Origin: Chthoniobacteraceae bacterium
GTDB taxonomy: Bacteria > Verrucomicrobiota > Verrucomicrobiia > Chthoniobacterales > Chthoniobacteraceae
Reading direction: 5' to 3'
Assembly (NCBI GenBank): GCA_947471505.1
Contig: CANIWM010000054.1
Coordinates: 1 to 45,632 of the forward strand
Length of the DNA: 45,632 nucleotides
A program made the position numbers and the translations under genes. Of the stretch, positions 1-45,632 are shown in pieces. Under the pieces are notes generated by a model. The model had not been told where the DNA came from and made no database searches. It saw nothing but the letters and a program-made list of their open reading frames with translations. Each line of letters starts with the position of its first letter. Position 1 is the stretch's first letter.

Positions 1-365
1 AAGATTTCGCCGATCTTGTATTCGATGGTGTTCGGGCCGGTGGCCTTGGCCTTGAAGCCGTGCAGGTAGGGGAAGAGCTTGGCGTTGACGAACTGGATGA
101 GGTCGTCGCCGGTGAGGGCTGTGTTGTGGTCGATGGTGCCGTTCTTTTTCGGCGCAGCCCACGACTCCCAGCGATACGGCGCATCAAGGATGTGGGTGTA
201 TTTCCTGCCGTCGAGGGCGGCTTCGGTGGCTTTGTCGTGTTCGAGGGCGTCGAGGTATTTCAGGAAGAGCAGCCAGGAGGTCTGCTCGGTGTAGTCGAGT
301 TCGCTGGTGCAACCGGCGTCTTTCCAGAGGACGTCGTCGATGTTTTTAAAGGCTTGTTCGAACAT
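1..365 (-). CDS. hsdM: Type I restriction-modification DNA methylase HsdM, N-terminus (partial)
   Basis: Reading the minus strand from the ATG at 365-363 gives 121 codons with no stop, running off the left edge. The product begins MFEQAFKNIDDVLWKDAG and continues with EQTSWLLFLKYLDALE, YRWESWAAPKKNG and KLFPYLHGFKAKATGPN. This is the conserved N-terminal helical domain of HsdM, the adenine methylase subunit of type I restriction systems. The SAM-binding and NPPF catalytic motifs would lie further along the gene, outside the window, so activity cannot be judged. HsdS and HsdR are expected to the left. No clear Shine-Dalgarno sequence precedes the start. Family assignment is firm; completeness is unknown. 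Confidence 0.93.
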   Translation of the reverse strand, partial: MFEQAFKNIDDVLWKDAGCTSELDYTEQTSWLLFLKYLDALEHDKATEAALDGRKYTHILDAPYRWESWAAPKKNGTIDHNTALTGDDLIQFVNAKLFPYLHGFKAKATGPNTIEYKIGEI

Positions 366-530
366 GGGCGAGAGATGTCGCAGGCGAAGCGAGATGAGGA
401 AAGGAATTAACCACCGAGCGCGTGGTGGTTTGTTGGTGGTGCCCTTGTAGCGTCTCTGACCGCTCCGCCAATTGTGAATTTTGGGAGACTTTCCGATTGC
501 GTTTATGGGACACGGAATCACATTGGAAGC

Positions 531-1205
531 GTGCCGCAGAAACCACAGAAATATCCGGGAAAACTCATCGCCGTCGAAGGGCTCGATGGCTCTGGGAAGA
601 GCACTCAAATCTATCTCGTGAAACGCTGGCTGGAGCTTTCCGGTGCCCGCGTTTTCTTTACCGAGTGGAACTCTTCGCGCCTCGTGAAGCCGAGCACGAG
701 CCGGGGGAAAACGGAGAAGCTGCTGACGCCTACGACGTTTTCCCTTATCCATGCGACGGACTTTGCGGACCGCTACGAGCGCCAGATTTTGCCGCTGCTG
801 AAGGCGGGCTATATCGTGCTGGCGGACCGGTATGTGTTCACTGCGTTTGCGCGGGATGTGGTGCGCGGGGTGGACCCGGAGTGGGTGGAGAGCTTGTATA
901 ATTTTGCCTTTCTGCCGGACATCACGATGTACTTTCGCGCTCCGCTGGAGGTGGCGCTGAACCGGATTCTCGATGGGCGTCCGCAGCTCAAGTTCCACGA
1001 GGCCGGGCTGGATATGGGCTGGAGCGCCGACCCGTATGAGAGCTTCCGCATTTTCCAAGGCCGGGTGTTTGAGCAGTATGAGAAGATGAGTCCGCGGTTC
1101 GGCTTCACCGTCATCGAGGCGACGCGGGAGATTCACGAACAGCAGGCGGAGGTTCGCAGCATCATCGAGAGCAAGATCCACCTCGCAGACTTCAAGAAGC
1201 GCTGA
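531..1205 (+). CDS. tmk: Thymidylate kinase family protein, intact P-loop
   Basis: A 224-residue P-loop kinase of the dTMP kinase family, which phosphorylates dTMP to dTDP. The Walker A loop EGLDGSGKST is canonical and the DR motif is present in VLADRYVFTAFARD. I take the GTG at 531 as start, giving VPQKPQKYPGKLIAVEG; the frame is open back to another GTG at 474, which would add 19 poorly conserved-looking residues. The next gene starts 2 bp after the stop and is a paralogue, so the two are almost certainly co-transcribed. Length is close to the usual 200-215 residues. The nucleotide specificity is inferred from the family and not proven. Confidence 0.85.
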   Translation: MPQKPQKYPGKLIAVEGLDGSGKSTQIYLVKRWLELSGARVFFTEWNSSRLVKPSTSRGKTEKLLTPTTFSLIHATDFADRYERQILPLLKAGYIVLADRYVFTAFARDVVRGVDPEWVESLYNFAFLPDITMYFRAPLEVALNRILDGRPQLKFHEAGLDMGWSADPYESFRIFQGRVFEQYEKMSPRFGFTVIEATREIHEQQAEVRSIIESKIHLADFKKR

Positions 1206-1207
1206 CC

Positions 1208-1933
1208 ATGGCTACGAAACCAAAAACCCGCAAACTCGCTGACAAGCCTTTGGCATACGGACACGCGCTGCCGGAACTTCACGCGACGAGTTTTGCCGGT
1301 AAGCTCTTCGTGGTGGAAGGTGCGGACGGCTCGGGCCGCTCGACGCACATCCGGCTGCTGAGCGAATGGCTGGAGTCGAATGGCCGTGCGGTGGAGCACA
1401 TGGGATTGCGCCGCTCGCCGCTGCTGGCCAACGACATCGAGCAAGCGAAGCAATCGAACATCCTGACGCACACGACGATGACGCTCTTTTACGCGACGGA
1501 TTTCTTTGACCAGCTCGTGCATGAAATCATCCCCGCCCTGCGTGCGGGCTACGTTGTGCTGGCCGACCGCTATATCTACACGCTGATGGCGCGCGACATC
1601 GCACGGGGTGCGAATGCGGAGTGGACGCGCAATTTATACAGCCCGGCGCTGGTGCCCGATGCGGTGTGCTACCTGAGCGTGGACCCGAAGGAACTGGTGC
1701 TGCGGAACTTCGAGAAAAGTGCCAGCCTTGACTACTGGGAGAGCGGCATGGACCTCGGGCTTTCGCGCGACATGTTCGATAGCTTTCTCCTTTTCCAAGG
1801 GCTGCTGCAAAAGGAGTTTACGCGGATGCAGACGCGCTACGGCTTCGACATCGTGAACGCGAACCGCAGCGTCCCCGTAGTGCAAAAGGCCCTGCGCACG
1901 CACCTTGGGAAGATACTGGGGATAAAGCCCTGA
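1208..1933 (+). CDS. Thymidylate kinase family paralogue with Walker A Lys to Arg
   Basis: A 241-residue paralogue of the preceding kinase, with the same order of blocks: VVEGADGSGRST, LFYATDFFDQL, VLADRYIYTLMARD and YWESGMDLGLS. The Walker A lysine is replaced by arginine (CGC codon in GADGSGRST), and the N-terminus is longer by about 20 residues. In P-loop kinases that lysine contacts the beta/gamma phosphates, so catalysis may be reduced or absent. dTMP kinases are dimers, so this copy could be a regulatory or structural partner of the upstream protein; that is inference. The ATG at 1208 lies 2 bp after the previous stop. I recall GRST-type homologues in other phyla, so the substitution is probably inherited and not a local defect. 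Confidence 0.8.
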   Translation: MATKPKTRKLADKPLAYGHALPELHATSFAGKLFVVEGADGSGRSTHIRLLSEWLESNGRAVEHMGLRRSPLLANDIEQAKQSNILTHTTMTLFYATDFFDQLVHEIIPALRAGYVVLADRYIYTLMARDIARGANAEWTRNLYSPALVPDAVCYLSVDPKELVLRNFEKSASLDYWESGMDLGLSRDMFDSFLLFQGLLQKEFTRMQTRYGFDIVNANRSVPVVQKALRTHLGKILGIKP

Positions 1934-1977
1934 GTTCGGCATTGCCACGGCGCGGGGCATCGTCCAAAAGCGCGCCA

Positions 1978-2937
1978 ATGAAACGCATTACCACGTCTCT
2001 CGTCGCCCTCATCACACTCGTCTCCAGCGCCGCTTTCGCCGCCGAGCTGAAGTATTCCAACGTCCCGAACTTTTTCGATAAGACGCCCGGCGAGCAACCG
2101 CTCGGCGCTTGCCACGGCGGGACTGTCATCGACAAAGCGGGGAACATTTACGTCACTACCGATACGGCGCGCGGCATCCTCGTCTTCTCGGCGGAGGGGA
2201 AATTCCAGCGGGCGTTCGGGCCGTCAAAGATCCATGGACTGGAAATTCGCGAGGAAGGAGGCGTGGAAGTCATCTACGGCGCGCGGCCTTCGGCGCATGA
2301 GGTGATTAAGCTCAAGCTCGATGGCACTCAGGAGTGGGCGATCAAATACCCGGAGGAATCGGGTATCTGCAAAGACGCGAACGGCTTTAACCCATGCGCC
2401 GTGACTGCCGGGCCAGCGGGCGAGATTTTCGTGGCGGATGGCTACGGGTCAAACCACATCTACAAGTTCGACAAGGACCGCAAGTTCGTGAAGGCATTTG
2501 GCGGCAAGGGCGCGGAAGACGGGAAGTTCAACACTTGCCACGGCATCGCGCTCGACATGCGCGGCGAGAAGCCGCTGCTCTTCGTCTGCAACCGGAATAA
2601 TAACCGCGTGGAGCACTGGGACCTCGACGGCAACTTTGTCAAAGTGCTCCAGAAGGATCTACGGATGCCCGCTGCCGTCCACATTCGCGGCGAAAACGCA
2701 GTCATCCCCGAGCTACAAGGTCGCGTGACGGTGCTGGATAAAACCGGCGCAATCGTGGCGCAAGTGGGTGATAATCCAGACGGGAAACAGCGCGCCAATT
2801 ACGGCCTTCCTGCCGATCAGTGGAAAGATGGGATCACCAACTCTCCGCACGGCGCAGCGATCGATAAAGACGGGAACCTCATCGTCGCGGAGTGGAGCGC
2901 CTTTGGGCATCTGCACAAATTCCTACTGGCGAAGTAG
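1978..2937 (+). CDS. Secreted NHL-repeat beta-propeller protein
   Basis: A 319-residue secreted protein. The ATG at 1978 gives a good signal peptide (MKRITTSLVALITLVSSAAFA followed by AELKYSN in outline); the frame is open upstream to 1942, but that extension would bury the signal. The body has repeated NHL-type blades: GTVIDKAGNIYVTTD, AGPAGEIFVADGYGSNHIYKF, CHGIALDMRGEKPLLFVCN and HGAAIDKDGNLIVAEW. NHL propellers bind ligands or catalyse amidation/lyase reactions. The closest familiar type is the peptidylglycine-lyase-like 6-bladed propeller often fed by verrucomicrobial secretomes, but no catalytic claim is made. It starts 44 bp after the kinase pair and may be transcribed separately. Confidence 0.75.
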   Translation: MKRITTSLVALITLVSSAAFAAELKYSNVPNFFDKTPGEQPLGACHGGTVIDKAGNIYVTTDTARGILVFSAEGKFQRAFGPSKIHGLEIREEGGVEVIYGARPSAHEVIKLKLDGTQEWAIKYPEESGICKDANGFNPCAVTAGPAGEIFVADGYGSNHIYKFDKDRKFVKAFGGKGAEDGKFNTCHGIALDMRGEKPLLFVCNRNNNRVEHWDLDGNFVKVLQKDLRMPAAVHIRGENAVIPELQGRVTVLDKTGAIVAQVGDNPDGKQRANYGLPADQWKDGITNSPHGAAIDKDGNLIVAEWSAFGHLHKFLLAK

Positions 2938-2942
2938 CCCGC

Positions 2943-3416
2943 TTATTCTCCTTCGTCGGTCTGGGCGAGGGCGCAGGCGTCGGCGATGAGTTCAAGGTCT
3001 TGCAGCAACCGCGAGCGGCGCGCTGCCGGGATGACGGCGAGGATTTGCCCCTGCAGCTCGTGGGCGAGGTCGAAGGCTTTGAGAAAGCGGCGATTCCCCT
3101 CGCTCTCCAGCTTCACCCGGCGAGCGCGGCGGTCCGTCTCGTGGGCGCGGCGCGTGATGAGGCCGGACTTCTCCATCCGCTTTAATATGGACGTGATCGT
3201 GTTCGGGTCGCTGGCCATGAGGTCGGTGATCGTCTGCTGCGTGAGGCCGCGCGGGTCGCCCTCGTGGAGCCAGCGCAAGATGCTGTATTGGTCGGGCGTA
3301 ATGCCGAGGTGCGCGATGCGCTGGCGAAACGTCTGGTTCAGCGAATACCACGCGCGCCGGAGCAAGGGCGGCAGGCGGCGTGTGGTGTTTTGTGTGGGTG
3401 CCAAGTCTTTGGGCAT
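2943..3416 (-). CDS. MarR family transcriptional regulator
   Basis: A 157-residue winged-helix regulator. The central block LGITPDQYSILRWLHEGDP, then LTQQTITDLMASDPNTITS (recognition helix region) and GLITRRAHETDRRARRVKL (the wing, with the DxRxxR-type turn) are typical of MarR. MarR proteins are dimeric and usually repress a neighbouring or divergent gene, released by small aromatic ligands. It is divergent from the secreted protease-like gene that starts at 3510, and converges with the NHL gene 5 bp away. The ligand and target are not visible from the sequence. Confidence 0.88.
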   Translation of the reverse strand: MPKDLAPTQNTTRRLPPLLRRAWYSLNQTFRQRIAHLGITPDQYSILRWLHEGDPRGLTQQTITDLMASDPNTITSILKRMEKSGLITRRAHETDRRARRVKLESEGNRRFLKAFDLAHELQGQILAVIPAARRSRLLQDLELIADACALAQTDEGE

Positions 3417-3509
3417 GTCCGCGTGTAGCGTGGCGCTGGGGAAATGAACAGGCTGCTGGAGAAATACCGGTTGAATTGCGCCCTGCTGACGTTACGTAGG
3501 CGCTGCGTC

Positions 3510-5525
3510 ATGACCTACTCCACCGCGCTGTATCTCGGAACCCTGAACTTGCGTCCGCTGCTGTTTGCGACGGTGGGGTTTGCGCTTTCCTGCGTGGTGC
3601 GGGCGGAATTTAAGGCGGACATCGGGTGGACGAAATTGCAGGGCGAGCTAGGCGGCGCTCTGCCCACCGGAGCGGGCGTGGCGGTGAGCCAAGTGGAGGC
3701 ACCGGAGGGCACAGGAATTTATGCGCCGGATACTACGAGCGCGGAGTTCACGGGGAAAACGTTCTCATTAAAATCCGGCGCTTCGGGGGTCTCCGGGCAC
3801 GCGACGACGGTGGCGGGATATTATTACGGGCTGGCGGGGAGCATCGCGCCGGGGATCACGACGATTGATGTGTATGAGGCGAATAATTGGATCGGCGCGG
3901 GGTTCTTGCGGCTGGGGTCGATTTCCGCGCCAAAGACAGAGACACGGGCGATGCAGAGCCATAGCTGGGTGGGCAGCGCCGGGGCGAGTGATGTGGAGAT
4001 ACTTCGGCGCTTCGATTTCGCCATCCAGCAGTCCGAGTTCCTCGGCGTCGTCGGGCTGAATAACGGCTCGCAGGGGAATCTGCCGGCGCTGCTTGCGGGC
4101 TGCTACAACGGTATTTCCGTCGGGCGCTCCGACGGCATCCATAGCTACGGCACGAACACCGCCGACGGATCCGGGCGGACGAAGCCGGAGGTGGTCGCGC
4201 CGTTCGATGCGACGAGCTGGGCCACACCCGCCGTCTCCTCCGCTGCGGCCCTCCTGCGGCAAGTTGCGCCGGCAAACGGCAGGAAGGTGGTCGCTCTCAA
4301 ATCCATGCTGCTGGCTGGTGCGACGAAGACCCAGTTCCCCGGCTGGAGCCGCACCACCACGCGCCCCATAGATACGATCTACGGCGCGGGGCAGCTCAAC
4401 GTGTATCGCAGCTACCACATCCTAAATGCGGGGCAACAAGCCGCGAGTGCGACCGTCTCCGTGGCCACGCGCGGGTGGGATTTCAATACGACGACGGCAG
4501 GCGGCAGGCGGTACTTTTTCGACATCGCGGCGGGCAACACCGCGCCGGGACTCTCTGCGCTGGTGACGTGGAATCGCACCATCGGCGGCGCGTGGCCGAT
4601 CGCAACGACCACTACCCTCGCGAACGTCACGCTCAAGCTCTACGCAGCGACTGGCTTCACCACGGGTGCGCTGCTGGATTCGAGTGAGAGTGCGGTAGAT
4701 AATGTGGAGCACATCTACCAGCCCACGCTCCCGCCGGGCCGCTACGCGCTGGAAGTCACGAGCGACCTCGCGAGCGTCGCCTACGGGCTCTCGTGGTATT
4801 CGCAGCCGACCGTCACCGTCGCAGCCACCTCGCCCGCTGCCGCAGAGCAAGGGCTTGCAGCGGGCGTCTTCACGATCACCCGTGCGGGCGATCTCGCGGC
4901 ACCGCTCGTCGTCGCCTACACGATGTCGGGCACGGCCACGGCGGTGGCGGATTATGCAGCGGTGGCGGGCAGCGTCACCATCCCAGCGCTGTCTGCATCG
5001 GCGACGGTCGCGATCACGCCGATTGCGGATTCCATCGCGGAAGGCGCGGAGACGGCGACGCTCACGCTCTCGGCGGACATGGCGTATTCCGTGGGCGGCA
5101 GCGCGACGGTGACGATTGCCGATTTGCCGATGGATGCGTGGCGCTTCGTGAACTTCACGGCCCCCGAACTTGGGGACGCGCTCCTCAGCGGAGACGCGGC
5201 GGATTTCGACCACGACGGAACCTCGAACCTCCTCGAATACGCTCTCAATTTGGACCCGAAGACGCCGCTCGTCGCCGGGCTGCCCGTCGCATCCATCCTC
5301 CCCGGCGGCGCACTGGCGCTCACTTACACGCGGGTGAAGTCCGCCACGGACCTCACTTACACCGTCGAGGTGGGGAACGAAGCGGGCGCTTGGAGTTCTG
5401 GCGCGGCATTTACCGCCGTGGCAGGGACCGTGGATAACGGCGCGACCGAGTCCATTACCGTGGAGTCGCTGCTCACGCCCGGAGCCGGGCAAAAGCAGTT
5501 CATGCGGCTGCGAGTGACGAGGTAG
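3510..5525 (+). CDS. Secreted subtilisin-like (S8-type) protein with Calx-beta domain
   Basis: A 671-residue secreted protein. The ATG at 3510 gives a signal peptide ending near CVVRA; an upstream ATG at 3444 in the same frame is possible. The first third is S8-like: SGHATTVAGYYYG resembles the catalytic His block, VGLNNGS the oxyanion Asn region, and ATSWATPAVSSAAALL the catalytic Ser block. The usual Asp block (DTG) is not seen: the equivalent strand reads GVAVSQVEAPEG, so activity may depend on Glu or be lost. A Calx-beta domain follows (about residues 435-550), then an acidic EF-hand-like DFDHDGTSNLLEYALNLDP motif common in verrucomicrobial secreted proteins and a C-terminal beta domain ending FMRLRVTR. 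Probably exported or surface-bound. Confidence 0.72.
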   Translation: MTYSTALYLGTLNLRPLLFATVGFALSCVVRAEFKADIGWTKLQGELGGALPTGAGVAVSQVEAPEGTGIYAPDTTSAEFTGKTFSLKSGASGVSGHATTVAGYYYGLAGSIAPGITTIDVYEANNWIGAGFLRLGSISAPKTETRAMQSHSWVGSAGASDVEILRRFDFAIQQSEFLGVVGLNNGSQGNLPALLAGCYNGISVGRSDGIHSYGTNTADGSGRTKPEVVAPFDATSWATPAVSSAAALLRQVAPANGRKVVALKSMLLAGATKTQFPGWSRTTTRPIDTIYGAGQLNVYRSYHILNAGQQAASATVSVATRGWDFNTTTAGGRRYFFDIAAGNTAPGLSALVTWNRTIGGAWPIATTTTLANVTLKLYAATGFTTGALLDSSESAVDNVEHIYQPTLPPGRYALEVTSDLASVAYGLSWYSQPTVTVAATSPAAAEQGLAAGVFTITRAGDLAAPLVVAYTMSGTATAVADYAAVAGSVTIPALSASATVAITPIADSIAEGAETATLTLSADMAYSVGGSATVTIADLPMDAWRFVNFTAPELGDALLSGDAADFDHDGTSNLLEYALNLDPKTPLVAGLPVASILPGGALALTYTRVKSATDLTYTVEVGNEAGAWSSGAAFTAVAGTVDNGATESITVESLLTPGAGQKQFMRLRVTR

Positions 5526-5586
5526 TTGCAGCACGCTCGATTTGATCCTTGCCGTTCAGTGCGGGCTGCATTCAATGCGCGCCTTT

Positions 5587-6555
5587 ATGATCGTCACTAC
5601 AGCGCAACTATACAAGGTGGCCTACGGGAAGTATGCCGTCGGAGCTTACAACATCAACAATGCCGAGCAAACGATGGGGCTCTTCCGGGGCTGCATTGAG
5701 AGCCAAGCGCCTTTCATCATCCAGATTTCAAAAGGGGCACGCAAATACACGGAGAAGCGGATGCTCGAAGCCATCATCCGCTCGGCGGAGGAGATTTTCC
5801 CGGACGCGATCTTCGCCGTGCATCTCGACCACGGTGACGAGGAGACGTGCTACGACTGCATTGACTCGGGCTTTTACAGCTCGGTGATGATTGACGCTTC
5901 GCACGACCCATTCGACGAGAACATCGCCATCACCAAGCGCGTCGTGGACCGCGCCCACGCAAAGGGAATCAGCGTCGAGGCCGAACTGGGGATGCTCGGC
6001 GGCGTGGAAGAAGACATCGCCGTGGATGAAGGCAACGCCTGCCTCACAAACCCGGAAGAGGCCGTGGAGTTTATCCAACGCACCGGCTGCGACGCACTCG
6101 CCGCCGCCATCGGCACGAGCCACGGAGCTTACAAATTCCGGGGGCAGCAGTCCTTGCACTTCGAGGTTATCGAAGGCATCCAAGCCAACCTCAAGGCCGC
6201 AGGAATGCCGCCGACGCCCATCGTCATGCACGGCTCGTCGTCGGTGCCAAAGGAAGAAGTCGCCCGCATCAATGCCGCCGGTGGAACGCTCGACCCGAGT
6301 GCTTGCGGCGTGAACGAGAACGAATATCTGCCCGCCGCGAAGCTCGGCGTGACGAAGGTGAACATTGACACGGACGGACGCCTTGTCTGGACGCGCGTCC
6401 ACCGTGAATACTTCCGCGACAAGCCTGGCGACTTCGACTTTCGCCCACCGGGGAAGACGTTCATTGATGAGTATGCGAAGTTCATCGCGCATAAAAACAA
6501 GATGCTCGGCAGCGCTGGGACGATCCCGGCGATCCGGGCAGCACTTGGTATTTAG
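5587..6555 (+). CDS. fba: Class II fructose-bisphosphate aldolase
   Basis: A 322-residue zinc aldolase that splits fructose-1,6-bisphosphate to DHAP and glyceraldehyde-3-phosphate in glycolysis. The sequence shows AVGAYNINNAEQ near the start, the zinc/catalytic block AVHLDHGDEETC, and SVEAELGMLGGVEED, AAAIGTSHGAYKF and VMHGSSSVPKEE, which supply further metal and phosphate ligands. The ATG at 5587 (MIVTTAQLYKVAYGK) fits the family start better than the ATG at 5542. The length fits the shorter class II group. It is followed 6 bp later by a rhodanese gene. Assignment is firm; related tagatose-bisphosphate aldolases share the fold, so exact substrate is inferred. Confidence 0.92.
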   Translation: MIVTTAQLYKVAYGKYAVGAYNINNAEQTMGLFRGCIESQAPFIIQISKGARKYTEKRMLEAIIRSAEEIFPDAIFAVHLDHGDEETCYDCIDSGFYSSVMIDASHDPFDENIAITKRVVDRAHAKGISVEAELGMLGGVEEDIAVDEGNACLTNPEEAVEFIQRTGCDALAAAIGTSHGAYKFRGQQSLHFEVIEGIQANLKAAGMPPTPIVMHGSSSVPKEEVARINAAGGTLDPSACGVNENEYLPAAKLGVTKVNIDTDGRLVWTRVHREYFRDKPGDFDFRPPGKTFIDEYAKFIAHKNKMLGSAGTIPAIRAALGI

Positions 6556-6561
6556 TCCGCG

Positions 6562-7152
6562 ATGAAAAAGGCCGCCGGAAAGTTCCTGTCTGCTTTCGGC
6601 TTCACGCAGTTGGTCATGGTCGTGGCCGTCGGCTTCGCGCTGTACTTGGCCTACGAGCCGTGGCGCTGGGGCAGGGTGAGGGATGAACTGCACCGCCGTT
6701 TTCCGCTCGTGACCGATGTCATCGAGACGGTGAAACTGGACCAATGGATGCGGGATGTGAAGATAGACCCAGCGAAGCAGGGGCCGATATTGCTGGATGT
6801 GCGGAGCGCGCCCGAGTTCACCTTGAGCCATATCCCCGATGCGAGACATGTGCTCGTGGGTCTGGACCTCGCGGAGATGGGATTACTCACGACGCCGGAA
6901 AACCGCGATGCGGAACTGAAGCGCCCAATCGTCTGCTACTGCGCTGTCGGCTACGAGTCGTCGGAGCTCATTGAGCGACTTAAGCGATTGGGCTTCACGA
7001 GAGTGCAGATGCTCGATGGCGGGGTGTTCCGCTGGGCGAATGAGGGCCGCCCGCTCGTGGATGGCAGCGGTGCCGCAGTCAAGGTTGTGCATCCAGGGAA
7101 TGGCTCAACCAGTGGGCTACTCCACAGATCCGCCCGGGCGAAGATCCAGTAG
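6562..7152 (+). CDS. Membrane-anchored rhodanese-domain protein
   Basis: A 196-residue protein with one N-terminal membrane segment (about residues 13-31, FTQLVMVVAVGFALYLAY) and a rhodanese domain (about 70-175). The domain shows LLDVRSAPEFTLSHIPDA and the active loop CYCAVGYES, where C127 is the likely persulfide-carrying cysteine. Rhodaneses transfer sulfane sulfur to acceptors such as cyanide, thioredoxin or biosynthetic partners. It lies 6 bp after fba and its stop codon is separated by one base from the ispE start, so it is probably in the same operon. The acceptor cannot be inferred. Confidence 0.87.
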   Translation: MKKAAGKFLSAFGFTQLVMVVAVGFALYLAYEPWRWGRVRDELHRRFPLVTDVIETVKLDQWMRDVKIDPAKQGPILLDVRSAPEFTLSHIPDARHVLVGLDLAEMGLLTTPENRDAELKRPIVCYCAVGYESSELIERLKRLGFTRVQMLDGGVFRWANEGRPLVDGSGAAVKVVHPGNGSTSGLLHRSARAKIQ

Positions 7153-7153
7153 C

Positions 7154-7984
7154 GTGATTCTCATCGCTCCAGCGAAAGTGAATCTTAGCCTTCGGGTCGT
7201 CCGTAGGCGGGAGGACGGCTTCCACGAAATTGAGACGCTCATGGTGCCGCTCTCCCTCCATGATACGTTGGAGTTCACGGAGTGCGAGGCTGGCGGGTTG
7301 GCCTTTACGTGCAGCGATCCATCGTTGCCCTCCGGGCCGGAAAACCTCGTCGTTAGAGCGGTGAATGAGTTCACGCGCCACACGGGGCGAGCGGTGAATG
7401 TGAGCATCCATCTGCGCAAAGAAATCCCCCATGGCGCGGGACTTGGCGGAGGGAGCAGCGATGCAGCCACCACGCTGCTGGCGCTGGATCGCATCTACGA
7501 AACGCGCCTCCCTCACACGGAACTCGCGGCGCTCGCGGCGGCCATCGGCAGCGACATCCCGTTCTTCATTTACCAAAGCGCCGCGTGGTGTCGGGGTCGT
7601 GGTGAGCTCGTATCGCCGTGCCCCTTCGCGGAGCAATTGCCGTTGGTTTTACTAAAGCCGGAATTCGGCGTGCCGACTCCGTGGGCTTACAGTCAGTGGC
7701 GCGACTCGCTCGAAATCCCCGGCATTCCCTACGTGCCACAATCGTTTGGCTGGGGCGAACTGGTGAACGATTTGGAGCGCCCTGTTTTCCAAAAATACAT
7801 CCAGCTCGCCGAGATGAAGCGGTGGCTGCTCGCGCAGGTGGAAGTCGCCGGAGCTATCATGTCTGGCAGCGGCAGCACCATGTTGGCTGTGCTCCGAGAG
7901 CGAGCGGGTGGGACGGCGCTTATCGAGAAGGCGCGCGCGCAATTCGGCGAGAACCTGTGGGCGGCTGCCGTGATGACAGCATGA
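7154..7984 (+). CDS. ispE: 4-diphosphocytidyl-2-C-methyl-D-erythritol kinase
   Basis: A 276-residue GHMP kinase of the non-mevalonate (MEP) isoprenoid pathway, phosphorylating CDP-methylerythritol. The start is the GTG at 7154, giving VILIAPAKVNLSLRVVRRR, the usual IspE N-terminus; the frame is open further upstream but overlaps the rhodanese gene. The ATP loop is IPHGAGLGGGSSDAA and the third GHMP motif is AIMSGSGSTMLAVL. Isoprenoids made here feed the squalene/phytoene synthase encoded at 15277-16254, although the genes are not adjacent. Its stop overlaps the next start (ATGA). Confidence 0.94.
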   Translation: MILIAPAKVNLSLRVVRRREDGFHEIETLMVPLSLHDTLEFTECEAGGLAFTCSDPSLPSGPENLVVRAVNEFTRHTGRAVNVSIHLRKEIPHGAGLGGGSSDAATTLLALDRIYETRLPHTELAALAAAIGSDIPFFIYQSAAWCRGRGELVSPCPFAEQLPLVLLKPEFGVPTPWAYSQWRDSLEIPGIPYVPQSFGWGELVNDLERPVFQKYIQLAEMKRWLLAQVEVAGAIMSGSGSTMLAVLRERAGGTALIEKARAQFGENLWAAAVMTA

Positions 7985-8958
7985 GAATCATCGCGCTCCT
8001 CCTAGCCGCAGTGTGCGCTGCGCAGGAGCCACAACTCGCTGCACTCCGAGCCGCAATCGCCGCTGCCGAAAAGCGTGTTGTCGAAGCACGCGCTGCCGGA
8101 ATTACGGAGTTCATCGTGTGGTCTGACAAACTGCCTGAAGGTCCGAACGAGCTGAAGCCCGAGCGTGTTCTTGCTGAGTTTCCGTTCGACGATCTCACAT
8201 CGGTGAAATTGCAGGCGCAACCAGCACTGGTGGAGAGTCCTCGGGGTAAAGCGCTCCTGCTCGATGGCGAGAACGGCGTCCGTATTCCGGATCTTGCCCA
8301 CTTTACGCGGAGCGATCCGTTCACCTTTTCGCTGTGGATCAAAGTGCCCGGCGTCTTGGAGCGCGCTGTTGTCCTTCACCACAGCACTGCCCTCGCTGGT
8401 AAGGGTATTCGTGGCTACGAGCTCCTGCTGGAACGTGGGCACCTCACTTTCGCGCTGAACCATTCGTCGCCGGGCGAGTCGGCGAAAATCGCTACGCAGA
8501 CTCCGCTCGCTGCTGGGCGCTGGACGCACGTTGCGGTGACCTACGATGGCTCCAGCCGCGCGGCTGGGATGCGCATCTTTGTCGATGGCATCGCTGTGCC
8601 GACGGACACGCTGCGCGACGCACTTTCGCAAGACATCATCGGCGACGGAGTGGTGCCCGAGCTCGTCATCGGTCGCCGCGCTGGCGACGCCGGGTTCAAA
8701 GGTGGGCAGGTGGATGAACTCCGCATTTTTGCCCGCTCCCTCGCGCCCATCGAAGTCGCATCGCTGGCCGGGCTCGACCACTTTACTAAAGCGTTGCAGG
8801 CCATCCCCGAGCTTGCGCCTGGGCAGCGCGACGCGCTCATCGAATACTACATCGCCACCGCTCACTATCCGTCGCTCGAAGCTCAAAGGGAGCTTCACGC
8901 TGCTCGCGATGCCGAGCGCAGATTCCTCAACGCAAACCCCTCAGCGCCGACCCGCTAA
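7981..8958 (+). CDS. Secreted LamG-domain protein resembling the middle of a DUF1549/DUF1553 protein
   Basis: A 325-residue protein with a short signal-like start ([15 protein letters not shown]), a coiled segment ([18 protein letters not shown]), a LamG/concanavalin-like domain (about 75-255: [42 protein letters not shown]) and a C-terminal helix rich in Ala, Arg and Glu. In planctomycete and verrucomicrobial DUF1549/DUF1553 proteins the same order, LamG then an ALxxYYxxxxx(R/E)-rich helix, lies between the cytochrome-like N-terminus and DUF1553. Here both flanks are absent, so this may be a stand-alone descendant of that middle segment. It overlaps ispE by 4 bp and converges on ribBA with a 4-bp overlap. 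Confidence 0.7.
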
Positions 8959-10163
8959 AGGAGGTGCCCCATTTTGAGCCGCTTGGTCTCAAGGTATTTG
9001 GCGTTGTGTTGGTTTGGCGCGGATTTGATGGGGACGACTTTGGTGATTTTGAGCCCGTAGCCTTCGAGGCCGACGACTTTTTTGGGGTTGTTGGTGAGGA
9101 AGCGCATGTTGCGCACACCGATGTCGTGCAGGATTTGCGCGCCGACGCCGTAGTCGCGGAGTTCGGCGGGGAAGCCGAGTTGGATGTTGGCTTCGACGGT
9201 ATCGAGGCCCTCTTCCTGTAACTTGTAAGCGTGGATTTTTGCCGGGAGGCCGATGCCGCGTCCTTCGTGCTGGCGCATGTAAAGCAGGACGCCGTTGCCT
9301 TCCGTCTCGATCTGCTGGAGGGCGGCGTGGAGTTGGTTGCCGCAGTCGCAGCGCATGGAGCCGAAGATGTCGCCGGTGAGGCATTCGCTGTGGACTCGGA
9401 CGAGGGTGCTCTTGCGCGGGGAGATGGTGCCTTTTACGAGGGCGATGTGGTGAGCGCCGTCGGCGAGGGAGCGGTAGAGGTAGAGGTCGAACTCGCCGAA
9501 GTCGGTGGGCATTTTGACGACTTGTTCGCGGACGATGAGGCGCTCGCTGCGGCGGCGGTAGGCGATGAGGGCCGCGATGCTGCACATGCGGAGTTTGTGC
9601 TTTTTGGCAAAGGTGGCGAGCTGCGGCAACCGGGCCATGGTGCCGTCGGTGTTCATGATTTCGCAGATGACGGCGGCGGGCTGGAGCCCAGCCATACGGG
9701 CGAGGTCCACGCTGGCCTCGGTGTGTCCGGCGCGGCGGAGGACGCCGCCTTGTTTGGCCCGGAGCGGGAACATGTGGCCGGGCTGGACGAGGTCGGCGGG
9801 GCGCGATGCCGGGTCGGCTAGGACGCGGATGGTGCGGGCGCGGTCGGCGGCGCTGATGCCAGTGCTGATGCCGGCGGCGGCATCCACGGCGACGGTGAAA
9901 TCGGTCTTGTGCGTCTCGCGGTTCTCGCGGGCCATGCGTTCGAGGCCGAGGGCGTCGGCGCGTTCGTCGGTGATCGGGACGCAGATGAGGCCGCGCCCGT
10001 GGGTGGCCATGAAGTTGACGGCTTCGGGGGTGATTTTTTCGGCGGCCATGACGAGGTCGCCTTCGTTCTCACGGTCTTCGTCGTCGGTGACGATGATCAT
10101 GCGCCCGGCGCGGAGTTCGGCGAGGACGTCTTCGATGGAGTCAAACTGTGGAGCTTTGGGCAT
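8955..10163 (-). CDS. ribBA: Bifunctional 3,4-dihydroxy-2-butanone-4-phosphate synthase / GTP cyclohydrolase II
   Basis: A 402-residue riboflavin-biosynthesis fusion. The N-terminal half is RibB, with the metal-binding acidic motif [12 protein letters not shown] and the substrate motif [12 protein letters not shown]. The C-terminal half is RibA, with the zinc cysteines in [19 protein letters not shown] and the catalytic [10 protein letters not shown]. The two activities supply both starting precursors of riboflavin, from ribulose-5-phosphate and GTP. The ATG at 10163 is 9 bp after the stop of the methyltransferase gene, suggesting an operon. I see no FMN riboswitch in the short space before it. 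The C-terminus [13 protein letters not shown] is the usual family ending. Confidence 0.96.
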
Positions 10164-10172
10164 TGGGTGGAG

Positions 10173-10766
10173 TTAGTGCTTCCCGTTCTTCCCGTTACTG
10201 CCGTGTTTGTAAAATTTCGTGACGAACATCGGGGGGAGGTTGGCGAGGCAGTATTGGCTCTCGGCTTTCTCAAAGTGGTCGCAGTGCCCGCGCGTGCGCA
10301 ACTCGTTGGTGACTTGGTAGATGATGAATGCGGAGTGCGCTTCGGGGGCGAGGACGGTGTGGGTGTTCTCGAGTATCTCGCGCTTTTTCCCCTTCTCTAG
10401 GATGCTGAATGGGATGCCGGAGACGACGTAGTCGCAGTGCGGGATTTGCTTCTGGGCGAGGACTTCGGGGAGCTTGGCGCAGTCCATGTTGTGAACGCTG
10501 ATGCGCGGGTCGTGGGCAAATTGTTTCTCAAGATGGACGGAGAGTTCCTGATCCAGCTCAAAGAGCATGAGCTTCGACTCGGGGTGCATCCGCCGGACGA
10601 TCTCGCGGGTATGGCAGCCTTCGCCGGGGCCATACTCGGCGATGACGCGCGGCGCGGAGTGGTCCATCTTGTCCGAGACTTTACGGATTAGGGTCTTGGA
10701 GCTAGGCACGATGGAGGCGACCTGAAACGGATTCTTGAAAAATCTCTTTAGAAATATGGTGCTCAT
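10173..10766 (-). CDS. SAM-dependent methyltransferase, phospholipid N-methyltransferase-like
   Basis: A 197-residue class I methyltransferase. The N-terminus FLKRFFKNPFQVASIVPSS matches the FxRxWLRNPxxxASVxPS pattern of PmtA-type phospholipid N-methyltransferases and their rRNA dimethyltransferase-like relatives. Motif I is VIAEYGPGEGCHT, the acidic residue of motif II is in LMLFELDQEL, and motif IV is YVVSGIPFSIL. The family methylates phosphatidylethanolamine towards phosphatidylcholine, but many homologues are uncharacterised. It is soluble by sequence. It is upstream of ribBA in the same direction; no functional link is evident. Confidence 0.72.
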   Translation of the reverse strand: MSTIFLKRFFKNPFQVASIVPSSKTLIRKVSDKMDHSAPRVIAEYGPGEGCHTREIVRRMHPESKLMLFELDQELSVHLEKQFAHDPRISVHNMDCAKLPEVLAQKQIPHCDYVVSGIPFSILEKGKKREILENTHTVLAPEAHSAFIIYQVTNELRTRGHCDHFEKAESQYCLANLPPMFVTKFYKHGSNGKNGKH

Positions 10767-10886
10767 CGTTGGTTGGCTGAAGCAGCGGCGGACCTTAGAG
10801 GCGGAAGTTTTTAAGGCAAGTGCGGAGGGCGAGACTTTTCAACAAACCGTTGCCACACCCCACCGCCGCCCGCTACGGTGCGCGCC

Positions 10887-11906
10887 ATGTCGCAAGCCCG
10901 TGCAAGCCAGAGCGCCGATAAAAACCAAGAACGCTACCTCGCGGTCTATCGCTGGATGCTGCTCTCCCGCGTGCTGGAGGAGAAGCTCTCCAGCCTTTAC
11001 CGCGGCGGAAAGATCACCGGCGGCGTCTTCCTCGGGCGCGGGCAGGAGGCTCTCTCCGCATCGCTCGGCACCGCGCTGCGCAAAGGCGACATTTTTGCCC
11101 CACTCATCCGCGATATGGCGGGGCGGTTGGCCTTTGGCGAGACGGTGCTCAATGCGACGCGCACTTACCTCGGCTCGCGGCTCGGGCCGATGCGCGGGCG
11201 GGACGGAAACATTCACCGTGGGGAGCCTGCGAGGGGATATTACGCGATGATTTCCCACCTCGGCGCGATGGTCTCCGCAGTAGCGGGCGGCCTTTTCGCC
11301 CGCAGGCTACGCGGGGAGACGGGCGTCGTTGGTGCGACGTGTGTGGGCGAGGGTGCGACATCTACCGGCAGCTTTCACGAGGGTTTAAATATGGCGGCTG
11401 TGGAGAAGCTCCCGCTCGTCGTCATCGTCGCGAATAATCAATACGCATACTCCACGGTGAACGCCCGGCAGTATGCCTGCGCCGACCTCGTGCAGCGCGC
11501 GGCAGGATACGGAGTTCCGGGGTATAAAATCGACGGGACAGACCCGAGCGCGTGCATCGAAGTCGTCCACGAAGCCGTCGCCCGCGCCCGCGCCGGGGAA
11601 GGCCCGCAGATGGTCGTCGCCGATCTCCTCCGGCTCGTCGGCCACGGGGAGCACGACGACTTTAACTACATGAGCCACGCGCTCAAAGTCTCGCCCATCG
11701 GACGCGACAGCCTCGACGTTGCGCGCGACCAACTCACCACCGCTGGCTGGGCCACGCCCGCGCAGCTCGACGCGATGCGCGACCAAGCCGCCGCCGAAGT
11801 CGAAGAGGCGTGCGGCACCGCGATTCGTGAACCGCTTCCGGACCCGAATACGGAGGACTGGTGCGCCATCCACACGCGCCGCCTCGCCGAGGGGAACCAA
11901 CTGTAA
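10887..11906 (+). CDS. pdhA: Pyruvate dehydrogenase E1 component, alpha subunit
   Basis: A 339-residue thiamine-diphosphate-dependent E1alpha subunit; with E1beta it decarboxylates pyruvate and acetylates the E2 lipoyl group. The ATG at 10887 is preferred; a GTG at 10878 in frame is possible. Features seen are ISHLGAMVSAVAGGLF, FHEGLNMAAVEKLPLVV, VANNQYAYST and LLRLVGHGEHDDFNY. The ThDP/Mg motif normally begins GDG and ends NN; here it reads GEGATSTGSFHEG...ANN, so the metal-binding Asp is Glu. Branched-chain E1alpha is the alternative, as the families overlap in sequence. It lies 7 bp before pdhB and is first in a three-gene operon, divergent from the methyltransferase. Confidence 0.9.
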   Translation: MSQARASQSADKNQERYLAVYRWMLLSRVLEEKLSSLYRGGKITGGVFLGRGQEALSASLGTALRKGDIFAPLIRDMAGRLAFGETVLNATRTYLGSRLGPMRGRDGNIHRGEPARGYYAMISHLGAMVSAVAGGLFARRLRGETGVVGATCVGEGATSTGSFHEGLNMAAVEKLPLVVIVANNQYAYSTVNARQYACADLVQRAAGYGVPGYKIDGTDPSACIEVVHEAVARARAGEGPQMVVADLLRLVGHGEHDDFNYMSHALKVSPIGRDSLDVARDQLTTAGWATPAQLDAMRDQAAAEVEEACGTAIREPLPDPNTEDWCAIHTRRLAEGNQL

Positions 11907-11913
11907 AATTCCC

Positions 11914-12912
11914 GTGTTTCAAAACCAACCAACCACTCGCGCCAGCGCCGCCATCACCTACCTCGAAGCGATTCGCGCGGCGCAGCACAAGCTCCTCACC
12001 GACGACCCGCGCGTGTTCATTTACGGGCAGGACATTGCGGACTTTGGCGGTGCCTTTAAAGCGACCAAGGGGCTGGCGAAAGAGTTCCCCGGAAGAGTGC
12101 TCGATTCGCCTATCTCGGAAGATGCGCAGGTGGGCATGGCGATTGGCGCGGCCATCGAGGGGATGCGGCCTATTATCGAGATGCAGTTCGCCGATTTCTC
12201 GACGTGCGGCTACACGCAGATCGTCCAGCACGCGGCCACGCTGCATTGGCGGACGGGCGTGCCGTGCCCCATCGTCATTCGCCTGCCCAGCGGCGGGACT
12301 GCGGGCGCGGGGCCGTTTCACTCGCAGAGCATGGAGGCGCTTTATGCCCATTATCCCGGCATCGTCGTGATGACTCCTGCGACCGTGGAGGATGCTTACA
12401 CGATGCTGCTGGAGGCGGTGGAAATCGACGACCCCGTGATCTTCTGCGAGCACAAGTATCTCTATTACCATCTCAAAGCGGACGCGCTGCCGACCGTCGC
12501 GCTGCCCACGGGCAAAGCGCGCGTCGCCCGTCCAGGTCGCGACGCCACCATCGCCACCTACAGCGCCATGGTCCACGAGTCCCTCGCGTGTGCGGCGGAG
12601 TTGGCGAAAGAAGGCTGGGAGATCGAAGTCATCGATCTCCGCAGCGTGAAGCCGCTCGACACCGACACCATCCTCGCCAGCGTCTCTCGCACAGGTCGCC
12701 TCCTCGCCGTCGGCGAAGCGTTCCCGTGGGGCGGCGTGACGGCAGAAATCGTCGCCCGTGTCGCCACGGAGGGCTTCGACCTCCTCGATGCCCCGCCCAT
12801 GCGCCTCAACGCCAAAGACACCCCCGTTCCCTATCACCCAAACTTGTGGGGCACCCATCGCCCCACCGCTACGTCCATCATAGCGGCGATGCGCAGACTC
12901 CTCAAAGCGTAA
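11914..12912 (+). CDS. pdhB: Pyruvate dehydrogenase E1 component, beta subunit
   Basis: A 332-residue E1beta subunit. The frame is open far upstream into pdhA, so the start is chosen at the GTG at 11914 (VFQNQPTTRASAAITYLEAI), 7 bp after the pdhA stop. Diagnostic blocks are SPISEDAQVGMAIGAAIEG, EMQFADFSTCGYTQIVQHA, PSGGTAGAGPFHSQSMEAL and IDLRSVKPLDTDTILAS. Together with pdhA it forms the alpha2beta2 E1 that carries out the decarboxylation step. The next gene, encoding E2, follows after 12 bp. Firm as a 2-oxoacid dehydrogenase E1beta; substrate is inferred as pyruvate. Confidence 0.93.
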   Translation: MFQNQPTTRASAAITYLEAIRAAQHKLLTDDPRVFIYGQDIADFGGAFKATKGLAKEFPGRVLDSPISEDAQVGMAIGAAIEGMRPIIEMQFADFSTCGYTQIVQHAATLHWRTGVPCPIVIRLPSGGTAGAGPFHSQSMEALYAHYPGIVVMTPATVEDAYTMLLEAVEIDDPVIFCEHKYLYYHLKADALPTVALPTGKARVARPGRDATIATYSAMVHESLACAAELAKEGWEIEVIDLRSVKPLDTDTILASVSRTGRLLAVGEAFPWGGVTAEIVARVATEGFDLLDAPPMRLNAKDTPVPYHPNLWGTHRPTATSIIAAMRRLLKA

Positions 12913-12924
12913 CCAATTTCCACC

Positions 12925-14103
12925 ATGCCACGTATTCCAATCATCATGCCCCAGCTCGGCGAGAGCATCGCTGAAGCGACCATCGTGCATCTTCCATTCA
13001 AAGTCGGCGACCAAGTCGCAGCGGACCAAGACGTCATGGAAGTCGAGACGCAGAAAGCCACGATGGGCGTCACCGCACCGTGCGGCGGCGTCATCGTAGA
13101 GATTTGTGTGGAGCCCCAGCAGAGCTACCCCGTCGGCGCGGTGCTCGGGTATCTCGAAGTGACCGAGGCCGACGCCGAACGCCTCGGCATCTCCGACATG
13201 CCCGCGCCTTCTGCCACGCAGCCCACGGGCACAATGACGGAGCCCGCGCAAGTCATGCCCACCGTCCACGGCCTGCCCGTGCCCGTCAGCGCAGGCGGGA
13301 TGGCCTACCTTTCCCCACGCATGAAAGCGCGGATGAACGAACTCGGCCTCCACGCCGCCGACCTCTCCGGCATCGCGGGCAGCGGCGCAGCGGGGCGCGT
13401 CACCATCGAAGACCTCGAAGATTTCCTCTACCGCCTCGACGAGCATAAGCAGAGCAAAGCCTCCTCCATGCGCGTCGCCGTCGCCGATGCTATGCGCCGT
13501 TCATGGACGCGCCCGCTCGCCACCGTGGGCCGCCCCGTCTCGCTCGGCGTCATGCTCGCCCACCGCAAACAACAAACCGCCAAACCCGGCCCCGCGCTCT
13601 ACGTCCTCCGCGCCCTCGCCCTCGCCCTCGGCGAAAACAGCGCGCCCGCCGGACGCCTCATCGGCGGGAAAATCGTGCATCCAAAAGCCATCGACATCGG
13701 ATTCGCCGTCGAGGCCGAAGACGGCGTGCTCGTTCCCGTCTTGCGAAATGCGGACACCATTCCGCTCGCCAAGCTCCTCCCGCGGTACGACGAACTCGTC
13801 GATCTCGCCCGCCAGCGCCGACTCCCTTCCAGCGCGCAAGGCGGCAGCATCGCCACCATCACCAACTTCGGCACCTTCGGCCTCACTTGGGCCACGCCCA
13901 TCCCGCTCCCCGAGCAGACCCTCGTCATCGGCCTCGGCGCAGGCCGACAGATGCCACACTGGGACGCCGCCGGCGCAAAGTTTGTCCCCGTCATGGAAGC
14001 CGACCTCACCCTCAGCTTCGACCACCGCGTGCTCGACGGCGGCGCTGCCGGACGCCTCCTCGCCCGCATCGTCGAACTCCTGCAAGCGCCCGAGACGCTC
14101 TGA
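12925..14103 (+). CDS. pdhC: 2-oxoacid dehydrogenase E2, dihydrolipoamide acyltransferase
   Basis: A 392-residue E2 core protein. One lipoyl domain (about 1-78) carries the lipoylated lysine, K44 in VETQKATMG. A peripheral subunit-binding domain (about 130-170, YLSPRMKARMNELGL with AGSGAAGRVTIEDLEDF) follows a Pro/Ala-rich linker. The catalytic domain (about 175-392) ends with SFDHRVLDGGAAGRLL, the His/Asp active-site motif. It receives the acetyl group from E1 and transfers it to CoA. E3 (lipoamide dehydrogenase) is not in this window and is presumably encoded elsewhere. The stop is 4 bp from the end of the convergent ArsR-like gene. Confidence 0.93.
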   Translation: MPRIPIIMPQLGESIAEATIVHLPFKVGDQVAADQDVMEVETQKATMGVTAPCGGVIVEICVEPQQSYPVGAVLGYLEVTEADAERLGISDMPAPSATQPTGTMTEPAQVMPTVHGLPVPVSAGGMAYLSPRMKARMNELGLHAADLSGIAGSGAAGRVTIEDLEDFLYRLDEHKQSKASSMRVAVADAMRRSWTRPLATVGRPVSLGVMLAHRKQQTAKPGPALYVLRALALALGENSAPAGRLIGGKIVHPKAIDIGFAVEAEDGVLVPVLRNADTIPLAKLLPRYDELVDLARQRRLPSSAQGGSIATITNFGTFGLTWATPIPLPEQTLVIGLGAGRQMPHWDAAGAKFVPVMEADLTLSFDHRVLDGGAAGRLLARIVELLQAPETL

Positions 14104-14107
14104 CCCC

Positions 14108-14467
14108 TCACCCAAACCGCAACAACACCGCCCCAAAATCCAGCGCCAACACCCCCGCCGCATCCCGCGTGCGGAAAAGCGCAGGCACCTCGTGAAACTG
14201 CTTCCGCCCATCCCCATCCGCCGACGCCACCGCCATAATCAACCGCGCCTCCCGCAGCACCCGCAAATGCTTCGAGATCGAATCCGGCCACCGCCCCAGC
14301 CGTGACGCCAGCACATTCACCGGCAGCGGCACCCCCGCCGCCAACTCCCGCAAAATCCCATACCGCACCGGGTCCGAAGCCGCCGCCAGCACCTTGCGAG
14401 CTTCCAACAGCGCCGTAGCCTCCGGCGCAGCCGGAACGTCAGCAGAAACAGGTTCATCATTCATCAT
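14108..14467 (-). CDS. ArsR-type winged-helix transcriptional regulator
   Basis: A 119-residue small winged-helix protein. The core VLAAASDPVRYGILRELAAG, VNVLASRLGRWPDSISKHLRVLREARLI and the wing VASADGDGRKQFHEV are typical of ArsR/SmtB regulators. The cysteines that bind metals in classical members are absent from the recognition helix (RWPDSISKHL), so it is probably a non-metal sensor. It has two consecutive ATGs at its start (14467 and 14464). The first of the 21-bp arrays begins 34 bp upstream of its start codon, so the array lies in its presumed promoter or leader. Its target is unknown; the convergent pdh operon is only a neighbour. Confidence 0.83.
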   Translation of the reverse strand: MMNDEPVSADVPAAPEATALLEARKVLAAASDPVRYGILRELAAGVPLPVNVLASRLGRWPDSISKHLRVLREARLIMAVASADGDGRKQFHEVPALFRTRDAAGVLALDFGAVLLRFG

Positions 14468-14501
14468 ATCGAGTCAGTGGTGAGTGGTAAAAAGGCGCAA
14501 T

Positions 14502-14839
14502 TTATAAGAATCCAGACGCTTGTAAATGCTCAAAAACTTCATGTTATATGAATCCAGACGCTTGTAAATGGGTGCAAGACCCGTGTTATATGAACCCGGA
14601 CGCTTGTAAATCGACCTCTGGGTTGGTGTCAATCGACCTCTGAGTCGTGTTATATGAACCGAGACGCTTGTAAATCGCAGGAAAACCCGTGTTCGCCGGG
14701 CTCTGGGTCGGTGTTATATGAATACAGACGCTTGTATTTCCCATCCAAACCGCTTTTATATGAACCCAGATTCTTGTAAATTTCAGGCTCTTCTCTGTAA
14801 ACCTCCAGACAACCGGAGTAAAACAGGCATTTCGCATGG
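14502..14839 (-). repeat. 21-bp-period array A, alternating conserved and variable units
   Basis: Sixteen consecutive units, fourteen of 21 bp and two of 22 bp (14607-14628, 14692-14713). Six are near copies of TATATGAAYCCAGACGCTT, at 14502, 14544, 14586, 14650, 14714 and 14756; the spacing is 42, 42, 64, 64, 42. The units between them have the same ends (TAAAT or TCAAT at the left, usually GTG at the right) but different middles. On the minus strand each unit ends in ATTTA, ATAA or similar and the next begins CA, giving a CATTTA-type anchor. The 22-bp units break any reading frame, so I do not treat the open frames here as genes. The array is 34 bp upstream of the ArsR-like start. Confidence 0.85.
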
Positions 14840-14861
14840 AAAGACACCCCCGTAATGGGAG

Positions 14862-14899
14862 CGGGGCTTTCCCAAGCCCCGTTGCCACGTCAGTGGCAA
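14862..14899. repeat. Two adjacent short hairpins (REP-like)
   Basis: Two perfect stem-loops side by side. CGGGGCTT/AAGCCCCG forms an 8-bp stem with a 4-nt loop at 14862-14881, and TTGCCAC/GTGGCAA forms a 7-bp stem with a 4-nt loop at 14882-14899. No T-run follows, so an intrinsic terminator is unlikely. The paired-hairpin form resembles dispersed REP-like sequences; other genome copies cannot be seen from here. Confidence 0.6.
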
Positions 14900-14904
14900 G
14901 CGTG

Positions 14905-15160
14905 AGTTATACGATTTTTACAGTTTGCGCCCAAGAAACAGGAAGAAAGGGTGCGGGGGAGCGCGGGCTTCCAGCCCGTCCTCTCCGGCATCCTGCCGGG
15001 GAGCGAGACGTGCGCTCCCACAAAAGCGTGCCCTTCTCCGAGAGCCTCGCGCATGTGTCCGGCAGGATGCCGGACACAGCGGGCTGGAAGCCCGCGCTCC
15101 CCCGCGCCCGTCTTTTGTGTTTCTTGGCTTCTCACTGTGAAATTCGTATTACCGCTACGC
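14905..15160. repeat. Large imperfect inverted repeat, MITE- or REP-like
   Basis: Two arms of about 90 bases are imperfect reverse complements. The left arm runs from about 14905 (ATACGATTTTTACAGT, AAGAAACA, GGGGGAGCGCGGGCTTCCAG) to about 14999. The right arm runs from about 15058 to 15160 and reads the same on the other strand. A central piece around 15010-15055 is unpaired. Because of the symmetry, both strands carry look-alike open frames with the peptide GAGERGLPAR and a matching WKPALPR; these are products of the palindrome and not real genes. It may be a non-autonomous mobile element. Boundaries are approximate. Confidence 0.7.
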
Positions 15161-15174
15161 GTAGGAGACGCGAC

Positions 15175-15270
15175 GTAGCTCGACATTCCAATGTCGAGTT
15201 TTGGCGCCCTCAATGGGGAAGGTTCTCCCTGTCGAGAACGCCCCGTCTCGACATTGGAATGTCGAGCTAC
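15175..15270. repeat. Inverted repeat with perfect 24-bp arms
   Basis: The 24 bases at 15175-15198 are the exact reverse complement of 15247-15270. Each arm is itself almost palindromic (CTCGACATT-CC-AATGTCGAG). A spacer of 48 bp lies between the arms. The right arm ends 7 bp before the stop codon of the squalene/phytoene synthase gene, so it could also act as a 3' end hairpin for that gene. It looks like a small dispersed element; no coding potential is credible. Confidence 0.75.
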
Positions 15271-15276
15271 GCCGCG

Positions 15277-16254
15277 CTACCTCAGCCGCTTATTGCTGAA
15301 GGCGACGCCGATGGATTCCCATAGGGCTTTGCGCACGGCGGAGCGAGGGACTTTGGTTTTTTCGCCGGTGAGGAGGGGTGGGTTTTTGGCGAGGAGATTG
15401 AGGGTGTCCACGCCGAGCCGCCAGGGCAGGTAGCAGGCCATGCGTGTGCGGCGACTGCGGATGGCCGTGATGTAGAGCCGCCCGGAATCGAGGAGTTCGC
15501 GGGCGCGCTGCTCCCATCGGTCGAAGACGGGCTGGGCTTCGGCAGGCGCGGCGCAGATTAAGGCGGGGTCGGTGCCGATCTTGATGAGTTCGCTCGCGGG
15601 CAGGTAGCAGCGGCCGCCTTCGAGGTCGGCGGGCATGTCGCGCAGGATGTTCACGAGTTGCAGCCCTTTGCCGAAGTCGTTGCCGAGGCGGGTGAGGTCT
15701 TCCTCGGGCATTTTCGAGTACTTGGGGAGGTGGTGAAAGCAGAGGCGTGTCCACCATTCGCCCACGCACCCGGCGACGAGGTAGACGTAATCTTCCAGTG
15801 CGTCTGCGTCAGGGATGGCGGTGATGGCGCGGTTGTCGGTGAAGACTTCGAGGTCCATGCTTTGGCCCCGGATGATGTTTGTCATGAGGTCCACCGTTTC
15901 TCGAAACTCCCAGACGTCGAGGGCGTGAAATGCGGCGAGGACTTGGGGGAGAGATTCGATGAGTTTTTTCTCTCCGGGATGCACGGGCTGGATGTCGCGC
16001 TGGATGCTCGACATGGCGTGTGGAGCGAAGCCGCCCTTGACCAGTGACTCGAACTCCGAGAGCCGCCGCAGCCGCACGGAAGGGGCGATATTCTCCGTAT
16101 CGGCGATGGTGTCGCTGGCCCGCGCCAGCATGTAGGCGATGCCGATGGCGGGCCGGATGGCGGGGGGCATGAGCCGGATGCTGAGGTAAAAGGAACGCGA
16201 TACGGACTTGAGCAGTCGTTCGTCGATTCCGGTTGTTTTTGGCTTGGCCTTCAT
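15277..16254 (-). CDS. Squalene/phytoene synthase family protein
   Basis: A 325-residue all-helical trans-prenyltransferase that joins two C15 or C20 diphosphates head to head. The N-terminal SVSRSFYLSIRLMP is typical. The two aspartate-rich Mg2+-binding motifs are DTIAD (in YMLARASDTIADTEN) and DMPAD (in GLQLVNILRDMPADLEGG). DYVYLVAGCVGEWW is also diagnostic. The form with GCVGEWWTRLC resembles bacterial squalene synthases more than phytoene synthases, but product specificity is inferred. The start ATG overlaps the stop of the DUF362 gene by 4 bp, so they are co-transcribed. It draws on precursors from the MEP pathway (ispE at 7154). Confidence 0.88.
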   Translation of the reverse strand: MKAKPKTTGIDERLLKSVSRSFYLSIRLMPPAIRPAIGIAYMLARASDTIADTENIAPSVRLRRLSEFESLVKGGFAPHAMSSIQRDIQPVHPGEKKLIESLPQVLAAFHALDVWEFRETVDLMTNIIRGQSMDLEVFTDNRAITAIPDADALEDYVYLVAGCVGEWWTRLCFHHLPKYSKMPEEDLTRLGNDFGKGLQLVNILRDMPADLEGGRCYLPASELIKIGTDPALICAAPAEAQPVFDRWEQRARELLDSGRLYITAIRSRRTRMACYLPWRLGVDTLNLLAKNPPLLTGEKTKVPRSAVRKALWESIGVAFSNKRLR

Positions 16255-17339
16255 TTGGCGAGTATGATGCGAATCAAGGACTCGTCAAAGTTCCCGATGG
16301 CTGCGCTGTTTTCGAGCCACGCGGTTTCGGGGCCTAAAAGGGGGAGGTTTTCGGCTGAGCGCCATTGGTCGAGGAGCCGCGCGCCGGTGGCATCTAGGGC
16401 GACGGGATCTTTGCTGGCGTAGAGTGTGGTGTGGGGGTTGGCAAAGTGCGGATTTGCGGCCGGGCCGCCCGCGTAGGTGACGGCGAGCGCGTCGAGGATG
16501 TGCAGCACGCATTTCCCGCCGATGCGTGGGTCGGCGTACATCTCCGGCAGCGCGCCTGCACCGCCGGGACCGGCTGTGGTGAAGCGCCGCCAGTTGTCCA
16601 CGTTGTCCACGACGGCGCTGTAAATCGCGCCATGCACGCCGGTGCCGGGCGCGTCGCTGAGGGCGGGGATGTTGATCCATTTCGTCGCGTCGCGGCTGAG
16701 GAGTTTGCAGACGTGGCTCTTCGAGCTGAGCTGGTCGCCTTCGTTCTTTGCGACGGCGATGACGCGCTCTGCGAACTGCGCGTCGCCCCAATTTAGCTGC
16801 CCGAGCACGGGCGCGGAGAGTGAGCCTTCGCGGTCCCAATCCTTCGGCTGCGCAATCGCGCGGACCTCGCAGCCGAGCCGCTCGGCGGTGAACCCCGCGT
16901 CGCGAAGCGTGGCGGCGTCGCGGTCCCACACGAAGATGTTTTTCTCCGGCACGCCCGCCAGTTTGAGCCCCTCGACGACCGCTGCGACGACGCCGCGCCG
17001 TGTGGAAAAATAACGCCCGCCTGCCGCTGTGACTTTGATGCCCACACGATCCGCAGGCGTCGCGAGCGAGCGCCAGGCGTCGGCCACGGTCGGGCGGCCC
17101 GTCGCATTTTTCACCACGGTATCTACCATCTGGCGGGTGATGCGCGGGTTCTCCTCAAAGCCGTCCATCGCCGCCGAGTCGCGCACCACTGCGACGATGG
17201 ATGGACCTTTCGGTTTCTGCGGAATCGCAGGCGCAGCGGCATCCACCGAAGGCGGTGGATTCAGTTGCGGCGGCTCATCTTGGGCTGAGAGCGGACTGGC
17301 GCAAACAGCGGAGCCCAGCGCAATCAAAATTCGGTTCAC
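16251..17339 (-). CDS. Secreted DUF362 family protein
   Basis: A 362-residue protein with a signal peptide (MNRILIALGSAVCASPLSAQ) followed by a Pro-rich stretch and a DUF362 domain. Recognisable blocks are DRVGIKVTAAGGRYFSTRRG, LAGVPEKNIFVWDRD and DPVALDATGARLLDQW. DUF362 proteins are of unknown function; some carry iron-sulfur clusters, but no CxxC ferredoxin motif is present here. It is upstream of the squalene/phytoene synthase gene with a 4-bp overlap. A role in the same pathway is not supported by the sequence itself. Confidence 0.78.
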   Translation of the reverse strand: MNRILIALGSAVCASPLSAQDEPPQLNPPPSVDAAAPAIPQKPKGPSIVAVVRDSAAMDGFEENPRITRQMVDTVVKNATGRPTVADAWRSLATPADRVGIKVTAAGGRYFSTRRGVVAAVVEGLKLAGVPEKNIFVWDRDAATLRDAGFTAERLGCEVRAIAQPKDWDREGSLSAPVLGQLNWGDAQFAERVIAVAKNEGDQLSSKSHVCKLLSRDATKWINIPALSDAPGTGVHGAIYSAVVDNVDNWRRFTTAGPGGAGALPEMYADPRIGGKCVLHILDALAVTYAGGPAANPHFANPHTTLYASKDPVALDATGARLLDQWRSAENLPLLGPETAWLENSAAIGNFDESLIRIILAK

Positions 17340-17382
17340 GCGGCTACCAATAGCGCGAGCAGCGCGGGGAGTCCAGCCGTTG

Positions 17383-18333
17383 CTACTTTACCTCGTTCAG
17401 TTTTACCGGAGCCCCGCCGCGCCGCGCGCTCTCATCGGCGGCGGACATGAAGGCGTGCATCTCTAGCGTCTCTTCCATGTCCACGGGAGGCTTGCCAGTT
17501 TGGAGAAATTTGATGATTTCGCCGACGAGCGGCGCGTAGTCGTCGCCGCCGCTCTTTTGCTCCGCGAAGGTCTTGCTGCCGAAGAGCGTGACTTTGTGCG
17601 GCAGCGCTTTTGTGCGCAGGCCGATGAGAGTGCCGGTGCGTCCGCCGCTCCATTGCCCGACGACGACATCGGTGTCCTCGGTCTTGGTTCGCGTTACACT
17701 TTCGCAGCCTTTGCCGAGCGCGGTGTAGAGCGCCTCGGTGGGGTGGATGCCGTACCAGTAAAAGTCGGGGTGCGACTTCTCCAGATGCGCGGGGCCGTAG
17801 GAAATCGCGCCGCGAATCTCGCCGACATCGGTGGCCATGAGTTCCTTCATCGAGGTATACCACCGATACGCGCTACCCGTCCAAATGGGCACGCCAGCCT
17901 CCTTCGCGAGGCGTGCGATTTCTCGTGCATCGGCGAGGGAGCCGGCGAGCGGCTTGTCGATAAAGAGCGGCTTCTTTGCAGCGATCACGGGCTTCGCTTG
18001 GGTGAGATGCGGGCGGCCATCCACGCTCTCGATGAGCACTGCATCCACGTCGGCGCACATCGCTTCGATGGACGTGTAGATTTTCACGCCCCACTTTTCG
18101 CGCAGCTCTTTGATGTAGCCATCGACTCGCGAGAACGACGACTCGATGTCCGGGCTGGAAGACCCAATGGCTGCGACGACGCGGGCACCGGCGATGTAAT
18201 TTTTCGCCGCCGGGTCATTGAGAATCTGCGTGAACGCCGTGGCGTGGGACGTGTCGCAGCCGATGAGGCCGATGCGGATTTCTGCGGCGGAAAGGTTGAG
18301 CGCGAGGATCGCGAAGAGTGCTGAGAGTTTCAT
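17383..18333 (-). CDS. Gfo/Idh/MocA family oxidoreductase, exported
   Basis: A 316-residue NAD(P)-dependent oxidoreductase of the Gfo/Idh/MocA family. I take the ATG at 18333 as start (MKLSALFAILALNLSAAEIR), which gives a signal peptide; an ATG at 18369 in the same frame would mask it. The Rossmann loop IGLIGCDTSHA is a variant of GxGxxG. The substrate-site lysine is in FIDKPLAGSLADAREI, and the tyrosine/histidine pair is in YWYGIHPTEALY. Exported members are frequent in planctomycetes and verrucomicrobia and act on sugars or cyclitols; the substrate here is unknown. Confidence 0.82.
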   Translation of the reverse strand: MKLSALFAILALNLSAAEIRIGLIGCDTSHATAFTQILNDPAAKNYIAGARVVAAIGSSSPDIESSFSRVDGYIKELREKWGVKIYTSIEAMCADVDAVLIESVDGRPHLTQAKPVIAAKKPLFIDKPLAGSLADAREIARLAKEAGVPIWTGSAYRWYTSMKELMATDVGEIRGAISYGPAHLEKSHPDFYWYGIHPTEALYTALGKGCESVTRTKTEDTDVVVGQWSGGRTGTLIGLRTKALPHKVTLFGSKTFAEQKSGGDDYAPLVGEIIKFLQTGKPPVDMEETLEMHAFMSAADESARRGGAPVKLNEVK

Positions 18334-18435
18334 GCGCCGACGCTGCTCGACTCTGGGAAAAAGCGCCATCCGAAAAAACTTCTCGAAACACTCCTTGCAG
18401 CCCGCGCCGCGCCTGCTACAAGTCGCGTCCCTTCA

Positions 18436-18512
18436 CGGGGTGTAGCTTAGCTTGGTAGAGCGCCTGGTTTGGGACCAGGAGGTCGTAGGTTCAAATCCTA
18501 TCGCCCCGACCA
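18436..18512 (+). tRNA. tRNA-Pro (anticodon TGG)
   Basis: A complete cloverleaf can be folded by eye. The acceptor stem is CGGGGTG with CGCCCCG, the D arm GCTTAGCTTGGTAGAGC, the anticodon stem CCTGG/CCAGG with loop TTTGGGA, and the T arm has the loop GTTCAAATC. The anticodon TGG is at 18470-18472, decoding proline CCN codons. The CCA end is encoded (18510-18512). Confidence 0.96.
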
Positions 18513-18584
18513 CTTTCTCGAAAGTGGTCGTTCGTGAAGGTGAGGTTGCGCCCGGTGGAGCGAGTGGCTACATGGCCCGTTCTT

Positions 18585-19391
18585 ATGACGATTCTCGACC
18601 ACGAAACCTCCGATTTGCCGACACCTACGGGACCGATGCGGGTCCACATCTTCCGCCCCACGGCAGAGGGGAAGTATCCGGGCATCATGCTTTATTCCGA
18701 GATATTCCAAGCGACGGGGCCTATCCGACGTACGGCGGCGCTATTGGCGGGGAATGGCTTCCTCGTGGCGGTGCCCGAGATTTTCCACCAGCACGAAGCG
18801 CCCGGCTCTGTCCTCAGCTACGATAGCGCGGGCGCGGATCGCGGGAACTGGTGCAAGGCGAACATCGATTTGGCCAGCTTCGACGCCGACATGGCGATCA
18901 CGCGGGAGTTCCTCAAAGGGCATCCGAGTTGCACCGGCAAGCTGGGCTCGATGGGGATTTGCGTGGGCGGTCACTTTAGCTTTCGCAATGCGATGAGCCC
19001 GGATGTGCTGGCGGCGGTGTGCCTGTATGCGACCGACATTCACAAGCTGGCGAGCCATGTGCGCGGGCTGGGGACGGGGATGGCGGACGATTCGCTGGAG
19101 CGTGCACGCCGTGGGGACATAAAAGGCGAGTTGCTGATGGTCTGGGGACGGCAAGACCCGCATGTGCCCTTCGAGGGGCGCGTGCAAATCCGCGAGGTGC
19201 TGGAGCAAAGCGGGACGCTCTACACCTCGCTGGAGTATAACGGCGCTCACGCCTTTATGCGCGACGAGGGGCCGCGCTACAATCCGGTGCTGGCGAACTT
19301 TGTGTACGCGCACTCGCTCGAACTCTTTAAGCGGAAGCTCGGCGAGGGCGACCAGCTCTCAGCGACGGTCGCGACGGAGACGAAGCACTAG
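18585..19391 (+). CDS. Dienelactone hydrolase family protein
   Basis: A 268-residue alpha/beta hydrolase. The nucleophile is C126 in GSMGICVGGHFSF, the acid is the Asp in WGRQDPHVPFEGR, and the His is in YNGAHAFMRDEGPR, so the Cys-His-Asp triad of dienelactone hydrolase is complete. The ATG at 18585 (MTILDHETSDLPTPTG) is used; the frame is open to 18534. Family members open lactone rings in chloroaromatic degradation, but many act on other esters, so the substrate is unknown. It lies 72 bp after the tRNA and converges on the TlpA-like gene with a hairpin between. Confidence 0.88.
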   Translation: MTILDHETSDLPTPTGPMRVHIFRPTAEGKYPGIMLYSEIFQATGPIRRTAALLAGNGFLVAVPEIFHQHEAPGSVLSYDSAGADRGNWCKANIDLASFDADMAITREFLKGHPSCTGKLGSMGICVGGHFSFRNAMSPDVLAAVCLYATDIHKLASHVRGLGTGMADDSLERARRGDIKGELLMVWGRQDPHVPFEGRVQIREVLEQSGTLYTSLEYNGAHAFMRDEGPRYNPVLANFVYAHSLELFKRKLGEGDQLSATVATETKH

Positions 19392-19410
19392 GCGCTTCCG
19401 GGTAGAAATG

Positions 19411-19444
19411 ACGAATGACGAACGTTTCGGCGTTCGTCATTCGT
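19411..19444. terminator. 14-bp hairpin between convergent genes
   Basis: ACGAATGACGAACG and its complement CGTTCGTCATTCGT flank a 6-nt loop (TTTCGG), giving a perfect 14-bp stem. It lies 19 bp after the dienelactone hydrolase stop and 24 bp before the end of the convergent thioredoxin gene. No clear T-run is present on either side, so it may be a dispersed hairpin that serves as a transcription end. Its bidirectional symmetry suits a shared terminator. Confidence 0.55.
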
Positions 19445-19468
19445 TGAATCTTGCGTCTGGGTGCCCGG

Positions 19469-19975
19469 TTATTTCTTTGGGAAAGCGCTCGTCGCTGCGA
19501 CGGCTTTGCCCGCATCGCGCACTGCTTTGTCGAAGTCTTTGTCGTCGGGGCGTCCGCTGAAGATGAGCTTGCCTGTCGTGTCGAAGACGAAGGCGTGTGG
19601 GATGCCGCTAAAGCTCACCGGGCCGCTGACGCCGCCTTTGGTGATGGTGTAGCTGAGTTTGTTCTTTTTGACGATGTCCTGAATCTTGTCGTCGGCAGAG
19701 TTTTGGCTCTCGGCGCCGATGACGATGGTGTCGGCCTTGTTGCTCTTGGCGAGCTTCTCGATGTGCGGGAGGCTGGCGAGGCACGGGCCGCAGTTGACGC
19801 CCCATGCTTCGATGACGACGGCCTTGCCTCCTGTATTTGCGAGGCTCACGGCGGGGCCGCTGACCACGGCACCGATGGTGAAGTCGGATAGTTTTGCTTC
19901 GGGCACAGTGGGTTTTTTGTCGGCGGCGAATGCGGCGGCTCCAAGTGCGATAGTTGCGAGTAGGAATGTTTTCAT
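19469..19975 (-). CDS. Secreted TlpA-like thioredoxin-fold protein
   Basis: A 168-residue protein with a signal peptide (MKTFLLATIALGAAAFAA) and a thioredoxin fold. The redox motif is CGPC (C62, C65) in WGVNCGPCLASLPHIEK, and the cis-Pro is in FSGIPHAFVFDTTGKL. TlpA/ResA-type proteins reduce disulfides in the periplasm, often during cytochrome c maturation. It may serve the c-type haem protein encoded at 36057-40091, but that is only a guess. It is transcribed on the minus strand before pdxA with a 43-bp gap. Confidence 0.85.
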   Translation of the reverse strand: MKTFLLATIALGAAAFAADKKPTVPEAKLSDFTIGAVVSGPAVSLANTGGKAVVIEAWGVNCGPCLASLPHIEKLAKSNKADTIVIGAESQNSADDKIQDIVKKNKLSYTITKGGVSGPVSFSGIPHAFVFDTTGKLIFSGRPDDKDFDKAVRDAGKAVAATSAFPKK

Positions 19976-20018
19976 AGCGGCGGCAGTTTGCGCCTCCGAC
20001 GGAGGAAGGCAATGCCCT

Positions 20019-20972
20019 TTATCCCTGCCGAACGCTCAGCTTTGCCGCGAGGCGCAGCGCGCAGAAGAGGCTGTCGGGCATCGCTTTTCCCTGCCACGCG
20101 ATGTCGAGGGCGGTGCCATGATCGACGCTGGTGCGGATGATGGAGAGGCCGAGCGTGGTGTTCACGGCGCGGTCGAAGGCGAGCGCTTTCACGGGGATGT
20201 GGCCCTGGTCGTGATACATGCAGACGAAGGCGTCGGTCGCGCGGCGTTTCGCGGTGATGAATGCGGTGTCGCCGGGCAGCGGGCCTTCGACATCGTGGCC
20301 TCGTTCGCGGGCGGCGAGGATGGCGGGGATGATGATGCGCTCTTCCTCGCGGTCGCCAAAAAGCCCGTGCTCGCCGGCGTGGGGATTCAGCCCGCAGACG
20401 ACGATTTTCGGTGCGCGTCCGCGGATGCGCAGGAGGCTGGCGGCGGTCAGTTCGATGACTTCCAAAATGCGCTCCACGGTGAGCAAGCGCGGCACTTCCG
20501 CGTAGCCGCAGTGGGTGGTGACAAAGGAGCACGTGATCTCCTCGGAATACTGCATCATGCAGGAGCGGGCGGCATCTGTGCGCTTCGCGAAGATCTCCGT
20601 GTGTCCGGGAAAATGATACCCCGCCATGTGCATCGCCTCTTTATTCAAAGGCGCGGTCGTCACGGCATCGACGCGGCCTGCGAGAGCGTCGTCGATGGCG
20701 CGATTCACGTATTGGTAGGCCGCGTTGCCCGTGGCGGCATTAATCGCACCCGGAGTGAAGTCCGCCATCGTGATGATGCCGAAATCTTTCACATCCTCCG
20801 CGCGCGGCGGCGGCAATCCTGTCCGCTCCGCACACGCGACGAGCACGGCAAGATCCCCGTACACGACCGGCACGCAGCATTGGCGAAGCGAAGACTCGGC
20901 GAGCGCTCGCAGGCAGACTTCCGGGCCGACGCCCGCAGGGTCTCCCATCGTGATGGCGATCCGCGGGAGCAT
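20019..20972 (-). CDS. pdxA: 4-hydroxythreonine-4-phosphate dehydrogenase
   Basis: A 317-residue pyridoxal-phosphate biosynthesis enzyme, oxidising 4-hydroxythreonine-4-phosphate with NAD. The N-terminus MLPRIAITMGDPAGVGPEV is the family signature. Metal-binding histidines appear in the blocks GYHFPGHTEIFA, FVTTHCGYAEVP and VCMYHDQGHIPVKAL, and the phosphate-binding GLNPHAGEHGLFG block is intact. It lies 12 bp after ilvD in the same direction and may be co-transcribed with it. Confidence 0.94.
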   Translation of the reverse strand: MLPRIAITMGDPAGVGPEVCLRALAESSLRQCCVPVVYGDLAVLVACAERTGLPPPRAEDVKDFGIITMADFTPGAINAATGNAAYQYVNRAIDDALAGRVDAVTTAPLNKEAMHMAGYHFPGHTEIFAKRTDAARSCMMQYSEEITCSFVTTHCGYAEVPRLLTVERILEVIELTAASLLRIRGRAPKIVVCGLNPHAGEHGLFGDREEERIIIPAILAARERGHDVEGPLPGDTAFITAKRRATDAFVCMYHDQGHIPVKALAFDRAVNTTLGLSIIRTSVDHGTALDIAWQGKAMPDSLFCALRLAAKLSVRQG

Positions 20973-20984
20973 CGGTGACGGCGG

Positions 20985-22742
20985 CTACAGCATGTCTGTG
21001 ACTGCACCAAGGCTGGCGCTGGTCACGGTGGCTGCGTACTTGGCGAGCACGCCGCGCTTGTAAGTCGTGGCGGGTTTCTTCCACTTCTTCAGGCGGGCTT
21101 CGATTTCTGTCTTGGAGACGCCGAGATCGATCGTGCGCTTGGAAGCGTCGATGGTAATTGGGTCGCCGTTCTTGACGATGGCGAGCGGGCCGCCGAGCGC
21201 TGCTTCGGGCGTGATGTGGCCGGCGACGAATCCGTGCGAGCCGCCGCTGAAACGTCCGTCGGTGATGAGCGCCACGTCTTTGCCGAGGCCTTTGCCCATG
21301 ACGGCGCTGGTGGGCGAGAGCATCTCGCGCATTCCAGGTCCGCCGACGGGGCCTTCGTGGCGAATGACGATGACGTGGCCCTTCTTGACGGTGCCGTCGA
21401 GGATGGCCTTGAGCGCGTCGCCTTCGTTTTCAAACACGATGGCTTTGCCCGAGAAGCTGAGTCCTTCTTTGCCGGAAATCTTCGCGACTGCGCCGCCGGG
21501 TGCGAGGTTGCCGTAGAGGACGACGAGGTGGCTGTCCTTTTTGATTGGGTCGCTGACGGGGCGGACGATTTCCTGCCCTTTCGGGTAGTGTTTCACGCGC
21601 TTGAGGTTCTCTTTGAGCGTCTTGCCGGTGACCGTCATGCAGTCGCCGTGGAGCAATTTCTCTTCGAGGAGCATCTTCATGAGCGGAGTCTGGCCGCCGA
21701 TGGCGACGAGCTCGGACATGAGGAAGCGACCGCTTGGTTTCAAGTCGGCGAGCACGGGGACGCGCTTGCCGATCTTGGTGAAGTCGTCGATGTCCAGCTT
21801 CACGTTTGCGGCATGGGCCATCGCGAGCAAATGGAGCACGGCATTCGTCGAGCCGCCGAGCGCGATGACGACGGTGATGGCGTTTTCGAACGCTTCACGG
21901 GTGAGGATTTCGCTCGGGCGCAGGCCGCGCTTGATCATCTCCACGACTGCGACGCCTGCCGCGCGGGCGTCCATGGCTTTTTCCTTGGAGACGGCGTTTT
22001 GTGCAGAGCTGTTCGGGAGCGACATGCCGAGAGCCTCGATGGCGCTGGCCATGGTGTTCGCTGTATACATTCCACCGCAGGAGCCTGCGCCGGGGATGGC
22101 GTGCTCTTCGATGAGGGTGAGTTCGCGTTCATCGATCTGGCCGCCGGCGTGTTTACCGACCGCTTCGAAGCACGAGACGATGTCCAGTGGTTTGTCGGCG
22201 AGAAGTGCGGCGCGCTCTTTATTCAGGCGCTTTTCCGCGAGGATGCCGTTGATGCAGCCGGGCAAAATGGTGCCGCCATACACGAAGACGGCGGGGCGGT
22301 TCAGCCGGGCCATCGCGATGAGGCAGCCGGGCATGTTTTTGTCGCAGCCGCCGATGGCCACGAGACCGTCGAGCATTTCGCAGCCCATGACAGTCTCGAT
22401 GCTGTCGGCGATGACCTCGCGCGAAACGAGCGAGTATTTCATCCCCTCGCTGCCCATCGAGATGCCGTCGGAAATCGTGATGGTCCCAAAGATGATGCCT
22501 TTTCCACCGCCCGCACCGACGCCTGCCTCGGCTTCTCGGGCGAGTTTATCGATGTGCATATTGCACGGCGTGACCATGCTCCAAGTGCTGGCGATGCCGA
22601 CTTGCGACTTCTTGAAGTCCTCGCGTGCAAACCCGACGGCGTGCAGCATTGCGCGGCTGGCGGCGCGTTCGGGCCCATCAGTTACCTGACGTGACCAATG
22701 ACGGTGAAGACTCCCTGCGTGTTTGCTTGGCTCTCTGCTCAT
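20985..22742 (-). CDS. ilvD: Dihydroxy-acid dehydratase
   Basis: A 585-residue iron-sulfur dehydratase of branched-chain amino acid biosynthesis, making 2-keto acids from dihydroxy-isovalerate and dihydroxy-methylvalerate. Cluster cysteines lie in VTPCNMHIDKLAR, IGGCDKNMPGCLIAMAR and GAGSCGGMYTANTMASA. Further blocks are DGRFSGGSHGFVAGHI and RHEGPVGGPGMREML. The length matches the usual 560-610 residues. It is divergent from the glutathione peroxidase gene, with 138 bp between their starts. Confidence 0.96.
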   Translation of the reverse strand: MSREPSKHAGSLHRHWSRQVTDGPERAASRAMLHAVGFAREDFKKSQVGIASTWSMVTPCNMHIDKLAREAEAGVGAGGGKGIIFGTITISDGISMGSEGMKYSLVSREVIADSIETVMGCEMLDGLVAIGGCDKNMPGCLIAMARLNRPAVFVYGGTILPGCINGILAEKRLNKERAALLADKPLDIVSCFEAVGKHAGGQIDERELTLIEEHAIPGAGSCGGMYTANTMASAIEALGMSLPNSSAQNAVSKEKAMDARAAGVAVVEMIKRGLRPSEILTREAFENAITVVIALGGSTNAVLHLLAMAHAANVKLDIDDFTKIGKRVPVLADLKPSGRFLMSELVAIGGQTPLMKMLLEEKLLHGDCMTVTGKTLKENLKRVKHYPKGQEIVRPVSDPIKKDSHLVVLYGNLAPGGAVAKISGKEGLSFSGKAIVFENEGDALKAILDGTVKKGHVIVIRHEGPVGGPGMREMLSPTSAVMGKGLGKDVALITDGRFSGGSHGFVAGHITPEAALGGPLAIVKNGDPITIDASKRTIDLGVSKTEIEARLKKWKKPATTYKRGVLAKYAATVTSASLGAVTDML

Positions 22743-22880
22743 ATTTGTAAAAGGGCGCGGACCGTAGCGGACGGTTCAGGCGATGGCAAGGGCCGTGGCA
22801 GGCAGGTTACGGATCGTTTTTTGCACACCATAAAGAGATGCTGGCGCAATCCCACGCGGGCGGATAGGCAGCGAGGCGCT

Positions 22881-23423
22881 ATGAAACTCGCACACACGCT
22901 CATGATCACCGCCGCCGCTCTCACTGCATCCGTCTTCGCGGAACCGCCGAAGATTTACACCATCCCGTTGAAGGACATTGATGGCAAAGACACCTCGCTG
23001 AATGCCTACGCAGGAAAGGTCGTGCTCGCGGTAAATGTCGCGTCGCACTGTGGAAACACCCCGCAATACGAGGGGCTCCAGTCGCTTTTCGAGAAGAACA
23101 AGGACAAGGGACTCGTGGTCGTCGGTTTCCCGTGCAACGACTTCGGCAAGCAGGAGCCCGGCTCGGATGCAGAGGTGAAGACGTTCTGCTCGACGAAATA
23201 CAATGTGACCTTCCCGATGATGTCGAAGGTCCATGTGAAAGGCGCAGAGCAGCACCCTCTCTATAAAGAGCTGACGACTGCGCTGCCCGGCGACGTGAAG
23301 TGGAACTTCGGTAAGTTCCTCATCGGTCGCGACGGGAAAGTTCTGGCGCGTTTCGAGCCCGGCCTTTCGCCCGACGACGAGAAGCTCACGAAGGCCATCG
23401 CCGACGCGCTCGCTGCGAAGTGA
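22881..23423 (+). CDS. Glutathione peroxidase family protein, secreted (Cys type)
   Basis: A 180-residue thiol peroxidase of the glutathione peroxidase family. The ATG at 22881 gives a signal peptide (MKLAHTLMITAAALTASVFA); the frame is open upstream to 22698. The peroxidatic residue is C57 in NVASHCGNTPQYEGL, not selenocysteine. FPCNDFGKQEPGS and WNFGKFLIGRDGKV supply the Gln and Trp/Asn of the catalytic tetrad. Most bacterial members use thioredoxin, not glutathione. The sufE GTG start overlaps its stop codon by four bases. Confidence 0.92.
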   Translation: MKLAHTLMITAAALTASVFAEPPKIYTIPLKDIDGKDTSLNAYAGKVVLAVNVASHCGNTPQYEGLQSLFEKNKDKGLVVVGFPCNDFGKQEPGSDAEVKTFCSTKYNVTFPMMSKVHVKGAEQHPLYKELTTALPGDVKWNFGKFLIGRDGKVLARFEPGLSPDDEKLTKAIADALAAK

Positions 23424-23813
23424 GTGTCGGGGAAAAAGAACGCCAAATCACCGAGCGACTCGCGCTCATCGAAGACCCGCAAGAGCGCCTCGCTGCGCTG
23501 ATGTCGCGTGCAAAAAAGTGGCCGGTGCCCGCGCCGGAAGAACTCGTGGACTCGAACCGTGTGCTCGGCTGCCAGTCGCGCGTGTGGCTCGTGCCAACCG
23601 TTCAGGATGGCGTCTGCCGCTTCGCGATGGAATGCGACGCGCCGATGGTGAAAGGGCTCGTGGCCTTGATGTGCGAGGTGTTCGACGGCGGCACACCTGC
23701 GGATGTGGCGGCGACGGAACCGCAGATATTTGAGACGCTGGGGTTTACTCGGATGATTACTCCGACGCGCCTGAATGGGCTGGCGGCGGTGCGTTCGCGC
23801 ATCCGCGAGTTCG

Positions 23814-23833
<20 letters not shown>
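23420..23833 (+). CDS. sufE: SufE family sulfur acceptor protein
   Basis: A 137-residue SufE protein. The sulfur-accepting cysteine is C51 in SNRVLGCQSRVWLVP, the family signature. SufE takes sulfur from the cysteine desulfurase SufS for iron-sulfur cluster assembly; no suf cluster is nearby. The start is the GTG at 23420, overlapping the previous stop. The 3' end overlaps the convergent uvrA gene by 20 bp. Confidence 0.9.
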
Positions 23834-29774
<5,941 letters not shown>

Positions 29775-29846
29775 CAGTGTGGTGAGTATCCAAGATACGC
29801 GCCACGCGTTGCAATCGAAGCGGCGAAAAAATTGCGCTGAGCCGCT

Positions 29847-30164
29847 CTACGCTCCGCTCGTCTTGAGCTTTTCGGTCATGACGGAGACGCGCTCTTTCAT
29901 GATTTTGCCGGACTTGAACTTCACAGTTGCCCTTGCGGGGATGACGAAGCTGCTGCCGGGTTCGTTCGGATTGCGACCGACACGCGGTTTCGTCAGCTTG
30001 ACTTCGAAGACGCCGAAATTTCGGAGTTCGATGTTGTCGCCATTTGCGAGCGCATCAACGATTTGATCGAGGGTTCGCTGCACGACGTTAAAAACGTCTT
30101 GCTGGACGAGCCCTGTTTCAGTGGCGATTTTGACCACGATTTCCCGTTTCGTAAGTGTTCCCAT
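29847..30164 (-). CDS. HU/IHF family DNA-binding protein
   Basis: A 105-residue nucleoid protein. The start is MGTLTKREIVVKIATETGL, the beta-arm region contains LRNFGVFEVKLTKPRVGRNPNEP (the GRNP motif and the tip that enters the minor groove), and the family ending is FKSGKIMKERV. HU/IHF bends DNA. It is 72 bp downstream of nothing co-directional but precedes uvrA on the same strand. Whether it behaves like HU (non-specific) or IHF (sequence-specific) cannot be told. Confidence 0.93.
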   Translation of the reverse strand: MGTLTKREIVVKIATETGLVQQDVFNVVQRTLDQIVDALANGDNIELRNFGVFEVKLTKPRVGRNPNEPGSSFVIPARATVKFKSGKIMKERVSVMTEKLKTSGA

Positions 30165-30275
30165 AGGAGTGTGTGTAAGGTGACGTAATAAGTCTGTTAC
30201 AATTAGCCAATGGGCAAGCCTACAATATAATCAATCGCGTTAGAGATAATGTCCAATGGCCCTCTGTGGAGGAAT

Positions 30276-31277
30276 TTACCCATTTCGTTTTTCTCTCTTA
30301 AAAAACGGCTTCTCCACATGGGCGTAAGCGTCGGGTGCGATCTCGTGTGCGGTCTTGAAGTGCACCTTTGCGATTTGTTTCAGGAACGCCGGCCCACGCG
30401 CCGCGACGAGTGCCCTTGCGGTGTCTTTCACGGCAGCGGAGACTCCCTTTTCTAGGGTCCGGCCAATGTCCCGCCCTTTCTCGAAGAGCCAATTGATAAA
30501 TCGCTCCCGCGCAATGATGGAGGCCGCGGCAACTGCGACATCGCTCTCGGCTTTGGTCCGTGCGTCGAGTTGGATGTGTTTCGCCTTTTCGGAGAACGCC
30601 CGTTTGATCAGACTGGCGCTGGCAAATTTATCGCTCAAAGCGCGTGGGCATTCGGGCCGCTGGTCGAGCAAATGTTCAATGACTTTCGCGTGGCCCCAGC
30701 CGAGGAGTTTGTTGAGGTTCTGGAATTTTCCGTAGAGCTCGTTGTACTTTTCTGGCGCGAGCGTGATGCTTGAAAAGGCGACGCCTCTTGTCTGTCGGAT
30801 GATTGCTGATAACTCGCGGATCTTTGCATCCGTGCCGATGCGTTTGCTGTCCATCACACCGGCTTCCATGAGCGCCCGCGTGCTCTCAGCGTCCGTGTAA
30901 CAGCCCGCGATGACGAGCGGGCCGAAGAAATCGCCCTTCCCGCTTTCATCAATGCCGAAATGAGGCTCGAACATCGCTGGATTATGGACCTCTTCGTAGC
31001 CGAGCTTTGCCTCGCCGAGAATCTCCGGCTCTAGGATAAACTGCACAAACTCCTGCGTCCCACGCCCCTGCACGACGACTTTGGGCCCTTTCTCGTAGCA
31101 GGCGACGGTCAATTTATCCTTCTGCGCGAAGAAGAGCATGTATTGCCGAACGTCGAATTTCCAGCCCTGCTCGGTGAGCAAAGTGCGGAGCTTTTGCGCC
31201 TGTGGGAGCGACAACCCTGCGGTGTGAATCGTGATTGGTTTCGGCCCATGCTCCTCGGCTTTTGGTTTCTTCGGCAT
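30276..31277 (-). CDS. rnhC: Ribonuclease HIII
   Basis: A 333-residue RNase H type 2 enzyme that cuts the RNA strand of RNA-DNA hybrids. An N-terminal TBP-like substrate-binding domain (about 15-110, LSLPQAQKLRTLLTEQGW) precedes the catalytic domain. Catalytic acidic residues are in FGIDESGKGDFFGPLV and in ESDVAVAAASIIARERF. The ATG at 31277 (MPKKPKAEEH) is used; the frame extends upstream to 31373. It is divergent from rhaA with 148 bp between. Confidence 0.93.
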   Translation of the reverse strand: MPKKPKAEEHGPKPITIHTAGLSLPQAQKLRTLLTEQGWKFDVRQYMLFFAQKDKLTVACYEKGPKVVVQGRGTQEFVQFILEPEILGEAKLGYEEVHNPAMFEPHFGIDESGKGDFFGPLVIAGCYTDAESTRALMEAGVMDSKRIGTDAKIRELSAIIRQTRGVAFSSITLAPEKYNELYGKFQNLNKLLGWGHAKVIEHLLDQRPECPRALSDKFASASLIKRAFSEKAKHIQLDARTKAESDVAVAAASIIARERFINWLFEKGRDIGRTLEKGVSAAVKDTARALVAARGPAFLKQIAKVHFKTAHEIAPDAYAHVEKPFFKREKRNG

Positions 31278-31425
31278 CAAGTCACCATTCGCGGATTCGC
31301 GGGCGGAGGGGAAGAATGATGTTTTTCCAAGTTGAGAGCGACTGTTTGGCGACCCTGGCCTTTTTGCCTCCATCGATGCAGAGGCTTTCCATTCGTTTCA
31401 TTCGATGTGTAAGGTGACGATTCTT

Positions 31426-32685
31426 ATGGCCAAACAATCTTCCGTCACCAAAGCCTACGACCTCGCCCGCGAACGCTACGCCGCGCTCGGCGTCGATACC
31501 GAGGCCGCGCTCAAAGCAGCACGCACTCTGAGCATCTCGCTGCATTGCTGGCAGGGCGATGACGTCGGCGGGTTTGAAAATGCAGGACAGGCGCTCAGCG
31601 GCGGTATCGCAGTGACGGGCAACTACCCCGGCAAAGCCCGCACGCCCGACGAACTCCGCGCCGACCTCGACAAAGCGCTCTCGCTCATCCCCGGCAAACA
31701 CCGGTTGAATCTCCACGCGTTCTACGGCGAATTCGGTGGCAAGAAAGTGGAACGCGACGCCATCGAGATGGACCATTTTTCCAACTGGGTCGCGTGGGCG
31801 CACGAAAACGGAATGGGCCTCGATTTCAACCCGACCTGCTTTGCCCACCCGAAAGCCGCTGATGGATTCACCCTCTCGCACCGCGACAAGGGCATCCGCA
31901 ATTTCTGGATCGAACACTGCCGCCGCTCCCGCGAAATCGGCGCGGCGATGGGCAAAGCGCTCGGCTCGCCGACCGTCACAAACGTGTGGGTCCCCGATGG
32001 CTACAAAGACACGCCCGCCGACCGCCTCGCCCCGCGCGAGCGACTCGCCGATTCGCTCGACGCCGTTTTCAAAAAACCGCTGAAGCACAACTACGACGCC
32101 GTGGAGCCAAAGCTCTTCGGAATCGGCAGCGAAAGCTACGTCGTCGGCTCGCACGAATTTTACCTCGGCTACGCCATCTCGCGGCAAAAAGTATTCTGCC
32201 TCGACGCCGGTCATTTCCACCCCACCGAGGGCATCGCGGATAAAATCAGCAGCGTATTCCAATACGTCCCGCGCGTCCTGCTCCACGTCAGCCGCGGCGT
32301 GCGTTGGGACAGCGACCACGTCGTCACGCTCACCGACGACCTCCAGCAAATCGCGCAAGAACTCGTGCGCGGAAAATACCTCCCGCGCACGCACCTCGGC
32401 CTCGATTATTTCGACGCCAGCATCAACCGCATCGCCGCCTGGGTCATCGGCACCCGCAACTTCCTAAAAGCCCTGCTCATCGCCATGCTGGAGCCCATCG
32501 ACAAACTCCGCTCCGCCGAAAACACCGGCGACCTCACCACGCGCCTCGCGCTGCAAGAAGAGGCGAAAACGATGCCGTTCGGCGCAGTGTGGGACGCCCT
32601 CTGCGAGCGGCAGAATGTGCCCGTCGGCGAGAAGTGGCTGGCGGAGGTGAAGGAGTACGAGGCGAAGGTGCTTTCGAACCGCTAA
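31426..32685 (+). CDS. rhaA: L-rhamnose isomerase
   Basis: A 419-residue sugar isomerase converting L-rhamnose to L-rhamnulose, the first step of rhamnose breakdown. It follows the E. coli RhaA order closely: [97 protein letters not shown] and [22 protein letters not shown]. The start is the ATG at 31426; an upstream ATG-equivalent at 31405 is unlikely. Its stop codon TAA lies within the left inverted repeat of the GxxExxY element. rhaB and rhaD are not in the window. Confidence 0.97.
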
Positions 32686-33293
32686 TCTTCACTAATCTGC
32701 GCTAATGATTTCCATTGCTGCCGCCGAAGATTAGCGCCAATAAGCGCAGATTAGTGGTTCCAAATTGAGAGTATGTATAAAGACGAAGGCTACAAATTCA
32801 TGGGTGCGGCGTTCGAGGTTTACAATGTGCAGGGACACGGACTCGCGGAAGAAATCTATCAGGAAAGTCTGGAACTCGAACTGGAAATGCGCGCCATTGG
32901 ATTCCGAGGGAAACAAGAACTGGCTTGCTTCTACAAAGGTCGTGAATTGAAAAAGCGATACATTCCTGATCTGTTCGTTTGCGGATGCCTCCTTGTGGAA
33001 CTCAAGTCCGTGAGCAAGCTTTTGCCGGAGCACGATTCTCAACTCTTCAACTACATGCGAATCACGAAACAGCCCGTAGGATACCTCGTGAATTTCGGCC
33101 ACAAAGACACGCTGGAATGGAAGCGGTTTATTCTGTCTGAATACGGGGCGTGAACCACTAATCTGCGCTAATCTTCACTAATGTCGCTTACTCCAACTCA
33201 ACTCGTAAAGCATGAGCCAACAGCACGAATCGACGGTGCATCATTTTGCGTCCGCAATCCGAAAATTAGCGCCGATAAGCGCAGATTAGCGGT
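32678..33293 (+). mobile_element. GxxExxY gene element bounded by inverted repeats
   Basis: A 616-bp unit with perfect 10-bp terminal inverted repeats, ACCGCTAATC at 32678-32687 and GATTAGCGGT at 33284-33293. Each end also forms a larger imperfect hairpin: CTAATCTGCGCTAAT-type arms occur around 32690 and 32735-32757 on the left, and around 33152-33180 and 33265-33293 on the right. The GxxExxY gene lies between. The unit fills the whole gap: its left end holds the rhaA stop codon and its right end abuts the ATG of the ABC ATPase. GxxExxY genes are often multicopy and repeat-associated, which fits a mobile unit. Confidence 0.75.
32773..33153 (+). CDS. GxxExxY protein
   Basis: A 126-residue protein of the GxxExxY family, named for its motif seen here as GLAEEIYQ. 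The downstream ELACFYKGRELKKRYIPDLFVC and LLVELKSVSKLLPEHDSQ carry the D...ExK pattern of PD-(D/E)XK nuclease folds, which suggests a nuclease, but no activity has been assigned that I can name. Families of near-identical copies in Verrucomicrobia and Lentisphaerae are known. It lies inside the repeat-bounded unit. Confidence 0.9.
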   Translation: MYKDEGYKFMGAAFEVYNVQGHGLAEEIYQESLELELEMRAIGFRGKQELACFYKGRELKKRYIPDLFVCGCLLVELKSVSKLLPEHDSQLFNYMRITKQPVGYLVNFGHKDTLEWKRFILSEYGA

Positions 33294-34790
33294 ATGAAAA
33301 CACCCATTCTCCAACTCTCAGCGGTTAAAAAATCCTTCGGCGCGGTCCGCGCCTTGAAGGGCGTTTCATTCGATCTTCATGCGGGTGAAGTCCATGCGCT
33401 GCTCGGCGAAAATGGCGCGGGGAAATCGACGCTCATCAAAGTCATCACCGGCGCGCACCAACCGGATGGCGGGACGCTGACGGTCGGTGGTGAAACGGTT
33501 TCCGGCCTCACCCCGTCCAAGACCCGCGAGCTCGGCATCGCCTGCATTTACCAGCAGCCCGCGCTTTTTCCCGATCTCACCGTGGCGGAAAACATCGGTC
33601 TGCGGCTCAAGAAATCCGGCGCGTTTTTGCGGGTGAAATGGGCGGAGCAGCGCACGCTCGCGGCAGATCTTCTGAAGCGCATCGGCGCGGAAATTTTGCC
33701 GGATGCGGAAGTCCGCTCGCTCTCGATGCCCGAGCAGCAGCTCGTCGAAATCGCGTGCGCGCTCGGCACCGGCGCGCGCATCGTCATCATGGACGAGCCC
33801 ACGGCTTCGCTCACGCAGAAGGAGCAGCATCTCCTTTTTGCCGTCGTAAAAAGCCTCCGCGAAAGCGGTGTCGGCGTCGTGTATATCTCGCACCGCATGG
33901 AGGAGATCTTCGCGCTCGCCGACCGCGTCACCGTCCTCCGCGATGGCGAGAGCGTCGGCACGCATCCGACTGCAAACATGACCGAAGCCGAGCTCATAAA
34001 GCTCATGGTCGGGCGCGAAGTCTCTCACATTTATCCTGCCGCTGACGGCACACCGGGCGATGTCGTGCTCTCGTTGAAAAGCGTCGGCTCGCGCGCTGGC
34101 GGAGTTCGCGACGTGAGCCTCGATGTCCGTGCTGGCGAAATCGTCGGACTCGCCGGCCTCGTCGGCGCGGGCCGCACGGAACTCGCGCGCATCCTTTTCG
34201 GAATCACGCCTGCCGACTCCGGTGAAATCGCGCTCAACGGCCAGCGCATCAGCATCGGCAGCCCGCGCGAAGCCATCGCGCACGGCATCGCCTACGTCCC
34301 CGAGGATCGCCGCCGCCACGGCGTCATCCTCGAAATGCCCATCGCTCACAATATGACGATGGCCATTCACCCGACCTTCTTTCCCAGCTCACTTCTGCGC
34401 ACCGGCGCAGAGTCCGAGCTTGCGCAGCAATTCATCCGCGACCTCGGCATCAAAGCCTACGGGCCCGAAGCGCCCGGCGGCTCGCTCAGCGGCGGCAACC
34501 AGCAAAAAGTCAGCGTCGCCCGATGGCTCGCGACCAAGCCGAAACTCCTCATCCTCGACGAACCCACGCAAGGCGTGGATGTCGGCGCAAAATCCGAGAT
34601 TCACAAAATCATCCGCGCACTCGCGAAGGACGGACTCGCAGTGCTTATGATCTCCAGCGATTTGCCCGAAGCTCTCGGCATGAGCGACCGTATCGCCGTC
34701 ATGCGCGGCGGCACCATCGCGGCAATCCTACCCGGCGGCAGCGACGCGCATACCGTGATGGCGGCTGCGCTTGGGAACGCGGCAGCGTAA
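33294..34790 (+). CDS. Sugar ABC transporter ATP-binding protein (two ATPase domains)
   Basis: A 498-residue carbohydrate ABC ATPase of the RbsA/MglA/rhamnose type with two ATPase modules. Module 1 has Walker A GENGAGKSTLIKVI and Walker B IVIMDEPTASL. Module 2 has the degenerate Walker A GLVGAGRTELARIL, signature LSGGNQQKVSVARWL and Walker B LILDEPTQGVD. It powers import of a monosaccharide. Being next to rhaA suggests rhamnose. No permease or binding protein gene is present before the convergent gene at 34791, so its partners must be elsewhere. Its stop codon is directly adjacent to the end of that gene. Confidence 0.9.
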   Translation: MKTPILQLSAVKKSFGAVRALKGVSFDLHAGEVHALLGENGAGKSTLIKVITGAHQPDGGTLTVGGETVSGLTPSKTRELGIACIYQQPALFPDLTVAENIGLRLKKSGAFLRVKWAEQRTLAADLLKRIGAEILPDAEVRSLSMPEQQLVEIACALGTGARIVIMDEPTASLTQKEQHLLFAVVKSLRESGVGVVYISHRMEEIFALADRVTVLRDGESVGTHPTANMTEAELIKLMVGREVSHIYPAADGTPGDVVLSLKSVGSRAGGVRDVSLDVRAGEIVGLAGLVGAGRTELARILFGITPADSGEIALNGQRISIGSPREAIAHGIAYVPEDRRRHGVILEMPIAHNMTMAIHPTFFPSSLLRTGAESELAQQFIRDLGIKAYGPEAPGGSLSGGNQQKVSVARWLATKPKLLILDEPTQGVDVGAKSEIHKIIRALAKDGLAVLMISSDLPEALGMSDRIAVMRGGTIAAILPGGSDAHTVMAAALGNAAA

Positions 34791-35918
34791 CTACTTCTTC
34801 GGCGGCAAAGGCGGCGCGCTCACGGGCGGCGTCACAGCCTCTACGGGCGGGCCTTTGGGGCGCGGTGCTGGCACGGGAGGAGTTGCCACTGCGGCAGGAG
34901 CCTGCGGGCGCGGAGGGGGCTCGGGAAGATTGATGACCACCTTCGATTTCGTGCGCAGCTCGGCCAGCACGCCATCAATGAAGCCGCGCTTCCGGTCCCA
35001 GCCGAGGCGCGTTTTGATCAGGTCTTTCGACTCATCGAAAGTATTCGTCTTCGCGTCCCTGCGGTCGGTGAGTTTGATGATGTGGTAGCCCATCTCCGTG
35101 CGGACGGGCTCCTTCGCCAGCTCGCCCTTTTTCAGCGGGAATGCAGCTGCGACAATCGGCTCCGGCGGTCCCTGCCGTGGGAAGAAATCGAGGTCGCCCC
35201 CGTTCTTCTTCGCTTCGGGGTCTTCGCTCAGTTCGGTCGCGAGCTTTGCAAAGTCCTCCGTCTCCGCACGCTTTTGCGCTGCCTGTGCTTTCTTGAGGGT
35301 CGCCGTCACCTTGTCTGGCGTCGCATCGGGATCGACCATGAAAAGAATGTGACTGGCGCGGACTTGCTCCGGCACTTGGAAGTTCTGCGGGTTCTTCGTG
35401 TAAAACTCCATCGCCTCTGCGTCCGAGACTTCCGGGGCCTTGCCTGCCAGCGCCGTATCCATCCACTTCCGCTGCTGCATCATTTTGCGGAGTTCGCCCT
35501 TCAGTTGCTCGCCCGTCATCCCTTGGCTCTGCGCGAACTTTTCCAGCTCGCCGCGTGCATCGGTGAGCTTCTTTAGCTCCGCGTCGAAGTCCGCATCCGT
35601 CACCACGGTATCTTTCGCAGCGCGGGTGAGAAGGCGCTCGGAGACCATGTTATCCACGACCATCCGCGTCACCATCACGCGCTGCTCCGGCGGGATCGCG
35701 TCCACGGGCATCCCGCGCGCGGCCAGCATCTTCTTCATCTCGGCTTCGACTTGGACGTTCGTGATCTTCTCATCGTCCACGACCGCGAGAATCTCCGCAG
35801 GGAGCTTCTCGGCAGGCGCGGCAACGGGTGCAGGCGCAGGTTTGTCTTGGGCGGAGGTGAAAGATGGAAGTGCGCACGCAAACGCCAGAGCGAGTGCCGG
35901 GACGGATTTTGAAGTCAT
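34791..35918 (-). CDS. Secreted parvulin-type peptidyl-prolyl isomerase
   Basis: A 375-residue SurA/PpiC-like chaperone-isomerase. A signal peptide (about 1-23, ending TSAQ) is followed by an Ala/Pro stretch, an N-terminal helical chaperone domain (about 35-175) and a rotamase domain (about 185-300: RASHILFMVDPDA, GGDLDFFPRQGPPEPIV, TEMGYHIIKLTDRR). The tail is Pro/Ala-rich and ends PPLPPKK. Such proteins help fold exported and outer-membrane proteins. It is convergent with the sugar ABC gene. Confidence 0.9.
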   Translation of the reverse strand: MTSKSVPALALAFACALPSFTSAQDKPAPAPVAAPAEKLPAEILAVVDDEKITNVQVEAEMKKMLAARGMPVDAIPPEQRVMVTRMVVDNMVSERLLTRAAKDTVVTDADFDAELKKLTDARGELEKFAQSQGMTGEQLKGELRKMMQQRKWMDTALAGKAPEVSDAEAMEFYTKNPQNFQVPEQVRASHILFMVDPDATPDKVTATLKKAQAAQKRAETEDFAKLATELSEDPEAKKNGGDLDFFPRQGPPEPIVAAAFPLKKGELAKEPVRTEMGYHIIKLTDRRDAKTNTFDESKDLIKTRLGWDRKRGFIDGVLAELRTKSKVVINLPEPPPRPQAPAAVATPPVPAPRPKGPPVEAVTPPVSAPPLPPKK

Positions 35919-36056
35919 AAAGGGCGGCGACGCTACACGCGCTCACGGCGCTGGCGAGGGATTATTTAAGTTGGCAGTGGGCAGTGGGCAGTTGGTAGCC
36001 CCGCGTCTGCCCACTGAATACTTGCCGCCCAACATTCGCGTGCTCACGCTGCATCC

Positions 36057-39000
36057 ATGCGCTTCCTTGTCCTATTCGCCGCATCCGTCCTAGCCATCCC
36101 GGCACATGCTATCGAGCCTTGGGCTGATGCCAAGTTTCCGACAGACTTGGAGCCGTACCTCGAAATCTGGCTCGATGCTTCGGCGCAGAAAGCCGGTCGC
36201 GCTGCGCGAAAACTTTCTTCTGCCGACAACGCCGAGATCGAAGTTTGGCTCGATGCGTCCGGCAATCACAACGATGCGCGGCAGCCTATTCTGAACGCGC
36301 GTCCACGGCTGGTGATGAGCGCTGGCGGTGCGTTTGTGCGCTTTGATGGAAAGGATGATTTTCTCAGCGCTGCGCCGGGCATTTACAAGCAGGGCATGAC
36401 GGTTTTCATTGTCGCGGCACCGCGCCAGAATCCGGGCGGGTTTCGGGGATTTTTCGCGATGAACAGTCGCGGCGAAAACGACTACAAGACGGGGCTCAAT
36501 CTCGACCTCGGCAGCAATGCCTCAGCGACACTTTCGTGGATTAATGGGGAAGGAACCGGCACAGATGGGCAGCGTAATTTGCTCGATACGCAATTTGATT
36601 TTGGCACGTTTCACATCTTCGCGCTGACGGCCACTGGCGATTCGCTAAAGCTCCGCGCAGACGGAATCGAACAGCGCACGAGGCCTCGGCGACTCGGCGA
36701 CATCGTGATGGACGAATTGACCATCGGCGCACGCTCCTACTCAAACGAAGGCCGCGCTGCACATGCACAAGGTTTCCTAGAAGCCGACATCGCGGAGTTG
36801 ATCGTCATTCGCAGATCGCTGTCCGACGACGCCCGGGCGACGATGGAAAAATACCTCGCCGGAAAACACTCCGGCTTGAGCAGCGCGACAGGAAATAAAC
36901 CGCTCATCCCCGTCACGAATCCGCCGCCGGTGCAGATGTTCGTGCCGGGCTTCGATGTGCGCGAGCTGCCGCTGAAACTGACGAACATTGACTGCCTCCG
37001 CTATCGCCACGACGGCGTGCTCGTGGCGGGCGGATACAACGGCAAAATCTGGCTCCTGCGCGACACGGACGGCGACGGCAGCGAGGACAAGGCCTCGCTG
37101 TACTGGGAGAGCCCCGATTTGAAAAACGTCATCGGCATGGCGCTCACTCCGAAGGGCGACCCGCGCGGCCCCGGCGTGTTTGTGGCGACGGCGGGACGCA
37201 TCCTTTTTATCCCGGATAAAAACGGCGATGACCGTGGCGACGAGCAGATCATCGTAGCGAGCGGGTGGGAGAAACAGGCGACTCCCGGCGGCGGCGGAAG
37301 CGTGGATGCGCTCGGGCTGGCGCTCGCTCCCGATGGCTCGATTTACTTCGGGCTTGGCGTAAGTGCTTACAACAACGCCTACCTCCTCGATGGGGACGGC
37401 AAGTCGCACTTTGATATTAAAACGGAGCGCGGCACTGTGCAGCGCATTGCGCCGGATTTCTCAATGCGCGAGACGATCTGCACCGGCATCCGCTATCCCG
37501 TCGGCGCGCAGTTCAACGCGCAAGGCGACCTTTTTATGACGGAGCAAGAAGGCGCGACTTGGCTGGCAAACGGGAACCCTTTCGATGAACTCGTCCACAT
37601 CCAGTTGGGCCGTCACTACGGCTTCCCGCCTGCACACCCGAAGCACCTGCCGGGCGTGATTGATGAGCCCAGCGTCTTCGATTACGGCCCGCAGCATCAG
37701 TCGGCGTGCGGGTTTGTTTTCAATGAAGGACCGAAGACTTTCGGCCCCGTGTGGTGGAAGGGCGACGCATTCGTCACCGGCGAATCTCGCGGCAAACTCT
37801 GGCGCACGAAACTCGTGAAAACCGGCGCGGGCTACGTCGCGCAAAACCAGCTCATCGCCGCCCTCGCGATGCTGCCCGTAGATGTCACGCTCTCGCCACG
37901 CGGCGACCTCATCGTCGCCTGCCACAGCGGCTCGCCGGATTGGGGCAGCGGGCCGGAAGGCGCGGGGAAACTGTTCCGAATCTCCGCCGCGAACTCGCCC
38001 GCACCGCTGCCGGTGCTGACGTATTTTGCCAGCCCCGGCGCACTGCGCGTGACGTTTGACGCCGACCTCGATCCCACAAAGCTGCGCGACCTCGCCAAGC
38101 GCACGGAAATCACCGCCGGGCGCTACGTCGCCGCCGGAGATCGCTACGAGAGCTTCCGCCCCGGCTACCAAGTCGTCCGCGACCAAATGGCCGCACCACG
38201 CCGCGATGTGCCCGTGCTCAGCGCATCGTTCAGCGCGGATAAGCGGACGATCACTTTTTCCGCCCCACCGCAAAGCGTGGCGGAGACGTATGCGGTGGCG
38301 ATGCCGGGATACGATGTGGCGACGGATATGAGCGGCGTGGAGGCGACGTGGGTTTCCGACGATGGCACGAAACGCTGGCAAGGCTGGCTCCCGCATCTCG
38401 ACCTCGCCGTAGCGCGGGAACTCACGGCGGGCAGCGCGGAGCACGCGGCGCTGTGGGAGTATTTGGCGACACCCGGCAAGCTGACATTGCGCGGACAACT
38501 GAACCTTTTTGAGATGTTGCAGCCAGCCATCCAACCGGGAGCAAAGCTGGACTACGAAAGGCCTTCGGAACGAGTCTCGATAGATATTTCCAGCAATGAT
38601 GCGTTCAGAATCGAAACCAATCCGGAAGCGCTGCTCGCCGCTACAGCGGAGGTTAAAGTGCTCCGAATCGACATCAGTGGACCAGCACTTATGTCCTACT
38701 CTATGGGGCTCGGCACCACCCGTATTGCTGTACTCAAAGGGGTGAAATTGGATGACGGTCCCCGCATATTCGCCACATGGCACACCGCTGAAGACCCTTG
38801 CTCGCGGGCATTCCCCGTCCGCCGCTTCCTGATGCCTTTCGCCAAACCCGCCGACGCAAAAGCTGCCGAGCCCGTCGCCGTGAAACTGGAGGGCAACTGG
38901 CTCGCTGGCCGACGCCTCTATTTTGGCAAGGCGCAGTGCGCGACTTGCCACACACTCCATGCGCAAGGCGGGCGCGTCGGGCCGGACCTCTCCAACCTCG

Positions 39001-40091
39001 CCTTCCGCGACCAAGCCAGCGTCGAGCGCGACATCCGCGAGCCGAGCGCGGCGCTGAACCCGGACCATCTCACGTATCACATCGCGCTAAAAAGCGGCGC
39101 GGAACTCGTCGCCGTCATCCTCACCGAGGATAAAGACAACTACCGAATCGGCGAAGCAAATGGCACCGTGCGCGACCTTCCGCGCGCCGAAGTCCGGGAA
39201 GTGAAGTCGCTGCCGATTTCGCTCATGCCGCCTGGTTTGCTGGATGCGCTCACGCCGACGGAGCGCACGGATTTGCTCAAGTTTCTCCTCAGCCCATCGC
39301 CGCTAGAGCCAGCGCCCATCGTGGCGAAAGAGCCGCCGCCTGCGCCGAGGAATCGGGCGGAAGTGGAGGCGGTGCTTCGCAATAGCCAAGTGCAAATAGC
39401 CGATAGCAAACTGCGCGTGCTGCTCGTCAGTGGGAAAAAGGACCACGGGCTTGGCGAGCACGACTACCCGCTTTTTCAAAAACGCTGGAGCACACTACTC
39501 GCTCTCGCTGAGGGCGTGGAAGTGGCTCAGGCGCAGGATTGGCCGACGGTCGAGCAGCTCGCCAAGACGGATGTCGCCGTCTTTTTCTCCAGTAACCCGG
39601 CGTGGAATCCCGACCGTAAAGTGGAGCTGGATGCCTTCCTCCAGCGCGGCGGCGGCGCGGTATTTATTCATTGGGCGATTGAAGGGCGCGACTTCGCGCC
39701 GGAGCTGGCGGACACCATCGGCCTCGCCTCGCGACAGAAAGAGCTGAAATTTCGCCACGGCGCGCTCACCATGACTTTCGCCGAACACCCCATCACGCGC
39801 GGGATCAAAACGACGGACTTTATTGATGAAACCTACTGGCAAGCCGTGGGCGACCCGGCGCGCATCACGCTGCTCGGCGAAGTCGTAGAAGACGCCGCGC
39901 CGCGCCCGCAAATGTGGACACGCGAGCATGGGAAAGGCCGCGTCTTCGTCTCCATCCCCGGACACTACAACTGGACGTTCGACGACCCACTTTACCGCCT
40001 GCTCCTACTGCGCGGCATCTGCTGGACGGCGCGGCAGCCGGTGGAGCGGTTGAGCGAGCTTTCCACCGTCGGGGCGCGGATGGAATGGTAG
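36057..40091 (+). CDS. Large secreted fusion: LamG, beta-propeller, c-type haem and ThuA-like domains
   Basis: A 1344-residue secreted protein. The signal peptide is MRFLVLFAASVLAIPAHA. A LamG-like domain (about 25-280) is followed by a dehydrogenase-type propeller (about 300-650: LRDTDGDGSEDKASLYWES, GDLFMTEQEGATWLANGNP, RLGRHYGFPPAHP-like). A c-type cytochrome domain has the haem motif CATCH (961-965), and a ThuA-like domain (about 1120-1340: VLLVSGKKDHGLGEHDYP, GGGAVFIHWAIEG) ends the chain. This is a typical PVC membrane-bound-dehydrogenase-like design. It probably oxidises a sugar or alcohol and passes electrons to haem, but activity is unproven. Confidence 0.85.
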   Translation: MRFLVLFAASVLAIPAHAIEPWADAKFPTDLEPYLEIWLDASAQKAGRAARKLSSADNAEIEVWLDASGNHNDARQPILNARPRLVMSAGGAFVRFDGKDDFLSAAPGIYKQGMTVFIVAAPRQNPGGFRGFFAMNSRGENDYKTGLNLDLGSNASATLSWINGEGTGTDGQRNLLDTQFDFGTFHIFALTATGDSLKLRADGIEQRTRPRRLGDIVMDELTIGARSYSNEGRAAHAQGFLEADIAELIVIRRSLSDDARATMEKYLAGKHSGLSSATGNKPLIPVTNPPPVQMFVPGFDVRELPLKLTNIDCLRYRHDGVLVAGGYNGKIWLLRDTDGDGSEDKASLYWESPDLKNVIGMALTPKGDPRGPGVFVATAGRILFIPDKNGDDRGDEQIIVASGWEKQATPGGGGSVDALGLALAPDGSIYFGLGVSAYNNAYLLDGDGKSHFDIKTERGTVQRIAPDFSMRETICTGIRYPVGAQFNAQGDLFMTEQEGATWLANGNPFDELVHIQLGRHYGFPPAHPKHLPGVIDEPSVFDYGPQHQSACGFVFNEGPKTFGPVWWKGDAFVTGESRGKLWRTKLVKTGAGYVAQNQLIAALAMLPVDVTLSPRGDLIVACHSGSPDWGSGPEGAGKLFRISAANSPAPLPVLTYFASPGALRVTFDADLDPTKLRDLAKRTEITAGRYVAAGDRYESFRPGYQVVRDQMAAPRRDVPVLSASFSADKRTITFSAPPQSVAETYAVAMPGYDVATDMSGVEATWVSDDGTKRWQGWLPHLDLAVARELTAGSAEHAALWEYLATPGKLTLRGQLNLFEMLQPAIQPGAKLDYERPSERVSIDISSNDAFRIETNPEALLAATAEVKVLRIDISGPALMSYSMGLGTTRIAVLKGVKLDDGPRIFATWHTAEDPCSRAFPVRRFLMPFAKPADAKAAEPVAVKLEGNWLAGRRLYFGKAQCATCHTLHAQGGRVGPDLSNLAFRDQASVERDIREPSAALNPDHLTYHIALKSGAELVAVILTEDKDNYRIGEANGTVRDLPRAEVREVKSLPISLMPPGLLDALTPTERTDLLKFLLSPSPLEPAPIVAKEPPPAPRNRAEVEAVLRNSQVQIADSKLRVLLVSGKKDHGLGEHDYPLFQKRWSTLLALAEGVEVAQAQDWPTVEQLAKTDVAVFFSSNPAWNPDRKVELDAFLQRGGGAVFIHWAIEGRDFAPELADTIGLASRQKELKFRHGALTMTFAEHPITRGIKTTDFIDETYWQAVGDPARITLLGEVVEDAAPRPQMWTREHGKGRVFVSIPGHYNWTFDDPLYRLLLLRGICWTARQPVERLSELSTVGARMEW

Positions 40092-40166
40092 TTTCTCGGA
40101 AATAAGACTCGCCATTTCTCAGAGCTGCAAATAGCTCATTTCCGCGAAAGCAACCCAACCCAACCT

Positions 40167-41549
<1,383 letters not shown>

Positions 41550-41562
41550 GACACCGCGCGTC

Positions 41563-42303
41563 ATGCCGACTGCGGAATTCCTGCTGATCGACAACAGCAA
41601 CTCGTTCACAAAACTCGCTCTTTCCTCGCGCGACACCGTCGGCATCTCGCGCAAACTTCGCACCTCGGAGCTTACGCCGGAAACCCTCCGCCGCGTCCTG
41701 CGTGGGTGGAAGTTTGCCCGCATCGTCCTCTGCTCCGTCGTCCCGGCAAAGCGCGACATTATCGCCGAATGCCTCGCCGGATTGTCGCTCCACGAAGTCA
41801 CCCATCGTAGCAACCTCGGCGTCGGCATTGATTACCCGAAGCCCGCCAGCATCGGCGCGGATCGCCTCGCCAACGCCGCCTACGCTGCCGCCACTTACGG
41901 CGCACCGTGCGTCGTCGTGGACTTCGGCACCGCCGTCACTTTCGACATCATCTCGGCGGAGAAAAAATACATCGGCGGTGTTATCGCGCCCGGCCTCGAA
42001 GCCATGACCGACTACCTCCACACCCGCACCGCGCTCTTGCCGAAAATCTCCCTCATCGAGCCGCCCGGCCCCGTGGGGAAATCCACCAAGCACGCCATGC
42101 TCGCTGGAGCCGTGTATGGCTATCGCGGCCTCGTCCGCGAAATCCTCGCCGAGATTCAGCGCGACCTCGCCGCCCGCAAACTCCGCGTCGTCGCGACGGG
42201 CGGATACGCGGACCTCATCGCCGCGGGGGTCAAAGAAATCGCCGCCGTGCATCCCGGCCTCACCCTCGAAGGGCTGCGGCTCATCGGGGCGCTGAACTTC
42301 TGA
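41563..42303 (+). CDS. coaX: Type III pantothenate kinase
   Basis: A 246-residue CoaX kinase of the first step of CoA synthesis. The ATP/phosphate loop reads LLIDNSNSFTKLALS, where the usual DxGN is DNSN, so the conserved Gly is Ser. Other motifs are SIGADRLANAAYAA, VVVDFGTAVTFDII and GGVIAPGLEAMTDYL. The lower similarity of the P-loop makes this a slightly divergent member. Type III enzymes are not inhibited by CoA. It follows the response regulator with a 13-bp gap. Confidence 0.9.
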   Translation: MPTAEFLLIDNSNSFTKLALSSRDTVGISRKLRTSELTPETLRRVLRGWKFARIVLCSVVPAKRDIIAECLAGLSLHEVTHRSNLGVGIDYPKPASIGADRLANAAYAAATYGAPCVVVDFGTAVTFDIISAEKKYIGGVIAPGLEAMTDYLHTRTALLPKISLIEPPGPVGKSTKHAMLAGAVYGYRGLVREILAEIQRDLAARKLRVVATGGYADLIAAGVKEIAAVHPGLTLEGLRLIGALNF

Positions 42304-42309
42304 GCGTTA

Positions 42310-42478
42310 AACCCGAACGGCGCGAATGGAACCGCAGATGAACGCAAATCTTCGCAGATATTGTTGTTCGCAAATGCTCTGAGGCGACGGACATTTCTCA
42401 TCCGCACCAAAATTTCCAACTCCCGCTTATCTGCGTTGATTTGCGCCTATCTGCGGTTTCAAAAGCGGCGTTCGGGTT
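42310..42478. mobile_element. Palindromic non-coding element (MITE-like)
   Basis: A 169-bp unit with a 10-bp terminal inverted repeat, AACCCGAACG at 42310-42319 and CGTTCGGGTT at 42469-42478. Inside are further imperfect arms: ACCGCAGATGAACGCAAATC around 42331-42350 and the complement of ACCGCAGATAGGCGCAAATC around 42437-42456. It fills the whole gap between coaX and the convergent DUF1552 gene, and its right end carries part of the DUF1552 stop codon. It has no reading frame and resembles the ends of the GxxExxY element (CGCAGAT/AATCTGCG words). Confidence 0.72.
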
Positions 42479-43808
42479 AAACCAACCCCGTCAGCGTGCC
42501 CGTCGCATCCTGGAATTTCTCCGCCGGCACGCCCATCTTCTGCACCACCGTCAGCAGCACATTGGAAAGCGGAGGATGCTTATCCGCATCATGCGCCAAG
42601 TGCTGCCCGTGCTTCAGCCCCCACGCCCCGCCGCCCGCTACGAGGAGCGGGAGATTCTTCGGCGAATGGTCGCCCTTCTCCCCGCTATTCATGCCCGAGC
42701 CATAGACGACCATCGTGTGGTCCAGCATCGTGCGCCCGCCTTCCTCCGTGCTTTGTAAAAAGGACAAAAACCGCCCGAGTCGCGAGAGGTGAAAGCGGTC
42801 GATCTCCCCGAGCTTTTTCAGCATCCCCGCGTCGCCACCATGATGCGAAAGCTCGTGGTGATTCTCCCCGCCGCCGCCATATCCGCCCGCCTCGCGCGAC
42901 CACTCGAACGTGATCACCCGCGTCGTATCCGTGATGAACGCGAGGTAGCTCAACTCCAGCATCACATCCACCCACATCGGGCGGTCGTGGCCGTCGCCGG
43001 GCTTGCTGGTGAGCTGGAGGCCCGCCGAATCGGGCTTCGACTTTGGCACATCGATCCACGCCACCTGCCGCTGCACGCGCAGCTCCGTCTCGCGCACGGA
43101 GGCGAGGTATTCGCCCAGCTTCCCTTGGTCCGTCTTGCCGAGCTTCCGCTCCAGCGCCTTCGCCTCGCCGAGCACGTCGTCGAGGATGCTGCGCTTCTCC
43201 GCAAACCGCCGCAGCGTCGCCTCCCGCGAGTTGGCATCATCCGGCACAAACAGACGCTCGAACAACCTCTGCGGGCTGTTCTCCGCAGGCAGCGGCGTCC
43301 CATTTCTATCGAAAGCCAGCGTGTGCGAATGCCCCGCCGCGCCCGTCCCCGAGCCATCGGAAATCTCCAGCGATGGGAACCGCGTCTGCGCCCCGATCTT
43401 CTCCGCGATCACCTGGTCCGCCGAAATCGTATTCGTATAATCCTTCCCCGGCACCCCGCGCAGATTCGCCCCCGTCAGCCAAGTATCCGCGCCCGAATGC
43501 CCGCCCGTCGCCGCCGGATGCCCCAGCCCCGTGAGCACGGAAAAATTCGCCTGATGCTCCTTCAGCGCCGCGAGGGTAGGGGACAGCTCATACCCCGCGC
43601 CCTTCGCCGCCGGCATCCATTCGAGGATATTCACCCCATTCGGCACATAGCAGAAAATGGCACGTGGCGTCGGCTTCGTCCCCGATTTCCCCAGCGGCTG
43701 ATAAGTCGAAGGAGCCCCCATCGCCTCCAGCAGCGGAAGCGAGAGACAAGCGCCAATGCCACGCAAAACAGCGCGGCGCGAAAGTGGTGTGCGAGCGAGG
43801 ATGTTCAT
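42477..43808 (-). CDS. DUF1552 family protein
   Basis: A 443-residue protein of the planctomycete/verrucomicrobial DUF1552 family. The start (MNILARTPLSRRAVLRGIGACLSLP in outline) has a twin-arginine-like RRAVLRGIG and a hydrophobic stretch, so it is exported. Characteristic blocks are PRAIFCYVPNGVNILEW, TGLGHPAATGGHSGADTWLTG, DTTRVITFEWSREAGGYG and DHTMVVYGSGMNSG. The function of DUF1552 proteins is unknown; related ones are often next to DUF1588/1592 cytochrome-like genes. No such partner lies in this window. Confidence 0.9.
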   Translation of the reverse strand: MNILARTPLSRRAVLRGIGACLSLPLLEAMGAPSTYQPLGKSGTKPTPRAIFCYVPNGVNILEWMPAAKGAGYELSPTLAALKEHQANFSVLTGLGHPAATGGHSGADTWLTGANLRGVPGKDYTNTISADQVIAEKIGAQTRFPSLEISDGSGTGAAGHSHTLAFDRNGTPLPAENSPQRLFERLFVPDDANSREATLRRFAEKRSILDDVLGEAKALERKLGKTDQGKLGEYLASVRETELRVQRQVAWIDVPKSKPDSAGLQLTSKPGDGHDRPMWVDVMLELSYLAFITDTTRVITFEWSREAGGYGGGGENHHELSHHGGDAGMLKKLGEIDRFHLSRLGRFLSFLQSTEEGGRTMLDHTMVVYGSGMNSGEKGDHSPKNLPLLVAGGGAWGLKHGQHLAHDADKHPPLSNVLLTVVQKMGVPAEKFQDATGTLTGLV

Positions 43809-44232
43809 GCGAGGGATAAAGCCACCGCGCCCCCATGTCTTCGAGCCTTTCTTTACCGGGATGAAAAGATTGCGATTTTGGGTTTGACCTTAAACGCGGA
43901 CGTAATATCCACGCCCTTATGCGCATCGTCCTCGCGATTACGACACCAGCCACCGCACGCCACCTCGGAGCGCTGGAGCGTCGAGACGCGAAAGTAGTCA
44001 GCGGCTTCAGCCGGAACGACGCAGTGCGCGGAAGGCGGGTGGAACTCGCGAAGTGCCTAGATGAAAAATCTACGGATCAAAAAAGCGCGGGTTGTTGTCC
44101 GCAGATTGCGCAGATGACGCAGATTTCCGCACAGCCGATTGCGAGCACAGCGCGTTCACTCGGCACTACGGCTCGCCGACTAAAGACTACTTTTATCATA
44201 CCGCTCCAAACGTATGGGAAGCCCAGCCCGGT
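43809..44232. other. Intergenic stretch, no gene supported
   Basis: About 420 bp between the DUF1552 start and the third array. Open frames here do not resemble known proteins. One starting at 43919 (MRIVLAITTPATARHL) has a flavoprotein-like beginning but turns into repeat-derived sequence, and I do not call it. At about 44095-44128 there is a CGCAGATTGCGCAGATGA-type word series like the arms of the elements at 42310 and 32678, probably an old fragment of the same kind. Confidence 0.5.
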
Positions 44233-44505
44233 ATCTTTAGCGCAAGTCCCAACACATTTAGACGGCCTTCCCTCATCGTCGGGACGTGCTCCCATCACAT
44301 TTAGCGCACCCGCTAAACATTCTAGCTAATCAGCTAGAACTTCTTGCTGCCGCCATAGAACATTTAGCAGCCGACGCACCATTTCTAGCCCGTGCGCTAA
44401 AACATTTAGCGGGCGACGCATCATGTCTCCATCGTGCGCTAAAACTTTGGGGAGCCGCCCTAAACCTTTAGCGCACGCCCCAAAACACTTTCCAGTCACT
44501 CCCTG
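44233..44505 (+). repeat. 21-bp-period array C upstream of a small gene
   Basis: Thirteen consecutive 21-bp units. Most begin with ACATTTAG, AACATTTAG, CATTTCTAG or ACCTTTAG, and several end with GCGCTAA, CCATAG or CCCTAA. In one frame (44286-44471) they give seven-residue repeats such as HLAADAP, FLARALK, HLAGDAS, CLHRALK and LWGAALN, but that frame ends at a TAG inside the array and I do not treat it as a gene. The last unit ends 22 bp before the ATG at 44528. Confidence 0.85.
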
Positions 44506-44527
44506 AACAACAACCAATACTAAAAAC

Positions 44528-44905
44528 ATGGCCTCAAAATACACACCAAAAGAAGTATCCACCGACCTCGACGGCCTCATCGCCGTGATGACGAAGTATC
44601 CGACCTTCAAAGTCGGCGACAAAGTCCTCAAACCTGAGGAAAAAGAATGGGCGCTCGCCGACACCAAAGCCCTCAAGAAGAGCATAGACGACGACCTCAA
44701 AAAGCGTGAAGACCTAGAACGCGACCTAGCGACGGTGAACAACCGCCTGCAAGACACCGCCAAAACCGGCAACGAAGTCATCACCCGAGGCCGCAGCGCC
44801 GTCCGAGGCACCTTCGGAGCCGACAGCGACGAATACGAACAAGTAGGCGGCACCCGCACCAGCGAACGTAAACCCGCCGTTCGCTCACCGAAGAAACCAG
44901 CATGA
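44528..44905 (+). CDS. Small charged protein of unknown function
   Basis: A 125-residue cytoplasmic-looking protein with no signal peptide. It is rich in Lys, Asp and Glu. It begins MASKYTPKEVSTDLDGL and contains a helical, probably coiled-coil segment (ALKKSIDDDLKKREDLERDL, about 55-80). The end is basic and unstructured, with GTFGADSDEYEQVGGTRTSE and a Lys/Arg/Pro tail. I recall similar short proteins with a DSxxYExxGGTRxSER tail in several phyla but cannot assign a function. It overlaps the next start by 4 bp and has array C just upstream. Confidence 0.65.
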   Translation: MASKYTPKEVSTDLDGLIAVMTKYPTFKVGDKVLKPEEKEWALADTKALKKSIDDDLKKREDLERDLATVNNRLQDTAKTGNEVITRGRSAVRGTFGADSDEYEQVGGTRTSERKPAVRSPKKPA

Positions 44906-45531
44906 ATATACGTTCAATCCAGACGATATGCTTCGCCGTGATGTTCAGGTCGTGGCTGGTTTATGGCCAGGCCACGTCCGTGCCCGAACTTGACCAGATG
45001 CAGGCAAAGTTCGAAGCGGAGGTTCAGGAAAGAGCCAATCAACCATTTGCCGCGGCACTTCTGAAACTTAACCAGACCTACGCGGCTTCATTGGACAAGG
45101 AGATTGTGACCGCGCAGCGCTCCGGAAGGCTTAACAACGTACTGCAATTGCAGGCCGAAAAGAAACTCACTGAAAAGGCTGAGGCGTTATCCCCGCAGGA
45201 TGCAGGCGACACATCGGCCATCATCAAGACGCTTCGCGTCGGATATAATGCGTCGCTCGCGCAAATCACCGCCGAGAGAGACAAGAAGCTTCAGCCCATG
45301 ACGAGCACCTACGCCAAGTCACTGATAGGGCTGGTGAGCACGTTGACGAAAACCGGACGGATCGAAGACGCCAAAGTCGTCGAACAAAGGCGTATCGATA
45401 TCGAAGGAAGCACGGAACTCAGGCGCTACGAAGGCACTTGGGATGTCGCGTATCGCTCCGCTGGAACAGTCAGGCGGTATCGTTTCAACCTAAAAACGGC
45501 AGTTGACCCCGTTTTTGAGGCCGAAAAATAG
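44902..45531 (+). pseudogene. Secreted coiled-coil-rich protein, probably truncated by an element
   Basis: A 209-residue product with a signal-like start (MNIRSIQTICFAVMFRSWLV, cut near YGQA) and long amphipathic helices (QMQAKFEAEVQERA, LNNVLQLQAEKKLTEKAEAL, AQITAERDKKLQPM). The pattern is common in verrucomicrobial secreted proteins that continue into a beta domain. Here the beta part starts (YEGTWDVAYRSAGTVRRYRF) but stops after a few residues, where the 17-bp inverted repeat of a small element begins (45490). The last 14 codons and the stop therefore come from the element, so the original protein is probably cut short. It may still be expressed. Confidence 0.65.
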
Positions 45532-45632
45532 GGTATTTTACTCTGGAAATTGCCAACTGCGGAGCAGTTGAAAATCACTCACCCGTCCAAGGCTCATTTT
45601 TCTCTGAAAATCCGTTCAACTGCCGTTTTTAG
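45490..45632. mobile_element. MITE-like element with perfect 17-bp inverted repeats
   Basis: CTAAAAACGGCAGTTGA at 45490-45506 is exactly the reverse complement of 45616-45632, at the last base of the window. The 143-bp unit has a further palindrome, CAACTGC-GGA-GCAGTTG, at about 45560-45576. It has no coding capacity. It enters the 3' end of the preceding gene. More of it may lie beyond the window edge, so the right boundary is provisional. Confidence 0.72.

Follow-up and report, generated by a model that had tools for sequence, protein, structure and literature searches.

A GxxExxY gene between inverted short-period arrays looks like a swappable single-gene cassette at bacterial gene junctions

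The cassette between rhaA and an ABC-transporter gene

The window analysed here is a stretch of 45,632 nucleotides (contig CANIWM010000054.1) from a Chthoniobacteraceae bacterium. On its forward strand, the L-rhamnose isomerase gene rhaA (31405–32685) and the gene of a sugar ABC-transporter ATP-binding protein (33294–34790) are separated by a cassette of 616 bp (32678–33293, forward strand), which diverges from the related genome G006 inside these bounds. Its ends are perfect 10-bp terminal inverted repeats, ACCGCTAATC at 32678–32687 and GATTAGCGGT at 33284–33293, and looser inverted arms extend over 40 nt (83%). The cassette contains four arrays rather than two, with one hairpin on each side of a GxxExxY gene, and in each array an ACC precedes three cores (CGCTAAT type), which are about 7 nt long and spaced 10 bp apart. 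The outer left array (32678–32706, forward) carries the cores CGCTAAT, CACTAAT and CGCTAAT behind its ACC, about 10 bp apart, and holds the rhaA stop codon (TAA, 32683–32685); the inner left array (32730–32758, reverse) is its inverted partner in the left hairpin. The GxxExxY gene (32773–33153, forward) encodes 126 amino acids. The inner right array (33154–33182, forward) starts immediately 3′ of its stop codon, and the inverted outer right array (33265–33293, reverse) ends just 5′ of the downstream ATG, the A of which is nucleotide 33294. Folded as single-stranded DNA, the left hairpin is strong (z = −4.2; 0 of 200 shuffles equal or better), whereas the right hairpin is only modest, since at z = −2.0 it was equalled or bettered by 7 of 200 shuffles. 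No Rfam structured RNA matched 32500–33500 at E up to 1. A preliminary description of this DNA had proposed a unit with perfect 10-bp ends and a hairpin at either end, inserted between two co-directional genes so that it includes the rhaA stop codon and abuts the next ATG. The sequence and the folding bear out the unit and its placement, with the stated difference in hairpin strength, and relatives show a short gap in place of the unit.

The GxxExxY protein

The encoded protein belongs to the GxxExxY family (TIGR04256, E = 4e-34, 117.5 bits against a curated cut-off of 35) and matches PF13366, PDDEXK_3, equally clearly (3.6e-34, 118.1 bits; curated cut-off 22). Across 31 aligned sequences Gly23, Glu26, Tyr29, Asp66, Glu76, Lys78 and Tyr94 are invariant and Gln90 is nearly so; in 12 more diverse sequences Gly23, Glu26, Asp66, Glu76 and Lys78 are also held, and Tyr29 nearly. 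A nuclease-like D…ExK pattern had been recognized beforehand, and it stands: Asp66 and Glu76-x-Lys78 are intact in the window protein and the fold matches are of the PD-(D/E)XK type. A Q-x-x-x-Y sequence following ExK is the motif of the Cas4/RecB-type branch of these nucleases. The structure model (pLDDT 93.9) lies closest to SSO0001, which we take to be a Cas4 (Foldseek E = 2.8e-4; VIA Z = 8.7, r.m.s.d. 4.9 over 100 aligned residues, a Z that may mean little beyond a common arrangement), followed by the lambda and LHK exonucleases; no solved homologue was found by sequence. The window protein models as a PD-(D/E)XK nuclease, possibly of the Cas4/RecB type. It has the fold and the probable active-site residues in common with Cas4/RecB-type nucleases and differs from them in being a single domain of 126 residues and the sole gene of its unit.

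Several familiar explanations were rejected. A known RNA, a known defence protein and phage carriage each failed to give a match: no PADLOC defence profile was hit at E up to 1, and no phage carriage of GxxExxY was found. PHROGs yielded two weak matches, one at E = 0.0015 to an endonuclease and one at E = 0.18 to a Holliday junction resolvase. Plasmid carriage was likewise set aside, with matches in 6 of 72,556 records, each below 60% identity. One of these, from Bacteroides, has clear arrays (score 22.5), and the other five score 10.5–12.

Inverted arrays at other GxxExxY loci

GxxExxY genes were present in 163 of the 288 genomes searched within the phylum of the window, Verrucomicrobiota, and inverted arms accompany them as a class. 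In a first set of relatives the arms outscored every shuffle at 67 of 75 units. Among units with full flanks, sampled as the loci of high-scoring matches together with copies chosen by hand from the listing rather than by random draw, arms were found at 106 of 134, the other 28 falling below the threshold, against 8 of 506 ordinary open reading frames (100–350 amino acids, drawn from eleven genomes). Of 137 units, 119 had an arm score above 12 and 109 a score of at least 15. The best repeat period was 8–10 bp in 205 of 218 arms. Co-directionality of the neighbouring genes was only mildly enriched (81/119 versus 73/128).

The two arms of a unit also agree with each other. The comparison used 96 units whose arms have three cores each (101 were called; L127, L183, L186, L208 and L211 were removed by hand before the arm-consensus, Mantel and core-change analyses, and the core of L175 was called out of register). 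The left-arm consensus equals the right-arm consensus in 81% of them, against 4.8% after shuffling. Between the two arms, identity is 0.94 for cores and 0.63 for linkers, as opposed to 0.33 for permuted linkers; because arms were chosen by similarity, these agreement figures are raised. The general core is C-R-C/G-N-R-A-G/T, with positions 1 and 2 partly imposed by a caller that takes only 7-mers beginning with C[AG].

The preliminary description had named a lack of other copies with the same ends as a finding that would refute it, and the sharing of ends which this implies is not supported by the loci of this genome. Five loci of the genome exceed the cut-off, one of them a fused double domain, and the flanks of all five carry inverted repeats, each of a different sequence; no second copy with the ends of the window unit was found. 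The arrays are of short period at four loci and have a longer repeated unit at contig C66. This last locus (G000:C66:32508–33269; L012, L015) encodes two fused GxxExxY domains in one frame of 310 amino acids, and the longer unit of its flanking inverted repeats is CTCTGCGGTCTTCCAATCTC.

Correspondence between core and protein

Between genomes and phyla alike, the arrays are matched to the clade of the GxxExxY protein. Once pairs that have a neighbour gene in common are set aside, protein identity correlates with core distance (Mantel r −0.331; the lowest permuted value was −0.082). Core mismatches drop from 3.3 of 7 positions at less than 35% protein identity to 0.3 at 75–90%. The correspondence is not exact to the letter: when the closest protein relative located at a different junction is taken, its core is identical in only 25 of 96 cases, and the mean core distance to it is 1.6 compared with 2.9 at random. 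Mapped onto the protein tree, core type shows 54 changes (shuffled minimum 74), and positions 5–7 change 31 times versus 53. The clade of the window was found at 32 loci of named genomes from Verrucomicrobiota and Planctomycetota, of which L166 and L167 repeat the loci of G007 and G006. Both sides carry tandem CRCTNAY cores at 21 of these loci and one side does at five, whereas none of 3000 random places had them on both sides; the rest have CRCAGAT (three), CRCTTAA (one) or no core of the four types that were counted (two). Since the core changes together in all copies and on both sides, recognition of the core by the protein would be the simplest explanation. Co-inheritance of gene and array without binding could also yield the correlation.

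A second array-bounded family

Genes of the four-helix-bundle family TIGR02436, present in 43 of 57 relatives, resemble GxxExxY units in being small and lying between inverted short-period arrays. They differ in that the protein is unrelated to GxxExxY and the repeat period is another one. Inverted arms were found at 28 of 32 loci (C104:16182, C17:80857 and C35:9647 of the own genome, L154–L156, together with L345–L373), and 47 of 56 arms had a best period of 7 bp. The array layout is therefore not unique to the nuclease, and these findings argue that arrays are a general device and that the period goes with the protein. DUF559, considered as a third such family, had 9 of 13 matches inside open frames longer than 900 amino acids.

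The arms at 28 of 32 TIGR02436 loci, together with the existence of array hairpins without a gene, would fit an account in which some other machinery produces or spreads the arrays and several kinds of small gene, GxxExxY and TIGR02436 among them, merely ride along. We consider this improbable: the period depends on the protein family, at 8–10 bp for GxxExxY and 7 bp for TIGR02436, and the core follows the nuclease clade. TIGR02436 genes may represent a sister class of cassette. A wider proposal, tentative and in our estimate less likely than not, is that short-period inverted arrays mark a general, hitherto undescribed class of bacterial single-gene cassette founded by two or more unrelated proteins. 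In it GxxExxY would read arrays of 9–10 bp and TIGR02436 arrays of 7 bp, each protein would recognize a tandem core able to switch in step on both sides, and cassettes would compete for the same inter-gene sites across phyla. Any link of the TIGR02436 arrays with the heptanucleotide repeats of cyanobacteria is speculation.

Occupied, empty and replaced junctions

Empty sites in relatives, which the preliminary description had suggested looking for, were found within the genus at pheS–pheT and gltB–gltD and in family relatives at rhaA–ABC (pheS, pheT, gltB, gltD, ureB and ureC were assigned by eye from protein ends and not by family search). At rhaA–ABC the window, G006 and G007 each carry a unit. 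The family also includes six relatives (L078, L079, L080, L082, L083 and L084) with a gap of 32–76 bases there, and a seventh (L081) with 240 bases lacking the GxxExxY gene. The pheS–pheT junction holds a unit in G001, G007 and G004 and is empty in G005 and G003; gltB–gltD holds one in G000, G006 and G007 and none in G005 and G009, where the probes are separated by an 88-base gap that contains a small hairpin of another kind. Two of these pairs, G005 versus G001 at pheS–pheT and G005 versus G000 at gltB–gltD, have flanks of 93–97% identity. No target-site duplication was visible by eye at either junction, in comparisons across species in which a short duplication could escape. Filled-site flanks are similar nearly to the array edge, with the last ~26 bases of rhaA and the first downstream codons differing more.

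Recurring units were found in 18 real junction clusters, a nineteenth (L188/L188b, one locus) being excluded as false. The occupant of a junction is also replaced: gltB–gltD hosts two GxxExxY clades merely 36–47% identical, and rhaA–ABC hosts both CGCTAAT and CGCAGAT units. The rhaA–ABC junctions of G009, G005 and G001 (L076, L077, L085) contain other small open reading frames, in which no arrays were noticed, and this junction may be a general hot spot. The pheS–pheT junctions of G000 and G006 (L303, L304) carry another insert of about 790 bp with small reading frames, one nucleotidyltransferase-like by eye.

Exchange between genomes

Conservation of the arrangement in distant species had been named beforehand as a finding that would speak against insertion. 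In part it was found, in that a unit behind rhaA recurs in other families (L157, L158); the conflict between trees shows that simple inheritance is not the cause. The closest relative of the window protein, at L157 2501–2869, also lies behind rhaA, has a stop codon near its C-terminus and is followed by a different downstream gene. RhaA groups the window with G006 and G009 (99/99*), and the last of these has neither a GxxExxY match in its genome nor a unit at rhaA–ABC. The GxxExxY data reject a group of the window and G006 (p-AU 0.004) and place G006 with L075 and L175 (100/99*), a group that the RhaA data reject (p-AU 0.014); the groups {window, L157} and {L074, L075, L175} were defined after identities had been seen. 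Strict vertical inheritance at rhaA is thus rejected and, judged from sequence, the units at rhaA–ABC in sister genomes descend from different lineages. A single clade of all six rhaA-junction units is not rejected by the GxxExxY data (p-AU 0.207), so a family that is exchanged and yet bound to this junction is possible. For GxxExxY units, both presence or absence at one site in close relatives and horizontal exchange are therefore observed.

Divergence within the unit points in the same direction. In 30 of 33 same-neighbour pairs, picked by hand from the junction clusters, GxxExxY exceeds every measured flank in synonymous divergence, as in L011–L097 (pS 0.77 against 0.21 and 0.09); for L014–L074 the upstream flank alone was used, the downstream gene having been read in the wrong frame, and other flanks may share this fault. 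The three exceptions are L181–L182, L190–L192 and L199–L200. For L181–L182 the synonymous divergence of GxxExxY (0.10) is lower than that of the flanks (0.40 and 0.46), and the near-identical tract runs past the unit on both sides, which fits a recent exchange by recombination. Hypermutation of a stationary gene, with replacement only apparent, would explain why many pairs combine saturation at synonymous sites with flanks that are young. It is mostly rejected and to us highly improbable: the GxxExxY and RhaA trees conflict, the L181–L182 unit is younger than its flanks, and the core type switches on both sides at once.

The best of the 73 same-genome pairs among the fetched units is 70% identical, so there is no sign in this set of multiplication inside a genome. 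The near-identical same-genome copies of an insertion sequence are absent among these pairs, and an ordinary multi-copy transposon is disfavoured both by the lack of recent copies among the fetched units and by the ends that differ between own-genome loci.

The GxxExxY protein is conserved although its synonymous sites are saturated, and copies are few per genome, with none alike among those fetched. Both observations, as well as arrays that hold the stop codon of a neighbour, abut start and stop codons and can fold into hairpins, would suit a nuclease or regulator serving the host, with arrays acting as operators or mRNA-processing sites that tune an operon or gene and exchange reduced to ordinary horizontal transfer by recombination. 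We regard such a role as rather unlikely, given that the same junction is occupied by different lineages and cores in sister genomes while other relatives have no unit, and that the PADLOC defence families offer no match.

Gene-less arrays

Arrays also occur without a gene. The own genome contains five array pairs in 400 kb, and resampled sequence none. In 400 kb drawn from five genomes without GxxExxY there are 0 solo pairs, and in 400 kb from five with it there are four, one of which resembles GC-rich chance sequence, a contrast that rests on nine pairs. G009, despite having no GxxExxY match, still has several CGCAGATT array matches.

In the window, a gene-less hairpin at 42327–42461 with CGCAGAT and CGCAAAT cores lies within a larger MITE-like inverted repeat (42306–42483; GTTAAACCCGAACGGC…), relatives of which, at 87–89%, are dispersed in G006. 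A lone CGCAGATT array is found at 44099–44130. The pair scan detected no inverted partner for it, and many contigs of G000, G006, G007 and G009 carry arrays like it. On contigs C90, C113, C11 and C25 of G000 (L002–L006), CTAATCTGCG-type hairpins lie within another MITE-like repeat with ends resembling TAGGGAAACGCTGATTAAAT. MITEs are short, dispersed hairpin elements without a gene; the gene-less array hairpins are likewise short and dispersed, whereas the GxxExxY unit carries a gene and its core varies between units.

Known systems and a possible mechanism

REPtrons are described as a tnpA-REP/RAYT gene with cognate REP palindromes, the gene having a copy number nearer that of a housekeeping gene than of a transposase (PMC8266576, PMC3733652). 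GxxExxY units are similar: each is a low-copy chromosomal gene flanked by palindromic repeats specific to the gene, with related repeats elsewhere in the genome, and GxxExxY arrays, like REPs, are specific to the clade of the adjacent gene. REPtrons have a HUH tyrosine transposase and palindromes tagged GTAG or CGTC, and GxxExxY units have a PD-(D/E)XK nuclease and arrays of ACC plus CRCNNAN with neither tag at the ends. The GxxExxY ends are moreover three tandem cores of about 7 nt in place of one GTAG-tagged palindrome, and the units are exchanged at fixed gene junctions. Without a HUH transposase gene or a GTAG/CGTC tag, the unit is not a REPtron by descent, although it follows a similar logic.

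A REPtron-like mobility is nevertheless the main rival of the homing-like reading. The nuclease would cut the arrays, as folded single strands or duplex, and the cassette and solo hairpins would move to new intergenic places. An array form common to units and solo hairpins is consistent with this, as are the solo-pair counts (none in 400 kb without GxxExxY, four in 400 kb with it and five in 400 kb of the own genome) and the parting of filled alleles from one another near the array edges. We think it unlikely on balance, for several observations run against it: no same-genome pair among the 73 fetched exceeds 70%, no target duplication was seen by eye at pheS–pheT or gltB–gltD, one of the four solo pairs resembles GC-rich chance sequence, some solo hairpins sit in other MITE-like repeats, G009 has several array matches with no GxxExxY match, and the L181–L182 tract reaches past the arrays.

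Free-standing homing endonuclease genes are single intergenic nuclease genes that spread horizontally and are present or absent in close relatives. GxxExxY, too, is a lone intergenic nuclease gene, horizontal and patchy among close relatives; it differs in that inverted arrays which correspond to the protein delimit its unit, and cutting of an empty allele is here a conjecture. Homing alone does not account for arrays that track the protein. Our best reading, which we put at about an even chance, is that the unit belongs to a widespread, homing-like class of single-gene cassettes exchanged at gene junctions, with a nuclease matched to the array ends; spread between genomes instead of multiplication inside one is part of that reading and is included in its even weighting. 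The nuclease would bind the core repeats that go with its clade and cut at or beside the array or junction. The cut would provoke repair, and host recombination would copy the cassette into the matching junction of a recipient, as in homing, so that a junction may gain a cassette, lose it or trade it for one of another lineage. We infer binding and cutting, and cutting as the driver of exchange, from this pattern; against it, the arrays could be inherited with the gene and yet be unbound by it. The earlier suggestion that the protein acts in its own movement thus stands as far as the arrays are matched to the protein and the unit is exchanged between genomes, with the catalytic step a presumed one.

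Significance

In the literature searched, which took in few subscription journals and no bioRxiv preprints and so gives an absence little weight, GxxExxY was mentioned in two papers, a single time in each and not in connection with its function, and PDDEXK_3 was not mentioned. For six array strings the sole match was a fish eDNA paper, and the family names and TIGR numbers gave nothing relevant among the matches listed, which were swamped by an unrelated abbreviation. GxxExxY is thus a common protein family whose role we found nowhere described in the literature searched, and its unit looks like a swappable single-gene cassette of a class undescribed there. Should every member prove to have a repeat code of its own that can be read, the family would provide a natural set of paired nucleases and DNAs from which to learn how a nuclease of 126 residues chooses its site. 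Such a code could also account for the short-period repeats dispersed in these genomes, and one small protein with a 30-nt DNA would then suffice for a direct test of a new kind of gene exchange.
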